From Sunxiuqinia dokdonensis (lineage in GTDB: Bacteria > Bacteroidota > Bacteroidia > Bacteroidales > Prolixibacteraceae), in the NCBI RefSeq assembly GCF_001270965.1, contig NZ_LGIA01000151.1, positions 1 through 64,000 of the forward strand: a stretch of 64,000 nt of DNA. The letters are read 5' to 3'. A model generated the notes under the pieces. The model was not told the DNA's origin. It saw only the letters and a program-made list of their open reading frames with translations, and made no database searches. Positions 1-64,000 of the stretch are shown piece by piece. The stretch's first letter is position 1. Each line of letters opens with the position of its first letter. Position numbers and translations under genes: made by a program.

Positions 1-96
1 CACCGAGCCCAACCTGGTAGTCGATCAAAGCTCAACCCGTGTGCCTGAAAAGGTACTGACCTGCGAAAACAAAGAGATACATTGGCAGGAGGATTG

Positions 97-1008
97 ATGG
101 CCAACCGGAAAGAACTGGAGCAGGAAAAGGAAACGAACCGGAAGTTAGTCACCGAGATCAATGTTCAGTTGGAAAAATCTAAATTTCAATCCCTTGATGA
201 AGTCAAACAAATTCTGGCGCAGCCAATGGACTTGGAACAAGCGAAGCAAAAGCTGGCCAGATTCAGGGAACAGCTCACATTGATTAAAAGGCAACAGGAA
301 CAATTGCTGGAAGAAATTGGCGACCGGAAGTATGACATGGAATTGCACAAAAAATTGCTTGCTGAAATTGCCGCGCTGGCTGAGCTGTCGCAGCAAAAAC
401 ACCAGGAGTTCGGGAAGCTGACTGAGCTGCTGAAAAAACTTCAGCAAGATTTGGAGAATCAGGCGGCCCTTCGAAAGGAGTTGGAAGCACTGAACCTCCG
501 GGCTGAGAATATTCGCACCATGAAATCCTTGTTTAAGGGAAGCGGTTTTGTTAATTACATTTCGTCGGTCTACCTGCAAAACTTGTGCAACGCAGCCAAC
601 GACCGTTTTTTTCAACTGACGCGCCAGAAATTGAGCCTGGAGATTACCCCGGAAAACAACTTCCAAGTGCGCGACTTTATGAATGGCGGCAAGGTTCGCA
701 GTGTGAAAACCCTTTCGGGCGGACAAACGTTTCAGGCAGCGCTGTCGCTGGCTTTAGCTTTGGCTGATAATATTCAGAAGATTACGGAATCGAACCAGAA
801 CTTTTTCTTCCTCGACGAAGGTTTTGGCTCCCTGGATAAAGAGTCTTTGTCCATCGTTTTTGATACCTTGAAGTCACTACGAAAAGAAAACCGCATTGTT
901 GGTGTCATTTCTCACGTCGAAGAGATGCAACAGGAAATAGATGTTCACCTTCGGATAGAGAATCAGGACGAAACAGGAAGTTTGATTCACGCCAGTTGGA
1001 AGGAGTAA
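97..1008 (+). CDS. SbcC-like SMC/ABC ATPase, C-terminal fragment
   Basis: This encodes only the C-terminal half of an SbcC/Rad50-type ATPase, the DNA end-processing partner of SbcD. A coiled coil covers about residues 1-150. An ABC signature LSGGQ lies near residue 205 and a Walker B (FFFLDEGFG) near 236-244. Full SbcC is about 1000 residues with an N-terminal Walker A, which is not present here. The ATG at 97 follows AGGAGG and overlaps a TGA at 95-97 that closes the +2 frame, which is open from base 1. However, this gene's own frame continues upstream to codon 49 with coiled-coil-like residues (DLRKQRDTLAG) before an in-frame TGA at 46. It may therefore be a frameshifted or split sbcC rather than a separate gene. 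Family call is firm; start and integrity are uncertain. Confidence 0.6.
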   Translation: MANRKELEQEKETNRKLVTEINVQLEKSKFQSLDEVKQILAQPMDLEQAKQKLARFREQLTLIKRQQEQLLEEIGDRKYDMELHKKLLAEIAALAELSQQKHQEFGKLTELLKKLQQDLENQAALRKELEALNLRAENIRTMKSLFKGSGFVNYISSVYLQNLCNAANDRFFQLTRQKLSLEITPENNFQVRDFMNGGKVRSVKTLSGGQTFQAALSLALALADNIQKITESNQNFFFLDEGFGSLDKESLSIVFDTLKSLRKENRIVGVISHVEEMQQEIDVHLRIENQDETGSLIHASWKE

Positions 1009-1055
1009 TAGTTCGAATGAAGTGAATTCAATGACCATATTTAATTACAAGAACG

Positions 1056-1086
1056 ATTGGGGAATAGACTTTTCTGGTTAAATTCG
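1056..1086 (+). promoter_or_regulatory. Predicted promoter of the Wadjet operon
   Basis: ATTG at 1056-1059 is separated by exactly 19 bases from TAAATTCG at 1079-1086. This fits the Bacteroidota housekeeping promoter (TTTG, 19-21 bases, TAnnTTTG) with one change in each box. It lies about 65 bases before the first gene of the operon. Inferred from spacing and sequence only. Confidence 0.45.
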
Positions 1087-1151
1087 AAGATCAAAATAAA
1101 TTACAGAATTTATACTCGACGTACTTATTATTAGCGGACTAACCCTGTTGA

Positions 1152-2381
1152 ATGGCCAAATTTGATAAAATAGAAACCCTGTTTGCAGAACTTTACAAGT
1201 ACCGAAACTTGTTCTCGGCTTTGTTTGATAAGCGCATGTTCTCCATACAGGAGGAAATGGTCTTGCCTTTGGTGGATCACGATACCGAGAAGCTGGAACG
1301 CTTGGCGGCTTTTGATCTTCTCTTCCGCAACCAGGGCCAGATCAGCCTTGATTCGCGATTGCAGGAATTTTTCGAAGAATTTCTCGAAGTGGATGAGACC
1401 GTACATGTCCTGTATATCCAGGAGAACCTGAATCAGATTAAGAAAAATCAGTCTTATTATTTAAAAGAGAATCAAGCCAATAAGCGGGATCAATATCTGG
1501 TAAAAATCAAAAAGCATTTAAGAGGAATTAATCAGATCACGCTACAAAATGTAAAGACGCTTCGCAGTAATACGGATGAAACCTACAAGACGGAAACAAA
1601 TTTCGAAATCAAAAAGGAGAAATTAACAGATGTCAGGAACCAACGTGATGCGCTGGAAGGGGTGATTAAAGCGGTGGAGCGGGTACTGCAAGATGATTTG
1701 TTTTTTAAAACTGCTGCCGATGCTGAATTACAGCTCATCATTCATCGGCTACGACGCACGCTGAATGACAGTATCCATAACCTTATAGAGATACAACAAC
1801 AGATTATAGAATATCTCAACCTCATCGAAAAGCGGGTTCAGGTTGTCGAGAAAGTATTGCGGTTGAAAATGCTTCGAGATAAACATTACCTGAAAGAACA
1901 GACCAACTTCTATCGAATGGTGGAAACCAACCGGGACCTTCCGTTGAAAAAATCAGAAGGGTTCCGTACCCGGCTTTCGATCCAGGATTTGTTAAATGAG
2001 GAAGAAAAGCAGAAACTGATCCTTAAGGTGCGGAACAAACTAAAGAACCAGAAACTTTTAGAGCAAAATATTGCCGGAGAGATTTCTGATGAAGCTTTTA
2101 GTAGCCAGGAAAAAATTGAAGATACGATCAACCTACATGCTTTGAAGCGGATTTTTATGGGCAAAAACCAAGATCTTTTTTCTTTTGTTATGAACCATCA
2201 ATTTCCCAAGGAGATTTCGACCAGCCAACGCATTCGATTGTATTGCCGCCTGGCTTCACTTTTTGAAGCAGAATTTGTTTTTACTGACGAAACCGACAAG
2301 TTTGGAAACTTGGAGTACGCACTCATTTATCCTGTATTAACTTCAAAACAAGCCGCCACTCAAAGTAGTCAAAACCTTTAA
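1152..2381 (+). CDS. jetA: Wadjet/Mks condensin kleisin subunit (JetA/MksF-like)
   Basis: This 409-residue, mostly helical protein is the first gene of a four-gene operon. In Wadjet/MksBEFG systems this position holds the MukF-like kleisin that bridges the SMC heads and carries the MukE-like subunit. The N-terminal ~90 residues look like a winged-helix region, followed by long charged helices (about 100-260) and a compact C-terminal domain. The assignment rests on gene order, size and fold style plus the clear SMC and Toprim genes downstream; primary-sequence similarity to kleisins is weak by eye. It sits 11 bases before the next gene. In characterised Wadjet systems the complex recognises and cleaves foreign circular plasmid DNA. 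Confidence 0.7.
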   Translation: MAKFDKIETLFAELYKYRNLFSALFDKRMFSIQEEMVLPLVDHDTEKLERLAAFDLLFRNQGQISLDSRLQEFFEEFLEVDETVHVLYIQENLNQIKKNQSYYLKENQANKRDQYLVKIKKHLRGINQITLQNVKTLRSNTDETYKTETNFEIKKEKLTDVRNQRDALEGVIKAVERVLQDDLFFKTAADAELQLIIHRLRRTLNDSIHNLIEIQQQIIEYLNLIEKRVQVVEKVLRLKMLRDKHYLKEQTNFYRMVETNRDLPLKKSEGFRTRLSIQDLLNEEEKQKLILKVRNKLKNQKLLEQNIAGEISDEAFSSQEKIEDTINLHALKRIFMGKNQDLFSFVMNHQFPKEISTSQRIRLYCRLASLFEAEFVFTDETDKFGNLEYALIYPVLTSKQAATQSSQNL

Positions 2382-2392
2382 CAGCTCATTCC

Positions 2393-2971
2393 ATGATAGA
2401 TTCCAGTTATCGAACGGCAGAAATATTCGACATCCTTAGCAAAGGACAATTTATTTGCTCCAATGCTATTGATTCGCAGCGCCGTCACTTGTATGAATAC
2501 GTCGAAGAGAATTTTGAGGATCTTGAGCCGAAGTTCAGGGAAATCGGCTATCAACTCGAAGACGGGAACAATTATTACTATTTCTCCCGCCCGAATGAAA
2601 GCAATCAAAATGTGGAAAATAAAATAGAAAAGGCACTGCGCTGGCTGGATATCCTGGCATTTTTTACAAGCTATCGGAAAGATTTATGCAGGGGTGCGCG
2701 TTTCAAGCTTTTTGATATCCTAAATCAGATTGACATCAACCTCGCTTTAAAAGAACAGTTGACGGATTTGCAGAAACGTTCGACTTCCGGGAAAAATTAC
2801 CAGGAAATGCTCAACGACCTGATCAAAGAAATGCAAAAAGAAGGCTTTGTTGATTTGGAAAACGAAATGGAACAAACATGGAAAATCCTGGATTCGTGGG
2901 ACTACATGGAAAAGATGGTCATGGCTGTGAATATTCAGGATGGGGAAAATCAATCCAACGAATTAGATTAA
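2393..2971 (+). CDS. jetB: Wadjet/Mks condensin subunit (JetB/MksE-like)
   Basis: This 192-residue protein matches the size and position of MukE/MksE/JetB, the winged-helix accessory subunit that binds the kleisin. Its start (IDSSYRTAEIFDILSKGQFI) resembles MksE N-termini, and two winged-helix-like segments are plausible over residues 1-130. The C-terminal tail is acidic. The stop codon lies one base before the start of the SMC gene, which implies translational coupling and stoichiometric expression. No enzymatic motif is visible or expected. Confidence 0.72.
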   Translation: MIDSSYRTAEIFDILSKGQFICSNAIDSQRRHLYEYVEENFEDLEPKFREIGYQLEDGNNYYYFSRPNESNQNVENKIEKALRWLDILAFFTSYRKDLCRGARFKLFDILNQIDINLALKEQLTDLQKRSTSGKNYQEMLNDLIKEMQKEGFVDLENEMEQTWKILDSWDYMEKMVMAVNIQDGENQSNELD

Positions 2972-2972
2972 A

Positions 2973-5900
2973 ATGAATCATTTAAACCGAATAATACTGA
3001 TCAACAGTGCAACAGTTGATTTTTACGAACTTCAACTGGATGGCAATATCAACTTTATTGGAACACAAGGAACGGGCAAAAGTACGCTACTCCGGGCAAT
3101 CCTATTTTTCTATAATGCCGATGCCCGAAAGCTGGGCATTTCGAAGGAAAAAGTCTCGTTCAGCGACTACTATTTTCCCTATGCCGATTCTTATGTAGTT
3201 TATGAAGTGAGCCAAGGAAAACGAAACTTTTGCATTTGGCTGTACAAAAAGCAAAACCGCTTATGTTTCCGGTTTATTGATGGGGCTTATCACCGCGAAC
3301 TGTTCATCGATCACCAGCGGGCTTTACCCGAAAGCGAAGTGATTGAAAAATCGAACCAGCGGGGATACAAGGTTCACCGCCCCATTTACAATTTTACAGA
3401 ATACCGCGACATTATTTATGGTGCGAATAAAGCCATGAGCCGCTTCCATGTTTTGCAAAATCCCGCATATCAGAACATTCCGCGAACGATATCCAATATC
3501 TTCCTTAACTCGTCGCTTGATGGCGGCTTCATTAAAACAACCATCATCAACTCACTGAGTGACGACCCTTTCGAACTGAACCTCGATGCCAACCGACACC
3601 ATATTGAAACAGCCCGGAATGATTACCGTGATGTTTCAGAATACCTGATCCATGAGAAAAAGGCGGAGAACATCGTTTCCCAGTACAGCAAGCTTCTTCA
3701 AATGGAAGAAGGAAAGAAGGAATTGGCCTGGCTAATTGGTGCTTCGCACAATTTGGCCAATGAAAAGGAACGCGAGTTGCAAGATAAGCTCGCGGGCCTG
3801 ACCACTGAGTCTTCAAATCAACAGGAAAAAATAGATCGGATTGGTGCAGAATTCTCAGTGAATCGGCGCCGAATACAGGATAAGTTATCTATAGTAAGAA
3901 GCAATATTAAGAAAGCGAACCAGTTAGCCAAAGATTACGCTGCGAAAAACATCCAGCACGTTCTGGCAGAAAATGAAAAGAAGCCGGAGTATGAAGCCGG
4001 GCGATCCCAATTTGAAGCTCAACTAAAGTTGCTTACTTCCAGTATGAAAGATGTGGAAAATCAATATCAGACCGACAAACAGCAGCTAGGAATGCAATGT
4101 CAGCAACAGCTACTTGATTTTGAACGCTCCCTATCGAAAGACAAGGAAAAAAGGCAACAAGACTTAGCGAATACAACCGCTTCATTCTATCAGAAAAAGG
4201 AACAGATTACGGCAGATCACAACCAGAAGCTAGACGAACAAAAGCAGGAGAGGGTAATTGCTGATACAAAACTCCGGGATATTGGTCACCAAATTGAAGC
4301 CATACAAAAGAGCCTGTTTTTAAAGGACGAACAGGAAAAACAGGGTCAGAAGCAGCATGAACTTCTTCAAGCAAGACAAGACCTGCTTGCACAGAAATCG
4401 GTTGCTGAGATTAAAAAAGAAAATACGGTGAAAGAGGGTGAACGGGAGCTGGAACTGTTAAATCTCACGAACAGCCAGGAACAGGCTTCGTTGGCCCTGA
4501 CAAAGGAAACGCTGGAAGGAGAAATTAGTATGTTGAATTCGGAACTGCAAAGCTTATCTGGTTCGTTTTTGGAATTTCTGGAACAAAACAAACCGGATTG
4601 GAACCAATCAATCGGGAAAGTTGTCTCCAGAGAAGTGTTATTACAGAACAATTTACAACCCTTCGTTTCCTCGGGCGATAGCCTATATGGTGTGAACCTA
4701 AACCTGGAACAACTTCAGTCCATACAAATTTCCAAGTCGGAATTGGAGCTCAAACTCGAGAAGTTTACCACCAAGCTGAAAGAACAAAACAAACTGCTGG
4801 AGCAACACCAACAGAAAATTCAGGATCAAAAAGATAAGCATCAAAAGAAATACAACAAAAAAATAGCTGAGTTGAACGCTGAGGTTACAAACTGTACTTA
4901 TCAGATTGAAAAAACAGCTATCGATCTTGAAAAATGCCAGATCACGCTGAATGAACTGAAAGGAAGAGCCGAACTGCAGAAGCGTCAGGAATTGGAGAAA
5001 AAGGAAGATGAAAAGCATCAGCTGAAAGCTGAAAGACAGGAAATTATGGATTTCATCGAAAAGACACAGGAACATTATAAAAACGACATCCGTGAACTGG
5101 AATCAAGGAGACGGGCACAAGAGAGTAAGATCAATAGCGAGTTGAAAGAATTGGGCGATAAAGTAACATCAGGTAAAAAATCTATCACTGAAAAATTTGG
5201 CATTCAGGTCAAAAAACTGGAAGAACAACGCAATGTCGTTTTGAAGGACAAAGGCGTGGATACAGCGGAAATACGCCGATTGGAAACCGAAATTGAAAGC
5301 ATCAGAAAAAAATTGAAGGAGATTGAGCGAAATTATCCTATGGTTATTCGGTACCACAAAGATTGTGAGGAATACATCGACCAGCTGGATGAATTCCGTC
5401 AAAACCGAAAAGCTTTGGAAAATGAGCTGGAACACCTGCAACAGCTTCATAACAATCGGGTCAGCAAAGAAAAAGCCGAACTGAAGTCATTGAAGGAACA
5501 AATAGCTCAAACTTCAAAAATAATTCAGGAGATTCGACATGAGTTAAATGCCTTTGATTTTTTCAAGAAAAGCCAGTTATTTGCCGAACTGCAGAACTTT
5601 ATCGAACATCACGACAGCGCTGAGCAATCGAACTGTGAGGAAAACATCCGCAAATTGCAGAACCTGGCACTGGAATATGAAAAGGATGACAAATCCTTCT
5701 CTGGAAAAATCACAGAATTTTCAGGCTATTTCAATCCGGACAACTGTTTGGGATTTGAAACCAGTTTGTCCGGTAACCTGCAATATCGAGCTTTTGCAGA
5801 GAACCTAAAAGAGTTTGTGAGAGAACAAAAGATTGTAGATTTTAAAACTGAAGTGACCCGAAAATATGCCATGGTACTGGCAAATATTGTGAACGAAACG

Positions 5901-6587
5901 AACGAATTGCTTCAAAAAGAAGAAGATGTTTCGAAGGTCATTCAGCGAATCAATGGTGATTTTAAGAAATCAAACTTCGTTGGTGTTGTCAAAAGTATTG
6001 AAATGCGCATACAAGAAAGTTCCAATAAAATCATCCAGCTTTTGCGGAAAATAAGGAAGTTTCAATCTGAGAATAACCTCAATTATGGCGAAATTAATTT
6101 ATTCAGCCAAGGGAGTCCTGGCGGTAACAACGACGAAGCAGTGAAGTTACTGGAAAGCCTGCTTTCACAGATTGGGCAGGCAAAAACAAAGGTGCTGAAG
6201 CTGGAGGATGTCTTTGAGTTGGAATTCCGGATCCGCGAAAACGAAAATGATACCAATTGGGTTAGCCGTTTGGCCAATGTGGGATCAAACGGAACGGACG
6301 TTTTGGTCAAGTCGATGATCTACATCAACCTGCTGCATATCTTCAAAAGCAATGGAACCAAACAAAAAACCAACACCATTTTGCATTGCCTGATCGATGA
6401 AGTCGGGATTCTGCACGACAGTAATGTTACCGGGTTAATCACTTTTGCAGGTGAACGGAATATCCGCCTGATTAACGGGTCGCCAAATTCGCACAACGAG
6501 CAGGATTACAGGCATATCTATATATTCCGGAAAAACCGTGACTCAAATAAAACCGGAATTACCAAACTGATCAGCCATGAGCTCTAA
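2973..6587 (+). CDS. jetC: Wadjet SMC-like ATPase (JetC/MksB-like)
   Basis: This 1204-residue SMC-type ATPase is the motor of the Wadjet complex. Walker A (GTQGTGKST) is at residues 30-38. Two long coiled-coil arms cover roughly 230-480 and 590-900 and flank a short hinge-like segment near 500-580. The C-terminal head carries a signature-like SNGTD near residue 1105 and Walker B (CLIDEVGIL) near 1140. The short hinge and the SNGT signature instead of LSGG are typical of MukB/MksB/JetC rather than SbcC or Smc. It overlaps the next gene by 11 bases. ATP-driven DNA loop extrusion is the known role in characterised Wadjet; the in-window evidence is domain architecture and operon order. Confidence 0.85.
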   Translation: MNHLNRIILINSATVDFYELQLDGNINFIGTQGTGKSTLLRAILFFYNADARKLGISKEKVSFSDYYFPYADSYVVYEVSQGKRNFCIWLYKKQNRLCFRFIDGAYHRELFIDHQRALPESEVIEKSNQRGYKVHRPIYNFTEYRDIIYGANKAMSRFHVLQNPAYQNIPRTISNIFLNSSLDGGFIKTTIINSLSDDPFELNLDANRHHIETARNDYRDVSEYLIHEKKAENIVSQYSKLLQMEEGKKELAWLIGASHNLANEKERELQDKLAGLTTESSNQQEKIDRIGAEFSVNRRRIQDKLSIVRSNIKKANQLAKDYAAKNIQHVLAENEKKPEYEAGRSQFEAQLKLLTSSMKDVENQYQTDKQQLGMQCQQQLLDFERSLSKDKEKRQQDLANTTASFYQKKEQITADHNQKLDEQKQERVIADTKLRDIGHQIEAIQKSLFLKDEQEKQGQKQHELLQARQDLLAQKSVAEIKKENTVKEGERELELLNLTNSQEQASLALTKETLEGEISMLNSELQSLSGSFLEFLEQNKPDWNQSIGKVVSREVLLQNNLQPFVSSGDSLYGVNLNLEQLQSIQISKSELELKLEKFTTKLKEQNKLLEQHQQKIQDQKDKHQKKYNKKIAELNAEVTNCTYQIEKTAIDLEKCQITLNELKGRAELQKRQELEKKEDEKHQLKAERQEIMDFIEKTQEHYKNDIRELESRRRAQESKINSELKELGDKVTSGKKSITEKFGIQVKKLEEQRNVVLKDKGVDTAEIRRLETEIESIRKKLKEIERNYPMVIRYHKDCEEYIDQLDEFRQNRKALENELEHLQQLHNNRVSKEKAELKSLKEQIAQTSKIIQEIRHELNAFDFFKKSQLFAELQNFIEHHDSAEQSNCEENIRKLQNLALEYEKDDKSFSGKITEFSGYFNPDNCLGFETSLSGNLQYRAFAENLKEFVREQKIVDFKTEVTRKYAMVLANIVNETNELLQKEEDVSKVIQRINGDFKKSNFVGVVKSIEMRIQESSNKIIQLLRKIRKFQSENNLNYGEINLFSQGSPGGNNDEAVKLLESLLSQIGQAKTKVLKLEDVFELEFRIRENENDTNWVSRLANVGSNGTDVLVKSMIYINLLHIFKSNGTKQKTNTILHCLIDEVGILHDSNVTGLITFAGERNIRLINGSPNSHNEQDYRHIYIFRKNRDSNKTGITKLISHEL

Positions 6588-7452
6588 GCCGCTGCCTTTG
6601 TCATTTGCCCGCTGCCTGCTTCGCTTACAAAATGGCGAGCAACTGAATCCGAGTGAGATTAAAGCAAAAAGTTTGCTGAAGCAGTTTTGTGAAGACGGCG
6701 TTCTACAAAAGCAGCCAGTAGGAAATCGACGATCCGTTTATTTTTGTGCAAACGCCGAGGTTTTGCAGAACTACCTGCGGATACAAAATGACGTTCTTTC
6801 GTTGGAAGGTTATATCAACGAGTTTGAAAACATCACCTCCGATGGGGAAAGCTCTCTGATCGCTTCCAAATCGACCAAAACTTTTCGCAGTGGAAGTTTA
6901 CAAGGATTTTTTATAAAGGAAGTGAATTCAGAAATTAGAATTTCAGGCAAAATAGTTCAACCGCAGCCTCAGGGTATCCAGTTGTTTATTCATCAGCCGG
7001 AGGACCTGCAGATTTCGAAAACGGCTTTGGTTGTCGGGGTTGAAAATCCAGAGTGTTTTTTAAAATTTGAAAAGTTAGCCCACCTTTTTCCTCAAAAAGA
7101 ACTGGTCGTCATCATGCGGTATATGAGTACCAGCCCGAACAGGTGGCTTCAGACTATTTCAAACAATTACCTGCATTTTGGCGATTTTGATCCGGCAGGT
7201 TTGAGCATCTATATTCATGAATACCGGAAACAGTTGCCGGGTCACCGCTGTAATTATTTTTTTCCGCCCAATATTGAGCGGCTCATTCATCAATATGGTT
7301 TAACCCAACTCTACGACCAGCAAAATTACCTGCTCAAAAATATTGATCCTTGCCAATACCCGGAAACAGAACAGCTGGTTGACGTACTCAACAAATATCG
7401 AAAAGGGTTAGAGCAGGAGCGCTTGCTGACATTAGAACGCCAAAAATATTAG
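6577..7452 (+). CDS. jetD: Wadjet Toprim nuclease subunit (JetD/MksG-like)
   Basis: This 291-residue protein ends the Wadjet operon. A Toprim domain is visible in its C-terminal half: the catalytic Glu is E156 (VVGVEN) and the DxD metal site is D203-F204-D205 (HFGDFDPAG). In characterised systems JetD nicks or cleaves plasmid DNA after loop extrusion by JetABC. The N-terminal ~100 residues look like a winged-helix region. It is shorter than JetD proteins I know (about 350-400 residues), so part of the N-terminal arm may be reduced. The start overlaps jetC by 11 bases. The stop codon at 7450-7452 shares bases with the stop of the convergent STAND gene. Confidence 0.8.
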   Translation: MSSKPLPLSFARCLLRLQNGEQLNPSEIKAKSLLKQFCEDGVLQKQPVGNRRSVYFCANAEVLQNYLRIQNDVLSLEGYINEFENITSDGESSLIASKSTKTFRSGSLQGFFIKEVNSEIRISGKIVQPQPQGIQLFIHQPEDLQISKTALVVGVENPECFLKFEKLAHLFPQKELVVIMRYMSTSPNRWLQTISNNYLHFGDFDPAGLSIYIHEYRKQLPGHRCNYFFPPNIERLIHQYGLTQLYDQQNYLLKNIDPCQYPETEQLVDVLNKYRKGLEQERLLTLERQKY

Positions 7453-10400
7453 TCATAATCCAATTCCTTTAATATTTTGTCAATCTCAGGTTTTGAGTTG
7501 ATTTGTTGAAGCAACTCATCAAAAACATCCATGGCAAAATCCAGATTTTCATCCAGTGAATCATATTTTCGGATTGAATTATAGGACAACATTAGTAACT
7601 TAATCGGATCCTCGACATCATGCCTTCTTTGGGCAATTCTTTTAAAATCAATATCATGTAAAAACTCGATACATTCATTTGGATAATCTTTTGAGCAGTC
7701 AAACAAAAAACTATAAAGACTATATAGTCGCTCTTCATTACTGGAAGCAATGAATTGTTTTATAATGTTTTTCACAGACAAAAGGTTATGAGGGGTTAAA
7801 TGATGGAAGCCGGAAGAATAACTATCCTTAATATCACTTCTTTGATCATTCACATAGTGATTAAGGACATATAAACATTTTTCTTTGTATTTTTCATCAT
7901 GCAGATATCTAAAAGCTTGATTTATAGATTCTCCTATGGAAGCAGGATGAGTTTCATGCAATTCAAACAAAAGCTCTTTACTTTTTTCATTTCCATAAAA
8001 CCACCCATATAGCAGATATATTCCCAAAGATTTTGCAGATGAGGGCAAGAAGATTGTTTGTTGTATAAAAGGTAAAATGTCATTGAAACAACAGAAAAAC
8101 AAATGATTTAACAGGGCAGAGGACACTGTATATACTTCTGAGCTCACTTCTTTTGTGTATCGAATAAATATGTTTTTAAGTTGATCGCTATTAAAACCGC
8201 AACCATTGTCAACACTGTGAAGTACGACAAGTCTTAATTGTATTGGAAGGGAATCACAAATGCTCAACAGATAGTTAAGAACATATTCTGTATAAGATTT
8301 TAACCCAGATAATCGGACAAGTAACTTAATCGCACGGGCGTTTATTGTACGCCATCCTTCACTAAACAATTTATCGTTACTTTCATTCTTATCCCTGCTG
8401 TCCAAAATATACCCACTGTCTTTATTCTCAAATGGTGATTCGATATATTTTTCCCAAAACTCGATAAGCTCCTGATCAATGACAGAGTTCTTTAAAAAGT
8501 ATTTGGATAAGTCTAGGAATGTATAGCGATAAATTTCGTTAATATCCCGATTCATAAGTAAAGAATAAAGAGCCCGAATTTCTTTCACGTCAAATTCACC
8601 TTCAACTAGTCCCTCAAGTCCACTTATTTGGTACCTGATATTTGCATCGTTTTTGAATATCAGTTCGGATATAAAAGTGAAATACTTTTTAGGATCTTTT
8701 TTAACTATATCTCTAAATGCATTGGCATGTTCATCAACACTAAAAAATCTTCTATTATAATAGTGGTGTTCTTCAATATCGTATTTTGAAAATGACCGAG
8801 TCCATTGATTTAACGTAAATAATTCATACCTGTCTTTCGAAACAAGTCCACCAGATGTACCTGCCATGGTTACGCTGTGGTTCGGTTTAATATTCTTATA
8901 ACTCCATCCTTTAAACCTTCTGCTCCACATAAGCATGCTGACTTTTAATGAACTATTTATGTCAATTTCTTCGGCTGGAATTGAATTGAGTAAAAGCCAT
9001 TGATCATATCCCCAGAATGGTAGCGGATAAAACTTATTTTTATATGCCCCGTATTTTGTTCTTTGATTTTTGTATTCCCGATCAGGATCAAAATCCTTTT
9101 TTGTAAAATAAGTCAGGATGAATTGATTTAGCTTTTTTCTTTTTGTGTCTGAGAACAACAAATATGAATTTTTGATTAGGGCTCTATACCAGTACTTTAA
9201 GTCTTCTATGAGAAGTATGTCTTCAACAAGTTTTATATTCACCAACAATGAAAATATGTCACTTAAGAAAGCTTGTGGATTATGGTTTAAGACCTGAAGC
9301 GCGATAAAGATTTGGGTTGACTGTTTGGAACTTAGGTACTCAGCCAATTCATTTCTTACAAAAACATTATTTTCATTTTTATGCAAATAATCGATAATCC
9401 AGTTCAGGTATTTGTGGTATTCGTACATGTCAGGATTGTATTCCTGAAAAGCAGAATCTTCGCGTAATACATTGTATTCCAAATATGGATGATCAAAAAT
9501 GGTTTTGTCAATCAAACAAAGAACAATTTCTTTTAAAAATGAATATGCTTTGATAGGAGCTTCTTTGTAGAGGTTTTCACAAAAATCTACAAATTCCGAT
9601 TCCTCAGAATGAAATCCCAGTTCTCTCTTTCTTTTCTTTACCCAATCAGGTAGATTGCTTAAAAAGATCTTTTTTGCTTCATCAATGGCAAAGTCCGGAT
9701 TTGATTTTATAGCGTTACATAGTATATGCAGCCTTTCTCTGTCATTTCTTATGAAATCCTTTTCGATAGAAAAATAAGCATTCGTCACAATTGGCAGTGA
9801 GAATTCTTTTGTCCTGTATAGTATCCAACAGATAAGATTCCCTCTGCTATTCTCATCTTTTATTTTATTCAAAAGATGAATCGCATTTTCAATATCATTA
9901 TCTCCCGAAAATACAATAAACCGGGTAACAGTATCTCTGATTTGATCATCACCATTATTTATAAGATCAAGCAATATTTCTTCTCTTCGGATAAAAAAGG
10001 TAAACCATGTTATCCCCGGTATAGAATGAAAAAATGATTGTGCTAAAAAATGATTGTATGGAATTATTGAAGTAATTAGCTGAAACTCTCCAGTTTTTGG
10101 ATTTTCTTCAAATGATAAAAGTTCAATTATCAAGAGCTTAATATGATACCTTATTTTATCCGAGAAAATAATAGATTTCAATTGCTCAATATATTCTTTG
10201 TAATTATAAAGCTTTAAATAAGCAAGAACCTGTTTGGTTACTGACCGGATAAATAATCCTTGGTGTGCTTGATTGATCAGAAATTCAAAAATGTTTCCAC
10301 TTTCTTTTTCAACAAAATTTCTCGCATAAGTGTAATCATAGAAAGACTGATGAAAAAATTGAAGGCCAGAGTTATTCTCAATAATAAGATTTTCGGATTT

Positions 10401-11861
10401 TAGATATTTTAATGGTTCGTAAAAGTTATTAAACAGCAAAACAGGGACACTTAAATTTTCCTGGCGCTCATTTATTTCGTTAGCAATATTATACAACACT
10501 GATTCAAGAATTTCAGGGGCGATATCTACTTTTTGCCTTACTTCCTTGATCTTCAGATTCCAAAGAGCATTGTACAAGTCTTGCAGGTTTCTAATTTCAT
10601 TTATTGAGAGTGAATCGCTAAAGATTCTACAGAACACGTCCAGATGTAGTGGAGTTTTTAATAAATCAATAAAATCCTTCGGATACTTTGCACTTTTTTT
10701 AGTTAGTTGAAAAAGAACATCCTCTACTTCTTTTTCTGAAAGTAGTGATACTTTGATTATTTTTTTATTTAAATACTGCCTTAGTTCCATATCATGATTC
10801 AGGTCGAAAATGCGACATGAAATAATGACACGAATTTTTTCGTTCGATGAAATTTTGTCGATTAAGGAAGTATATGCTCTGATTTGTTCCCTGTTTGCTG
10901 AAAGGGATTGAGATAAAGCATCTATCTGGTCAACAAGAAGAACAACATTTTCATGCTTTGAAAGTAGTTGTTCAAACATTGAAAGAATATCTGCATCTGA
11001 GTTCAAAACAGATTTTTCGGGATTAATTGCGTTTAATATTTTCTTATCTGCCTTTAGCCCGAGTACGGGAATGTCATCTTTTCCTAATATATCGATTAAG
11101 TCTTTTAATATAACCGTTTTACCAGTTCCTGCACTACCTGCAAGTACGGCGATATTGGATTCTTCTTCGATTAGTTCTTTTAAAATCCAATTATAGAGTT
11201 CTTCAGTTTCTTTTCTTACAATATGAGAGCCAGGTAGATTTGGGAAATTATTATCGATATTATACAGCTCTCCGGAAGCTGTTCTGAATTGACTATTTAT
11301 TTCTGAATCAGAGATGTAAAAAGTAGTGGATAATGCTTCTAATCCATTAAAAGCTTTTACAAACTCAGAGCCAAAAATATCCAGGACAATTTTTGGATGT
11401 TCTTTCAATATCCTTGATAATTGGATTTTATCCCATTTAATAAGGTCAATACCATCATTTTTAAGTAAGGCCTTTTGTTCTTCAAATGCATCTTGTATTT
11501 GGTTACTGTTAAGGGGACAAGCTGTACATATAAAGAATCTCTCGCTTTTAAGGAAGTATTTTCCTTCTCTAAATTTTGAGATTGCACTAGTTAAATCTTT
11601 TTTAGTAAAATAATTATACTTTTTGCACTGATATACTGAATATCTTCCATCCTTATGTCGAGCAAAAATATCAATTCCCTGTTGGTTCTGCCCAGTCTTC
11701 CCTAGTCTTTCACTATCCCATATTGAGAATTCCGTTTGTACAAGATTCAAACAGAGTTGTTCAAAATCTTCCCATGGCAATTCTTCTGTTGGCAAATATT
11801 GAAGATTGGTTCTGATTGGAGGCTTAATATTAGAACCAATCGGACTTATGGCTTCATTCAT
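7449..11861 (-). CDS. Mrr-type nuclease fused to STAND-like NTPase (Avs-like defence protein)
   Basis: This is a 1470-residue multidomain protein. Residues about 30-130 form a PD-(D/E)XK restriction-endonuclease-like domain of Mrr type, with D64 (GIDIFA) and Q78-C79-K80 as the D...QxK core. A P-loop NTPase follows, with Walker A (AGSAGTGKT) near residue 240 and Walker B (VVLLVDQID) near 310. The remaining ~950 residues are helical repeat-like with no enzymatic motif seen, which fits a sensor region. This nuclease-NTPase-sensor layout is that of antiviral STAND (Avs) proteins: ligand binding drives oligomerisation and nuclease activation. It is low in G+C and rich in Asn, Ile and Lys compared with jetABCD. 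Phage-defence function is inferred from architecture and neighbourhood. Confidence 0.72.
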   Translation of the reverse strand: MNEAISPIGSNIKPPIRTNLQYLPTEELPWEDFEQLCLNLVQTEFSIWDSERLGKTGQNQQGIDIFARHKDGRYSVYQCKKYNYFTKKDLTSAISKFREGKYFLKSERFFICTACPLNSNQIQDAFEEQKALLKNDGIDLIKWDKIQLSRILKEHPKIVLDIFGSEFVKAFNGLEALSTTFYISDSEINSQFRTASGELYNIDNNFPNLPGSHIVRKETEELYNWILKELIEEESNIAVLAGSAGTGKTVILKDLIDILGKDDIPVLGLKADKKILNAINPEKSVLNSDADILSMFEQLLSKHENVVLLVDQIDALSQSLSANREQIRAYTSLIDKISSNEKIRVIISCRIFDLNHDMELRQYLNKKIIKVSLLSEKEVEDVLFQLTKKSAKYPKDFIDLLKTPLHLDVFCRIFSDSLSINEIRNLQDLYNALWNLKIKEVRQKVDIAPEILESVLYNIANEINERQENLSVPVLLFNNFYEPLKYLKSENLIIENNSGLQFFHQSFYDYTYARNFVEKESGNIFEFLINQAHQGLFIRSVTKQVLAYLKLYNYKEYIEQLKSIIFSDKIRYHIKLLIIELLSFEENPKTGEFQLITSIIPYNHFLAQSFFHSIPGITWFTFFIRREEILLDLINNGDDQIRDTVTRFIVFSGDNDIENAIHLLNKIKDENSRGNLICWILYRTKEFSLPIVTNAYFSIEKDFIRNDRERLHILCNAIKSNPDFAIDEAKKIFLSNLPDWVKKRKRELGFHSEESEFVDFCENLYKEAPIKAYSFLKEIVLCLIDKTIFDHPYLEYNVLREDSAFQEYNPDMYEYHKYLNWIIDYLHKNENNVFVRNELAEYLSSKQSTQIFIALQVLNHNPQAFLSDIFSLLVNIKLVEDILLIEDLKYWYRALIKNSYLLFSDTKRKKLNQFILTYFTKKDFDPDREYKNQRTKYGAYKNKFYPLPFWGYDQWLLLNSIPAEEIDINSSLKVSMLMWSRRFKGWSYKNIKPNHSVTMAGTSGGLVSKDRYELFTLNQWTRSFSKYDIEEHHYYNRRFFSVDEHANAFRDIVKKDPKKYFTFISELIFKNDANIRYQISGLEGLVEGEFDVKEIRALYSLLMNRDINEIYRYTFLDLSKYFLKNSVIDQELIEFWEKYIESPFENKDSGYILDSRDKNESNDKLFSEGWRTINARAIKLLVRLSGLKSYTEYVLNYLLSICDSLPIQLRLVVLHSVDNGCGFNSDQLKNIFIRYTKEVSSEVYTVSSALLNHLFFCCFNDILPFIQQTIFLPSSAKSLGIYLLYGWFYGNEKSKELLFELHETHPASIGESINQAFRYLHDEKYKEKCLYVLNHYVNDQRSDIKDSYSSGFHHLTPHNLLSVKNIIKQFIASSNEERLYSLYSFLFDCSKDYPNECIEFLHDIDFKRIAQRRHDVEDPIKLLMLSYNSIRKYDSLDENLDFAMDVFDELLQQINSKPEIDKILKELDYD

Positions 11862-12013
11862 AAGATTATGTCTATATCATTTATCATTTGCTTGTTAACG
11901 ATAGAATATTGTCTCATAAAAATAACAAATATCCTTACTCCCATGATCAATTATAAAATTAACTATAAATAGATGCTACACTCTTCACTCAAATTTTAGT
12001 CAAAGTTATTGAT

Positions 12014-12193
12014 CGCTTCCCGGAACGGTAAAGGGGCGGTTGCTTTTCGTGGCAACCGTCCTTCGGATGCGTTCAGCTTTTCCCTTTCTAAATCATACAT
12101 GCTCTCCGCTCGAAAAACCTGACATGCACCTCGTTGACTTCATCCGGGACAGCTCAATGTGGTACGCCAAAAATTTAAGTTTAACGGCGTGCC
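12014..12193 (+). ncRNA. Structured leader or non-coding RNA candidate
   Basis: The 371-base gap between the STAND gene and the next gene holds no convincing ORF. It has three clear helices. An outer 7-bp pair joins 12018-12024 (TCCCGGA) to 12143-12149 (TCCGGGA). An inner 10-bp hairpin joins 12034-12043 to 12052-12061 around an 8-base loop. A separate 8-bp hairpin joins 12161-12168 (GGTACGCC) to 12186-12193 (GGCGTGCC, one G-U pair). The stretch is G+C-richer than its flanks. It ends 40 bases before the downstream start codon, so it could be a 5' leader or an independent RNA. No known family was recognised. The first ~150 bases of the gap (11862-12013) are A/T-rich and show nothing clear. Confidence 0.4.
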
Positions 12194-12232
12194 AGATGCC
12201 ATAAAAAGTCTGTAAGGCAGCAGCGATCTATT

Positions 12233-12667
12233 ATGAATGATTTCAGAAGTTTAAAACCCATTTCAGTTTACTCTACAAAACAAGCCGTTGATGATGGTTT
12301 TTTGATCCAAGTTGATCAGAAGATTTCTCAGGAGGCTGCCATCCGCCATCCGGTTTACCTGACCCGTGCAGTTTGGCACAAATATGTTGAAGTTCCCAAA
12401 GGAATGGAAGGCCATCAGGACCAGGAAGGCCGGTTATGGGATGTTTTGTTCATGTTCGCCTTATTCGCCCGGAAGGAATCTTCTTCCCACTTGCTTTTTG
12501 AGTTATTGGTCCAACTGCCGGATATCGGTAATTGGGAACCCAACGAAAAAGTAGCGGAAAGATCGAACCGACTGTTGCGGGAAGTTACGCTTAAAGCCTT
12601 GATAACAGCCCGTGATTTTGATGATCCATCACCTGCGATTTTCATTATGATACCATTTGAAGATTAA
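12233..12667 (+). CDS. Small accessory protein, DUF6573-like
   Basis: This 144-residue acidic cytoplasmic protein resembles the DUF6573 family found on Bacteroidota plasmids and conjugative elements. The family has no established function. Features in keeping with it are the early DGFLIQVD segment, the aromatic-rich central stretch (VWDVLFMFALFARK-like in composition) and a C-terminus ending IFIMIPFED. No catalytic motif, signal peptide or membrane segment is visible. It is preceded by a structured leader and followed 46 bases later by a small Cys protein, likely as one transcript ending at the terminator near 12940. Confidence 0.55.
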   Translation: MNDFRSLKPISVYSTKQAVDDGFLIQVDQKISQEAAIRHPVYLTRAVWHKYVEVPKGMEGHQDQEGRLWDVLFMFALFARKESSSHLLFELLVQLPDIGNWEPNEKVAERSNRLLREVTLKALITARDFDDPSPAIFIMIPFED

Positions 12668-12713
12668 TCAATTCTGAGGTTTGTTGTCAGAATAAAACAA
12701 ATAGGAGGTATTG

Positions 12714-12929
12714 ATGATGAGATACAAAGATGATCCAAGACAAATTGCGGTACGTTATCCAAGTTACTGCGAAAAGTGCCAGGTTCGTTTGCCTCGTGGT
12801 ACTGTAGCGTATTACTGGCCACGAACCCGCACACTACTGTGTTCTGATTGCGGAGAACCGGAATTCCGAAGTTTTCTTTCGGCTGCGGCCGATGAAGATG
12901 TTTATGCCGGAAGGGGAAATCCGTTTTAG
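12714..12929 (+). CDS. Small zinc-ribbon-like protein
   Basis: This 71-residue protein has two CxxC pairs (CEKC near residue 18 and CSDC near 41) spaced like a zinc ribbon. The first pair is followed by a basic stretch (RLPRGTVAYYWPRTR). An AGGAGG at 12703-12708 precedes two consecutive ATG codons, 12714 and 12717; either may be used. Small proteins of this kind are common on Bacteroidota mobile elements next to DUF6573-like genes. Metal binding is inferred from the cysteines; the function is unknown. Confidence 0.55.
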   Translation: MMRYKDDPRQIAVRYPSYCEKCQVRLPRGTVAYYWPRTRTLLCSDCGEPEFRSFLSAAADEDVYAGRGNPF

Positions 12930-12939
12930 GTTGAGACAC

Positions 12940-12961
12940 AGGAGCCGAGTGCTCCTTTTTT
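12940..12961 (+). terminator. Intrinsic terminator
   Basis: GGAGC at 12941-12945 pairs with GCTCC at 12951-12955 and is followed by a run of six T. It lies 11 bases after the stop of the zinc-ribbon gene. Confidence 0.65.
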
Positions 12962-13112
12962 GTTCGTTCTATGTTTTTCAATAGCATGTCGAATTTTAGC
13001 CTTCAGAATATAATGAGTGAGACTTCATACAGTATTCCAGTTGTCCTTGATTGAAACGTCGGGTAGTCTGGTGAAATATGATCATTCTTGTTGGGAAAAA
13101 AAACCGATTTTG

Positions 13113-13149
13113 GACGTTTGAACAAAGCAAATTCAGACGTTTGAACAAA
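13113..13149 (+). promoter_or_regulatory. Paired 14-bp direct repeats, AraC-type operator candidate
   Basis: GACGTTTGAACAAA occurs at 13113-13126 and again, identically, at 13136-13149. The 23-bp period is about two helical turns, the usual spacing for AraC-family half-sites. It lies just upstream of a -7 element at 13171 and of the SDR gene, and an AraC regulator is encoded directly after that gene. The AraC protein is therefore the obvious candidate ligand. The repeat is seen directly; its binding role is inferred. Confidence 0.55.
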
Positions 13150-13170
13150 ATGCCGAAGCATGAACCCATC

Positions 13171-13178
13171 TAAATTTG
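13171..13178 (+). promoter_or_regulatory. -7 element of the SDR promoter
   Basis: TAAATTTG matches the Bacteroidota -7 box (TAnnTTTG) exactly. No -33 box is seen at 19-21 bases, as expected for an activator-dependent promoter. The predicted transcript would start near 13185, which favours ATG 13208 over the in-frame ATG 13160 as the SDR start. Confidence 0.45.
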
Positions 13179-13207
13179 TTCCAACGAAACATTTAAAATT
13201 AATAGAC

Positions 13208-14203
13208 ATGGAACAAAGTAATTACCAAGGTGCGTTGCAGAAACCGATAGGTTCTGGATTTAACGCTGTATCAACAACAAACGATGTCATCCAAGGCATC
13301 GATCTAACGGGAAAAATAGCGATAGTAACAGGTGGCAACACAGGCATTGGGCTGGAAACTGTAAAGACTCTTGCTGCAGCGGGGGCAACAGTGATTGTCC
13401 CGGCCAGGGATACTGAAAAGGCCAAAGTGAATCTACAATCTGTTGAGAAAGTGGAGTTGGAAACGATGGATCTGATGAACCCTGATTCCATTGACGTATT
13501 TGCCCAAAGGTTCTTGGCGTCGGGAAGACCCTTACATTTGCTGATCAATAACGCAGGCATTATGTGGGTGCCGCTGCGCCGGGACAGCCGCGGTATCGAA
13601 TCTCAATTGGCCACGAATTACCTGGCACAGTTTCAACTCACGGCACGGCTGTGGCCCGCCCTGAAAAAAGCACGTGGAGCCCGGATAGTCAATGTATCTT
13701 CCCAAGGTCATCAATTCGGAGAATTTAACTTTTATGATCCCAATTTCCTTCACCGGGAATACGAAACTTTGAAGGCCTACGGACAATCAAAAACAGCCAG
13801 CAATCTGTTTGCCCTCGAACTGGACAGCCGGGCTAAGGCATTTCAGGTAAGGGCCTATTCACTTCACCCAGGTTCTATCAATGGCACCGAACTGGCAAGG
13901 GAGGCCTCGTTGGAATTGTTTCAGCAAATGGGCTTTTGCGATGCCGAAGGGAATCTTTTTCCTGAAGTTGCTGCATCGTTAAAAACAGTTCCTCAAGGGG
14001 CGGCAACAACGGTTTGGTGTGCAACCAGCCCGATGCTGAGCGATCTGGGCGGTGTGTATTGCGAAGATGCAGATGTTGCCGAACTGGCTTTGGATGCATC
14101 TTCTACAGGCCGTGTAAAACCTTATTCGCTGGATGAAGCCAATGCCAAGCGGCTGTGGAATTTGAGCGAAGAAATGACAGGTTTTCCATTTCATGTTGAT
14201 TAA
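13208..14203 (+). CDS. Short-chain dehydrogenase/reductase (SDR) oxidoreductase
   Basis: This 331-residue cytoplasmic NAD(P)-dependent oxidoreductase has the SDR cofactor motif TGGNTGIG at residues 41-48, an NNAGI motif near 115 and the catalytic YxxxK at Y191/K195 with an upstream Ser (VNVSS). It is longer than classical SDRs (~250) and resembles the retinol-dehydrogenase/WW-oxidoreductase-like group, which act on small alcohols or carbonyls. The substrate cannot be read from sequence. An in-frame ATG at 13160 would add 16 residues, but a -7 promoter box falls inside that extension. An AraC regulator follows 90 bases downstream, a common SDR-AraC arrangement. Confidence 0.85.
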   Translation: MEQSNYQGALQKPIGSGFNAVSTTNDVIQGIDLTGKIAIVTGGNTGIGLETVKTLAAAGATVIVPARDTEKAKVNLQSVEKVELETMDLMNPDSIDVFAQRFLASGRPLHLLINNAGIMWVPLRRDSRGIESQLATNYLAQFQLTARLWPALKKARGARIVNVSSQGHQFGEFNFYDPNFLHREYETLKAYGQSKTASNLFALELDSRAKAFQVRAYSLHPGSINGTELAREASLELFQQMGFCDAEGNLFPEVAASLKTVPQGAATTVWCATSPMLSDLGGVYCEDADVAELALDASSTGRVKPYSLDEANAKRLWNLSEEMTGFPFHVD

Positions 14204-14293
14204 TGGAAGCTGACAGTAAAAATAAATACGGCGCGATCCATTTTTGTAACTTATTGTTTTTCTTTAAGGGAAGACGTTAAAAAAAGCAAAGCC

Positions 14294-15088
14294 ATGGAGT
14301 ATAAAGCAAAATATATTACCCCTGATATTAAACTTTCCTGTTATGAGGACAATTTTTTTAAGTCGGACATCATGTTTGACTGCCACATGTTGGTTTGGTT
14401 CATTTCGGGTGAAACAAAGATCGTTCAGGCTGATGCCACCTACTTCTTTAGAAAAGGTGATATTTTCTTAATTCCCCGGAACCAGTTGGCTACCATCATT
14501 AATTATCCCAAAGATGGACAACCGCATAAAACAGTTGTCATGCATCTTTCGAAAGAAAAGTTGATTGACTATTTAAAGCCAAAAGCGTTGGTGTCGTCGG
14601 AAATTCTTCGCTACAGCAATCATCCATTGTTGGAAAGTTGCCTTTCGTCGCTGATTCCTTATTTCGAAATGAAAGACCTCCCTGAGACTATTGCGTCGCT
14701 GAAGATTGCTGAAGCGATCAGTATTCTCAGGGCTATTGACCACGGCATTGACAATGTTTTGGCAAACTTTGAAGAGCCGGGAAAAATAGACCTGGCGAGC
14801 TATATGGAGAGGAACTTTCGGTTTAATCTGCCTTTGGAAAAGTTCAGTTATCTGACAGGGCGCAGCCTGACGACTTTTAAAAGGGATTTTGGCAAAGTAT
14901 TCAACACGACACCACAACGATGGCTTACCCGGAAACGGCTGGAACTGGCCCATTACCAGTTTGTCGAAAAAAAAAGTAAGCCTATTGATGTTTGCTACGA
15001 AGTAGGCTTTGAAAATCTGTCACATTTTTCATACGCCTTTAAAAAACAGTTTGGCTATTCGCCTACTGAGTTGATCGGAAGACAGTGA
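14294..15088 (+). CDS. AraC family transcriptional regulator
   Basis: This 264-residue regulator has an N-terminal cupin-like sensing domain (about 1-120, with FRKGDIFLIPRN typical of the fold) and a C-terminal double helix-turn-helix AraC domain (about 160-262). The domain ends in the usual signature, VCYEVGFENLSHFSYAFKKQ. It probably controls the SDR gene just upstream through the 14-bp direct repeats at 13113-13149. No sugar-enzyme gene is coupled to it on the same transcript, so it seems separate from the PUL that follows. Confidence 0.85.
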   Translation: MEYKAKYITPDIKLSCYEDNFFKSDIMFDCHMLVWFISGETKIVQADATYFFRKGDIFLIPRNQLATIINYPKDGQPHKTVVMHLSKEKLIDYLKPKALVSSEILRYSNHPLLESCLSSLIPYFEMKDLPETIASLKIAEAISILRAIDHGIDNVLANFEEPGKIDLASYMERNFRFNLPLEKFSYLTGRSLTTFKRDFGKVFNTTPQRWLTRKRLELAHYQFVEKKSKPIDVCYEVGFENLSHFSYAFKKQFGYSPTELIGRQ

Positions 15089-15333
15089 ATTGACTGCCAG
15101 TAAGGGTGGGCCATTGTTGTTGGTTTCGTTAAGCAGCAGGCCTTTTTGTGCCGGAGAAATTATTATCGACGTTTTCTATTTCTGCAAAGAAAAGTTTCTA
15201 AAGAATGATGTCATTTTCAGTTTTTCACCCTTATTAAAAAATGGGTATGCTGCGTGAATTTTCAGGAACACTATTCAATTGAAAATGATTGTGGCATGCT
15301 GACTTTGGCATTGACTTTGGGAAAAAATGTGGT

Positions 15334-16365
15334 GTGAAAATCGAAAAAAGAAAAATAGGAGAGCTAAACCGCCAGGAGGTGGAGCTGTATCGGTTGATGA
15401 ACGATGCCGGGAGTTACGTTGAGCTGACGAATTATGGGGCAACCCTGGTTTCAGTGGTAATACCTGATTTGAACGGACTGCTGGGCAATGTTGTGCTTGG
15501 ATTTTCTGGCCTTGATGGGTATTTAAAGGACGATTGTTATATGGGGGCAACTATTGGCCGTTTTGCAAACCGAATTTCCAATGCTCGTTTTCGCATTGGA
15601 AATGAGGTGTTCAGGCTTGATGAGAATGACGGGACACATTCTAATCACGGGGGTTTCTCAGGATTCAACACTCAAGTGTTTGAGGCAGAAGTGCTGTCTG
15701 ATGAAATCCGTTTTAACTTGAATAGTCCGGATGGTCAAGGCGGATTTCCCGGGGCATTGAATTTGTCGGTTTATTACCGTTGGAGTGATCGTCAGGAGTT
15801 GACTATCCGGTTTCAAGGCATTTCGACAAGGGAAACGATTTTGAACTTAACCAACCATGCCTACTTTAATCTGTCTGCAATGGCGAGAAGCGGACTTCAG
15901 CAAAAATTAACAATGGAAGCTTCGCGGATCATCGAATGCACGAATGACTTTATACCTACGGGACGAATTGTTCCTGCCGGTGAGTTGGCTTTCAGCGGTC
16001 AACGAATCGCAGAGAAAATGAATTTGGATTCTGCTGGCTTTAAAGGTATAAATAGCTACTATGTGTTCGAAGAAAAAGGGGTTGGTCAGCCTGCATGTTT
16101 GCTGGAGGATGAGAAGTCGGGACGCCAGATGAAGGTCTACACAAGTTATCCCGGAATTCAATTCTATACAGGCGATTTTCTTGAAAGCCGTGTTCCGGGT
16201 AGCCACGGAGTTAAATACCAACCTTATGATGGAGTATGCATCGAGTGCCAGCTTTATCCCGATAGCCCGAACCATCCGAACTTTCCAAGTACGTTGTTGA
16301 AGGTAGGATCAGAGTACAATGAAGAAATCAGTTACCACTTTGACTTAAAATCCAATCATGAATAG
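15334..16365 (+). CDS. galM: Aldose 1-epimerase (galactose mutarotase)
   Basis: GalM interconverts alpha and beta anomers of galactose or glucose so that kinases can use them. The 344-residue protein has the family layout: NYGATLVSVVIPD near the start, GATIGRFANRI, catalytic His H175 (TNHAYFNL) and catalytic Glu E304 (CIECQ) followed by PDSPNHPNFPS. GTG at 15334 is chosen because family homology begins there; an upstream TTG at 15289 would add 15 residues with no family counterpart. No signal peptide is seen, so it is cytoplasmic. The 3' end overlaps the following GH97 by 8 bases, linking it to alpha-galactoside breakdown. The gap 15089-15333 before it shows nothing clear. Confidence 0.85.
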   Translation: MKIEKRKIGELNRQEVELYRLMNDAGSYVELTNYGATLVSVVIPDLNGLLGNVVLGFSGLDGYLKDDCYMGATIGRFANRISNARFRIGNEVFRLDENDGTHSNHGGFSGFNTQVFEAEVLSDEIRFNLNSPDGQGGFPGALNLSVYYRWSDRQELTIRFQGISTRETILNLTNHAYFNLSAMARSGLQQKLTMEASRIIECTNDFIPTGRIVPAGELAFSGQRIAEKMNLDSAGFKGINSYYVFEEKGVGQPACLLEDEKSGRQMKVYTSYPGIQFYTGDFLESRVPGSHGVKYQPYDGVCIECQLYPDSPNHPNFPSTLLKVGSEYNEEISYHFDLKSNHE

Positions 16366-18571
16366 AATTGAAATGAAATTAGGTAGTTTTAGCATTGCCA
16401 TACTTTTGCTTTGTACTTTTGCAATAAGTCGGGCAGAACAATTTTCAGTGAAGTCACCCAATCAGATGTTAACCTTGAGTTTGGAAGTTGGCGAGGGTTT
16501 GACGTATAGCGTAGCGTACAATGGACGCGAGATTATCAAGGCGTCATCCATTGCATTGCATCTTGCCAGTGGAACCATTCTGGGGAATGAACCAGTTGTG
16601 AAGACTACAGATGTTGTGAATATTGACGAAACACTCTATCCTGTTCTGGGAAAAAACAAGGAGTTAGCAAATTCTTATCAAGAACTAAGCATTGTCTTTG
16701 AAGGCAATTATGCTTTGATCCTTAGGGCATACAATGAGGGGGTGGCTTACCGCTTTAAGACTTATTTTGACCATGAAATTTTTATTGAATCAGAAGAAGC
16801 GAATTTTGTGTTTGGAGATCCGGTCGGTAGTGTTTTCCCAACAGCAGATCCTACGATGCGCTCATGGGAAAGGGCGTATGATACTTATAGTTCTCTAGCT
16901 GAAATAAATCAGGAACAGTTTTGTGTCACGCCAGCTTTATTTCGAAATGAAGAAGTCAATATCGTCATTGCTGAGTCTGATTTGTATAGTTATCCCGGAT
17001 TGTATTTGCAGCCGATTGGAGAAGGCGCAGTCAAGGGTAAATGGGCGCATTATCCCAAAACCGTATCCGATCCCGATGACGTTTACGCATATCACCGGGT
17101 TTTGGAGCGCGAGAATTACCTAGCGAAGACTGAGGGAACGCGTAGTTTCCCCTGGCGAGTGATCATTGTTAATGAAGATGATAAGGATTTGTTGAATAAT
17201 GAACTGGTTTATAAGCTGGCTACTGCTTCGAAACTGGAGGATACTTCCTGGATAAGACCGGGAAAATCGGTTTGGGAATGGTGGCACGATGCCATTTTGG
17301 AAACTGATCAAGTTGAGTCAGGTCTAAATAATTTGAGCTTTGACTTGTACAAATACTATATTGACTTTGCCGCAGAATTTGACATGGAGTACATTACAAT
17401 GGATGCAGGTTGGAGCACGAATTACGCCGCCCAGGTTTGTAGTTATGCAGCTTCAAAAGACGTTGGAGTTATTGTTTGGGATTTTATCAACCTACCGATC
17501 GAAAATCCGGATCGATTGACACAAATTAAAAATTTTGGCGCAGCGGGAGTGAAAATTGATTTGATTGAACGGGACGATCAGGAAGCGATTGATTGGCTGG
17601 AGCAACTCGCTGATGAATGTGCGAAACGCGAATTATTACTAATTCTGCATGGGTGTCCAAAACCTACAGGCTTACACCGGACCTATCCGAATATTGTCAA
17701 CTTCGAAGCGGTGAGGGGAGCCGAATGTGCCAAATGGGACCGGACTCCAAATCCGACTTATCATACAGAATTCCCTTTTATCCGGATGCTGGCCGGACCA
17801 TTGGACTACACTCCGGGCTCGATGCGGAATGTGCATGATGATGAGTTTGAGCCAGTCCCACACGGCATTCCAATGACGATGGGGACAAAGGCTCATGAGT
17901 TAGCGATGTACGTCTTATTTGATCAACCCTTGGGGTACTTATGCGATTCACCGGTTGAATACCGGAAAAACATGGTAGCCATGAACTTTCTCAAGAAAGT
18001 ACCAACGACATGGGATCAAACAGTGCCGCTGGAAGGGAAGATTGGTGAGTTTGCGGTCGTAGCCCGTAAGAAGGACAACGATTGGTATGTCGGTGCCATG
18101 ACAAATAATGAGTCGCGCAGCATAACCATAGATTTTTCCTTCTTGCCAACCGATGAAACGTTTGCAGTAGAAGTATACCGGGATAACGTGCAAACAGAAC
18201 AAGACGCGAAGGCGATTGGTTATGAGACAATTGAAGTTACGAGTCAGGCGGTTTTGGATTTCAATCTGGCGCGCGGTGGAGGACTTGCGATGTATTTAAA
18301 GAAGGCTGTACCTACCTCTACCAGTGACTTGGAACAAGAAAGAGAACTCAATTTGTTCTTTAATTTCGACAGAGAGGTTTTGAATATCGAATCGCCGGAG
18401 GATATCAGAAAGATTAAGATCTTTGATCTCTTGGGGCGACTTCATTTTTCCAGAGAAATTCCAGCATATCAGAAGTCGTTGCAGGTGAATATAGGCCATT
18501 TAAACCACGGAACATATGTTGCTGATGTAGAAATCACCGATGCAAGAATGAGGCAAAAGTTTGTTAAGTAG
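16358..18571 (+). CDS. GH97 glycoside hydrolase with T9SS sorting domain, probable alpha-galactosidase
   Basis: This 737-residue secreted enzyme has a signal peptide (about 1-26), an N-terminal GH97 beta-sandwich (about 30-285), a catalytic TIM barrel (about 290-560) and a C-terminal GH97 region. A type A T9SS sorting domain occupies the last ~80 residues (KIKIFDLLGR... then a C-terminal VK). D401 (GVKID) aligns with the nucleophile of retaining GH97 enzymes. The Glu of the NAHE motif in SusB-type inverting enzymes is replaced (LHGCPKPTG). This favours alpha-galactosidase over alpha-glucosidase. Export to the surface by T9SS is inferred from the tail. It overlaps galM by 8 bases. Confidence 0.82.
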   Translation: MNRIEMKLGSFSIAILLLCTFAISRAEQFSVKSPNQMLTLSLEVGEGLTYSVAYNGREIIKASSIALHLASGTILGNEPVVKTTDVVNIDETLYPVLGKNKELANSYQELSIVFEGNYALILRAYNEGVAYRFKTYFDHEIFIESEEANFVFGDPVGSVFPTADPTMRSWERAYDTYSSLAEINQEQFCVTPALFRNEEVNIVIAESDLYSYPGLYLQPIGEGAVKGKWAHYPKTVSDPDDVYAYHRVLERENYLAKTEGTRSFPWRVIIVNEDDKDLLNNELVYKLATASKLEDTSWIRPGKSVWEWWHDAILETDQVESGLNNLSFDLYKYYIDFAAEFDMEYITMDAGWSTNYAAQVCSYAASKDVGVIVWDFINLPIENPDRLTQIKNFGAAGVKIDLIERDDQEAIDWLEQLADECAKRELLLILHGCPKPTGLHRTYPNIVNFEAVRGAECAKWDRTPNPTYHTEFPFIRMLAGPLDYTPGSMRNVHDDEFEPVPHGIPMTMGTKAHELAMYVLFDQPLGYLCDSPVEYRKNMVAMNFLKKVPTTWDQTVPLEGKIGEFAVVARKKDNDWYVGAMTNNESRSITIDFSFLPTDETFAVEVYRDNVQTEQDAKAIGYETIEVTSQAVLDFNLARGGGLAMYLKKAVPTSTSDLEQERELNLFFNFDREVLNIESPEDIRKIKIFDLLGRLHFSREIPAYQKSLQVNIGHLNHGTYVADVEITDARMRQKFVK

Positions 18572-18686
18572 CTGCACTTTTGAGAAGTATTGTTTCAGAT
18601 GAAAGTGCTGGTCGATCACCTATCAGTCAGTCTTCCGACTTATATATAATATATAATGCACGCTAAAATGATCTGTTATGAGTAAT

Positions 18687-18717
18687 TTTGGAAAAGGTCA
18701 ATATTTATCTATATTCG
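18687..18717 (+). promoter_or_regulatory. Predicted promoter of the ECF sigma gene
   Basis: TTTG at 18687-18690, 19 bases, then TATATTCG at 18710-18717 fits the Bacteroidota promoter with one change in the -7 box. The sigma gene starts 18 bases later. Confidence 0.45.
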
Positions 18718-18735
18718 GGAACTTAACCAACCTAT

Positions 18736-19413
18736 ATGTCCAAGTTTGGAGGGAACCATAGTTTGAACGCTCTTGGTAAGTCGAAGAGGTTTGGTAATAA
18801 TAAATCAGAAGTGGTGAATGATAACTTCGACGAACTTTTAAATCAGTCTGACCAAGAGGTCTGGCTGGCCTTTAAAGAAGGTAACGAAGCGGCTTACGTT
18901 TTTATGTATCAGAAATATTTTGCCGACTTAATTAATTATGGGCGCCAGTTTGCCAGAAATGAACAGCTGATCGAAGACTGTGTGCAGGATCTTTTTATCG
19001 ATCTAAAAAAAAGCAAAGAAAATCTCACCAATAAAAACACTTCGATAAAGTTTTACCTGTTTAAATCGCTCAAAAGGAGAATTATAGAATACCGAAAAAA
19101 GCTGGATAAAGTTACCCTTGGGCCAGCCGAAGGACAGAGGGACTTTGAGATTGTATTACCAGAGGAAGCGTTGTTGATTGAGAAACAATTCAAAGAAGAG
19201 CAGCTTTTAAAACTATCGAGAGCAGTGGAACAACTTACCACTCGGCAGCGAGAAGTCTTATACTATCTTTTTTACGCAGAACTCTCTTATGAAGAAATAA
19301 GGGAAATCATGGGGTTTGATCATGTTCGTTCTGTTCGCAATATTTTTTACAAGGCACTGGATCGTTTGAAAACAAACTTTAGGGGCATCTTTTTCTTCAA
19401 CGTGTTCGCTTAA
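18736..19413 (+). CDS. ECF RNA polymerase sigma factor (FecI/SusC-locus type)
   Basis: This 225-residue ECF sigma factor has a region 2 at about residues 50-110 (the stretch from GNEAAYVFMY to the VQDLFIDL core-binding helix) and a region 4 helix-turn-helix at about 160-215 (LTTRQREVLYYLF...LSYEEIREIMG). The N-terminal ~45 residues are an unusual charged extension. It sits directly before a FecR anti-sigma and a SusC with an STN signalling domain, the standard trans-envelope induction circuit of Bacteroidota PULs. It probably drives the susCD-GH36-GH97-GH95 transcript. Confidence 0.88.
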   Translation: MSKFGGNHSLNALGKSKRFGNNKSEVVNDNFDELLNQSDQEVWLAFKEGNEAAYVFMYQKYFADLINYGRQFARNEQLIEDCVQDLFIDLKKSKENLTNKNTSIKFYLFKSLKRRIIEYRKKLDKVTLGPAEGQRDFEIVLPEEALLIEKQFKEEQLLKLSRAVEQLTTRQREVLYYLFYAELSYEEIREIMGFDHVRSVRNIFYKALDRLKTNFRGIFFFNVFA

Positions 19414-19539
19414 AGTGATGTTTTAACGCTGTTTGTCCTTCAAAATCAGCTGTGAGATTAATTTCCATTAAAAATCTTGCTTTTTTTGATGTCATTTTAG
19501 GGGTTTGCTCCTTATAAAATAAAAGCAGTCAAGAAAAGT

Positions 19540-20586
19540 ATGAAGAAACGAGAATACAGTTTTGAACAGGTTGAAGATTTTTTTGAAGACGATCGGTTTA
19601 TAAGCTGGGTTAAGAACCCTACACCTGAATTGGATCAATTTTGGAGCAATTGGCGTGCCCAGTTTCCTGAAAAGATAAAATTACTTGAACAAGCCTGTTT
19701 GTTAGCAAATTCCATTCATTTTCATTCCATTCCTCCTTCGGCAGAGCGATTTGCTCGTGTTTTTGATAAAATTGAAAAAGGAGACTATTCTCCACGATAC
19801 AAGCAACCAAAATTCAGAGTGATACCTTCGCCTCGGTACTGGACTAGGATTGCTGCCATCCTGTTACTATTTTTTTCGGTGGGTAGTTTGGTGTGGTACT
19901 TTAGTTTAAAGGTGAATGATTCACTCATTCAGCCGCAAGCGGAAATGCTTACTGTTTCAACAAAATATGGAGAAAAACAGACGGTTATTCTACCCGATGG
20001 TAGCGAGGTAATAATGAATTCGGGTAGTACGTTGTCTTATCTCTCCCACTTTCATGCCGAACGAGAAGTTTTGCTTGTTGGAGAGGCCTTTTTTGATGTG
20101 ACGAGGATTCCCGAAAAGCCTTTTGTCGTTAGAAGCGGAGGAATTGCGACCAGAGTGTTGGGAACGTCTTTCAACGTGAAGGCATACGAGGATGAGGATA
20201 TTGTAGCTGTCGCGTTAAAATCAGGAAAAGTTGAGATTAGAAACGAAGCTTCGGGAGCCTGGTCAGCCGTTACTTTGATTCCCGGTGAGAAATTGATGGC
20301 CAAAAGCGATAATGCTATCAAAATGAAAGCCAGCGATAACGATCTGTCCTGGCAAGAAGGTGAGTTAACCTTTGATGGGAGTGATTTTAACGATTTTGTC
20401 AAAAAAATTGAGCGTTGGTACGGAGTGAAAATTGAGGTTGAAGGAGATCCGGGAGATGAATGGAGAGTCAACGGGAAATTTAAAAATAAGCCTCTGGCGG
20501 TCGTGTTGGAAAGTATCAGTTTTGCTGAGAACATTGACTACAGCCTTCAGGGCACCCAAGTTAAGTTGCGCTTTAAGGAACGTTAA
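19540..20586 (+). CDS. FecR-type anti-sigma factor
   Basis: This 348-residue inner-membrane regulator has a cytoplasmic sigma-binding part (about 1-95), one transmembrane helix (about 100-118, IAAILLLFFSVGSLVWYF), a periplasmic FecR domain (about 135-245, PDGSEVIMNSGSTLSY...GTSFNVKAYEDED) and a C-terminal DUF4974 domain that contacts the STN domain of SusC. It transmits the substrate signal from SusC to the ECF sigma encoded 126 bases upstream. All expected parts are present and length is normal. Confidence 0.9.
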   Translation: MKKREYSFEQVEDFFEDDRFISWVKNPTPELDQFWSNWRAQFPEKIKLLEQACLLANSIHFHSIPPSAERFARVFDKIEKGDYSPRYKQPKFRVIPSPRYWTRIAAILLLFFSVGSLVWYFSLKVNDSLIQPQAEMLTVSTKYGEKQTVILPDGSEVIMNSGSTLSYLSHFHAEREVLLVGEAFFDVTRIPEKPFVVRSGGIATRVLGTSFNVKAYEDEDIVAVALKSGKVEIRNEASGAWSAVTLIPGEKLMAKSDNAIKMKASDNDLSWQEGELTFDGSDFNDFVKKIERWYGVKIEVEGDPGDEWRVNGKFKNKPLAVVLESISFAENIDYSLQGTQVKLRFKER

Positions 20587-20622
20587 CCACAAAAACGGAT
20601 ATGAATACATCCTAACAAAAAA

Positions 20623-20680
20623 CCGGAGTTTAGGACCTCCGGCTTAGAAAAAGGCATGAATAGGTGAAAGCATCATGCCT
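20623..20680 (+). promoter_or_regulatory. Two tandem hairpins in the susC leader
   Basis: CCGGAG at 20623-20628 pairs with CTCCGG at 20637-20642. AGGCATGA at 20652-20659 pairs with TCATGCCT at 20673-20680. Neither is followed by a T run on this strand, so they look like leader structures between fecR and susC (processing, attenuation or mRNA stability) rather than a plain terminator. On the opposite strand the first hairpin would be followed by TTTTTT. Confidence 0.45.
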
Positions 20681-20724
20681 CAATTTATTAATCAGATTAA
20701 AAACCAATTAATTATTCCAAACGT

Positions 20725-23700
20725 ATGAAAAATTATTTAGTAAGACAATTGGTAAATAGACCTCGCTATATTTTTGCGATTCTATTGCTGCAAGTATTCT
20801 CATTTTCTGCTTTGTATGCGCAGGCGGAGTCTGCAAAAAAGGTGGATACGATCAGTGAAGTCCGAATAAGTTTGAGTATCAATGGAGCGAAAATCCGGGA
20901 AATATTCAATTTAATTGAATCAAAAACGGATTACGTCTTTGTGTACGATGAACGGGCGATCGATAAAAACCAGCGTATTACCATTGATAAAAACAATGCG
21001 AGTATTTACGACATCCTCTCAGTGATTTCAACTGAGACGGATCTGAAATTTAAGCAGATTAACGAGATTATCAATGTGGCGAAGAAAAGCTGGCATGAAA
21101 AATCAAAGGTTGAAATACAGAATGAACAAAGTGAACAGATTCCGGTAACCGGACAAGTGGTTTCCAGTGATGACAATCAACCTATTCCAGGTGTAAATGT
21201 CGTGATTAAAGGAACAACAGTAGGAACTATAACTGATCTTCAAGGAAACTATTCTCTGGAAGCTCCCAGGGACGCGATTTTGGTTTTTAGTTTTATTGGC
21301 TTTGAAAGGCAGGAAGTTTCGATTTCTAACCGTCAGAATATTGACGTGCTGCTGTTATCAGATATCACTTCAATTAATGAAGTGATTGTGGTGGGTGCGG
21401 CTATTAAGGAGCGTGATCTAACAGGAGCAACAGTCAATGTAAATGAAGAAACGCTGAAGGAACGTCCCGTAACAAGTGTGAATGAGGCACTGCAAGGTCG
21501 GGCCGCGGGGGTATATATCAGATCTAATCCTCAGCCGGGAAGTGATGCGTCCATTAAAATCAGGGGAAATAATTCCATGAACTACGGGGCAAGCCCAATC
21601 TATGTTGTGGATGGGATTGTTATGGATCGCGACTTCAACATGATCAACTTGAATGATGTGGCATCAATTAATGTATTGAAAGATGCATCGTCAACAGCTC
21701 TTTATGGATCAAGAGGGGCCAATGGTGTCGTGATTATCACAACAAAGAAGGGGAAAAGCGGAGAAGGTAAACTAACTTACGACGGATGGTTCGGAGTTCA
21801 GCAATTCACCAATGAATCACTCACGTTAGGTGCCAAAGATATGTTTGAACTGAGGATCGATGCCCTTGAAAATGCAGCTTCAGTTGGAGGTGCATATTAT
21901 ACGCTAAATCCCAATGCGAGCCGACAAGATTTTATCGATGACGAATTGTTGGCTGACGGAAAATTGTGGTTTGCTGATTATGAGATTGAAAGCTATAACA
22001 ATGGTGAAAGTTACAATTGGCTTGATGAAGTTACCAGGGCTGCATTTCAGCAAAATCATAACCTGAGTATGTCCGGCGGGTCTGACAAGGGAAATTACTA
22101 TTTGAGTTTTGGTTATACCGATCAGGAAGGAATTGTTAAAAGTTCAAACTATAAGAAATATTCTGGTCGGGTGAACCTCGAACAAAATGTAAAAAGTTGG
22201 TTGAAAGTTGGGACAAATACGTCATATACACGATCAGTAAATGACTTGGTTGATGGAAAAGTCTTTGGTGTAGCGAGAGGGGCAAACCCGCTGTTGCCCA
22301 TCAGCGACGAGCACTTGTATTTGGCATGGGGTAATAACTGGGATATCAATAGCGAGAATCCAATCAAGACATTGACGTTGGATAAGGATACTTATAAGAG
22401 TCGGATTTTTTCGTCAAATTATCTGAATTTTAATCCAATAGAAGGACTAAATGTCCGGACTTCATTTTCCGTTGACCTGATTGATCAGGAATACTATGAA
22501 TATACACCGAGTGATATTCAGCAGGCATTGAGAAATTCCTATCGCGGAATTGCCATTCATAACCTGGATCATGCGTTTAACTACCAATGGGATAATTCGG
22601 CAACTTATGATATGAAGTTTAATAAGCATTTCTTGACCGCATTGGTTAGTACCAGCCTTAGCAAGAATATGTTTAAGTACACCAATGTTACAGCACAGGA
22701 TTATCCGGTTGATGACTTTGGTTATTTCAATTTGGGAGCTGCTTTTGGAAAAGAAAACTTCAACTTAGGTTCCAATCAAGTTACGTCAACTCTAATGTCA
22801 TACTTGGGGCGCTTAAACTATAGTTATGATGGTAGATATTATGCTACCGTAACCGCACGATATGACGGGTCGTCCAAGTTTAACGAAGGTCACAAATGGG
22901 GATTATTTCCCTCGGTAGCACTAGCCTGGAATATGGCTAATGAAAATTTCATGAGTGGACAAAGTCTTTTTGACTTGGCAAAGCTACGCTTTGGCTATGG
23001 TTCTGTGGGTAATCAAAGTATTCCGGACTACGCATTTTTAAGCCTCTACAACCCATCCTATTCAGATGGTAAGGTATCATTCAATTCTACAGGATTACGA
23101 GGAACTTCTGCTCTTACCTGGGAAAAGCAATCGCAAATGAATATCGGGTTGGATCTTGGCGTGCTTGACAACCGGATACAAATGACGGCAGAGTATTTCA
23201 ATATCGTTAACTCGAACTTGCTAATGCGTCGTACGCTTTCAACCTTGACAGGTTATGGTTCAGCAATTGAAAATATTGGTGAAATGACCAACAAAGGGTT
23301 TGAGTTCTCTTTAAATGCAGCCGTAATTGATCAAGATGACTTTAAGTGGGATGTCGCAGCGAATATTTCATTTGACAAAAATGAGGTGACCCAATTGTAT
23401 GGCGATATTGATGCCATTTATAATTTCGGAGGCTTTACCGGAACTGAAATACAACGAACAGGGAACTTCTTCCTGGGCGAGTCTCTCAACACGATTTATA
23501 TGTGGGAGTTTGATAGGATTATTCAGGAGGAGGATATGGACTACGTTAATTCTCTAACCCTGCCTGGAAAAACGCTGGAGCCGGGTGACATTCTGCCTAA
23601 GGATCAACAACAGGCAGGAGAAGAGGGGCACGGAGTGATTGACGAGGATGACCGTGTGATCGTTGGTAAGAGTGATCCAAAGTTTTATGGGGGATTTTCA

Positions 23701-24141
23701 ACTCGATTAGCTTATAAAAGCTTATCACTTAATGCCGTGTTTAATTACTCTTCGGGTGCTAAAGCGATTGGTAGCTTGTATGAGGGATTGATGAATGGAA
23801 CCGGTTATAGTTCAGCTCATAAAGACATGTTGGATCGCTGGACTCCCGAGAATACAAATACAAATATTCCTAGAGCAACTTACGACAATTCGATTCGCTT
23901 CTCTACAGGAGAAACCTCTTGGGCATTACAAGATGCATCATTCTTAAGGTTATCGACATTGACCTTGGCTTATGACCTGCCCGGAAGCGTTGCTCAAAAG
24001 GTTGGAATGAAGGATTTCAGAGTATACACAACCGGAAGTAATTTGTTTTGCCTGACAAAGTATAAAGGATATGATCCAGAAAATGGAGATTGGTATCCAA
24101 CCGCAAGAATGTTTGTTTTAGGCTTGAATTTTAGCTTCTAG
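20725..24141 (+). CDS. susC: SusC/RagA-type TonB-dependent outer-membrane transporter with STN domain
   Basis: This 1138-residue outer-membrane importer has a signal peptide (about 1-33), an STN domain (about 48-115) for FecR signalling, a carboxypeptidase-like beta sandwich (about 140-215, PVTGQVVSSDDNQPIPGVNV), a TonB plug (about 225-345, with the PIYVVDGI and SSTALYGSRGANGVV signatures) and a 22-strand barrel ending LGLNFSF. With the downstream SusD it imports oligosaccharides. The STN domain pairs it with the sigma/anti-sigma genes before it. The substrate is inferred from neighbours to be a galactose-containing glycan. Confidence 0.95.
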   Translation: MKNYLVRQLVNRPRYIFAILLLQVFSFSALYAQAESAKKVDTISEVRISLSINGAKIREIFNLIESKTDYVFVYDERAIDKNQRITIDKNNASIYDILSVISTETDLKFKQINEIINVAKKSWHEKSKVEIQNEQSEQIPVTGQVVSSDDNQPIPGVNVVIKGTTVGTITDLQGNYSLEAPRDAILVFSFIGFERQEVSISNRQNIDVLLLSDITSINEVIVVGAAIKERDLTGATVNVNEETLKERPVTSVNEALQGRAAGVYIRSNPQPGSDASIKIRGNNSMNYGASPIYVVDGIVMDRDFNMINLNDVASINVLKDASSTALYGSRGANGVVIITTKKGKSGEGKLTYDGWFGVQQFTNESLTLGAKDMFELRIDALENAASVGGAYYTLNPNASRQDFIDDELLADGKLWFADYEIESYNNGESYNWLDEVTRAAFQQNHNLSMSGGSDKGNYYLSFGYTDQEGIVKSSNYKKYSGRVNLEQNVKSWLKVGTNTSYTRSVNDLVDGKVFGVARGANPLLPISDEHLYLAWGNNWDINSENPIKTLTLDKDTYKSRIFSSNYLNFNPIEGLNVRTSFSVDLIDQEYYEYTPSDIQQALRNSYRGIAIHNLDHAFNYQWDNSATYDMKFNKHFLTALVSTSLSKNMFKYTNVTAQDYPVDDFGYFNLGAAFGKENFNLGSNQVTSTLMSYLGRLNYSYDGRYYATVTARYDGSSKFNEGHKWGLFPSVALAWNMANENFMSGQSLFDLAKLRFGYGSVGNQSIPDYAFLSLYNPSYSDGKVSFNSTGLRGTSALTWEKQSQMNIGLDLGVLDNRIQMTAEYFNIVNSNLLMRRTLSTLTGYGSAIENIGEMTNKGFEFSLNAAVIDQDDFKWDVAANISFDKNEVTQLYGDIDAIYNFGGFTGTEIQRTGNFFLGESLNTIYMWEFDRIIQEEDMDYVNSLTLPGKTLEPGDILPKDQQQAGEEGHGVIDEDDRVIVGKSDPKFYGGFSTRLAYKSLSLNAVFNYSSGAKAIGSLYEGLMNGTGYSSAHKDMLDRWTPENTNTNIPRATYDNSIRFSTGETSWALQDASFLRLSTLTLAYDLPGSVAQKVGMKDFRVYTTGSNLFCLTKYKGYDPENGDWYPTARMFVLGLNFSF

Positions 24142-24176
24142 GCTAGTTCTGATTAGTAACATCTAAATACTACAAA

Positions 24177-25682
24177 ATGAAAAAAATATATTATCTAAGC
24201 ATATTATTGGGAGCTTTATTATTTAGCTCTTGCGAAGACTTTCTGACAGAGGAGCCAAAGACACAACTAACCGAAGAAGAAGTGTATGGCGACGAGGAGA
24301 ATATCGAACTCTTGATTTCTGGCTTGTACACCCAATGGAGGACAACAAGAAGCGATCGACGAGCACTGTATATGTACACCATGGGTACTGATGAGGGGAA
24401 GCAGGGTGGTCAACAGATTCGAGAAAATAACTTCCAGGCGGCCTTAGACAAGTATAACGGAGCCCTCAATGCTTCTAATTCTGTTTTAGCTGAGCAGTGG
24501 AATTTGAGATGGCCAATTGTAAGTGCGGCAGCAAAGGCTGCTAAATATGCCACATCCGAAAGGCTAAAAGCCGAGGCATCGTTCATTCGAGGAGTTGTAA
24601 ACTACGAATTGGCAATGTACTGGGGACCTATTCCAATTATCGACTTGGATGACATGAGAGAATCCAGGCAGCCCCTTACAGATGTCTTTGAGTTTATTAT
24701 CAGAGATATTGAATATGCGGCTAATAATTTACCAACTACACAGGAGGATAAGAAGCTTCCCACAAAAGCTGCTGCTCAAGCGCTGCTCGGTAAAATTTAT
24801 ATGAGTGCTCCTGAAAGTACTGGATTACGTGATTTTGAAAAAGCGAAGGATTATTTTGACATGCTGATTCCAAATTATTCTCTGTTGAGCAATTATGGGG
24901 AGTTATTTAACACGACAACAAACCAAAATAGCTCTGAAATTATTTACGCTTTTCAGTTTACAAACGTATGGCCTGATAACAATATGGTCCAACATCATGC
25001 CGGTTCGAGAGCCGTAGCAGACCTTGATGCTAACACCTATTTTGGGGGATATGATCTTTGCATGCCGACCGACTATTATGCAGAAAATGTGTCCGATGGC
25101 GGTATATGGGAGCCAGGCGATACTAGGAAGAATGCCTCAATTCGTTATGATTTCACCTTGCCTGATGGGAGAGAACCACAAATTACGTGGACGGGGCAAG
25201 CAGACGAATTGGGTCCTCATACCAGGAAATTTGAAGACATTCGTACCCAAGGAGTGCAAAACTTCTGGTATTCAGGGGGGCTGATTTACTTTCTTCGTCT
25301 TTCGGATATCTTACTGTCTAAAGCGGAGTGTCTAAATGAACTTGGACAAACATCAGCCGCTGTTGAGCTGGTGAACACTACTGTGAGAGCCAGAGCTTTT
25401 GGAGGAACCTTGCCGCCGGAGCATGCATGGTCCACGGGGATGTCTCAAGACCAGTTCCGAACTCAAATTATGGACGAGAGAATGCGGGAGCTTGGATTCG
25501 AAGGATGGAGACGCATTGACTTGATTCGTACTGGAAAATTGGTGTCGTTGGTGAAAGAACGTAATCCATGGGCGAAAGAAGAAGGCATGATTTCGGAGTT
25601 CCACAACCTATATCCAATCCCTGAATCGGAAATTAAACAGAACGAATTAATAAACGAGGAAGACCAGAATCCTGGATATTAA
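24177..25682 (+). CDS. susD: SusD/RagB-type surface glycan-binding lipoprotein
   Basis: This 501-residue lipoprotein has a signal peptide ending in a lipobox with Cys20 (LLFSSCEDF). It has the all-helical SusD fold, with TPR-like N-terminal helices (SFIRGVVNYELAMYWGPIPI) and the C-terminal SusD signature (MRELGFEGWRRIDLIRTGKL). It forms the lid of the SusC transporter and begins 36 bases after it. A strong hairpin follows. Confidence 0.95.
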   Translation: MKKIYYLSILLGALLFSSCEDFLTEEPKTQLTEEEVYGDEENIELLISGLYTQWRTTRSDRRALYMYTMGTDEGKQGGQQIRENNFQAALDKYNGALNASNSVLAEQWNLRWPIVSAAAKAAKYATSERLKAEASFIRGVVNYELAMYWGPIPIIDLDDMRESRQPLTDVFEFIIRDIEYAANNLPTTQEDKKLPTKAAAQALLGKIYMSAPESTGLRDFEKAKDYFDMLIPNYSLLSNYGELFNTTTNQNSSEIIYAFQFTNVWPDNNMVQHHAGSRAVADLDANTYFGGYDLCMPTDYYAENVSDGGIWEPGDTRKNASIRYDFTLPDGREPQITWTGQADELGPHTRKFEDIRTQGVQNFWYSGGLIYFLRLSDILLSKAECLNELGQTSAAVELVNTTVRARAFGGTLPPEHAWSTGMSQDQFRTQIMDERMRELGFEGWRRIDLIRTGKLVSLVKERNPWAKEEGMISEFHNLYPIPESEIKQNELINEEDQNPGY

Positions 25683-25690
25683 TTATCTTG

Positions 25691-25725
25691 AAGGGTGTCT
25701 TGGTCAAACCAAGGCACCCTTATGT
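25691..25725 (+). terminator. Hairpin terminator or attenuator after susD
   Basis: A 13-bp stem joins 25691-25703 to 25709-25721 (one G-U pair) around a 5-base loop, followed by T-rich sequence. It lies 9 bases after the susD stop. Such a site would give higher susCD than downstream enzyme expression. Confidence 0.65.
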
Positions 25726-25866
25726 TTTCTTGCTACCGACTAGCAGAGGTAGTTAATTATGAGAAAGACTATCCTGATAGGTTAATCACCTGCTACAGTA
25801 AAAACAAACAAATTATTCAATGGTGGATGATTTAGAAAGGTATTATATCACATAAAAATAAACTTC

Positions 25867-28074
25867 ATGTACAGCATTTATCGTTTTATTCCATGGCTTT
25901 TTAGAAGCCTGTCAGTTTTCATTTTGCTTCTTTTTATGGTTTCCGGAATTCAGGCTCAGATTATTCCTGTCGAGACAAGCCAGAATGCAATGGTTTTTCA
26001 GGTTGACAAAAGCAACGATCTGAAGATGATATATTTCGGAGAAAGGCTTTCTATAGATTCTGAATACACATACATTTCAGAACAGTATAAGCAAGCGACA
26101 GACTATACTAACGTTTATAATTCTGCATATACCTCGGCCGGAAGCAGGAATTTGCTTGAGCCAGCTATTCGGTTAACCCATTCCGATGGAAATCAATCGC
26201 TTGATTTAGAGTATGTGAATCATCAGACCGAAACGATTGATGCCAACGTTTCTTTGTTAAAGGTGACCATGAAAGATCGGGTTTATCCGGTTCAGGTCGA
26301 GTTATATTATCAATCCTATTTTAATGAGGATGTGATTGAACAATGGGCTGTGATCAGCCATCAGGAAAAGAAGCCTGTCGTATTGCATAAGTTTGCATCA
26401 GCAAACTTAAGCCTCAAAGGGAAAGAATTTTACTTGACACAATACTATGGGGATTGGGCCAAGGAAATGCAGCCTGAAGAATCAAAGTTAACCCATGGAA
26501 TAAAAACAATTGATTCAAAACTGGGGACACGGGCTAATTTGTTTCAGCCTTCGGTGTTTATGGTATCATTCGATCAACCGGCGAATGAGGATGAAGGAAC
26601 AGTTTTGTATGGAGCTTTGGAATGGAGCGGAAATTTCAAGATTGAAATGGAGTTGGATCCACAAGACAACCTGCGGATCATTGCAGGGATGAACGATTAT
26701 GCTTCGGAGTACAAACTTCCAGCAAAGCAAAAATTTAAAACTCCCGCATTTTTACATGTCCTTTCCCAAAAAGGTAAAGGTGAAGCAAGTCGTAAATTAC
26801 ACACTTGGGCACGTAATTATAAAGTATTGGATGGCAAAGGCGATCGTTTAACCCTGCTTAACAACTGGGAAGCAACTTATTTTGACTTTAATGAGCAGAA
26901 GTTATTTTCGTTGTTAAAAGATACCAAGAAGTTGGGGGTTGACTTGTTCCTGCTGGATGACGGCTGGTTTGGAAATGAGTATCCCCGAAACAACGATGAT
27001 GCTGGACTTGGTGATTGGCAAGCAAATCGTAAGAAATTACCTAATGGCGTTTCCTCTTTGGTTGAAGAGGCGACAAAAAATGGTGTCAAATTTGGGATCT
27101 GGGTCGAACCTGAGATGGTAAATCCGGAAAGTAGTTTGTATCATGAACATCCTGATTGGGTCATTAAGCAGCCAAGACGCGATGAACACTATTTTCGAAA
27201 TCAATTGGTATTGGACTTGAGTAATCCCGAAGTACAGGATTTTGTTTTCAAAGTGGTAGATGATCTTTTTGTAGAGAATCCTGATTTAGCCTACATCAAG
27301 TGGGATTGTAACGCTGTAATTTATAACGCCTATTCGAATCACCTGAAGGAACAAACGCACTTGTACATTGATTATGTGAGAGGCCTCTATAATGTATTGG
27401 AGCGAATTCGTGATAAATATCCAACCGTACCAATGATGCTGTGCTCGGGGGGTGGCGGACGCGTGGATTACGCAGCTTTGCAATATTTTACTGAGTTTTG
27501 GCCGAGCGATAACACCGATCCTTTGGAACGCGTATTTATGCAATGGGAGTACTCCTATTTCTATCCAGCAATCAGTACTTCCAATCACGTCACTGACTGG
27601 GGCAAGCAATCTTTAAAATACAAAGTTGACGTAGCCATGATGGGGAAACTTGGATTTGATATCGTCATTGGTGAGCTGCCCGATGAAGAATTGCGCTTCT
27701 GTCAGCAGGCAGTTGAAGCTTATGATAAATTAAAAGAAACGGTTTGGCACGGAGATTTATATCGCTTAGCAGATCCAAAAGAGAACGATTTTGCGTCATT
27801 GATGTTTGTGAATCTGGAAAAGAGCGAGGGTGTTGTTTTTAATTATTTGGTCAACAACAGATATGACAAAAAAAGTGAGGACCCGATTAGGTTTAAAGGA
27901 CTTGATACCGCAAAGAACTACCAGATTCAAGAGGTTAATATTTATCCGGGAACCTCATCGCCTTTAAATTCCGATCAGGTCTTCAGTGGAGAATTTTTGA
28001 TGAAAATTGGATACAATCCACAAGTTCATGCTGGCCGGAAAAGTGTTGTCCTGCTCATTCGCGAAGTAAAATAA
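25867..28074 (+). CDS. GH36 alpha-galactosidase
   Basis: This 735-residue enzyme has a signal peptide (about 1-31), an N-terminal beta-sandwich (about 35-300), a TIM barrel (about 320-640) and a C-terminal beta domain. The GH36 nucleophile is D480 (YIKWDCN) and the acid/base is D548 (WPSDNTD); the CSGGGGRVDY motif before it is canonical. It removes terminal alpha-galactose from oligosaccharides or side chains. It has no lipobox or T9SS tail, so it is probably periplasmic. It starts a tight operon with the next GH97 (7-base gap). Confidence 0.92.
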   Translation: MYSIYRFIPWLFRSLSVFILLLFMVSGIQAQIIPVETSQNAMVFQVDKSNDLKMIYFGERLSIDSEYTYISEQYKQATDYTNVYNSAYTSAGSRNLLEPAIRLTHSDGNQSLDLEYVNHQTETIDANVSLLKVTMKDRVYPVQVELYYQSYFNEDVIEQWAVISHQEKKPVVLHKFASANLSLKGKEFYLTQYYGDWAKEMQPEESKLTHGIKTIDSKLGTRANLFQPSVFMVSFDQPANEDEGTVLYGALEWSGNFKIEMELDPQDNLRIIAGMNDYASEYKLPAKQKFKTPAFLHVLSQKGKGEASRKLHTWARNYKVLDGKGDRLTLLNNWEATYFDFNEQKLFSLLKDTKKLGVDLFLLDDGWFGNEYPRNNDDAGLGDWQANRKKLPNGVSSLVEEATKNGVKFGIWVEPEMVNPESSLYHEHPDWVIKQPRRDEHYFRNQLVLDLSNPEVQDFVFKVVDDLFVENPDLAYIKWDCNAVIYNAYSNHLKEQTHLYIDYVRGLYNVLERIRDKYPTVPMMLCSGGGGRVDYAALQYFTEFWPSDNTDPLERVFMQWEYSYFYPAISTSNHVTDWGKQSLKYKVDVAMMGKLGFDIVIGELPDEELRFCQQAVEAYDKLKETVWHGDLYRLADPKENDFASLMFVNLEKSEGVVFNYLVNNRYDKKSEDPIRFKGLDTAKNYQIQEVNIYPGTSSPLNSDQVFSGEFLMKIGYNPQVHAGRKSVVLLIREVK

Positions 28075-28081
28075 AAAGGAG

Positions 28082-30046
28082 ATGAATATTAATCGAATAA
28101 AGGTCTTAGCAATCAGTCTGATACTATTAGGTATAGTGTCGTGCGGACAGAAGGTGGAAACTGAATGGCCGATGGTGTCTCCTGAGGGAAAAATCGTTGC
28201 CCAGCTACAGATACAAGAAGATGGACGGTTGAGTTATCAGGTGTGGGCTGCGAACGGCTCAAATAGAACTGTTGTGATTGAGAATTCACCGTTGGGAATT
28301 GTTCGTAAAGATCAGCAATTTGATACACTGAAGTTTATTGGGAGAGAGAAGGAAAAAACCGTTGGGGAATCCTATACGCTGTCTACCGGGAAAAGACTCG
28401 TGAATCGGAATCATTATAACGAATATACATTCAAATTTGCCAATCTGGAGGGTGGCCTTTTAGATTTGGTTTGTCGAGTTTATGAGGAAGGGTTTGCTTT
28501 CAAATACGTTTTTCCTGAGAAGGACCAGCAAACTTATATTGTAGAGCATGAGCTAACTGGTTTCAATCTTCCGGAGGGAAATGCATGGATGCAACCTTAC
28601 GACAAACCGACAGCATATGCTCCGGCATACGAGCGCAATTATGAGGGAGAAATGCCCGTTGGGACACCATCGCCCGGCAGGGAAGGCTGGTGCTTCCCAG
28701 CATTGTTCGAAGTGAATGAGCACTGGGTCTTGCTCTCTGAGGCCAATCTGAAAGCTAATTTCTATGGATCTCATTTGGATTCAGTAGCAGATAATGGGTT
28801 GTACCATGTTGTGCCACCGTTGGAAGAGGAAGCTTTTGGTTATGGTAATACTTATGCCGAATCAACTTTACCGTGGGATATGCCTTGGCGAATGATTCTG
28901 ATTGGATCGGAGTTGGGCGATATTCTGGAGTCGAACCTGGTCACCCACTTGAGTGATCCGTCGAGAATAGAGGATCCTTCCTGGATTCAATCTGGTCGGG
29001 CCTCGTGGGCTTGGTGGTCCGGGTATCTGGACGGATCAAATGATACACCAGAGAAACTAAAGAAGTATATAGACTTTGCAAAGGAGATGGAATGGGAGTA
29101 CTCGCTTATCGATGCAGGTTGGGACACCCGAAAAGGATTTAATCTTGCAGAAATGGCTGACTATGCAAAAGCGAAGGGTGTAGACTTGTTGCTTTGGTAC
29201 AACTCAGGAGGACCGATCAATCGAGTGAACGCTGGGCCAAGAGATAAAATGTTTGATCGAGATATCCGTAAACAGGAGATGGAGCGGATTTCAGAACTGG
29301 GAGTCAAGGGAATTAAGGTCGATTTTTTCTCAAGCGACAAACAGGACTTTATGGAGCTTTATCATGGGATAATGGAAGATGCAGCTTCCAATAAGCTGCT
29401 TGTAAATTTTCATGGCTGCACCGTTCCCAGGGGATGGTCGCGTACTTATCCCAATTTGATTTCAATGGAAAGTGTCATTGGTGAAGAGGGATACATTTAT
29501 CATTCGCACTATGAACAGGGCGCGCCGCTTCATTGTACGATTCTGCCCTTCACCCGAAATGTAGTGGGGCCGATGGATTATACACCGGTTGCATTTTCGA
29601 TTCAACAGGTTCCGCACCGAACTTCTTATGGCTTTGAGCTGGCTCTTGCCGTTGTCTTTGAATCGGGGATTCAGCATTTTGCGGACAAGGTTGAAATGTA
29701 TCAAGCTCAGCCAAAGGAGGTCATTGATTTTCTAAAGTCTGTCCCTGCAGCATGGGATGACACCAAATTCCTGTCCGGTTATCCGGGAGATGATGTTGTG
29801 ATTGCGAGACAAAGAGGTGAAGATTGGTTTGTTGGAGGGATTAATGGAGAAGATGTCGGTAAAGTTATTGAGCTTAATTTTGGCTTTTTGGAAGCCGGAG
29901 AGAGCTACGAAGCTACTTTCATTACTGATGGCGAAAATAACCAGTCTTTTTCTACAGTATCTAAAAGCATTTCAAACCAATCTAAAGAGCACCTGGAAGT
30001 CTTCCCAGTTGGTGGTTTTGTGATTCATTTGGAAAAAATAAATTAG
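28082..30046 (+). CDS. GH97 glycoside hydrolase, lipoprotein, probable alpha-galactosidase
   Basis: This 654-residue lipoprotein has a lipobox near residue 20 (LGIVSCGQK). The GH97 N-terminal sandwich covers about 25-285, the catalytic barrel about 290-560 and the C-terminal domain the rest. D414 (GIKVDF) matches the nucleophile position of retaining GH97 enzymes. VNFHGCTVPRG lacks the catalytic Glu of SusB-type inverting enzymes. It is therefore more likely an alpha-galactosidase or related retaining exo-enzyme. It differs from the GH97 at 16.4 kb in anchoring (lipid rather than T9SS tail) and in the PRG versus PTG loop, so the two probably act at different sites or on different linkages. 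Confidence 0.85.
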   Translation: MNINRIKVLAISLILLGIVSCGQKVETEWPMVSPEGKIVAQLQIQEDGRLSYQVWAANGSNRTVVIENSPLGIVRKDQQFDTLKFIGREKEKTVGESYTLSTGKRLVNRNHYNEYTFKFANLEGGLLDLVCRVYEEGFAFKYVFPEKDQQTYIVEHELTGFNLPEGNAWMQPYDKPTAYAPAYERNYEGEMPVGTPSPGREGWCFPALFEVNEHWVLLSEANLKANFYGSHLDSVADNGLYHVVPPLEEEAFGYGNTYAESTLPWDMPWRMILIGSELGDILESNLVTHLSDPSRIEDPSWIQSGRASWAWWSGYLDGSNDTPEKLKKYIDFAKEMEWEYSLIDAGWDTRKGFNLAEMADYAKAKGVDLLLWYNSGGPINRVNAGPRDKMFDRDIRKQEMERISELGVKGIKVDFFSSDKQDFMELYHGIMEDAASNKLLVNFHGCTVPRGWSRTYPNLISMESVIGEEGYIYHSHYEQGAPLHCTILPFTRNVVGPMDYTPVAFSIQQVPHRTSYGFELALAVVFESGIQHFADKVEMYQAQPKEVIDFLKSVPAAWDDTKFLSGYPGDDVVIARQRGEDWFVGGINGEDVGKVIELNFGFLEAGESYEATFITDGENNQSFSTVSKSISNQSKEHLEVFPVGGFVIHLEKIN

Positions 30047-30052
30047 GAAAGC

Positions 30053-33000
30053 ATGAAATTCTTTGGTTGGATCAGAAATAAGATAACGTTATTAAAAAAT
30101 TGGATTTTTAGAAGAATGGAAAGGAAACTTCAGTTTAATGGAAATTGGACTGCAGTCCTTCTTTTTGTGGTATTGGGTTTTCCCGTTAATCTCGTTGCCC
30201 AGGAGTTTGAATTTGAAGCTGAGACTTCTGTTTTGTCAAATGGCGCAGCTGTGCAAAATGCCAGTGAATGCTCGGGAGGTCAGCAGGTTGGAAATTTGGG
30301 TGGAACACAGAATGGGTCGGTAACGAAAGTGTTTGAAGTTCCATCGGAAGGAGATTATGACCTTTCCATAAGCTACTGTACCGCTGATCAACGATCATTT
30401 TCTGTATGGGTGAACTATGGAATGAGGTTGGAGGTTGTTTGCTCGCCTTCCGGTGGCTGGTCGACACCTTCTACCGTACAAATTCAAATTGCATTGATCG
30501 AAGGTCAAAATACGCTGGTTTTTGATAATCCGAACGGGTGGGCTCCTAACCTTGATCAATTCTCGCTGACTCCAAGCCCCACATTCAATATCTCTGGCAA
30601 CGTGCAACAGGATGAAACGGGTGTACTAGGAGTTACATTATCTCTTTCCGGTGCTAAAAACGGCAATATTGAAACGGATGAAAACGGAACGTACTCATTT
30701 ACTGGTCTGACGGGAGGTAAAAGCTACACCATTACCCCAATAAAAGAGGGAAGTGTGTTTGATCCTCCGTATCTATCATTTGATCCCCTCCTAAAAGAAG
30801 AGAGTCTGCAAGACTTTGAAGTTGTGCCAGTTTGCGTTGAGTGTATTGAATCATTTAAGTTTGGTACGAACGGGGAGTTAAAATACAGTACTCAAACTGG
30901 AACCTATTCGATGTACTTCGGAGATCATCAGGTCATCTCCTCGGCCTACAGCATGGTGAAAAATAGTGATGCGTCAATCAGTAGTCTGGACTACGAAGAT
31001 CGTCAGGTTTCCATTGAAGACATTTCTGATGATTTTGGGGATGGACAGAAAATGATAGTGACGTTAACAGCCCAAGATCTTCCTGATATGCAACAAGTGT
31101 TTTACGCTTACGATGGAAGCGATTATTTTCTTGCAGAAGTTTTTTTGAAAGGCGAGTCTGTTGTGTCAAATTATATGGCACCATTAGTTAGCAGTCAGGT
31201 TGATATTGCAGAAGCCGGTGATAATCGTTTCCTTTTTGTTCCATTCGATAACGATGGTTTTACTCGCTATCGATCGCACAAATTGGAAAATTACACGACA
31301 GCAACTAGTTCGGAGGTAACTGCTTTTTATGATGATATCAGCCGTAAAGGACTGGTGGTTGGTTCGGTTGAACATGCCACCTGGAAAACTGGAATTAAAG
31401 GAGCAGGAGAAGGCCGCGAATTGTCTTCGCTTGTTGCTTGGGGAGGTTATACGGATAAAAATGTTACTCGTGACGCAAAGGCACATGGCTCAATTTCCGG
31501 GGAAGAGATTAAGTCTCCTAAATTGTTTGTTGGGTATTTCGATGATTGGCGTGTTGGAATGGAAGAATACGGAAGGGCTAATGCAGTGGCAGAACCACGC
31601 TATGTTTTTGAGTGGGACCAGCCGACACCATTTGGGTGGAACAGTTGGGGAGCCATTCAAACAGATCTCAGTTTGAATAAAGCGAAAGCAGTAGTCGATT
31701 TTTTTGTAGAAAGTTTGCCTGATTTCAGGAATGGAGAGACCGCTTATATTGACTTGGACTCATACTGGGACAATATGGTGAGTGGAGGATTGGAAGGCGA
31801 TTTTTCAAATCTGGTGGCATTTGCCAATTATTGTAAAAGCAAGGGGCTGAAACCGGGTATTTATTGGGGACCTTTTGTGGATTGGGGTAAGTACGACCGA
31901 CAAGTCGAAGGAAGTGTCTACAGTTATGCTGCAGCATGGACAAAAGTCAACGGAGCATATCACGATGAAGATGGCGGACGGGCTATGGATCCGACGCATC
32001 CGGCAACGCAGGATCGGATAAGTCTTTTGGTTGACAAGTTTATAGCCTGCGGGTTCGAAATGATTAAGATTGATTTTATCGGACATGCGTCGGTGGATGC
32101 TGATCATTATTATGATCCTGAAGTGACGACAGGAATGCAGGCATTTCGCAAAGGCATGGAATATTTAGTTGATCAGCTTAATGATAGAATGCTCATCTAT
32201 GCCGCTATTTCGCCAAACCTTGCAACAGCTCGCTATGTTCATTCGCGACGAATTGCTTGTGATGCATATGCTGATATTGGCGCCACGGAGTATACCCTGA
32301 ATAGTAACACTTACGGATGGTGGCAGGATCAAATGTATGATTTTATAGATGGTGACCATTTGGTTTTTGGTAACAGCTCCATGGGGGAGAATCGTGCCCG
32401 GCTCGCTTCTGGAGTAGTTAATGGAACAATTTTCACTGGAGATGACTTTTCTGTGCCAGGCCAGTGGTCTGAAAGAGCAAGAATCCTATTACAGAACCAA
32501 GACGTATTGGAAGTTGCAAAGGATGGAGTTGCTTTTCGCCCGGTTGATGGCCATTCGGAGAGTGGGGCTAGCGAGATTTTTGTAAAGGAATCGGAAGGGA
32601 TTTACGACGTAATCGTAGTCAATTATGAAGATGCTAAAACGTTCAATGTTGATTTTGACCGCTTGGAAATCCAAGGAACAGATTATGGTGTAAAGGAATT
32701 ATTTAGCGGAGAAGACATAAACTACGAGGGGAACTCTATATCTATTGATGTGCCAGCCCGCGATGCAGTAATTCTTCGATTCTCGAAAGGTTTTCCGGAT
32801 GCGGTGGACGATATATCAGAAGGGAGCGGCATTCGGATTTTTCCCAATCCAACCCGGGCAAAGATACATATCGAAGGGAGAAACAGCATTGAAAGCATAA
32901 AGTTGTATCATTCTATGGGAGCTCTGGTCGAGTCAATAAACGAAATCAATCAGAATGAAACGGTCATGGATTTGGAAGGCTCTCCAGATGGCGTATACCT

Positions 33001-33064
33001 GGTGTCTGTAACCGAAAAGGGAGGTAGTAAAACGATCTCAAAAGTTATCAAAACCAACAAATAA
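30053..33064 (+). CDS. Clan GH-D alpha-galactosidase-like protein with CBM and T9SS sorting domain
   Basis: This 1003-residue secreted multidomain protein has an N-terminal carbohydrate-binding-like beta sandwich (about 55-180, opening FEFEAET as in CBM35/CBM6). A carboxypeptidase-regulatory-like Ig domain follows (about 182-260). The GH27/GH36-type region has FGWNSWG near 530 and a nucleophile-position D674 (IKIDFIGH). A type A T9SS tail (IRIFPNPTRAKIHIEG...) ends the protein. ATG 30053 is 6 bases after the previous stop, but the signal peptide looks better from the in-frame ATG 30116 (MERKLQF). It is probably surface-exposed and acts first on polymeric substrate. The exact GH family is uncertain by eye. 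Confidence 0.78.
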   Translation: MKFFGWIRNKITLLKNWIFRRMERKLQFNGNWTAVLLFVVLGFPVNLVAQEFEFEAETSVLSNGAAVQNASECSGGQQVGNLGGTQNGSVTKVFEVPSEGDYDLSISYCTADQRSFSVWVNYGMRLEVVCSPSGGWSTPSTVQIQIALIEGQNTLVFDNPNGWAPNLDQFSLTPSPTFNISGNVQQDETGVLGVTLSLSGAKNGNIETDENGTYSFTGLTGGKSYTITPIKEGSVFDPPYLSFDPLLKEESLQDFEVVPVCVECIESFKFGTNGELKYSTQTGTYSMYFGDHQVISSAYSMVKNSDASISSLDYEDRQVSIEDISDDFGDGQKMIVTLTAQDLPDMQQVFYAYDGSDYFLAEVFLKGESVVSNYMAPLVSSQVDIAEAGDNRFLFVPFDNDGFTRYRSHKLENYTTATSSEVTAFYDDISRKGLVVGSVEHATWKTGIKGAGEGRELSSLVAWGGYTDKNVTRDAKAHGSISGEEIKSPKLFVGYFDDWRVGMEEYGRANAVAEPRYVFEWDQPTPFGWNSWGAIQTDLSLNKAKAVVDFFVESLPDFRNGETAYIDLDSYWDNMVSGGLEGDFSNLVAFANYCKSKGLKPGIYWGPFVDWGKYDRQVEGSVYSYAAAWTKVNGAYHDEDGGRAMDPTHPATQDRISLLVDKFIACGFEMIKIDFIGHASVDADHYYDPEVTTGMQAFRKGMEYLVDQLNDRMLIYAAISPNLATARYVHSRRIACDAYADIGATEYTLNSNTYGWWQDQMYDFIDGDHLVFGNSSMGENRARLASGVVNGTIFTGDDFSVPGQWSERARILLQNQDVLEVAKDGVAFRPVDGHSESGASEIFVKESEGIYDVIVVNYEDAKTFNVDFDRLEIQGTDYGVKELFSGEDINYEGNSISIDVPARDAVILRFSKGFPDAVDDISEGSGIRIFPNPTRAKIHIEGRNSIESIKLYHSMGALVESINEINQNETVMDLEGSPDGVYLVSVTEKGGSKTISKVIKTNK

Positions 33065-33079
33065 TCTAAACCCATTTCT

Positions 33080-35434
33080 ATGAAGATAATTTGTAAATGG
33101 AGTTACTATATCTCACTGTCATTTGCTTGGGTGATTTTCAGCTCTTCTACAAGAGTAGACGGGAATGGAGAATTGCATCTGTGGTATAATCAACCAGCGT
33201 CGCAGTGGGAAGAAACGCTACCCTTGGGTAACGGCCGTTTAGGGATGACTCCAGACAGTAAAATAAGTCAGGAGACGATTGTTTTAAATGACATCACGTT
33301 GTGGTCGGGTGCGCCTCAGGATGCTAACAACTATGAGGCGTATAAAAAGTTGCCCGAAATTCGCCAGTTGCTAACTGATGGCAAAAACGACGAGGCCCAG
33401 GATTTAGTGAACGAGGAATTTGTCTGCCTGGGTAAAGGAGGGCAGGCTGAGCCTTTCGGCTGTTTTCAAACGTTGGGTAAACTTCAGATCAACTATTTGT
33501 ATGACGGTGAGAATCCCGGATTCGATTCTGTAGCTGATTACTCACGAAAGTTAGATCTTGATAGTGCAATTGCCAGCTGCTCATTTTCTTACAACGAGGT
33601 GAATTATCGACGAGAATATTTTACTGGTTTTGGCAATGACGTGAATGTTGTGAGAATTACTGCCGACAAAAAGCGGATGATCAATTGTGAGATTAGCCTG
33701 GACAGGGCTGAACGATTTGAGGTCAGCAATGACGGAACTATTTTGCAGATGAAGGGAGCGTTAGTAAGTGGTACTGACAATCCAGGGATGAAATATCTGG
33801 CCTTGGTAAAAGCGCTAACGGAGGATGGAACAGTAACGATAGAATCGGAAAAAATAAAGGTAAAAGACGCTTCAGAATTAATTATCTACATTTCTGTCGG
33901 AACTAGTTTTAGGAATGCTGATTTTGAAGGCGATGTTCGTGAACTTTTGACAAAGGCAGTTAATACGGGGTATCATGAGCAGAAAGAAGCGCATATTGAG
34001 AACTATCGACAAATGTTTTCCCGGGTTCATTTTGATTTGGGGCGTGGTGAGAACAGTGATCTTCCTACTAATGAAAGACTCTCGAAGTTTTACAATGAAC
34101 CGGAAAAGGATACTGCTTTACCCGCGTTATTTTACCAATTTGGGCGGTATCTTACGATTTCCAGCACTCGGGTAGGTTTATTGCCTCCGAATCTGCAGGG
34201 TCTTTGGGCGCATCAAATCCACACGCCGTGGAATGGGGATTATCATCTGGATGTGAACGTGCAGATGAATCATTGGCCGGTGGAAGTTTCTAATCTTTCG
34301 GAATTGAATCTGCCTTTGGCTGATTTAGTTAAACGGATGGTGCCTCACGGTGAGAAAACGGCAAAAGCTTATTATAATGCTGATGGTTGGGTGGCGCACG
34401 TAATTACCAATGTGTGGGGATTTACCGAACCCGGTGAAAGTGCATCGTGGGGGATTTCGAATGCCGGATCGGGCTGGGTTTGCAACAATCTCTGGCAGCA
34501 CTACGACTTTACAGGCGACGAGAATTACCTAAAAGAGATCTATCCGATACTAAAAGGTTCTGCAGAGTTCTACAATAGCATGTTGATGCAAGATACGGAA
34601 ACAGGTTGGCTGGTTACAGCACCATCGGTTTCGCCTGAAAACTCATTTTATTTGCCCAACGGTAGTCACGCTAATGTTTGCATGGGGCCAACCATCGACA
34701 ATCAGATTATACGTGAACTTTTCAACAATGTCATTAGAGCATCGGAAGTTCTGGGTAAAGATGCTGAATTTAGGGAAACATTAAAAAGAAAACTGAAAGA
34801 CATACCTCCAATTGCCCAGATCTCTGATGATGGACGAATTATGGAGTGGCTGAAGGACTATGAGGAGCCGGATCTGCAACATCGGCATATCTCACATTTA
34901 TACGGTTTGTACCCAGCACACTTAATCTCCCCGGAAAGTACGCCGGAATTTGCCGAAGCAGCAAAAAAAACACTAGAAGTAAGGGGTGATGATGGTCCCA
35001 GTTGGGCGATTGCTTACAAACAATTGTTTTGGGCCAGGCTCCACGACGGAAGCCGGGCATTCAAACTTCTTCGCGAAATACTCAAACCTACTTTAGATAC
35101 CCACATCAATTATGGTGCCGGTGGTGGTGTCTATCCAAATTTATTATCAGCAGGGCCCCCTTTTCAGATTGATGGTAATTTTGGTGCTACCGCAGGAATA
35201 GCTGAGATGCTCATTCAGAGTCATGCTGGATTTATCCATTTACTGCCAGCAATTCCTGAACATTGGCAGAAGGAAGGTAAAGTAAGCGGCTTGAAAGCAC
35301 GTGGAAATTTCACGGTTGATTTTGAATGGCGAAATGGGCGAGTAACTGATTTTACGATTTCGTCGCCCACGTCCCAAAAGGTGAAAGTGAAAGTGAACGA
35401 AGAGCTGCGTGATGTCATTTCTAACAAATTATAA
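33080..35434 (+). CDS. GH95 alpha-L-fucosidase/alpha-L-galactosidase family enzyme
   Basis: This 784-residue protein has a signal peptide (about 1-28), an N-terminal GH95 beta domain (LWYNQPASQWEETLPLGNGRLG), an (alpha/alpha)6 barrel and a C-terminal beta region. GH95 enzymes invert at alpha-1,2-L-fucose and, in some members, alpha-L-galactose. The catalytic loop that reads N-x-N in the characterised Bifidobacterium enzyme reads D391-V-N393 here, so the base-activating first Asn is Asp. The later VSPENSF and DGNFGATAG motifs are present. It is the last gene of the operon, 15 bases after the previous one, and ends before a two-way terminator. Confidence 0.88.
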   Translation: MKIICKWSYYISLSFAWVIFSSSTRVDGNGELHLWYNQPASQWEETLPLGNGRLGMTPDSKISQETIVLNDITLWSGAPQDANNYEAYKKLPEIRQLLTDGKNDEAQDLVNEEFVCLGKGGQAEPFGCFQTLGKLQINYLYDGENPGFDSVADYSRKLDLDSAIASCSFSYNEVNYRREYFTGFGNDVNVVRITADKKRMINCEISLDRAERFEVSNDGTILQMKGALVSGTDNPGMKYLALVKALTEDGTVTIESEKIKVKDASELIIYISVGTSFRNADFEGDVRELLTKAVNTGYHEQKEAHIENYRQMFSRVHFDLGRGENSDLPTNERLSKFYNEPEKDTALPALFYQFGRYLTISSTRVGLLPPNLQGLWAHQIHTPWNGDYHLDVNVQMNHWPVEVSNLSELNLPLADLVKRMVPHGEKTAKAYYNADGWVAHVITNVWGFTEPGESASWGISNAGSGWVCNNLWQHYDFTGDENYLKEIYPILKGSAEFYNSMLMQDTETGWLVTAPSVSPENSFYLPNGSHANVCMGPTIDNQIIRELFNNVIRASEVLGKDAEFRETLKRKLKDIPPIAQISDDGRIMEWLKDYEEPDLQHRHISHLYGLYPAHLISPESTPEFAEAAKKTLEVRGDDGPSWAIAYKQLFWARLHDGSRAFKLLREILKPTLDTHINYGAGGGVYPNLLSAGPPFQIDGNFGATAGIAEMLIQSHAGFIHLLPAIPEHWQKEGKVSGLKARGNFTVDFEWRNGRVTDFTISSPTSQKVKVKVNEELRDVISNKL

Positions 35435-35542
35435 TTTGATTCCTAATATCCATTGGCTCTCAAAGGCCGGTTTAGGTCGAAATGTTGGATAGTACAAGTT
35501 CCGAGTTTTTTATTTGTGGTGATAGGCATTTGTTTGTAGAAT

Positions 35543-35590
35543 AAGACAGAGGTGGTTAGTTTGCCACGATTATATTCCCACCTTTGTCTT
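35543..35590. terminator. Bidirectional terminator between convergent genes
   Basis: A 13-bp stem joins 35543-35555 to 35578-35590 (one wobble pair), with T-rich sequence on the + side. It separates the GH95 gene (+) from the DUF5107 gene (-). Confidence 0.6.
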
Positions 35591-35603
35591 ATTTGTAGAT
35601 CCA

Positions 35604-38600
35604 CTATACTTCAAGAGATAGATATTTGATACCTATTAATGCGCCTTGGTGTGTTTGGTCAATTTTCAAAACCTCGTTAAACGCAGCCCAAGCCTTTTCT
35701 TTGTTGGCTCTGCCCAAGTTCCCTAATCCGATCAAGTATTGGCAAAGTTGGTAATTGCGCAGTTTTAGGTCATCTTCCCAAATTAGCAGATCAGGAAGCG
35801 AAACGGCGAAATAATCAATCTTCACTTCGTCATTTAAATGCTCCATCCCGAAATCTATAAGCATGTCAAAGCACCGGTTAGCATCAGCCTGTTTCCCTAA
35901 CTTTTGCAGGGCGAGACCTTGATAGAAAATTGTGTCAGGCTGTTGGTCGTTATAGAACATTGCGGCTGACACTTCACTCAATCCTCGCGAAGCTTCCGTA
36001 AAAAAGGCTATTGCTGTTGGGGCGTCATTCATTCCTTCGCAGGCTACGCCTAACCAATACAATAATTCATTTTCTTGGGCGCCATAAAGTTTTCCTTCGC
36101 CCAGGTTTACGGGATATTTACGAGCATCTAACAGTAACTCCTCAGCTTTTTTAAATTCGGCATTTTCAATTGCTTTTTTAGCCATCTCTGTCAAACTGAA
36201 AGCATACTGTCCAGTTACTTTCCCTTCTCCTCCTTCCCATGGGTGAAATTGACGTGACATGATTAATTCAAAAGCTTTTTCATATTCACCCAAGATGTTG
36301 TATAGCGTAGCAAGCTCCAAAAAGAGATCATCACGTTCATCACAAAGAGATCGGTACTGTTGAAGTTTTTTCAGTCTTTCTTTGGGCGCATGATTTAGCC
36401 GTTTGTATAGTTGATCCAGCTCCATCAAGACTCTGGCGTCATTTTTATCTAGCTCAAAAGCCTTTTCAAGCGAAGCCAATGCTTTTTCTGTATTGCCCTG
36501 TTTGTTGAAATATGCCAGCGAAAGATTGCGGTGTGTAGTTGGGAAGTTCGAATTGATAGAGACAGATTTCTCCCAGCATGTGACCGCTTCATCAAAGTTT
36601 TTGAAAGCATACCAGAAATTCCCCAGATAGTAAAGCGCTTTGTAATCGTTCGGATTCTGATTGGTAGCCCATTGAAGGGTTACAACAGCCTCAGACTGAT
36701 TTGGAAAACAATAATCGGGACATAACTCCAAAGCCTCCGCCAAAGTTGCATTTGCTTCGGTTTCTTTTCCTGACTGAGACAAGAACCAGGCTTTATAATA
36801 CATGGCCATAGGATAAATGTCGCCGCCTTCCTGCTCATCAATACCAAGATTAATCAGTTGAACTGCTTCTTCATATAAGCCGGCGTAAGCATAATCCAGT
36901 GCAAATTCAATGTAATTATGAATATTCTTACGGATCAATTTCTTCATTTCAGTCAATGCATCAACATCGTCATTAATTATGTACTTTTCGAAATGCAAAC
37001 TGAAGTTAAACTGATCCAGTTTCAACGATTCATTGCACAACGCAATGGCCTCTTCCTTTCGATTCAATTTGCGAAGTATGCTCACTTTTAATTGGCGTCC
37101 TTTGTGATTGTGCCAGTTGCGTACCAATGATCGATTAATGACTTCAAGGGCAGATTCCCACTTTTTGTTTAGTGTTTCAATCCGGGCAATCTGGAAGTAG
37201 CCACTATCCATCCAGGCAGCGTTCCAAACCGATTTGTAGAACGATTGGTAGGCATGATCTGGATCTCCCATGTAACGCTGGGTTAGTCCTAAATTGAAGA
37301 ATGGTTCTCCATCAATGGGGTTGGGATTTCGGTCAGTGAGTGTTTCGATGGCTGTTTGAAAATACTTTACTGCTTTCTTGAACTGTCCACGACGCAAATA
37401 CCAAAGTCCAAGCGCATTGTTGCATCGGCTATCGCCTGAATCACGTGATAGAGCTTCCTCATAGTAGGGGCGAGGATCATAAGTGGCGTGGCGATACTGT
37501 TCCAGGTGTAAGCCGTTGAGGTACAGCTGTTCATTGCTGTCCACTTCTTTTGGGGCCTTTGCTGGTTTTGCAGCTTCTGGTATTTCTCGCTTTTTTGTCG
37601 GTTCGGTCGACCATTTCACAAGGCAGTTCCCATCCGCAGTTAAAACAGAAATCATTAATTTTTCAGGGTTTACTTCTGGTGGAAGCTCCAGTATCTTTTC
37701 ATAGGATGTTTCCGGATGAAAATCGACTGTTTCGTCCAAAAGTAGTTTTCCTTCGCTGCTAAGCAAGATTTTTCCGGCTGGATACGCGGCAGTCGTGTAA
37801 ACCTTAATGGTCAATTTCCCATCCCTGATTTCCAGGTTAAGCATTGCGTCTTTTGTCGCATTTTTCACCACTCCTAAATCACGGTATGGCATAAAATACT
37901 GGCTAAAAGACTTCTCCTCTCCCGGCATCAGCCATGAAAAGTCGGGCTGGTTGTCGGTATAAACACCACACATTAACTCAATATAAGGACCATCTTCATC
38001 GGTCAGATTGCGGTCCCATGCTTGCCCAAAGTCGCTGTGCCCCCAGGTCCATTGCTTTTTTCCGGGCGAAATATGGTGGTTGGCTACATGGAGCAAACCT
38101 CCTTTGCTATCATTTTCATATCCGCCAACGAAGTCGTAGTCTGAAGTAATGGCCATATAGGAGGTCGGTACTGGAATGTTTTTGTAACGTGAGATATCCG
38201 TTCCCGGAGAATAGTCAACTTTGTAGTAGGTCCCTTTTGCAATTGGGAATTCGGAAACATCCCGTTTCCCGTGGTCAAACACTGCATTTACATCAGGCGG
38301 GAATATCGACTGGTAATCATCATTCACTTTAACGGCTGGATTGGCCCACCACAAAAAGGTTTGCGGGTGATTAGTACGGTTGTATAGTTTCACCTTTATT
38401 TCAAGATATGCTTTGTCAGGATGTAACGTAAACCCTGCCATTCCACGGGTTCGGAACATACGCTCCAGTTCGTTGCACCAAACCGTTACACTACCATCGG
38501 CATAATTTTCAATCCGGTGATCGGTTGGCTCATAGGTCGATGGCCGATGGTGTTGTGGCCAGTTAAATTCGATGCCACCCGATATCCATGGACCCGTTAA

Positions 38601-38912
38601 ACCAACCAGGGCTGGTTTAATTACTTGATTATAATACACAAAATGTCGTTTTTTCATTTTGTCGTAGGCCATTTGAATGCGTCCACCTAATTGTGGTAGG
38701 ATCATTATTTTCAGATACTGATTTTCTAGAAAAATGGCGTCCCATTCCACGTCTTGCTTTTGATCTTCAATTTTTTCAATCACCGGATGGGGATACACCA
38801 CACCACTACTCCCTTGATAGACACGTTTCTCCAGAAACATTGGGTTTTTTTCTGGTTTGCCAATTCCGTAGGTTGGAATTACTACTTTTTCATACCAAGC
38901 TTTTACTGTCAT
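35604..38912 (-). CDS. DUF5107 domain protein with TPR repeats
   Basis: This 1102-residue protein has an N-terminal DUF5107 region (about 20-330) in a galactose-mutarotase-like beta fold (GGRIQMAYDKMKKRHFVYYN, WPQHHRP). After a linker, about 600 residues of tetratricopeptide repeats follow (about 450-1090, recurring W/Y-x-x-LG and A/G-x-x-F patterns). No signal peptide is seen. DUF5107-TPR proteins are often encoded beside sugar transporters in Bacteroidota, and carbohydrate binding or hydrolysis has been suspected from the fold. No catalytic residues are assigned here. It is transcribed opposite to the PUL and toward it, probably with the sugar porter 55 bases upstream. Confidence 0.75.
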   Translation of the reverse strand: MTVKAWYEKVVIPTYGIGKPEKNPMFLEKRVYQGSSGVVYPHPVIEKIEDQKQDVEWDAIFLENQYLKIMILPQLGGRIQMAYDKMKKRHFVYYNQVIKPALVGLTGPWISGGIEFNWPQHHRPSTYEPTDHRIENYADGSVTVWCNELERMFRTRGMAGFTLHPDKAYLEIKVKLYNRTNHPQTFLWWANPAVKVNDDYQSIFPPDVNAVFDHGKRDVSEFPIAKGTYYKVDYSPGTDISRYKNIPVPTSYMAITSDYDFVGGYENDSKGGLLHVANHHISPGKKQWTWGHSDFGQAWDRNLTDEDGPYIELMCGVYTDNQPDFSWLMPGEEKSFSQYFMPYRDLGVVKNATKDAMLNLEIRDGKLTIKVYTTAAYPAGKILLSSEGKLLLDETVDFHPETSYEKILELPPEVNPEKLMISVLTADGNCLVKWSTEPTKKREIPEAAKPAKAPKEVDSNEQLYLNGLHLEQYRHATYDPRPYYEEALSRDSGDSRCNNALGLWYLRRGQFKKAVKYFQTAIETLTDRNPNPIDGEPFFNLGLTQRYMGDPDHAYQSFYKSVWNAAWMDSGYFQIARIETLNKKWESALEVINRSLVRNWHNHKGRQLKVSILRKLNRKEEAIALCNESLKLDQFNFSLHFEKYIINDDVDALTEMKKLIRKNIHNYIEFALDYAYAGLYEEAVQLINLGIDEQEGGDIYPMAMYYKAWFLSQSGKETEANATLAEALELCPDYCFPNQSEAVVTLQWATNQNPNDYKALYYLGNFWYAFKNFDEAVTCWEKSVSINSNFPTTHRNLSLAYFNKQGNTEKALASLEKAFELDKNDARVLMELDQLYKRLNHAPKERLKKLQQYRSLCDERDDLFLELATLYNILGEYEKAFELIMSRQFHPWEGGEGKVTGQYAFSLTEMAKKAIENAEFKKAEELLLDARKYPVNLGEGKLYGAQENELLYWLGVACEGMNDAPTAIAFFTEASRGLSEVSAAMFYNDQQPDTIFYQGLALQKLGKQADANRCFDMLIDFGMEHLNDEVKIDYFAVSLPDLLIWEDDLKLRNYQLCQYLIGLGNLGRANKEKAWAAFNEVLKIDQTHQGALIGIKYLSLEV

Positions 38913-38967
38913 AATAAGAATGAATAAAATTTTTGAATTGAATTATATCGAGACAGGCCTGTCTGTA

Positions 38968-40365
38968 TCAGTTTTTCGATTGAAAAGCTGCTTCTACTTC
39001 TTCCAAAGATTTGCCTTTGGTTTCCGGTAATCTTTTAAAAATGAACATAAAGCCGAGAAAGCAGATCAATGCGTATAACCAAAATGTTCCACTGGCATTC
39101 AGAAGACTGTTGAGAATAGGGAACGTGTAAGTAAGCGCAAAGCTCGCCGTCCAAAGTGCTGTTGTGGCGATTGCCATGGCCGCTCCCCGCACGCGATTTG
39201 GAAATATCTCGGAAAGGACAACCCAGGTAATTGGAGCCAGTGTCATGGCGTAAGTGGCAATTGCTATCAATACCAATATCAATATAGCCATCCCTTCTAA
39301 TTCAAAGAAATAACTACTTCCCAGAGCTAAGTATATCAAAGCGAGTCCTGCTGACCCAAAAAGCATCAATTTGCGACGCCCCCAGCTATCAACCATCCGC
39401 ATGGCAAAAAAGGTAAATATGAGGTTGACAGCTCCTGTGATGACAATATTGAACAGCATGTCCCCAACGGAATAGCCTGCAGAGGTAAAGATTTCTTCGG
39501 CATAGTTGAAGATCACGTTGATGCCACACCATTGCTGAAATATTGCCAGTATGATTCCCAAGACGAGTAGGGGGCGCATCTTTTTTGATCGAAGTTGTCT
39601 CCAGTCTGCTTTTGAGTTGGATGAATTCAAGGTTTTTGCAATATTTTCTTCTTCGGCTACGGCGTAGTCTCGTCCGCCTATGCGCTCGAGAATTTGTAGG
39701 GCCTGCTGTTCTTTCCCCTTTTTCAATAAAAATCGTGGGCTTTCAGGAATAAAGAAAGCTAAAAGAAAGAAGCTTATTGACAGGAATGTTTCCGCCCAAA
39801 ACATCCATCGCCAGCCCATTTGCCCATTCCATGATTGAATGATTTCAAGATCCGTGGCACCTGGCTTTATCTTGTCGGCAATCAGGTAATTTATTATTTG
39901 AGCAGACAGAATGCCAATCACAATGGTCAATTGGTTAATCGAAACCAGCCGGCCACGGATTGATGCCGGTGAAATTTCTGCAATATACATCGGAGAGATT
40001 GCCGATGCCAGGCCAATGCCTACACCACCGATTAACCGGTAAATAATAAATGGTGTGAAGTGACTGACCGCACCTGTTCCTATGGCAGAGATGGTGAATA
40101 GAGCAGCGGCGAAGATTAAAGGAAGCTTTCTCCCGTAGCGTTCCGAAATATATCCGGAAGCAAGAGCACCAACTAAACAGCCAATCAAAGCGCTGCTCAT
40201 GGCCCAGCCTTGGAGATATGGCGAAGATATGATGTCAAAATAGCGCTCATAAAATGGCTTGGCTCCGCCAATAACCACCCAGTCGTATCCAAAAAGCAGT
40301 CCGCCCATGGCTGATACCATGGTGATTCCAAGAATGAAGCGATTGTTAAGTGTTGATTTGTTCAT
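38968..40365 (-). CDS. Sugar porter family MFS transporter
   Basis: This 465-residue, 12-helix inner-membrane sugar:proton symporter has the family signatures: LLFGYDWVVIGG in helix 1, GYISERYGRK between helices 2 and 3, IAEISPASIRGR, PESPRFLL in the central loop, QQWCGINVI and PETKG at the C-terminus. The start is set at ATG 40363-40365 (MNKSTL), where homology begins; a further 21 in-frame codons upstream look unlike a coding N-terminus. It probably imports the monosaccharide (galactose or fucose class) released by the PUL enzymes. It is divergent from an AraC regulator with a repeat-rich gap. Confidence 0.9.
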   Translation of the reverse strand: MNKSTLNNRFILGITMVSAMGGLLFGYDWVVIGGAKPFYERYFDIISSPYLQGWAMSSALIGCLVGALASGYISERYGRKLPLIFAAALFTISAIGTGAVSHFTPFIIYRLIGGVGIGLASAISPMYIAEISPASIRGRLVSINQLTIVIGILSAQIINYLIADKIKPGATDLEIIQSWNGQMGWRWMFWAETFLSISFFLLAFFIPESPRFLLKKGKEQQALQILERIGGRDYAVAEEENIAKTLNSSNSKADWRQLRSKKMRPLLVLGIILAIFQQWCGINVIFNYAEEIFTSAGYSVGDMLFNIVITGAVNLIFTFFAMRMVDSWGRRKLMLFGSAGLALIYLALGSSYFFELEGMAILILVLIAIATYAMTLAPITWVVLSEIFPNRVRGAAMAIATTALWTASFALTYTFPILNSLLNASGTFWLYALICFLGFMFIFKRLPETKGKSLEEVEAAFQSKN

Positions 40366-40458
40366 TTTTTTGACTTTTAATAGCTGTTGTAAAACTAGGA
40401 ATGTCTGAGGAGGTTGGAAATGCCCCATTTTATCAAAATATGGATGATCTTACTATCT

Positions 40459-40499
40459 TTAGTTGTCAACTAAGTCTAATGTCAAAGACTAAAATGTCA
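40459..40499. promoter_or_regulatory. Operator-like repeats between sugar porter and AraC gene
   Basis: In the 234-base divergent gap, TGTCA occurs three times in line at 40464, 40480 and 40495 (15-16 bp period). The first copy lies in a palindrome, TTAGTTG-T-CAACTAA (40459-40473). Regular spacing on one face of the helix suggests a regulator site, most simply for the adjacent AraC protein. Confidence 0.4.
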
Positions 40500-40599
40500 C
40501 GTTAGCGCATTGTTTTATTTGTCTTTATAGCCTTTTATGGCATCTCTTTATTTCGTTTATTTGTTGCTGAATATTGACAATATTAATTAATTCTACATT

Positions 40600-41469
40600 G
40601 TGAGGAAACAAGATGGATTTCCGGGACAGTTAAGTTATGTGGTTCCTGAAAAAATTTTGAACATGGTTAAAGACAATCCAATGATTTCGGATCTGTATAC
40701 AACCGATATTGGTTATTACCCTCACGCTGGGCATCATTTCAGGGAGCGAACGAAAGGAATAGAGCAATTCATTTTGATATACAATACCCAAGGACTTGGT
40801 GTAATAAAGACTGAAAAATCAAGTTTTGAATTGGCTCCTGATCACTTCTTTATCATCCCGGCGGGCGTACCACACGCTTATTACGCAGATTCAGGAAATC
40901 CCTGGTCTATATATTGGATTCATTTTGCCGGAAACAAGGCCAGACAAATTTCGAAACCGTTGTTGCAGCCAGTTTTTATAGAGCGAAGTAAAACTTCGAG
41001 GATCAATGATCGAATAGGGCTTTTTAGCGAGATCTTCCAGAATTTGGAGCGTGGATTCAGTATTGAAACGTTGGAATACGTTAACTTATGTCTACCACGC
41101 CTGCTAGCCAGTTTTACTTACCTGGAAAGATATAGGATGGTTAATGAGCAAATTGCGAAGGACCCAGTAGATCTGAGTATTAACTTTATGCTGGAAAATC
41201 TGAGTTGTAAATTTAGACTTTCAGAATTAGCTCATGTCGTGAATTTGTCGGCTTCCCATTACTCCCGCCTGTTTTTAAGTCGTACCGGGCATTCTCCTAT
41301 TAACTACTTCATTCAGCTAAAAATCCAACATTCTTGCAAGCTTTTCGACAGTACCAATCTGTCCGTTGTAGAGGTCGCGCGAGAGGCGGGATTTGATGAT
41401 CAGTTTTATTTTTCCCGCCAATTTCGAAAAGTAATGGGCATGTCACCCCGCGAGTTCAGGAGGAGGTGA
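40600..41469 (+). CDS. AraC family transcriptional regulator, sugar-sensing type
   Basis: This 289-residue regulator has an N-terminal cupin AraC_binding domain (about 25-150; GYYPHAGHHFRER and FIIPAGVPHAYYAD are typical) and a C-terminal double HTH (about 185-287; LSVVEVAREAGFDDQFYFSRQFRKVMGMSPREFR). GTG 40600 is used because homology starts with DGFPGQLSYVVPE; the next ATG is 21 codons later, inside it. It is divergent from the sugar porter and probably controls that gene and the DUF5107 gene. It converges with the toxin gene, whose stop is 3 bases away. Confidence 0.87.
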   Translation: MRKQDGFPGQLSYVVPEKILNMVKDNPMISDLYTTDIGYYPHAGHHFRERTKGIEQFILIYNTQGLGVIKTEKSSFELAPDHFFIIPAGVPHAYYADSGNPWSIYWIHFAGNKARQISKPLLQPVFIERSKTSRINDRIGLFSEIFQNLERGFSIETLEYVNLCLPRLLASFTYLERYRMVNEQIAKDPVDLSINFMLENLSCKFRLSELAHVVNLSASHYSRLFLSRTGHSPINYFIQLKIQHSCKLFDSTNLSVVEVAREAGFDDQFYFSRQFRKVMGMSPREFRRR

Positions 41470-41472
41470 TAA

Positions 41473-42153
41473 TTATGTCATTTTCGGTTTATTCTTTTCT
41501 AATGCTTCCAGAATATCCAGTTTGATTACTTCCCAATATTTACCTTTCAGGCAAATCGGGTCAAAATCGGTATCTGCTTGTTCGAAGCTTAAAAAATTAG
41601 CCAGGATTTCCTTTTTATTGTGTCCATACGGATAGCGTTCCTCATGAAGTTCCAGCATTTGATCTATGCTATAATGTTCCAGAAGTTCATGGATGTCCCA
41701 AAAGTCCTTTTTCCGGGCTCTCCGGCTCACGACATCTATTTTCATTGCCACAATGTCATCAATATCAGCAAGACGAATCGCGTCGGTTAACAGTGGTTTC
41801 CGGATAAAATGGTCGGTGTAAAATAGATCGAGTTTAATGGACTGATTCTTTGATTCGCCGATATAATAAGATTTTCCAAATCCCACGATTTCTGAATCAA
41901 TCGTATCGACATATGAAAAATTTGTTCTTATGTATTTGTCAATTGATTCGAAGTCCACTGTGCCATATTCTATGTCAGTAAATAAATCAATATCAACAGA
42001 CTCCCGATGCCCTAATTGCAGACTCAATGCAGTTCCTCCAACCAACCTGAAGGAACTGAATACTTCTGAAGCCATTAATGATTTTAAAGTGGATAGGAGT
42101 ATGGGAGTTACTGTATTGTAGTGTAATCTGCGAGGCATAGACAACGGATTCAA
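41473..42153 (-). CDS. AbiEii/AbiGii-type nucleotidyltransferase toxin
   Basis: This 226-residue protein is a nucleotidyltransferase of the AbiEii/AbiGii (MenT-like) family, toxins of type IV-like systems that act in abortive infection or element maintenance. The core motif is near residue 40 (VGGTALSLQLGHRESVDIDLF, seen as GG...GHR-S-DIDLF), followed by KLDLF and a downstream RKKDFWDI motif. It follows the HTH gene by 21 bases on the same strand, the normal antitoxin-toxin order. It lies next to an attachment-site remnant, consistent with stabilising a mobile element. Confidence 0.82.
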   Translation of the reverse strand: MNPLSMPRRLHYNTVTPILLSTLKSLMASEVFSSFRLVGGTALSLQLGHRESVDIDLFTDIEYGTVDFESIDKYIRTNFSYVDTIDSEIVGFGKSYYIGESKNQSIKLDLFYTDHFIRKPLLTDAIRLADIDDIVAMKIDVVSRRARKKDFWDIHELLEHYSIDQMLELHEERYPYGHNKKEILANFLSFEQADTDFDPICLKGKYWEVIKLDILEALEKNKPKMT

Positions 42154-42174
42154 GGATAATTTTTTGTATTGAAT

Positions 42175-42651
42175 TTAGGAGGTCAAAAGGTTTTTGTTTT
42201 GTTTCAAAACCGCAGAAACATCTTCCTTTCCATAAAACCGGGTAATTTCCTGTTTTTCCTGTTCATTGCCCCGTTCAAAAACCCGTGTGATGATACTTGG
42301 CTTGTATTTTATCCAATCGATCTTGTCTATATCCGTATCCCAAAATACGACCGGCCGTATTTTTGATAGATCAGGGTGAAGGTTTTTCCGTTGCTTTCTC
42401 TTTTCCTGTTCAATGTCATAATAGGTCTGCAAAATCGAGAAATAGCTTTCGTCTATATCCAGCCTTTCTCCAATCCTTAGAGACAAAGAAGGGTTGATCC
42501 GTCGTTTTCCCTTGGTTATTGCTCCCAGGGTTTGGGGAAACTCGTCAATCGATTTTGCGAATTGCTTTTTCGACAACCTCCTTTTTTTAAGTTCCCGGTC
42601 CAGGATTAATCCAGGATGTATTCCTTTGATAATTGAAATATTAGTATTCAT
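42175..42651 (-). CDS. HTH antitoxin of the AbiEii-type pair (XRE/HigA-like, DUF6922-like tail)
   Basis: This 158-residue protein has an N-terminal XRE/HigA-like helix-turn-helix (about 10-70, IHPGLILDRELKKRRLSKKQFA) and a C-terminal region resembling DUF6922 (VVFWDTDIDKIDWIKYKPSI). ATG at 42649-42651 is preferred over an ATG 8 codons upstream because homology starts at NTNISIIKGIHPG. It probably represses its own promoter through the palindrome at 42679-42694 and neutralises or controls the toxin encoded next. Confidence 0.75.
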   Translation of the reverse strand: MNTNISIIKGIHPGLILDRELKKRRLSKKQFAKSIDEFPQTLGAITKGKRRINPSLSLRIGERLDIDESYFSILQTYYDIEQEKRKQRKNLHPDLSKIRPVVFWDTDIDKIDWIKYKPSIITRVFERGNEQEKQEITRFYGKEDVSAVLKQNKNLLTS

Positions 42652-42672
42652 TGCGATATTTTCCTTCCGATA

Positions 42673-42704
42673 CAAAAATAAACAAATTTGTTTACTTTTA
42701 CAAG
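42673..42704 (-). promoter_or_regulatory. Toxin-antitoxin promoter with palindromic operator
   Basis: On the minus strand TATTTTTG (42673-42680) is a perfect -7 box, with CTTG (42701-42704) 20 bases upstream as a -33 box. Between and overlapping the -7 box is a perfect 16-bp palindrome, TAAACAAATTTGTTTA (42679-42694). This fits autorepression by the HTH antitoxin. Confidence 0.6.
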
Positions 42705-42910
42705 TTGAATTAAAATGTGAGGTGGCGGTAGAAGTTTGGATATTGCTGAAAGTAATAACGTGAAAGTTATGTCCAATTTCTTTTTATTTTTAAAAATATT
42801 TGCTTTAACTTCGTCATATTGAATGCGTTCTAATGCATGTGAACTATAAGGTGACCTGGTTTTTTAGCGGTCTTGTAACCTTTTGATATTCAGTTCGAAA
42901 TAAAGGTGTA

Positions 42911-42930
42911 TTCGAATCCTGGTATCCCGA
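42911..42930 (+). other. tRNA 3'-end fragment, probable attachment site
   Basis: TTCGAATCCTGGTATCCCGA has exact tRNA geometry: a 7-base T loop, 5-base 3' T stem, 7-base 3' acceptor strand and discriminator A. A 5' acceptor of CGGGATA would be needed, as in Bacteroidota tRNA-Pro. The 5' T strand before it is GTGTA, not the complement CCAGG, and no 5' acceptor is nearby, so this is a fragment, not a gene. A rho-independent hairpin and a tyrosine integrase follow within 310 bases. A tRNA 3' end next to an integrase is the classic att scar. Confidence 0.65.
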
Positions 42931-42954
42931 CAAATTGGGAAATCAAAGAGCATC

Positions 42955-42990
42955 AAAAGCCTGTAAATTGTATGATTTACTGGCTTTTTT
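42955..42990 (+). terminator. Strong intrinsic terminator after the tRNA fragment
   Basis: AAAAGCC-T-GTAAAT (42955-42968) pairs with ATTTAC-T-GGCTTTT (42975-42988) with one T-T mismatch, followed by more T. It resembles the terminators that follow tRNA genes in this phylum and may have served the original tRNA, or be brought by the element. Confidence 0.75.
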
Positions 42991-43033
42991 GTTTTTAGCC
43001 ATATCAATTCATATCAGAAAATATCACAATTCA

Positions 43034-43182
43034 GGTGAGTTAAACGGTGAGTCTTTTTTTTATTTAACTTCGAACTCACCAGGAAGGATTAATCGTTTGT
43101 TTTTCAGTTGTTAATAAAGGTCAATTTTGTGATTATAGACCATGATTTTTGACCGGTTTTGATGAATTCCGGTGAGTCTTTT
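43034..43182. repeat. GGTGAGT repeats before the integrase, arm-type site candidates
   Basis: GGTGAGT occurs at 43034-43040, 43046-43052 and 43171-43177, and inverted (ACTCACC) at 43074-43080. Two copies extend to an identical 13-mer, CGGTGAGTCTTTT (43045-43057 and 43170-43182). Repeats lying between an att core and int are the expected place for the arm-type sites bound by the N-terminal domain of the integrase. The rest of the 590-base gap 42652-43240 holds the TA promoter, the att fragment and its terminator, and no ORF. Confidence 0.5.
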
Positions 43183-43240
43183 GACCTTGTTTTTCAACTG
43201 AAGCAACTAAAACGGATTAAACCGATAAAAATTAAATGAT

Positions 43241-44473
43241 ATGAAAACAACCCACACCTTTGGTATTCAGTTCATTATCCGGACTGGCAAAAAGGACAGA
43301 GACAAGGGACTAGTTTACGCCCGGATTACCGTGGAGACCCGCAGGATCGAGATTTCCCTGAAGAAAACCATTGCAGTCGAAGAATGGAATAAAGCCCGCG
43401 GAATGGCAAAGGGCTTTAGTCCGGAATCCAAAAAGTTTAACAGTTATCTGGAGCATGTCCGTTCGCAACTGACCGATGCTTACCGCGAGTTGCAGATCAA
43501 CAAAGAGAAGATTACCCCGGAAAATATTAAAGCGCTTTTCCTGGGTGATTCTGACGAACACACACTGATCGAACTGGTGGATTATCACAATACCACGCAA
43601 GCCAGTGTCCTTTCCCCTGGAACGATGAAAAATTACCGGACCACAAAAAAGTATCTGGAAAGGTTCCTGAAAAAGAAATTCAAGGCTTCGGATATTTATC
43701 TGGTACAGGTCAACTACAAGTTTATCACTGATTTTGAATATTTCCTGAGAAATTACCAGCCATTGGATCACCAGAAGCCTATCGGGAACAACGGGGTGAT
43801 GAAACACCAGGAAAGGTTTCGCAAAATGATTAACCTCGGGTTTCGCCTGGGATGGATCACCCAGAAGCCGTTTGATTCCTATAAACTTAGCTTTCGTAAG
43901 GTTGATCGCGGGTTTCTAACGGAAAAAGAACTCCATGCCATTGAAAACAAGAAGCTCAAAGTCGAACGGTTACAAATTGTGAGGGATGTTTTTATTTTCA
44001 GTTGCTATACCGGCTTGTCCTATATTGACGCAATTAACCTGAGCCCGGATGAAATCAATTTGGGAATAGATGGCCAATATTGGATCTTTTCAAAACGGCA
44101 AAAGACAGATACGAAGCTGAGAATTCCGCTCCTACCCAAAGCACTGGAAATAGCTAACAAGTGTCAGAAACATCCCAGATCAATCAGTAGAGATAGAGTA
44201 TTCCCGTTAATCTCAAACCAGAAGTTGAACAGCTATTTAAAAGAAATTGCCGACTTATGCGCGATAAGAAAGAACCTGACTTTTCATTTGGCCCGTCACA
44301 CTTTTGCGACCACAGTTACCTTGAGCAATGGTGTCCCAATTGAAACAGTTAGCCAGGTGCTGGGGCACAAAAGCATTTCAACGACTCAAATCTATGCGAA
44401 AGTTTTGGAGAAGAAGATCAGTGAGGATATGAGAAAACTAAAATTGACATTGTGCAAGAGTATCGATAAATAG
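43241..44473 (+). CDS. int: Tyrosine recombinase/integrase (IntDOT-like)
   Basis: This 410-residue integrase has an N-terminal arm-binding domain (about 1-95), a SAM-like core-binding domain (about 105-215) and a catalytic domain (about 225-400). Catalytic residues are H349-x-x-R352 (HLARH), H376 (LGHKS) and nucleophile Y385 (TQIYAKV); a Lys lies in KRQKTDTK. The position of the first catalytic Arg reads TGLS, with S260, as is known for IntDOT of CTnDOT. It catalyses site-specific integration and excision and sits beside a tRNA att fragment. It is transcribed toward the second PUL, which follows only 88 bases later. Confidence 0.92.
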   Translation: MKTTHTFGIQFIIRTGKKDRDKGLVYARITVETRRIEISLKKTIAVEEWNKARGMAKGFSPESKKFNSYLEHVRSQLTDAYRELQINKEKITPENIKALFLGDSDEHTLIELVDYHNTTQASVLSPGTMKNYRTTKKYLERFLKKKFKASDIYLVQVNYKFITDFEYFLRNYQPLDHQKPIGNNGVMKHQERFRKMINLGFRLGWITQKPFDSYKLSFRKVDRGFLTEKELHAIENKKLKVERLQIVRDVFIFSCYTGLSYIDAINLSPDEINLGIDGQYWIFSKRQKTDTKLRIPLLPKALEIANKCQKHPRSISRDRVFPLISNQKLNSYLKEIADLCAIRKNLTFHLARHTFATTVTLSNGVPIETVSQVLGHKSISTTQIYAKVLEKKISEDMRKLKLTLCKSIDK

Positions 44474-44526
44474 GAGATAGAAATTTTCAAAGCAGAAGGA
44501 TGGATAACAAACCTGTTTATTTTTAT

Positions 44527-44556
44527 ATTGAGTATTAAACTATATTTCTAAATTTG
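44527..44556 (+). promoter_or_regulatory. Possible promoter of the second ECF sigma gene
   Basis: ATTG (44527-44530), 18 bases, then TAAATTTG (44549-44556), an exact -7 box. It ends 5 bases before the predicted ATG, so the transcript would be nearly leaderless. Confidence 0.35.
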
Positions 44557-44561
44557 TAATC

Positions 44562-45140
44562 ATGCAAATCATTCAAGGTATACTGGAAAAAGATTTAATC
44601 GTTCGTTTAAAGAGTGGGGATCAAACTGCTTTTGAATTGTTATTTCACTTTTACTACCCAGGCTTGGTGATGTATGCCTCACAATATACTGCCAATACCG
44701 AAGATGCAGAAGAGATTGTTCAGGATTTTTTTGTTCGTTTCTGGGAGAAACATAAGCAACTGGTTCCACGCGATTCGTTAAAAAGCTATTTCTTTTTATC
44801 AGTAAAAAACGGCAGCCTCGATTTCCTAAAACATCAGAAAATTGAAAAGAAGTATATTAATGAGATGATGGCATTGTCGAAGCATCATTTGGCTTATGAT
44901 ACTGATATATTCATCAGCTCTGATCTTCAGGAAAAGTTGAAACATGGAATAGGCCTGTTGCCTGAGAAATGCCGGGAAGTTTTTATAATGAGCCGGATTC
45001 AGGGTCTGAAGAATGAGGAAATCGCGGCAAAGCTAAATATTTCAAAACGGACAGTTGAAACCCAAATCAGCAAAGCGCTGAAAGTGCTTCGTGTGGAATT
45101 GAAAGACTATGTAGGTTTGTTGTTCTTGTTAGGAATTTAG
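44562..45140 (+). CDS. ECF RNA polymerase sigma factor
   Basis: This 192-residue ECF sigma factor has region 2 at about 12-80 (SGDQTAFELLFHFYYPGLV, EEIVQDFFVRFWEK) and region 4 at about 125-180 (LPEKCREVFIMSRIQGLKNEEIAAKLNISKRTVETQIS). It is followed by a FecR anti-sigma and an STN-type SusC, so it is expected to activate the second PUL when its glycan is imported. It is smaller than, and clearly different from, the sigma factor at 18.7 kb. Confidence 0.9.
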   Translation: MQIIQGILEKDLIVRLKSGDQTAFELLFHFYYPGLVMYASQYTANTEDAEEIVQDFFVRFWEKHKQLVPRDSLKSYFFLSVKNGSLDFLKHQKIEKKYINEMMALSKHHLAYDTDIFISSDLQEKLKHGIGLLPEKCREVFIMSRIQGLKNEEIAAKLNISKRTVETQISKALKVLRVELKDYVGLLFLLGI

Positions 45141-45192
45141 CAGAATTTCTTGTTTTCGAAAAATCATTTTTATTTTTTTTCAGAATGCGTAC

Positions 45193-46224
45193 GTGCATTT
45201 ATCCTTTCAGTCGTATTTATATCGATTCTCAGAAAATAAAGGAATGGCAAAGGATTCTCAAATAGCAAATCATTTTAGAAGTTTTCTTACAACAAGGCAA
45301 GGACAAAATGTGGAGGCACAAATTGCGGAGGCTGAACAGATTGTTCATTCAATTGATAAAATCGATAGCCGAAAAGCATTTAAACAAGTACAAAGCCAGA
45401 TTCAAAAAACGGAGTACCGTGTTCGGGTATTGAATATATTTACCCGGGTGGCAGCGATTCTTTTTGTTCCATTACTTATAGCTTCTACCTTGTTTTTTTA
45501 TAATCTGAGGGTTCAACCAGATATCGGGCAATTTACCACCCAGGAAATTTCCAATCCTTCAGGAATACGGTCGGAAATTGTATTGCCTGACGGATCTAAA
45601 GTCTGGTTAAATGCTCAAAGTACAATTATTTACGACATGCCATTTGGTTTGAAAGAGAGGGGCGTTAAACTAGTCGGGGAGGCATTTTTTGAAATAAAGA
45701 CAGATCAACAAAAACCGTTCCAGGTGGAATCAGGAAAAGTTAATGTAACTGTTCTGGGCACCCGCTTCAATTATAAAGCATTTCCTGAGGATAAAGATGT
45801 CGAAGTTGTCTTGGCAGAAGGGAAAGTAAGATTGAGTTCGGTTGGATCCAGAACTGGAAAAGAAATAATCCTAAAGCCAGGAGAACGAGCCACGGTCAAT
45901 AAAACCACCCATCAAACCAAGGTCTCCTCTGAAAATGTAGAAAAATACATTGGATGGCATGAGGGTAAAATGATTTTTGATGAATGCCCTTTATCTGAAG
46001 TGGCCCTTCGGCTTGAACGTTGGTTTGGGATTGAAGTAAAACTAGCTGATCCAAAAATCTTAAATTATGAGATATCTACGACTTTTGAAAATGAATCGTT
46101 GCACCAGATTCTGGCATTGCTAGAATTAGCTTCACCTATTAAAGCCGAATTAATTCCGGCTACAATTGATAGAACCACCCAAACTAAAAATAGGGAAAAG
46201 GTAATTATAACCGGTAAAAATTAA
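45193..46224 (+). CDS. FecR-type anti-sigma factor
   Basis: This protein of up to 343 residues has a transmembrane helix near 83-100 (VAAILFVPLLIASTLFFY), a FecR domain (about 120-235, LPDGSKVWLNAQSTIIY...LGTRFNYKAFPEDKD) and a C-terminal DUF4974 (about 260-330). The start is uncertain: GTG 45193 is used here, ATG 45244 would remove 17 residues. The N-terminal cytoplasmic part is short and lacks the usual W-L-rich anti-sigma pattern. It relays the SusC signal to the adjacent sigma factor. Confidence 0.85.
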   Translation: MHLSFQSYLYRFSENKGMAKDSQIANHFRSFLTTRQGQNVEAQIAEAEQIVHSIDKIDSRKAFKQVQSQIQKTEYRVRVLNIFTRVAAILFVPLLIASTLFFYNLRVQPDIGQFTTQEISNPSGIRSEIVLPDGSKVWLNAQSTIIYDMPFGLKERGVKLVGEAFFEIKTDQQKPFQVESGKVNVTVLGTRFNYKAFPEDKDVEVVLAEGKVRLSSVGSRTGKEIILKPGERATVNKTTHQTKVSSENVEKYIGWHEGKMIFDECPLSEVALRLERWFGIEVKLADPKILNYEISTTFENESLHQILALLELASPIKAELIPATIDRTTQTKNREKVIITGKN

Positions 46225-46263
46225 ATTGTATATGCCTATGAGAGATTAAAAATCATTAACAAA

Positions 46264-46291
46264 GAAAGGAAGTGCTCCCACACCTCCTTTC
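46264..46291 (+). promoter_or_regulatory. Hairpin in the second susC leader
   Basis: GAAAGGA (46264-46270) pairs with TCCTTTC (46285-46291), continued by GTG/CAC inside. A C-rich loop is left. It lies 50 bases before susC, as in the leader of the first PUL, and is not followed by a T run. Confidence 0.45.
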
Positions 46292-46342
46292 AAATTGCCC
46301 AAATGAGCAGATTAAATTTTAGTAATTTAAACACCCAAATTT

Positions 46343-49300
46343 ATGAAAAAAAAGATGAATTTGTTATGCCTGGCTTTCGCTGGGTGTAGAAAAATTTTTA
46401 GAACTATGAGAATTTCTCTATTTCTTATTTTAATCAGTACATTGCAAATACTAGCAGGAAACGGCTACTCGCAATCTACACGACTAACCTTGGACATGAA
46501 AAATGTCACAATAAAGGATGTACTTTCTCAGATTGAAGATCAGAGTGACTTCTACTTCCTTTATGACAATAAATTGATCGATGTTCACAAAAAGGTTGAT
46601 ATTTTTGCCCAAAATGAGCAAATTGATGTGATCCTGAGAAGGCTGTTTGGTGAAGCCGAAGTGAATGCAGCTATTCGGGACCGACATATCATTCTTACAC
46701 CTGGAGGAGCTTCTGTCTCTCAACAGATCCTTAAAGTTTCTGTTTCTGGAAAAGTAACTGAAGTTTCTGGTGTCCCACTGCCCGGTGTAACTATTATTAT
46801 TAAAGGAACAACCAAAGGTACAATAACAGACTCTGAAGGAGACTATTCACTTACAGATGTTCCGGGAAACGCTACCTTATTATTCTCTTTTGTAGGGATG
46901 AAGACGCAAGAGATTGATGTTTTGGGCAAGTCAACTATTGACATTACCATGACCGAAGATGCAATAGGCTTAGAAGAAGTTGTAGCTGTTGGTTACGGAA
47001 CTCAAAAACGTGGTAATTTGACAGGGGCTATTTCATCTGTTCGGTCTGAAGAAATCCAAATAGCCACGCATTCAAGTTTAGCCCAAAAATTGCAGGGGAA
47101 AGTAGCTGGGCTGAATATCCGTCAAAACTCTGGACAGCCTGGCCAGTTCGACAATAATATACAGATTAGGGGATTTGGAAGTCCTATGTATGTTATTGAC
47201 GGAATTATTAGGAATGATGCGGGAGCATTTCAGCGATTGAATCCTGAAGATATTGAAAGCGTGAGCGTCCTTAAAGATGCATCTGCTGCTATTTATGGTA
47301 TCGGAGCCGCAAATGGGGTAATTATTGTGACTACCAACCAAGGAAGCAAAGAGAAGACAACATTCAATTATAAAATGGTTACAGGTCTATCAACTGTGAC
47401 TGACCGTGTAAGACAAGCTACTGCCGCTGAATACACGACGATGTTGAACGAATCAGCATTATATTCCAACCCTGGAAGGGTTTCTTCACCAGCTTATACC
47501 AAGGAGGAACTCCAGAAATGGCAGGACGGAACACTTCCCGGATATGCAGGAACTGATTGGTGGAATTTGACGATGAAAGATTATTCCACTCAAACGCAAC
47601 ACAATTTATCGGCCAGCGGAGGTAACGAAAAGGTGACTTATTATATAGGGTTGGAATATGTGAATGATAATGGAATGCTAAAAAGTGGAGATATCGGGTA
47701 TGATCGGGCGAATGTTAGAAGCAATATCACTGCTGATCTTACTAAAAGTCTCAGGGTGAGGGTTAACATTGCGGGTCTGTACGATAAAGCGTACTCTCCA
47801 GGAGAAAGTTTTCCACAGATCAGCCGCAATACTGTTGTAACTCTCCCTACCGAGTATCCTTACGCCAACAATAATCCGCTATATCCTGCCACAACCAATT
47901 TAGGTGTAACGCCGCTGGCTGCCTCTCAAAAAGATTTGACCGGTTTTAACGAAAGTGAAAACAGAAATTTGCAATCAAGCTTTGAACTGAGATATACTGT
48001 GCCGTTTATTAAAAACTTAATATTGACCGGTACTGGATCATATGACCAAGGAAACTATTTGAACAAGAACCTTTACAAAGGCTTTTATACATATACCTAC
48101 AATGCTGAAAATAACACATACAACGGTTTGTTCAGAAGGCCGGATCAAAACTTATATAACCAATCTAGTACAGGCAACAATTATATGTTGCGTGCGAAAA
48201 TTGATTATAATATCATAATTGGAGCAAAACATGATATAGCTGCCATGGTCGTTGCTGAAGAGTTCAAGGGGTGGAGCCGCGGGTTGGAAGGCAGAAGATA
48301 TTATGGAGATTTTTTTACAAATGATCAACTTCGGTTTGCAAGTGATGCCAATCAAACCACCAATGGTTGGGAAGACAGAAATTCAAGAATAAGTTATATT
48401 GGCCGAGTGAATTATACGTTTAGCCAAAAATATCTGCTCGAGTTTGCATTTAATTATAATGGGTCATACCGTTATCACCCTGACAATAGGTTTGGTTTTT
48501 TTCCTGTCGTTTCCGGAGCATGGAGAATGTCCGAAGAAAATTTTATAAAAAACAAAGTGCCTGCAATCACTAATTTAAAACTCCGTGCATCATATGGGGT
48601 ATTGGGAACAGATGCCGGCAACCCATTTCAGTATATACCCGGGTTTACCTTTGGAGGGAGCAGCTTTTGGGAGTTTACTAATGGAACACAGCTAAATGGA
48701 CTTCAATCGCCGGCACTCACCAATAATTTGTTATCATGGATGACAAACGAGACAACCGACATTGGCTTTGATCTTAATTTATGGAATGGAAAGCTTGATA
48801 TAACCGCCGATGTGTACAACAGGGAGCAAAAGGGACTGCTTTCTACGCGGGCAGTGTCATTGCCTAATACTTTTGGAACAACTTTACCACAGGAAAACCT
48901 GAACAAGAGCCGCCAGACGGGTTTTGACCTTGTTATTGGACACAGGAATACCATCAGGGAGTTTACCTATGCGATCAGTGGAAATATGAACTGGGCCAGG
49001 AATATGGTTCGTTATAACGAACGGGCTCCATTTCTAAGCCAGCGTGATCGGTGGTTGAGCGAAGATGCCCCGGACAGATGGACAAATTTCGTGCGTGGGT
49101 ATCAGACAGAAAAACAATTTGAAAGTTTTGAAGAAATAAATAACTCACCTTTACAAGAATTCAGCAGTATCAGAGAGTTGCCTGGTGACTACAAGTTTAA
49201 GGATATCAATAATGACGGTATTATCAATGGAGAAGATGCCTTAATGCCTTATAAGTTTGGCACTACACCACTATTGAACTTTGGGTTTATGATCAACTTG

Positions 49301-49792
49301 GAGTGGAAAGGTTTTGATGCTGCGATGTTATTTCAGGGCGCAGGCGGATATACCGTGAGATATACCGAAACGCTTGCTGAATGGTTTTGGTTTTCAGGCA
49401 GTTTGCCTGCATATTTTATGGATAGATGGCATCAGGCAGATCCCTATGATATCAATAGTGAGTGGATTCGGGGTGAGTGGCCTGCACCGAGGCCCAATGG
49501 AACACAAACCATGCAAAAAGGGGTAGAGAGCGATTTATGGAGGAGAGATGCAACTTATGTAAGGCTAAAAAATTTGGAGTTAGGGTATACATTTAAACCT
49601 TTGTGGCTTAAATCGGCAGGGATACAGCGATTGAGGGTGTATACGAATGGTTTCAATCTTTTTACCTGGACCAAAGATCCATTGGCCAAAATACTGGATC
49701 CTGAAAAGACTGCCGGTCCCGGGACTGCAACCTATGGGCACAACTACCCATTAACCAAAAACTACAACATTGGTCTTAACCTAACTTTTTAG
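46343..49792 (+). CDS. susC: SusC/RagA-type TonB-dependent outer-membrane transporter with STN domain
   Basis: This 1149-residue importer has a long N-terminus with the signal peptide near 20-45 (ISLFLILISTLQILAGNGYSQ), an STN domain (about 50-115), a carboxypeptidase-like sandwich (about 130-205), a TonB plug (about 215-330, PMYVIDGIIRND, DASAAIYGIGAANGVIIV) and a barrel ending IGLNLTF. The plug signature IYGIGAANG differs slightly from the common LYGSRGANG. It imports the oligosaccharides of the second PUL, inferred to be apiose- and galacturonate-containing. Confidence 0.95.
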   Translation: MKKKMNLLCLAFAGCRKIFRTMRISLFLILISTLQILAGNGYSQSTRLTLDMKNVTIKDVLSQIEDQSDFYFLYDNKLIDVHKKVDIFAQNEQIDVILRRLFGEAEVNAAIRDRHIILTPGGASVSQQILKVSVSGKVTEVSGVPLPGVTIIIKGTTKGTITDSEGDYSLTDVPGNATLLFSFVGMKTQEIDVLGKSTIDITMTEDAIGLEEVVAVGYGTQKRGNLTGAISSVRSEEIQIATHSSLAQKLQGKVAGLNIRQNSGQPGQFDNNIQIRGFGSPMYVIDGIIRNDAGAFQRLNPEDIESVSVLKDASAAIYGIGAANGVIIVTTNQGSKEKTTFNYKMVTGLSTVTDRVRQATAAEYTTMLNESALYSNPGRVSSPAYTKEELQKWQDGTLPGYAGTDWWNLTMKDYSTQTQHNLSASGGNEKVTYYIGLEYVNDNGMLKSGDIGYDRANVRSNITADLTKSLRVRVNIAGLYDKAYSPGESFPQISRNTVVTLPTEYPYANNNPLYPATTNLGVTPLAASQKDLTGFNESENRNLQSSFELRYTVPFIKNLILTGTGSYDQGNYLNKNLYKGFYTYTYNAENNTYNGLFRRPDQNLYNQSSTGNNYMLRAKIDYNIIIGAKHDIAAMVVAEEFKGWSRGLEGRRYYGDFFTNDQLRFASDANQTTNGWEDRNSRISYIGRVNYTFSQKYLLEFAFNYNGSYRYHPDNRFGFFPVVSGAWRMSEENFIKNKVPAITNLKLRASYGVLGTDAGNPFQYIPGFTFGGSSFWEFTNGTQLNGLQSPALTNNLLSWMTNETTDIGFDLNLWNGKLDITADVYNREQKGLLSTRAVSLPNTFGTTLPQENLNKSRQTGFDLVIGHRNTIREFTYAISGNMNWARNMVRYNERAPFLSQRDRWLSEDAPDRWTNFVRGYQTEKQFESFEEINNSPLQEFSSIRELPGDYKFKDINNDGIINGEDALMPYKFGTTPLLNFGFMINLEWKGFDAAMLFQGAGGYTVRYTETLAEWFWFSGSLPAYFMDRWHQADPYDINSEWIRGEWPAPRPNGTQTMQKGVESDLWRRDATYVRLKNLELGYTFKPLWLKSAGIQRLRVYTNGFNLFTWTKDPLAKILDPEKTAGPGTATYGHNYPLTKNYNIGLNLTF

Positions 49793-49814
49793 TTACCAAT
49801 ATAAACATAAAACT

Positions 49815-51728
49815 ATGAAGACTTTAAAGAAATATGTCGCAATACTTGTATTGACACTTTTTGCTTCCACTGGCTGTAATGATATTTTAGATCTTCAGCC
49901 GCAGGACAAGCTGCCTATAGAAGATGTATTTAGTGATCCAAATGGGTTGAAATTGTATTTGGCCAATCTGTATTATCAAATGCCGGTCGAAGATTTCCGT
50001 TATGGCGAAGAAGGGTGGCATTCCAACACAAATGGTGGACGCAACAGGGCAATGTATACCGACGAAGCTATACATACCGAGTGGTTAGGCAATTACGGAG
50101 TGGCCAATGGCTATATGGCTCCCCATTATTGGGAACAGGGATACCGTCTTATCCGGGACGTAAATTTACTTTTGGAAGCAGTTCCCACGCTGGATGTTAC
50201 AGACCAGACTAAAACATACATAACCGGTGAGGCTCTTTTTATAAGGGCTTACGCTTATTTTGGATTAGCGATGCGTTACGGGGGGGTACCATTAATTACC
50301 GAATCTCAAAAATATGATCCCAATGATTTAGAATCTTTGAAAGTTCCCCGCAGTACAGAGAAAGCTACCTATGAATTTATCTTGTCAGAATTGGATGCTG
50401 CGGCTACCAATTTACCCGACTCATGGGGAAATGAAGACGGACGAAGGGCTACAAAATGGGTTGCTCAGGCTCTAAAATCAAGGGTTGGCCTTTATGCCGG
50501 ATCACTTGCTAAATACTGGCATTTGGCCCCACTGGAAGGTGAAGCTGTCGATAAAAAGTTAGTGGGGATGGAAGCTTCCGATGCAAACGCATTTTTTGCA
50601 GCTTCCATTGCTGCATCTGAAGCTGTCATGAATTCTGGAAAATTTTCTTTATACGCACCAACTCCTTCAACCCCGGGAGAAGCGACGGAGAACTATATAA
50701 AAATGTTTCAGGATCCGAATGTGGCTCCTATGGAGGCTATTTTTTTAAGAGGATTTAACGTTGTTGGAAGGGGCCATAACTACAACTTCTGGTTCAGTCC
50801 TGCACAGGTAAGGGCTGGGGCCCCATACCCTGGGCGTATGAATCCATTGGTTGAGACGGTTGATCTTTTTGAGGAGTATTCACATCCTGGAGAGAGCGCA
50901 CCAATTATAACGACGACAGATCCTAATGATGTAAATGACTATAACGGTTACAATCCATCAAAAACTTATTTGCATTTTGATGAACCCTTGGATCCGTTCA
51001 AAGACAAGGATGCACGATTGCACGCATATACAGTTCTTCCTGGCAGTATGATGCGAGGAGTTAAGATAGTGATACAGGCCGGCTTAATTATGCCAGATGG
51101 CACTCCGCAAATCAGGACAGGAGTCCCTTCTGAGGGAATTTCGGTGAATGGCGTTACCTATTGGCCTTGGGGAGCACAAAACCCTGATGATTATTCAGGA
51201 TTTAATTCGAACTCTAGTGTAGCAAGCCGAAACACAAAAACCGGGTACTCAATGCGCAAATTTCTTCCTGAAGCCGGAACTGCTCAGTGGAACGCAGGCA
51301 CAAATGACTGGATAGACATGAGATATGCTGAGGTTTTATTAAATTATGCTGAAGCAGTGGTTGAGAGTGGCTTGGGAGATGCAGCAAAAGCCTCCAAAGC
51401 ATTAAATGATATCAGAAGGCGTGCGGCTTTTATGACTCCAATCCCTTTAACCAAGGAAAATGTTTTTCGTGAAAGAAGGGTTGAACTGCTATTTGAAAAC
51501 AAAAGGGATGCGGATATGAAAAGGAGAAGGGAGCATCATCAATACTTTAATAATAGACTGGCCTGGGCTATGTTGCCTGTACTCGATTTAAGTGTTAGTC
51601 CTCCAAAATATATATTTATCCGTGATTTATTTCATGCGACAGTTGACAGGCCATTCCCCATTGATTGGTATTATTATCCGATTGTTAATGTTGCCGGTAA
51701 TGGTCTAGTCCAAAATCCAACAGGATGA
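49815..51728 (+). CDS. susD: SusD/RagB-type surface glycan-binding lipoprotein
   Basis: This 637-residue lipoprotein has lipobox Cys21 (FASTGCNDI). The SusD fold is clear from EALFIRAYAYFGLAMRYGGVPLI and the late MRYAEVLLNYAEAVVESG and RRVELLFENKRDADMKRRR. It is longer than average, with extra loops in the middle (about 290-460) as in SusD proteins for complex pectic glycans. It partners the SusC encoded 22 bases upstream. Confidence 0.94.
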   Translation: MKTLKKYVAILVLTLFASTGCNDILDLQPQDKLPIEDVFSDPNGLKLYLANLYYQMPVEDFRYGEEGWHSNTNGGRNRAMYTDEAIHTEWLGNYGVANGYMAPHYWEQGYRLIRDVNLLLEAVPTLDVTDQTKTYITGEALFIRAYAYFGLAMRYGGVPLITESQKYDPNDLESLKVPRSTEKATYEFILSELDAAATNLPDSWGNEDGRRATKWVAQALKSRVGLYAGSLAKYWHLAPLEGEAVDKKLVGMEASDANAFFAASIAASEAVMNSGKFSLYAPTPSTPGEATENYIKMFQDPNVAPMEAIFLRGFNVVGRGHNYNFWFSPAQVRAGAPYPGRMNPLVETVDLFEEYSHPGESAPIITTTDPNDVNDYNGYNPSKTYLHFDEPLDPFKDKDARLHAYTVLPGSMMRGVKIVIQAGLIMPDGTPQIRTGVPSEGISVNGVTYWPWGAQNPDDYSGFNSNSSVASRNTKTGYSMRKFLPEAGTAQWNAGTNDWIDMRYAEVLLNYAEAVVESGLGDAAKASKALNDIRRRAAFMTPIPLTKENVFRERRVELLFENKRDADMKRRREHHQYFNNRLAWAMLPVLDLSVSPPKYIFIRDLFHATVDRPFPIDWYYYPIVNVAGNGLVQNPTG

Positions 51729-51781
51729 TTAACCCTTCTATTTGAGACAAAAACATTCTGTAAAAATTTAATTCAATTGTT

Positions 51782-52474
51782 ATGAATAATATTAGATATA
51801 TCTTGTTTTTGATGGTATTGATTTTTGTATCATCATGTGAAATTGATAATTATGATGCTCCAAACGGAGAATTATATGGCACCTTTATCGATGTTGAGAC
51901 TAATGAACCAGTTCAGAGTGAGATTGTTCAGGGAACTGTAATCCAGCTAATTGAACTTGGATGGGCGGAAAACCCAACAAACATAACACAGACGTTGTTG
52001 GTTCAAAATGACGGCACCTATAGAAACAGTATGATTTTTGAAGGCGAGTATCGCATCAGTGCTGTTCAGGGAAATTTTCAGCCAGTCGCTCCAATAGAAA
52101 CCTTTGAAATCAAGGGAAGTACAAAACTGGATTTTTCTGTAACACCCTTTTTAAGAATAAAGGATGCGTCTGTTGTCAAGAATGGTAATATGGTGACAGC
52201 TACTTTCAAAATTGAGAAGACTACTGCCGATAATGTTGCCCGAATAGGTCTTTATGCTCATCCGAACGTAGCAGTCGGTGTAAATACAAGCCTGGTAAGA
52301 GCAGAGAGTTCAACAGATCTGAATAGTGATCCTAATATAACATACACTCTCCAGATCAATTTGAATAATCAAAATTTTATTGCTGGAAGATCATACTATT
52401 TCCGTATAGGAGCGCTCAGCAGCGTCGCTGGCGCAAGATTTAATTATGCACCCGCGATAAAAATAACCATTTAG
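51782..52474 (+). CDS. DUF3823-type surface lipoprotein (SusE/SusF position)
   Basis: This 230-residue lipoprotein has Cys20 in a lipobox (VSSCEIDN). Two beta-rich domains follow: an N-terminal carboxypeptidase-like part (about 25-125, NGELYGTFIDVETNEPVQ) and a C-terminal sandwich (about 130-228). Family members occur after susD in pectin and other PULs and probably bind glycan at the cell surface. No enzyme motif is seen. It ends the first half of the operon; a 350-base gap with an inverted repeat follows. Confidence 0.75.
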   Translation: MNNIRYILFLMVLIFVSSCEIDNYDAPNGELYGTFIDVETNEPVQSEIVQGTVIQLIELGWAENPTNITQTLLVQNDGTYRNSMIFEGEYRISAVQGNFQPVAPIETFEIKGSTKLDFSVTPFLRIKDASVVKNGNMVTATFKIEKTTADNVARIGLYAHPNVAVGVNTSLVRAESSTDLNSDPNITYTLQINLNNQNFIAGRSYYFRIGALSSVAGARFNYAPAIKITI

Positions 52475-52482
52475 GTACTTTC

Positions 52483-52586
52483 AACGAGGCTGCTTTCTCA
52501 GATTAAAAAAGTCACGATATGATACATTTCATTTTTGACAAAATGATATCTGGAGTGAAGTATTCAAGCAAGGGGGCAGCCTCGTT
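52483..52586. repeat. 104-bp element with perfect 11-bp inverted ends
   Basis: AACGAGGCTGC (52483-52493) and GCAGCCTCGTT (52576-52586) are perfect inverse repeats. Inside is another hairpin, CATTTT (52530-52535) with AAAATG (52540-52545). It begins 8 bases after the lipoprotein stop. It may be a terminator-like fold, or a small inverted-repeat element. The rest of the 52475-52824 gap has a hairpin at 52775-52793 and no ORF. Confidence 0.4.
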
Positions 52587-52824
52587 AGCCACCAAACCGT
52601 AAAGGTCAATTATTGGGCACGATTGCATACATCATGCTGCTCTTTATCGGACAAGGATAAACTCAGATATTCATCTGGGATAAAGTTTTAATGACTCATT
52701 GTCGGTTTATGCTTGCTGTGATTTTATTTGTGCAAGATATTATCTGACTCTATTTTATATCCAAAGTTTTTGTAGCCCGAAAGAAATCGGGGCGAATTTT
52801 TAATTACTAATCATACAACACCGA

Positions 52825-54249
52825 ATGAAAAGCAATAAAATTCTATTTTTCACACTGATTTCACTCCTTTCAAATGTAGCAGCTTACTCTCAAAAGCTAG
52901 TGGTAAAACCGCAGTCTGCAATTATCGAAACCAGCGAAGGAAAACCATTTTTGTGGATTGGCGATACCGCATGGGACCTATTCAGTGATCTGAACAAGGA
53001 GGAGTCAGTTTTTTATCTGGAGAACCGGAAAGAAAAAGGATTTACAGTCATTCAGGCTACTTTAATCATGGGAGGTTTTAATCAGTCAAATGCTTACGGA
53101 GACGCCGTTTTTCTGGATAAGGATCCGTCAAAACCAAACGAAAAATTCTTTGAATACGTTGATTATATTGTAAATGAGACTGCAAAAAGAGGAATGTTCA
53201 TGGGGCTCCTCCCTACCTGGGCCAATAACGTTGTTGCCAGGGATGACGGAAAAGCCAATTTCAGCACTGAAAGTGCATTTACCTACGGCCGTTTTCTTGG
53301 AAACAGATACAAAAACAAACCTGTGATCTGGATACTGGGGGGCGACCGAAATGTGCATACTGATGATGAATATTTGATTTGGGAAGCAATGGCAAAAGGC
53401 CTTCAGGAAGGAAGCAGTGGAAATAACCTGATCTCCTATCACCCAACCGCTCCCATATCCTCCCATTTCTGGTTTCACAATGAACCCTGGCTTTCGTTTA
53501 ACACCATCCAAAGCGGCCATTTCAAAAAGTTTCAAACCGAAATTTATGAATTTGGGATGGTGTTTCAGCAACTTGATCCCATAAAACCGTGGGTAAACTC
53601 CGAGCCTGCGTATGAAGATATTCCGGTGCTATTCTGGCATTATTTTGATTATGAAAAATTTGGTAAAAAGAAAGAAGATGTCATCGGTGAAGATGGACTG
53701 ATAAAAGACAAAAGTTTCTTTCCGGACGGTTTCTTTGATGATTATGATGTGCGCATGGAAGCTTACTGGACTTTTTTCTCCGGCGGAGTTGGATATACCT
53801 ACGGAAATAATGCTATTTGGCAAATGTATAAACCGGGAACAAGATATCACGTCCCTTGCCTGACATTCTGGGACGGGGCATTGGACCGTCCCGGGGCTGA
53901 TGATATGAAGCATGTCAGTAAACTTTTCACCCGCTACCCAATGGGAAGTTTTCATATCGACCAGTCTGTCATCTACGGCACTAATTTTCTCAACGAAAGC
54001 AATATCAGGGCAGTCGTTGGCAATGACCAATCGTACATCTTGTTGTACTTAAACAAAGGGCAGGAAGTGCGTGTCAATTTGAGCAAATTAATTCGTAATG
54101 GGACAGCTTCCTGGTTTGATCCACGTGAAGGTTCTATAGAAAAAATTGGCACGGTTGAGAACAAGGGCTTTCAACTGTTTGATCCTCCGGGCGAAGCAGG
54201 GGAGCACGGGAACGACTGGGTTTTGATTTTAGAAGCTGCCCAAATGTAA
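52825..54249 (+). CDS. GH140-like apiosidase (DUF4038 domain)
   Basis: This 474-residue enzyme has a signal peptide (about 1-22), a DUF4038/GH140 TIM barrel (about 25-360) and a C-terminal beta domain (about 380-472). Candidate catalytic residues are D174 (ILGGDRN) and E260 (VNSEPAYE), matching the Asp/Glu pair of BT1012, the RG-II apiosidase of Bacteroides thetaiotaomicron. GH140 releases apiosyl side chains from a galacturonan backbone, which fits the GH28-fold genes that follow. Family membership is recognised by motif; activity on apiose is inferred. Confidence 0.8.
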   Translation: MKSNKILFFTLISLLSNVAAYSQKLVVKPQSAIIETSEGKPFLWIGDTAWDLFSDLNKEESVFYLENRKEKGFTVIQATLIMGGFNQSNAYGDAVFLDKDPSKPNEKFFEYVDYIVNETAKRGMFMGLLPTWANNVVARDDGKANFSTESAFTYGRFLGNRYKNKPVIWILGGDRNVHTDDEYLIWEAMAKGLQEGSSGNNLISYHPTAPISSHFWFHNEPWLSFNTIQSGHFKKFQTEIYEFGMVFQQLDPIKPWVNSEPAYEDIPVLFWHYFDYEKFGKKKEDVIGEDGLIKDKSFFPDGFFDDYDVRMEAYWTFFSGGVGYTYGNNAIWQMYKPGTRYHVPCLTFWDGALDRPGADDMKHVSKLFTRYPMGSFHIDQSVIYGTNFLNESNIRAVVGNDQSYILLYLNKGQEVRVNLSKLIRNGTASWFDPREGSIEKIGTVENKGFQLFDPPGEAGEHGNDWVLILEAAQM

Positions 54250-54291
54250 ATCATTTAAAGTTCAGCCCACATAAAAACATATCCATATGCT

Positions 54292-55740
54292 ATGATGAAA
54301 AGACATATTTTTTGGACTATTTTTATATTTTTATCCATATGCTGCGCCGACTTTTGCTTGGCCGGTACTTTTCAACCCGAACAAATAAGCGACACTGCGA
54401 CGGTTTATAACGTCAAAGAGTTTGGTGCTGTTGGAGATGGTGTTACAATTAATACCGAACCTATCAACCGCGCAATTGAAGCTTGTGCTTCCAGCGGAGG
54501 AGGGGTAGTCCTGGTACCCGAGGGAAAATTTGTTACCGGCACCATTTTGCTTCAAAGCAATGTCACGCTGTACCTTGAAAACAAAGCAATCATACTTGGC
54601 ACCAACGATACCAGGCTATACAAAAGTTTTAACATCAGGCGGGAGAACCCTGACCGGCCTATTCATTTGCCTGTCAAAGGTAATTCAGTATGGTCCCGTT
54701 CGTTGATCCTGCTTGACAATGTGCAGCATGTTACCATCACTGGTACCGGGACAATTGACGGAGGCACTGTTATTGACAAGCAGGGTGAAGAAGGATTTCG
54801 GGGACCGCATGGAATTTTGATTGGCGAATCGTCAAATGTGAAAATATCTGATGTGAGGATTTCGAGATCAGGAAATTACAATATTCTTGGAGCTAATGTC
54901 GAAGATGTTGAATTGAGCAACCTGACGATAACAGAAGGATCAGACGGCATTCATATCAGGGGTGGCAAAAATATACAGGTCGAAAATTGTAAAATTTATA
55001 CCAGTGATGATGCTATTGCAGGAGGATATTGGGAAAATACACTAATTTCAGACTGTCTGATCAACAGTTCATGCAATGGTGTGCGGTTAATTTTGCCGGC
55101 AACAGGGCTTGAAATTAAAGATTGCGAAATATCGGGTCCCGGGGTTTTTGGACACAGGCGGGGCTCATTAAACAATCCGCTGGTTACCAATTCGCTGACG
55201 GGGATCATCATGCAACCGGGAGCCTGGGGGATCGGTTCCGGAAACCTGGAGCAGATATTTATTCACGACACTCGGATCAGAGATGTTCAAACGGCTTTGA
55301 CCATCGTGCTAAACGAAGGTAACAATGGAAATGATATCCGGGTGGAAAATGTGACAGCGACCGGGATTTACCGGAATGCCTGTTCGGTAGAGGCCTGGCC
55401 TGAAGGAAGCCGGTTTAAAAATGTCTCGTTCAAAAATGTGTCGATAACCTATCATGTTAATGAAGAAGCTATCTTCAGTACAAGCGGTTTCGAAAGACCC
55501 CGCACTGAATCAAGACCGCTTCCGTTTTGGGGATTTTATATGCGCAACGTTGATAATATTACGTTTGAAAATGTTCGTTTAGATTACACCGGTAATGAGG
55601 TGCGGCCTATGATGGGGTTTGATAGGGTGGATAACATATTTTCAAACGGGCTGTCGTACCGCATTGTGCCAGGGGTGGATGCGATTAAAAATGCAGGAAA
55701 AGCAAAAATCAGGAACATAGCACCAAAACCATTTAAGTAG
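54292..55740 (+). CDS. GH28-family polygalacturonase-like beta-helix protein
   Basis: This 482-residue secreted protein has a signal peptide (about 1-24) and a right-handed parallel beta-helix. The pectin-lyase-fold start (YNVKEFGAVGDGVTINTEPIN) is typical of GH28. The catalytic pattern is relaxed: GSDGIH stands for NTDG, SDDAI for the DD pair, and no GHG or RIK motif is clear. It may be an exo-acting or unusual galacturonidase, or act on a modified backbone. It lies 42 bases after the GH140 gene. Confidence 0.75.
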   Translation: MMKRHIFWTIFIFLSICCADFCLAGTFQPEQISDTATVYNVKEFGAVGDGVTINTEPINRAIEACASSGGGVVLVPEGKFVTGTILLQSNVTLYLENKAIILGTNDTRLYKSFNIRRENPDRPIHLPVKGNSVWSRSLILLDNVQHVTITGTGTIDGGTVIDKQGEEGFRGPHGILIGESSNVKISDVRISRSGNYNILGANVEDVELSNLTITEGSDGIHIRGGKNIQVENCKIYTSDDAIAGGYWENTLISDCLINSSCNGVRLILPATGLEIKDCEISGPGVFGHRRGSLNNPLVTNSLTGIIMQPGAWGIGSGNLEQIFIHDTRIRDVQTALTIVLNEGNNGNDIRVENVTATGIYRNACSVEAWPEGSRFKNVSFKNVSITYHVNEEAIFSTSGFERPRTESRPLPFWGFYMRNVDNITFENVRLDYTGNEVRPMMGFDRVDNIFSNGLSYRIVPGVDAIKNAGKAKIRNIAPKPFK

Positions 55741-55749
55741 CATAAAGCA

Positions 55750-56649
55750 ATGAGAAAAAGTAAAAAGGCAATAAAAATAGCGGTTACAGTGATTTTGAGC
55801 TGTATGATGTGTTCCTTTAGTGCGCAGGAAGAGTGGACCCGTTTGCTTGACAAAGATTTGACAGCATGGGCAACCTACCTCAGCTACAGACATCAAACCG
55901 GCTATAACGGGAAGGTTCCTCAAGATGAAGATGGGAAACCTGTAAAGCCAATCGGTTATAATAAGAAAGGACAAAATGTTTTTTCGGTAATTGAACAAAA
56001 CGGTGTGTCGGTTCTAAGGATATCGGGGGAAATCTACGGATGCGTTTTTACAAAACAGGATTTTGAAAATTACCACCTGAAAATGAAGGTAAAATGGGGA
56101 ACCAAAAAATGGGATCCGAGGTTGAATGAACCGATGGACTCGGGGATACTATACCATTCGCGGGGAGAGGCCGGAGTGGATTACTGGCGGTCATGGATGT
56201 TGGCCCAGGAATTTCAGATAATGGAAGGCGGTTTTGGTGATTACTGGGCTATTGCCAATAGTGGCTGCCACATAAAAATGAAAGATCCCGGTAGCAGAAG
56301 CGATATGGGCATCTTTGATCCTGACGGAACTGATACTGCGATGGGGGCAGGCGGAAACAGGAGTGGGTTTGTTCAGCACAGCGCCGATTACGAAAAACCA
56401 GGGGAATGGAACGAGGTGGAGCTGATCTGTTTTGAAGATAAAAGTATCCATATCATTAACGGCCATGCAGTGATGGCCCTTTCACAATCGGTTTACCGGG
56501 ATGGGGAAACACTCAAACCGCTGGTAAAAGGTAAGATCCAGCTACAAAGCGAGGCTGCAGAGGTCTTCTATAAGGATATTGAAATCAGGAAGATCAAAGG
56601 AATACCACATCAATTCAAAACACTATTTCAGTCACTATCTAACCTGTAA
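55750..56649 (+). CDS. DUF1080 (3-keto-disaccharide hydrolase-like) secreted protein
   Basis: This 299-residue protein has a signal peptide (about 1-27, ending FSAQEEW) followed by one DUF1080 domain in a concanavalin-like fold (WTRLLDKDLTAWATYL, SGILYHSRGEAG, EWNEVELICFEDKSIHIINGH). Family members are described as 3-keto-disaccharide hydrolases or as glycan-binding proteins. It lies 9 bases after and 3 bases before GH28-fold genes, so it is co-expressed with pectin-type enzymes. Its exact substrate is not readable. Confidence 0.75.
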   Translation: MRKSKKAIKIAVTVILSCMMCSFSAQEEWTRLLDKDLTAWATYLSYRHQTGYNGKVPQDEDGKPVKPIGYNKKGQNVFSVIEQNGVSVLRISGEIYGCVFTKQDFENYHLKMKVKWGTKKWDPRLNEPMDSGILYHSRGEAGVDYWRSWMLAQEFQIMEGGFGDYWAIANSGCHIKMKDPGSRSDMGIFDPDGTDTAMGAGGNRSGFVQHSADYEKPGEWNEVELICFEDKSIHIINGHAVMALSQSVYRDGETLKPLVKGKIQLQSEAAEVFYKDIEIRKIKGIPHQFKTLFQSLSNL

Positions 56650-56652
56650 TTT

Positions 56653-58131
56653 ATGAAAAGCAGTACCTGTATACGCAACATGTTGTTTATGCTCCTTCTT
56701 CTGAGCGGGCAAGTTTATGCTGGCGGGAAATCCTACCTGATTTACCCTGCCCCGGCAGGTGAAGTACTGAATGAGGACTATCGGGTGACAATTGAAGGTG
56801 AAAGTGTTCCGGTATATTCGGTTAAAGTGGCGCCAAAAGATCAGCAATTGCGATGGAAAGCAATGGATGACAAAAAAAATTCAGCCGATTATTTCGAAGT
56901 GGCGGCATTCGCCTATTTTGATTTGAAAGATGAGGTCACCATTGAAGTAACTAACCATGAACATATCCACTCAGTTAAAATACTGCCTTCGTCTGCCGGG
57001 ATTGTCCCTCATGTTGAAGGCAAAACCGTTTCATTTAAAGTGGCTTCACCAGTTAATCTCACGATCGAAATTAATGGCGAATGGGTTCGCTCACTGCACC
57101 TGTTTGCCAATGCTTTTGAGGAGAATGTCCCAGAAGCGGATGATCCGGATGTCATTTATTTCGGACCCGGAATCCACCACGTCAGCAATATGGTTGTTGG
57201 CGATAACAAAACAGTTTATGTTGCGGGCGGAGCCATTGTCCGCGGAGTCATTAAACCGGAAGAACCATATACTATCAGCGGCTATAGCGGGCTCCGGCTT
57301 TATACGCCTACCTTCCACCTTCAGGGCAAAAATATTACTTTCAGGGGACGTGGAATTATTGATGGCAGCCTTTGCACCACCCACTCACGGTTCATGATTT
57401 TTGTGGAAGGTGCTGATATAAACCTAGAAGGCGTTATTTTGAGGGATGCCAGTCACTGGACCATCCCGGTGAGAAGATCAGACCGGGTACACATCGATAA
57501 TTTAAAGCTTCTTGGTTATCGGGCAAATTCTGATGGTATTGATATCTGCAACAGTCGCGAAGTGTTGGTTGAGAACTGTTTCATCCGGACACTGGATGAT
57601 CTGGTAGTCGTCAAATCGGATGGAGGAGAAGGTGAAACGAAAAATATTGTAACCCGAAAATGTGTTTTATGGAACGAGGTCGCACACGCTTTGAGCCTTG
57701 GTGCCGAAATCAGTGAAGACATTGACAATGTTCTGTTTACTGATTGTGATATCATTCATGACAAAGGAAGAGAGTGGACGCTCAGAATTTTTCATGCCGA
57801 TGCAGCGTTAGTCAAAAATGTACGCTTCGAGAATATCCGTATTGAAGAAACACAAAGATTTATCTCTTTGTGGATCAACAAGGCAGTGTGGACCCGCGAT
57901 AAAGAACGGGGGCATATTCAGGGGGTGGTGTTTAAAGACATATGGGCCACAGGTGATTCGCTCATTGTAGAACTGCTGGGGTTTGACGAGGAGCACCTGA
58001 TAGAAGATGTGCTTTTTGAAAATGTTTTCTTCAACCAGGAAGTCCTGACAACGGACGATATCCACAGTAACTCTTATGTAAGGAGAGTTTTTGTCCGTCC
58101 GCAACCTGAAAAAAAAACAATAAAAAAATAA
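56653..58131 (+). CDS. GH28-like beta-helix glycosidase
   Basis: This 492-residue secreted protein has a signal peptide (about 1-24), a beta-sandwich N-terminal domain (about 28-160) and a beta-helix (about 165-480). GH28-type residues are better kept than in the previous paralogue: NSDGID near 292 and LDD near 314. The third and fourth motifs read EVAHALSLG and LRIFH rather than GHG and RIK. It is probably a galacturonidase or related pectinase of distinct specificity. It overlaps no neighbour; gaps are 3 and 5 bases. Confidence 0.7.
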   Translation: MKSSTCIRNMLFMLLLLSGQVYAGGKSYLIYPAPAGEVLNEDYRVTIEGESVPVYSVKVAPKDQQLRWKAMDDKKNSADYFEVAAFAYFDLKDEVTIEVTNHEHIHSVKILPSSAGIVPHVEGKTVSFKVASPVNLTIEINGEWVRSLHLFANAFEENVPEADDPDVIYFGPGIHHVSNMVVGDNKTVYVAGGAIVRGVIKPEEPYTISGYSGLRLYTPTFHLQGKNITFRGRGIIDGSLCTTHSRFMIFVEGADINLEGVILRDASHWTIPVRRSDRVHIDNLKLLGYRANSDGIDICNSREVLVENCFIRTLDDLVVVKSDGGEGETKNIVTRKCVLWNEVAHALSLGAEISEDIDNVLFTDCDIIHDKGREWTLRIFHADAALVKNVRFENIRIEETQRFISLWINKAVWTRDKERGHIQGVVFKDIWATGDSLIVELLGFDEEHLIEDVLFENVFFNQEVLTTDDIHSNSYVRRVFVRPQPEKKTIKK

Positions 58132-58136
58132 CAGAT

Positions 58137-58808
58137 ATGAAATTCAATTTTTTCTGCAGGCTTTTTATTCTAATTGCATTTATTTTTTCCAATGTCCACA
58201 TCAACGCACAGTCCTACCCGTTTGGAGAGCAGATTTCCCGTTTCATGCAGCAAGACAGTATTTTTTTTCCCGAGAAAGGCCAGATACTTTTTATTGGTAG
58301 TTCCACTTTTACCCTCTGGCACGACGTGGCCGGTTATTTCCCCGGTTATCCGATTATCAATCGTGGTTTTGGCGGATCAGCGCTTCCCGATCTTATCTAT
58401 TATGCCAATGATGTTATCCTGCCTTACCAGCCCAAACAAATTGTTATCTATTGTGGTGAAAATGATTTCGCTCGGGAAGAATCTTTATCTGCTGAAGTTG
58501 TTGCCGACCGGTTTGAACGGTTATTTGCTGAAATTAGGGCTCATCTTCCCGAAACGCATGTCGCTTTCGTGTCAATGAAGCCTTCCCCAAGCCGGGTGCA
58601 CTTGATGGGAAAATTTGAGGTAGCAAATAAATTGATCGAATCCTTTTTAGCTGAAAAGAAAAATACGGCATTTATCGACATTTACCATCCCATGCTGAAC
58701 GAAGACGGCACGCCTAAACAGGAAATTTTCAAGGAAGACAATTTACACATGAATCAGAAAGGATATCAGCTTTGGCAGCCGATCATTGAACCGCATTTGT
58801 TAAAATAG
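58137..58808 (+). CDS. SGNH/GDSL-type esterase
   Basis: This 223-residue secreted hydrolase has a signal peptide (about 1-24). Block I is ILFIGSSTFTLW with the catalytic Ser near 60, block II has the Gly in NRGFGGS, block III is GENDF, and the C-terminal D-x-x-H is in EDNLHMNQKGY. SGNH enzymes in pectin PULs commonly remove acetyl or methyl esters, and that is the expected role here. It lies 5 bases after the GH28-like gene. Confidence 0.85.
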   Translation: MKFNFFCRLFILIAFIFSNVHINAQSYPFGEQISRFMQQDSIFFPEKGQILFIGSSTFTLWHDVAGYFPGYPIINRGFGGSALPDLIYYANDVILPYQPKQIVIYCGENDFAREESLSAEVVADRFERLFAEIRAHLPETHVAFVSMKPSPSRVHLMGKFEVANKLIESFLAEKKNTAFIDIYHPMLNEDGTPKQEIFKEDNLHMNQKGYQLWQPIIEPHLLK

Positions 58809-58983
58809 GATGAAAGGAGAATGGAGAATCAGCATCGGAACAACTAATTTTGCTGATACCACAAATTCATCCAAAAAGATTATACCATGAAATGGACATA
58901 AGGGCAAAAGCTCATATCATCCGAAGATGCATAAATGGCTATTCCATGAGTACGTTTAGAATTCAACAATTTAAAAACGATTT

Positions 58984-61242
58984 ATGCGAATGAAACTGAT
59001 TTTAAAAATTGGTGCTTTAGTTTTGCCAATAGTAGCGCTATCCTACTGTTCAAAACCCCAGCAAGAACATGTAAACAGCAAACAGCCTGTCGACTATGTG
59101 AACCCGTACATGGGCAACATCAGCCACTTGCTGGTGCCCACCTTTCCGACCATCCATCTGCCAAACAGCCTGCTTCGGGTTTATCCCGAACGAAGGGATT
59201 ATACTGAGGTTGAACTGAACGGTCTTCCGCTGGTGGTGACCAGCCACCGCGGCAGTTCAGCTTTCAACTTAAGTCCTTTCCAAGGTGAAGGAAACGAACT
59301 GAGACCAATCATTTCATACAGTTATGACCAGGAAAAACTGACCCCCTATTCCTATTCAGTTTATTTGGATGAGCAGGACATCCAAGTTGATTTTGCTTTG
59401 TCGCATCAATCGGCAGCTTATGAAATTCAATTTGAAAAAGAAGCCCCGGTTTACCTGATATTGAATTCCCGGAACGGCGCGATGGCCTGGGACGGGAAAG
59501 CCATCAGCGGTTACCAGTTGATCGAAAACAACACGAAAGTGTATTTATACATGGTGCCGGAAGATTTACCCCAGAAGGTTTCCACGCTCAAAGGAGGCAA
59601 TTTGGCAGAAGCGGCCAATGCCGAAGGACGCGATGCCTGCCTAGTTTTGAATTACCCACAGGAAACCGGGAAAGTCAGCTTGCGTTATGGCATTTCATTT
59701 ATTGATGAAAAACAGGCCAAAGCCAACCTGGAACGCGAAGTGGCGGGCAAAACGGTAGCTGACTTGCAGGCATCTGGACGCGAAACCTGGAACAAGGCTT
59801 TGGGGAAAATCAGCATCGGGGGTGGAACCGACGATCAGCAAACTGTATTTTACACATCGCTTTACCGCTGCTACGAGCGCCCAGTTTGTATCTCGGAAGA
59901 CGGCCGCTACTACAGCGCTTTCGACGGACAGGTTCACAACGACAACGGCCGCCCGTTTTACACCGACGACTGGATCTGGGATTCTTATCGGGCCCACCAT
60001 CCGCTGCGCATTTTAATTGATCCTCAAACAGAAGAAGACATCCTGCATTCATTTGTACTGATGGCCGGCCAGATGGAAAACAACTGGTGGCCCACTTTCC
60101 CTGAAATCACAGGTGACAGCCGCCGGATGAACTCCAACCATGGCGTGGCTTCGGTGATTGATGCCTGGCGGAAAGGCCTGCGTGGTTTTGATCTGGAAAA
60201 AGCTTATCAGGCCTGTAAGGGCGCCATTATGGAAAAAACACTGGCACCGTGGTCGGGGAAACCTGCCGGAGAGCTTGATGCTTTTTACAAAGAACATGGC
60301 TATATCCCGGCACTCCGTGAAGGCGAAGAGGAAACCATTCCCGAAGTACATCCGTTCGAACGCCGCCAGCCCGTTGCCGTTACTTTGGGAACCGCATACG
60401 ACCAATGGTGTTTGGCCCAAATCGCCGAAGAGCTTGGGAAAACCGAAGAAGCGCAATATTTTGACAAAGCTTCGTTAAACTACCAGAACCTGTTCAATCC
60501 CGAAACCAAATTCTTTCATCCCAAAGACAGTAACGGGAAGTTTATAGAACCTTTTGATTACCGCTTTTCCGGCGGAATGGGAGCCCGCGGGTTCTATGGC
60601 GAAAACAATGCCTGGATTTATCGCTGGGACGTTCAGCACAACATTCCGGATTTGATCAACTTAATGGGGGGAAAAGAAGAGTTTGTCAAAAACCTGGACG
60701 CCATGTTCACCGAGCCGCTGGGAAGGGGAAAATATGCTTTTTACGCCCAGTTGCCCGACCACACCGGCAATGTCGGCCAGTTTTCGATGGCCAATGAACC
60801 GTCGCTGCACATCCCATATTTGTACAATTATGCGGGTCAACCGTGGAAAACGCAGAAACGCCTGCGCAAGCTGCTCGATGAGTGGTTCCGCAACGACCTG
60901 ATGGGCGTTCCGGGTGATGAAGACGGTGGAGGCATATCGTCTTTCGTCGTGTTCTCGGCAATGGGGTTTTACCCCGTTACACCCGGAAACCCGGAATATT
61001 CTATCGGCAGTCCCTTATTTGAAAAGATTTCTGTTGATCTTGGAAACGGTAAAACCTTCGAAATAGAAGCCAAAAATGCTTCGCCTGAAAACAAGTACAT
61101 CCAGTCGGCGACACTAACTGGTCAAACACTGAATCAACCCTCTATTTCACATGAAGCGGTTGCCGCCGGCGGCAAGCTGGTGCTGGAGATGGGGCCAAAA
61201 GCAAATAAGGATTGGGGGATCAAGCATGTACATAAGGAATGA
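58984..61242 (+). CDS. GH92-family glycosidase, lipoprotein
   Basis: This 752-residue lipoprotein has Cys22 (ALSYCSKPQ). It has the GH92 two-domain layout: an N-terminal beta-sandwich (about 35-270) and an (alpha/alpha)6 barrel (about 290-740). Family motifs are YTDDWIWDSYRAHHPL, GFYGENNAWIYRWDVQHN, YLYNYAGQPWKTQ and VFSAMGFYPVTPG. The usual GNDDCG loop reads GDEDGGG. GH92 enzymes are calcium-dependent alpha-mannosidases, so its place among pectin enzymes is unexpected. It is G+C-richer by eye than susC of the same locus. A 175-base gap separates it from the previous gene, so it may be a later addition. Confidence 0.82.
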   Translation: MRMKLILKIGALVLPIVALSYCSKPQQEHVNSKQPVDYVNPYMGNISHLLVPTFPTIHLPNSLLRVYPERRDYTEVELNGLPLVVTSHRGSSAFNLSPFQGEGNELRPIISYSYDQEKLTPYSYSVYLDEQDIQVDFALSHQSAAYEIQFEKEAPVYLILNSRNGAMAWDGKAISGYQLIENNTKVYLYMVPEDLPQKVSTLKGGNLAEAANAEGRDACLVLNYPQETGKVSLRYGISFIDEKQAKANLEREVAGKTVADLQASGRETWNKALGKISIGGGTDDQQTVFYTSLYRCYERPVCISEDGRYYSAFDGQVHNDNGRPFYTDDWIWDSYRAHHPLRILIDPQTEEDILHSFVLMAGQMENNWWPTFPEITGDSRRMNSNHGVASVIDAWRKGLRGFDLEKAYQACKGAIMEKTLAPWSGKPAGELDAFYKEHGYIPALREGEEETIPEVHPFERRQPVAVTLGTAYDQWCLAQIAEELGKTEEAQYFDKASLNYQNLFNPETKFFHPKDSNGKFIEPFDYRFSGGMGARGFYGENNAWIYRWDVQHNIPDLINLMGGKEEFVKNLDAMFTEPLGRGKYAFYAQLPDHTGNVGQFSMANEPSLHIPYLYNYAGQPWKTQKRLRKLLDEWFRNDLMGVPGDEDGGGISSFVVFSAMGFYPVTPGNPEYSIGSPLFEKISVDLGNGKTFEIEAKNASPENKYIQSATLTGQTLNQPSISHEAVAAGGKLVLEMGPKANKDWGIKHVHKE

Positions 61243-61253
61243 GAAAATACAAA

Positions 61254-61284
61254 TTTAGTTTGTGTGATTAGCAGTGAAACTAAA
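61254..61284. repeat. 8-bp inverted repeat between GH92 and rteC genes
   Basis: TTTAGTTT (61254-61261) and AAACTAAA (61277-61284) are perfect inverse repeats around a 15-base loop. No T run follows. It may be a weak terminator for the PUL or an operator for rteC. Confidence 0.35.
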
Positions 61285-61358
61285 CTGGTGAAAATTGCTG
61301 CAACTATTGCGATTCGTAGAAGAAGCAAATTTTAGTAATAACAGTTTAATTCATAGCC

Positions 61359-62186
61359 ATGGAAACATATTGTCAGATTGCTACTGACCTTGAGAATGAT
61401 TTATCCGGATTAGGTGAAATCTCGGATAAATTCCCGGAGCAAATAGAGTATGCTACCGGTCGTTGTAAACTGGCACTGGATCATCTGCATGAGCTGGTGC
61501 TAAAAAAGGGATTTCCTGATAAGAAATCGGAAATTCTGTTTTTTAAGAAAATAAAACCATCGGTCTGCAGCAAGCTTATTTACTATCAGGCTGTTTTCGG
61601 TCTGGAAAGTATTCGTATGGAGCTTGACACCAAAAGCGCCAGAAAATATTTTAGACGGGAGCAAAAAAGGATTCTGAAGTACATGAAAGATCACAAGTTG
61701 AAAGTCCAGTACTACCGTTGCGGTCACCGTCATCTTGATGAAAAATATTTCCTGCGGGATAATAAAGAAATTCCTCTGGAAGTGAAGGATAGTCACTCAC
61801 TGATGGACGAGGACTTCTTTTCCTGGCATGACCACACGTTTTCCACCATCATGGCGAACGAAATGCTCCTTGAATACATCAAAAACGAAATGAAAAAACT
61901 GGACCATTCTCAGGGAGATAATTTGCCCCAATCGAACCTCAAATGGACTGGAAACAAAATAGACGTACAGGAACTCCTCTATGCCATCTATTTTGATGGC
62001 TCTGTTAATGATGGCAAAGCCACTATCAAAGAATTGGCTGAAGCCTTCGAGTGGATGTTTAACATTGAGCTACAGGAGCATATTTATGGAACTCCGGAGC
62101 AATTAGTTAAGAGATCTGATCCCGTCAAGTACCTCACTCACTTGATGACTATACTGAAACGAAGAATATACAATAAGCTTCGATGA
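61359..62186 (+). CDS. rteC: RteC-family regulator of element excision
   Basis: This 275-residue protein matches the RteC family. Features include an N-terminal helical region, the central YYRCGHRHLDEKYFLR segment, and a C-terminal winged-helix-like part (VQELLYAIYFDGSVNDGKATIKELAEAFEWMFNIEL). In CTnDOT, RteC activates the excision operon. Its presence 117 bases after the GH92 gene shows that mobile-element genes resume directly after the PUL. No RteA/RteB two-component genes are in the window. Confidence 0.85.
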   Translation: METYCQIATDLENDLSGLGEISDKFPEQIEYATGRCKLALDHLHELVLKKGFPDKKSEILFFKKIKPSVCSKLIYYQAVFGLESIRMELDTKSARKYFRREQKRILKYMKDHKLKVQYYRCGHRHLDEKYFLRDNKEIPLEVKDSHSLMDEDFFSWHDHTFSTIMANEMLLEYIKNEMKKLDHSQGDNLPQSNLKWTGNKIDVQELLYAIYFDGSVNDGKATIKELAEAFEWMFNIELQEHIYGTPEQLVKRSDPVKYLTHLMTILKRRIYNKLR

Positions 62187-62243
62187 CCGACTAAAAGATT
62201 ATTTGAATCCGTAATACCATTAACCCAATTTAAGGATGTTTAC

Positions 62244-62480
62244 TATCTTTGCGAAAGATAAGACCGATAGAATCTCATCTGGGTAAGAGATCCGGATGAA
62301 CTGACAATATAGAAAGCGTTGGCTTTTTATTCGTGATTCCTAAAACCGCCAGTTTTAATTTAAGTCACAGGAATAAAGAGTCCGATGTCTGCGCCTTTGG
62401 CGTGGCTCGGATTTGACTGTGACTAGGACCCTGGCGGTTCCGTGGAAGCACCAAGTCCGCGGTCACGCCTCTTTTTTATT
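62244..62480 (+). ncRNA. Highly structured RNA with its own -7 box
   Basis: This non-coding gap of 331 bases starts with an exact -7 box (TATCTTTG, 62244-62251; no clear -33). Nested helices follow: 62344-62352 with 62431-62439 (9 bp), 62363-62370 with 62417-62424 (8 bp), 62379-62385 with 62407-62413 (7 bp, one G-U) and 62391-62395 with 62399-62403 (5 bp, loop TTT). A second hairpin, CCGTGG 62440-62445 with CCGCGG 62457-62462, stacks next to it and a T run follows at 62471. Upstream, AAAGC/GCTTT (62313-62326) with TTTTT could act as an early terminator. It ends 38 bases before a small ORF, so it may be a leader or a free RNA. Family not recognised. Confidence 0.7.
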
Positions 62481-62517
62481 CGAATTCTGATAGCTTACCA
62501 TCATAAAAACAACTACC

Positions 62518-62760
62518 ATGTCAACAATTGATACTTCAAAAATCCGCCAGAATGCCGATTTGGTCAATCCCATGTCTAAATGCCCGTTTGGAGAACCAGT
62601 TGCTGATTGCCCTTTTATCCCCTACTATGAGATGAAAAATGAACGAAAGCAAGTGGCACAAATCGAAGCAATCCCACAAAAGAAACTGGATGAAATGCGC
62701 CAATTTCACAGGGGATGTATGCGGGAATTAATGAAAAGCCGGAAAGCCAATTTCCTATAA
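62518..62760 (+). CDS. Small Cys-containing protein of unknown function
   Basis: This 80-residue protein was not recognised. It has three Cys, two of them in CPFGEPVADCPF near residues 22-31, then a helical C-terminal part rich in Lys, Arg and Met (RQFHRGCMRELMKSRK). It lies 38 bases after the structured RNA and 130 bases before an HTH gene, so it may be translated from the RNA-led transcript. The sequence is compositionally normal for a real small gene. Confidence 0.6.
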   Translation: MSTIDTSKIRQNADLVNPMSKCPFGEPVADCPFIPYYEMKNERKQVAQIEAIPQKKLDEMRQFHRGCMRELMKSRKANFL

Positions 62761-62889
62761 TCTGGATCCACACTTGCTATTTGGTTTAACCATATAAAAC
62801 CCAACCTCAGTTTATATAGGTAATAGTTTTGTTTGAATCGTTGCAATTTTGAAGCAATTTCAAAATCAACCATTCAAAATTAAATTGTT

Positions 62890-63186
62890 ATGCCTGCAGA
62901 AATTGTTACAACTGACGATCTCCGGGAATTCAAAGTCGAACTGCTCCGGGAATTCAAAAGATTGCTAAAGGAACATCACGGAGAACCTTCCAAACGATGG
63001 CTCAAATCCTATGAAGTTAAGGAGCTTCTCGGCGTTTCATCCGGTAAACTTCAACAGATGCGTGTCAATGGAAACCTGCCTTTCACCAAGATAGGGGGAA
63101 TGATCTTCTATGATTACGCAGATATACGCAAAATGCTGGAAGAGAACCAAACGAAGAATCATTCCTCTTTCAGTTCTTTCAGATGA
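62890..63186 (+). CDS. Helix-turn-helix DNA-binding protein (Xis/MerR-like)
   Basis: This 98-residue protein has an N-terminal coiled helix (about 8-33) and a winged HTH of the excisionase/HTH_17 type (about 39-88: SYEVKELLGVSSGKLQQMRVNGNLPFTKIGGMIFYDYADIRKML). Such proteins act as recombination directionality factors or regulators on Bacteroidota elements. Its position after rteC supports an excision role. Its stop overlaps the next start by 4 bases (ATGA). Confidence 0.78.
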   Translation: MPAEIVTTDDLREFKVELLREFKRLLKEHHGEPSKRWLKSYEVKELLGVSSGKLQQMRVNGNLPFTKIGGMIFYDYADIRKMLEENQTKNHSSFSSFR

Positions 63187-63668
63187 ACTACATTAAACAC
63201 CTGAACGGTTTTTTCGAACGGGTTTCGGGCGACGGGAGATTGACTGCATATCACATCAGTTTGTATTTAGCCGTTTTCCAACTCTGGAACCTGAACCGCT
63301 TTGCCGGAAAGTTTCCCATCAACCGTACCGAACTGATGATACTATCCAGAATCGGATCTGTGAACACTTACGCCAAATGCATCAAAGAACTTGATCGATG
63401 GAGGTACATCAGGTATTTCCCAGCAGCCAACCGGCACTGTGGAAGTGAAGTTAGCTGTATCAGATTTGATACAGGAGGCAATACCGGTAGTGGTACTGGT
63501 AATGATACTGCAAGTGATACCGGAGGTGATACACATATTAAAAGAATAAACAGAAAAACAGGAAACAAGTCACCCGATCAAATTTTTCAAAATGGGGAAA
63601 GAAGAAAAATTAACGGGCTTAACCACTACCACGTCAACAATGACAAGGATTATTCAGAGCCCCTTTGA
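63183..63668 (+). CDS. Uncharacterised mobile-element protein with Gly/Asp/Thr repeat tail
   Basis: This 161-residue protein has a folded N-terminal part (about 1-95), with a winged-helix-like segment (ISLYLAVFQLWNLN...INRTELMILSRIGSVNTYAKCIKELDRWRYI) as in replication or transcription accessory proteins. A short G/D/T/S repeat (about 96-120, units like GDT and SGTG) and a basic tail follow. It is translationally coupled to the HTH gene and overlaps the ATPase gene if that starts at 63592. Function not recognised. Confidence 0.6.
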   Translation: MNYIKHLNGFFERVSGDGRLTAYHISLYLAVFQLWNLNRFAGKFPINRTELMILSRIGSVNTYAKCIKELDRWRYIRYFPAANRHCGSEVSCIRFDTGGNTGSGTGNDTASDTGGDTHIKRINRKTGNKSPDQIFQNGERRKINGLNHYHVNNDKDYSEPL

Positions 63669-64000
63669 CGAAGTGGCTGAATTCAAAGATGGATTGTTCC
63701 ATTTCAATTTTCAGTTGAGCCTGAAGTGGATGGAAAAACAGGGAAGAATCCTGTTTGGGGATCATTTTCGCATTTACCCGGAGGATCATGTGCTGATCTA
63801 CAAATTGCTGGTCTATGCCATTAACGACCAAGAAAGTTGTACCAAATCCGGGCTGAGTCTTCGGAAGGGAATCCTTCTGATCGGTCCCGTCGGGGCGGGA
63901 AAATCCCAGTTGATGAGCCTGGTCAACTACTTTTTTCCGCCGGAAAAGCAGTACCGAATCAAAGCGGCCCGGGAGATCAGTTTTGAGCTGGAAAAGGACG
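63592..64000 (+). CDS. P-loop ATPase, partial (cut by window end)
   Basis: An open frame runs from ATG 63592 to the end of the window (136 codons seen). It carries a Walker A, GPVGAGKSQL, near residue 104, after a beta strand (GILLIGP). It resembles AAA-type ATPases of Bacteroidota mobile elements, placed after an Xis-like gene. ATG 63592 overlaps the previous gene by 77 bases; ATG 63640 would shorten the overlap to 29. The C-terminal half, with Walker B, lies outside the window. Confidence 0.65.
   Translation, partial: MGKEEKLTGLTTTTSTMTRIIQSPFDEVAEFKDGLFHFNFQLSLKWMEKQGRILFGDHFRIYPEDHVLIYKLLVYAINDQESCTKSGLSLRKGILLIGPVGAGKSQLMSLVNYFFPPEKQYRIKAAREISFELEKD

Follow-up and report, generated by a model that had tools for sequence, protein, structure and literature searches.

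The structured RNA near the end of the window (the whole stretch of 64,000 nucleotides of Sunxiuqinia dokdonensis DNA analysed here) is one copy of an RNA family that is common to many Bacteroidota and has no entry in Rfam. We consider it likely, with a probability of about 70%, that the RNA acts as a 5′ leader of about 220 nt that would make transcription of the following gene conditional.

In the mechanism that we propose, transcription would begin at the leader's own promoter, and the RNA would fold into a long arm (P1-P2-P3), the tip of which would be closed by a hairpin, P4. The 3′ tail, emerging just before a U run, would be able to compete for the middle strand of P4. Pairing of the tail would place a GC-rich helix (the T helix) directly before the U run and polymerase would be released; as long as P4 holds, transcription would read through into the gene, typically about 50 nt downstream, which in the window would be the gene for an 80-aa C-C-H-C protein (p80). 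Some signal, be it a metabolite, a protein or another RNA, would tip the balance, perhaps from a binding site in the conserved P1/P2/P5 region. What the sequences themselves show is a conserved fold, both helices, the promoter box, the U run, the co-oriented gene and the box-poor gap behind the RNA; a terminating role of the tail helix, an antiterminating one of P4 and a signal that decides between them are what we infer from these. The features of the window copy and its neighbours are listed here.

61359-62186, + strand: rteC, upstream neighbour, outside the leader (Pfam PF09357, E 7e-55)
62244-62251, + strand: -7 promoter box of the leader, TATCTTTG, at the same place in rteC-type copies
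62275-62299, + strand: 5′ hairpin PB, with covarying pairs in 14 rteC-type copies, from which it is known; outside the core model
62308-62475, + strand: leader RNA core according to covariance model R1 (159.3 bits, E 4.5e-29, the window copy being part of the training set)
62309-62330, + strand: P0, a hairpin with an AGCGTTnGCT-type sequence, then a U-rich stretch
62333-62340 with 62444-62451, + strand: P1, 7 of 8 pairs, covarying
62345-62352 with 62431-62438, + strand: P2, 8 pairs; 97.5% of cells paired and both-side changes in 8 of 8 pairs (66 model-fitted rows)
62363-62370 with 62417-62424, + strand: P3, 8 pairs; 95.4% of cells paired and both-side changes in 9 of 9 model pairs
5′ strand within 62387-62395, 3′ (middle) strand 62399-62407, + strand: P4, apical hairpin, proposed antiterminator
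62399-62407 (middle strand) with 62461-62469 (3′ tail), + strand: T helix, proposed terminator stem, exclusive with P4
62426-62428 with 62439-62441, + strand: P5, whose loop is the 3′ strand of P2
62472-62477, + strand: U run directly 3′ of the tail, proposed termination point
62518-62760, + strand: p80, 80-aa ORF putatively served by the leader; invariant C22 P23 C31 P32 F33 H64 C67 (24 sequences including the window's)
62890-63186, + strand: HTH gene, the first after the module (Pfam HTH_17)

Fold of the window copy

The + strand of 62244-62480 folds with a minimum free energy of -85.1 kcal/mol, compared to -61.1 +/- 4.3 kcal/mol for dinucleotide shuffles (z -5.6, with 0 of 200 shuffles as good), while the minus strand gives a z of -3.0. 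An earlier note on this DNA had described an unassigned structured RNA here, with four nested helices, an exact -7 box and a flanking repeat, in a gap without ORFs. The four helices are indeed present in the window, among them one of 9 bp (62344-62352/62431-62439), and the one given as 7 bp has 7 of 8 pairs. The outer 5-bp helix (62262-62266/62460-62464), however, is absent from the consensus of 14 copies and has probably arisen by chance in the window copy. No ORF of at least 50 aa overlaps 62244-62480, and the -7 box is genuine: an ATCTTTG or ATATTTG box occupies this place in 13 of 14 rteC-type copies including that of the window, the remaining copy (L012) being cut off by a contig end. The repeat fared less well. 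TTTTTATTCG does occur twice in the window copy, but of 117 copies, just 7 have TTTTTATTC close to the 5′ end of the core and 5 have it behind the U run, so that the repeat is no feature of the family. Within the core, P2 and P5 overlap in the fashion of a pseudoknot; P5 pairs as GGA/TCC in the window and mostly as GGT/ACC (GGY/RCC) in other copies.

The RNA also remains without an assignment in Rfam 15. No match at gathering level was found in the window, and a permissive scan of 62150-62540 (E up to 10) returned a single snoRNA-type match at chance level (15 bits, 62151-62237), which lies outside the core. Likewise, no Rfam match (E up to 5) covered the RNA in 20 distant loci.

Homologs, covariation, and spread of the family

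A search by DNA similarity of 199 genomes, including the window's own, gave matches in 10 genomes and at 16 loci, 14 of which are real copies; the other two, L010 and L011, were short chance matches and were discarded. Among the similar sequences was a second copy in the window's own genome, on another contig and with 77% identity. All 14 rteC-type copies are followed by the same small ORF (p80), and 13 of them follow a full-length rteC, while the fourteenth, L012, sits at a contig end. In the 13 copies that follow rteC, the -7 box ends 220-230 nt before the T run does. A MAFFT alignment of the 14 copies yielded 54 pairs with RNAalifold, 25 of which showed changes on both sides. The tail helix called by RNAalifold in the model-fitted alignment described below (helix 8, 76.6% paired) was weak, and the T helix was taken instead.

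A covariance model of the core, R1 (167 positions, 40 pairs), extended the family considerably. In a class-wide draw of 395 genomes, 72 had a match (60 of the 339 genomes of good quality), as did 45 of 140 genomes of the host's bacterial family and 28 of 296 genomes sampled across the phylum, where 26 of the 28 carriers belong to the class; the three draws overlap, and each contains the window's genome. A genome may carry up to 6 copies. In a model-fitted alignment of 66 rows, 93.1% of cells were paired and 36 of the 40 pairs had changes on both sides, and the covariation score was 0.63, against 0.23 for shuffled alignments and at most 0.10 for slid partners; this count takes in one antisense row (L015, + strand, E 4e-4). 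Compensatory changes, for which the earlier note had advised a covariance search, are thus abundant. For P5, 25 both-side cells were counted against a shuffled mean of 5.9, and 27 of 500 shuffles reached its number of changed pairs. G-U pairs far outnumber A-C mismatches, both in the tail helix (97 to 3) and in the 37 other pairs (244 to 20, with L015 omitted), indicating that it is the + strand that acts as RNA.

A search of a genome collection with an exact pattern, which recovers just 18 of 117 known copies, gave at least 116 stretches, and the covariance model confirmed 114 of 116 (78 of 80 and 36 of 36). Carriers among the matches listed include Flavobacterium, Cellulophaga, Tenacibaculum, Leeuwenhoekiella, Polaribacter, Formosa, Salegentibacter, Pedobacter, and Siphonobacter, as well as Alistipes, Rikenella, Odoribacter, Tannerella, Millionella, Sunxiuqinia, Mariniphaga, and Draconibacterium. 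Three of the matches listed bear labels from outside Bacteroidetes: one from Chlorobiota and one from Ignavibacteriales, both confirmed by the model, and one from Uhrbacteria, which was not. Plasmids contained no DNA match to the window copy and no match to p80, and a single exact pattern, which recovers just 18 of 117 known copies, did not occur in viral contigs.

Some copies occur in tandem, about 1.6 kb apart in L135 (3021-4798) and about 1.9 kb apart in L195 (433-2520); in the former, each copy has its own gene behind it. Others lie within about 1 kb of a contig end (G000:C146:359, G000:C193:701, and G197:C6:299, with G197:C10 near both ends), which may reflect flanking repeats or simply short contigs.

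Position relative to genes and promoters

The neighborhoods of 117 copies were derived from mechanically called ORFs, and orientation was counted for the 94 copies that are not beside rteC. The nearest upstream ORF was on the + strand in 43 of these, on the - strand in 47 and missing in 4, whereas the nearest downstream ORF was co-oriented with the RNA in 84 and opposite in 10. The same was seen for 72 further distinct copies, taken from 80 listed exact-pattern loci, with a downstream ORF on the + strand in 59 of 63 and an upstream one in 30 of 67. The 84 co-oriented genes begin close behind the RNA, at 35-58 nt in 40 cases and at 20-100 nt in 56, with 22 at more than 150 nt. Genes that we take to encode TonB-receptor-type proteins start about 200-700 nt behind it (228-679 nt for L026, L034, and L044).

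Promoters were called by match to a consensus only. By this measure, 93 of 117 copies have TAnnTTTG in the 130 nt that precede the core, against 10.2 expected from mononucleotide shuffles, while the gap between RNA and gene contained it in 1 of 64 cases against 1.1 expected; in the second set of copies, it was found upstream in 53 of 71 and in the gap in 2 of 34. At the 3′ end, a T run of at least 5 was found in 94 of 117 copies, compared to 24 of 234 control windows, a difference to which selection contributes in part, as the last positions of R1 include part of the U run; the other 23 of 117 copies lack such a run. A strand bias that is confined to the downstream side, close spacing, and a promoter box that precedes the RNA but is not enriched in the gap are what would be expected of a cis-regulatory leader and, as far as sequence can tell, identify the RNA as a 5′ leader.

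A stretch similar to TTTGCGATTCTTCATA was seen between the promoter region and the core of L026, L034, and L044, and also of L019, L024, and L040, which belong to several genera.

Two helices that share a strand

The most telling feature of the RNA was absent from the earlier note: a helix, 62399-62407/62461-62469, that competes with P4 for its middle strand. In each of the first 65 copies, the middle strand and the 3′ tail can pair over 7-11 bp, and a P4 of 6-11 bp is possible as well. As this search picks the best pairing in each copy, the helices were recounted on 100 copies that MAFFT had aligned, without regard to structure, from P4 to the T run. In this alignment, 94.7% of the cells of the T helix were paired and 7 of its 8 pairs showed changes on both sides. 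Its both-side cells numbered 39, against a shuffled mean of 5.1 and at most 11 for slid versions, which were 37.9-64.4% paired; its covariation was modest, with a score of 0.28 against 0.19 shuffled. P4 had 95.0% of its cells paired, with 15 both-side cells against a shuffled mean of 2.7. At least 7 of the 8 tail pairs were kept in 93 of 100 copies, and at least 6 of the 7 pairs of P4 in 90 of 100. In L046, L093, L094, and L107, a C of the middle strand has changed to G and both of its partners have changed to C. All four belong to one bacterial family, so that this is perhaps a single event.

The median energies of the tail duplex and of P4 are -15.3 and -11.9 kcal/mol and hence not far apart. 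Scrambled tails gave a median of -6.7 kcal/mol for the tail duplex, and tails swapped between copies gave -12.9 kcal/mol; swapped tails thus pair almost as well, suggesting that the strands are conserved in sequence and not just in their complementarity. Once P1-P3 have formed, the T helix becomes a pseudoknot, the cost of which is ignored in these duplex energies. Two mutually exclusive helices, one terminator-like and one antiterminator-like, are both conserved, as is expected of attenuators and riboswitches, and a T helix followed by a U run and opposed by P4 would carry the marks of a conditional terminator.

Genes behind the leader

The first genes downstream of the RNA are diverse, and no common pathway was found among them. 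They include what we take, from their sequences, to be lipoproteins, other secreted proteins and TonB-receptor-type proteins, and presumably also CheY-like regulators (behind L093, L094, and L107, from three genera of one bacterial family) and sigma-factor-like proteins (behind L092 and L108). A Pfam scan of 105 of 130 neighbor ORFs pointed to no common function among the 25 of 84 families listed, with matches not assigned to genes; the Plug domain was found in 5 of the 105. A hydrophobic N-terminus was predicted for 52 of 84 first downstream genes, 17 of 90 upstream genes and 28 of 61 second downstream genes (p 0.06). As the second downstream gene is similar in this respect, and as start codons were chosen differently for each group, we attach no weight to this feature.

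The rteC locus in the window

The window copy lies between rteC and the HTH gene, and its location on a mobile element, proposed in the earlier note, was borne out by CTnDOT-type transfer genes further along the contig, beyond the end of the window (DUF4134, TraG P-loop, TraM, DUF4138, and a coupling protein). The suggestion that the RNA might regulate the 80-residue ORF also gained support. In the host's bacterial family, 36 of 40 strong matches to p80 had the RNA 28-56 nt upstream and 4 did not, although the search profile was built from RNA-linked copies; among the weaker matches, the RNA was found upstream in 1 of 22, at 71 nt. In the class draw, p80 occurred in 2 of 295 genomes, one of which is the window's own, and is rare there outside the host's family. 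The protein itself had no match in Pfam or NCBIfam, and its model, predicted to be helical with a pLDDT of 89, had no fold match in the PDB. Its invariant residues make a metal site plausible.

The link with rteC is looser. Among 74 rteC matches of at least about 560 nt in the host's bacterial family, 34 had the RNA 88-163 nt downstream and 40 lacked it, and 52 of 86 RNA matches in this family were not beside a full-length rteC match. Of 30 rteC loci, 8 contained the RNA, all 8 together with p80, while L278 had p80 without the RNA. In 7 rteC loci with neither RNA nor p80, much the same block, as judged by eye, precedes a close homolog of the HTH gene. Leader and p80 thus look like a module inserted between rteC and the HTH and tra genes. 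Control of excision by the RNA, the other role proposed in the earlier note, is not supported, since the HTH upstream block exists without RNA and p80. A CTnDOT-type control RNA would be associated with rteC and would control excision or transfer, and the family shows neither trait.

The HTH gene probably has a promoter region of its own. The gap between p80 and this gene contains TAGTTTTG in the window, but no strict TAnnTTTG was present in the 18 of 18 copies in which both genes were found (out of 23 rteC-type copies), so that the HTH gene may in part be cotranscribed with p80.

The HTH upstream block (62761-62889 in the window) looks similar in L256, L257, L272, L273, L279, L280, and L281, with or without the RNA module, and contains CACCCAACTTGGG-like repeats, which are possible regulator sites. 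A GH32 and a cellulase-type gene lie beside the second rteC-linked copy (L078 889-3773), and the ORFs that precede rteC in the window (55750-61242) are carbohydrate-related by appearance.

Alternative explanations

The same data bear on other readings of the RNA. It might be an independent small RNA that acts in trans and carries its own promoter and terminator; its neighbor would then be incidental and use another type of promoter. Such an RNA would be in keeping with the promoter box, the U run, and the stable fold, as well as with the 10 of 94 copies whose nearest gene is not co-oriented (L022 and L046 among them). We nevertheless regard this as unlikely, given that the strand bias exists only downstream (84 of 94 and 59 of 63, against 43 to 47 upstream), that 40 of 84 genes start at 35-58 nt, and that the gap has no excess of promoter boxes (1 of 64). 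Still less probable, in our view, is a leader whose target is translation or the stability of the mRNA, or one onto which an elongation factor or RNA-binding protein is loaded, with the tail helix as a structural pseudoknot. The tail helix would be pseudoknotted if P1-P3 stay formed, the overlap of P2 and P5 is pseudoknot-like, and a general factor would suit very diverse downstream genes; however, in 94 of 117 copies a U run follows immediately on the conserved tail, which precedes the start codon instead of covering it. A DNA-level mobile or repeat element without RNA function, such as a hairpin transposon end or a recombination site, might explain why a genome can have up to 6 copies, why some lie near contig ends, and why one is on a conjugative element. 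Its orientation to the downstream gene, the promoter box, and the strand-specific G-U pairs (244 against 20 A-C) make this highly improbable.

The reading that we prefer, a leader that makes transcription of the following gene conditional, has points against it as well. The nearest downstream ORF is on the opposite strand in 10 of 94 and 4 of 63 copies, and a pseudoknot is an unusual shape for a terminator, which counts against termination. The 22 genes that start beyond 150 nt, the 23 copies without a T run of at least 5, the 4 strong p80 matches without the RNA and the good pairing of swapped tails weigh against it too. The lack of a shared function among the downstream genes would be odd for a metabolite riboswitch, and a shared switch ahead of unrelated genes implies a general signal. 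A more specific version is tentative, and we would give it somewhat less than even odds: that the family is an undescribed, signal-sensing class of Bacteroidota leaders, in which a pseudoknotted terminator controls a wide range of genes, most of them with cell-surface or regulatory functions, and that a conjugative element has recruited such a leader to govern its own small protein of metal-binding type.

Novelty and comparison with known systems

To our knowledge, few cis-regulatory RNAs are known in Bacteroidota, and the family would offer a model for conditional termination in this phylum. It would place a single type of leader ahead of lipoproteins, secreted proteins, TonB-receptor-type proteins, regulators, and a conjugative-element protein, and it names a conserved small C-C-H-C protein on such an element as being, as we propose, under a leader's control.

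The family is absent from Rfam 15, and we found no earlier description of it. A full-text search, covering the main text of mostly open-access papers, gave no description of the leader, nor is there one in the available portions of PMC9723704, PMC8040213, PMC11109978, PMC6429828, and PMC2864571. As PMC8040213 reports thousands of candidate RNAs, the leader may have been listed before as an unnamed candidate. Rfp18, a small RNA of Flavobacterium, acts on protease mRNAs by pairing according to the available text of PMC9723704; it is likewise a strongly folded RNA that is conserved in Flavobacterium, and it is set apart from the leader by description only, so that the two may be identical.

Like attenuating leaders and riboswitches, the RNA has its own promoter and two mutually exclusive helices that share a strand, the later of which stands before a U run and then a gene. 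Unlike the known examples, it is not in Rfam 15 and has no shared pathway visible downstream, and its terminator strand finds its partner at the tip of a long arm that is itself conserved. Riboswitches of the GEMM/c-di-GMP type control a diverse regulon that includes secreted and regulatory genes and mobile elements. The leader resembles them in its diverse regulon and its presence on a mobile element, but differs in having no Rfam match, a comparison made through Rfam scans only. RteR is a short, trans-acting small RNA that represses transfer of CTnDOT. Both are RNA regulators on a Bacteroidota conjugative element with rteC, but the RNA in the window appears to be a leader, and over half of the copies known from the bacterial family are found away from rteC.
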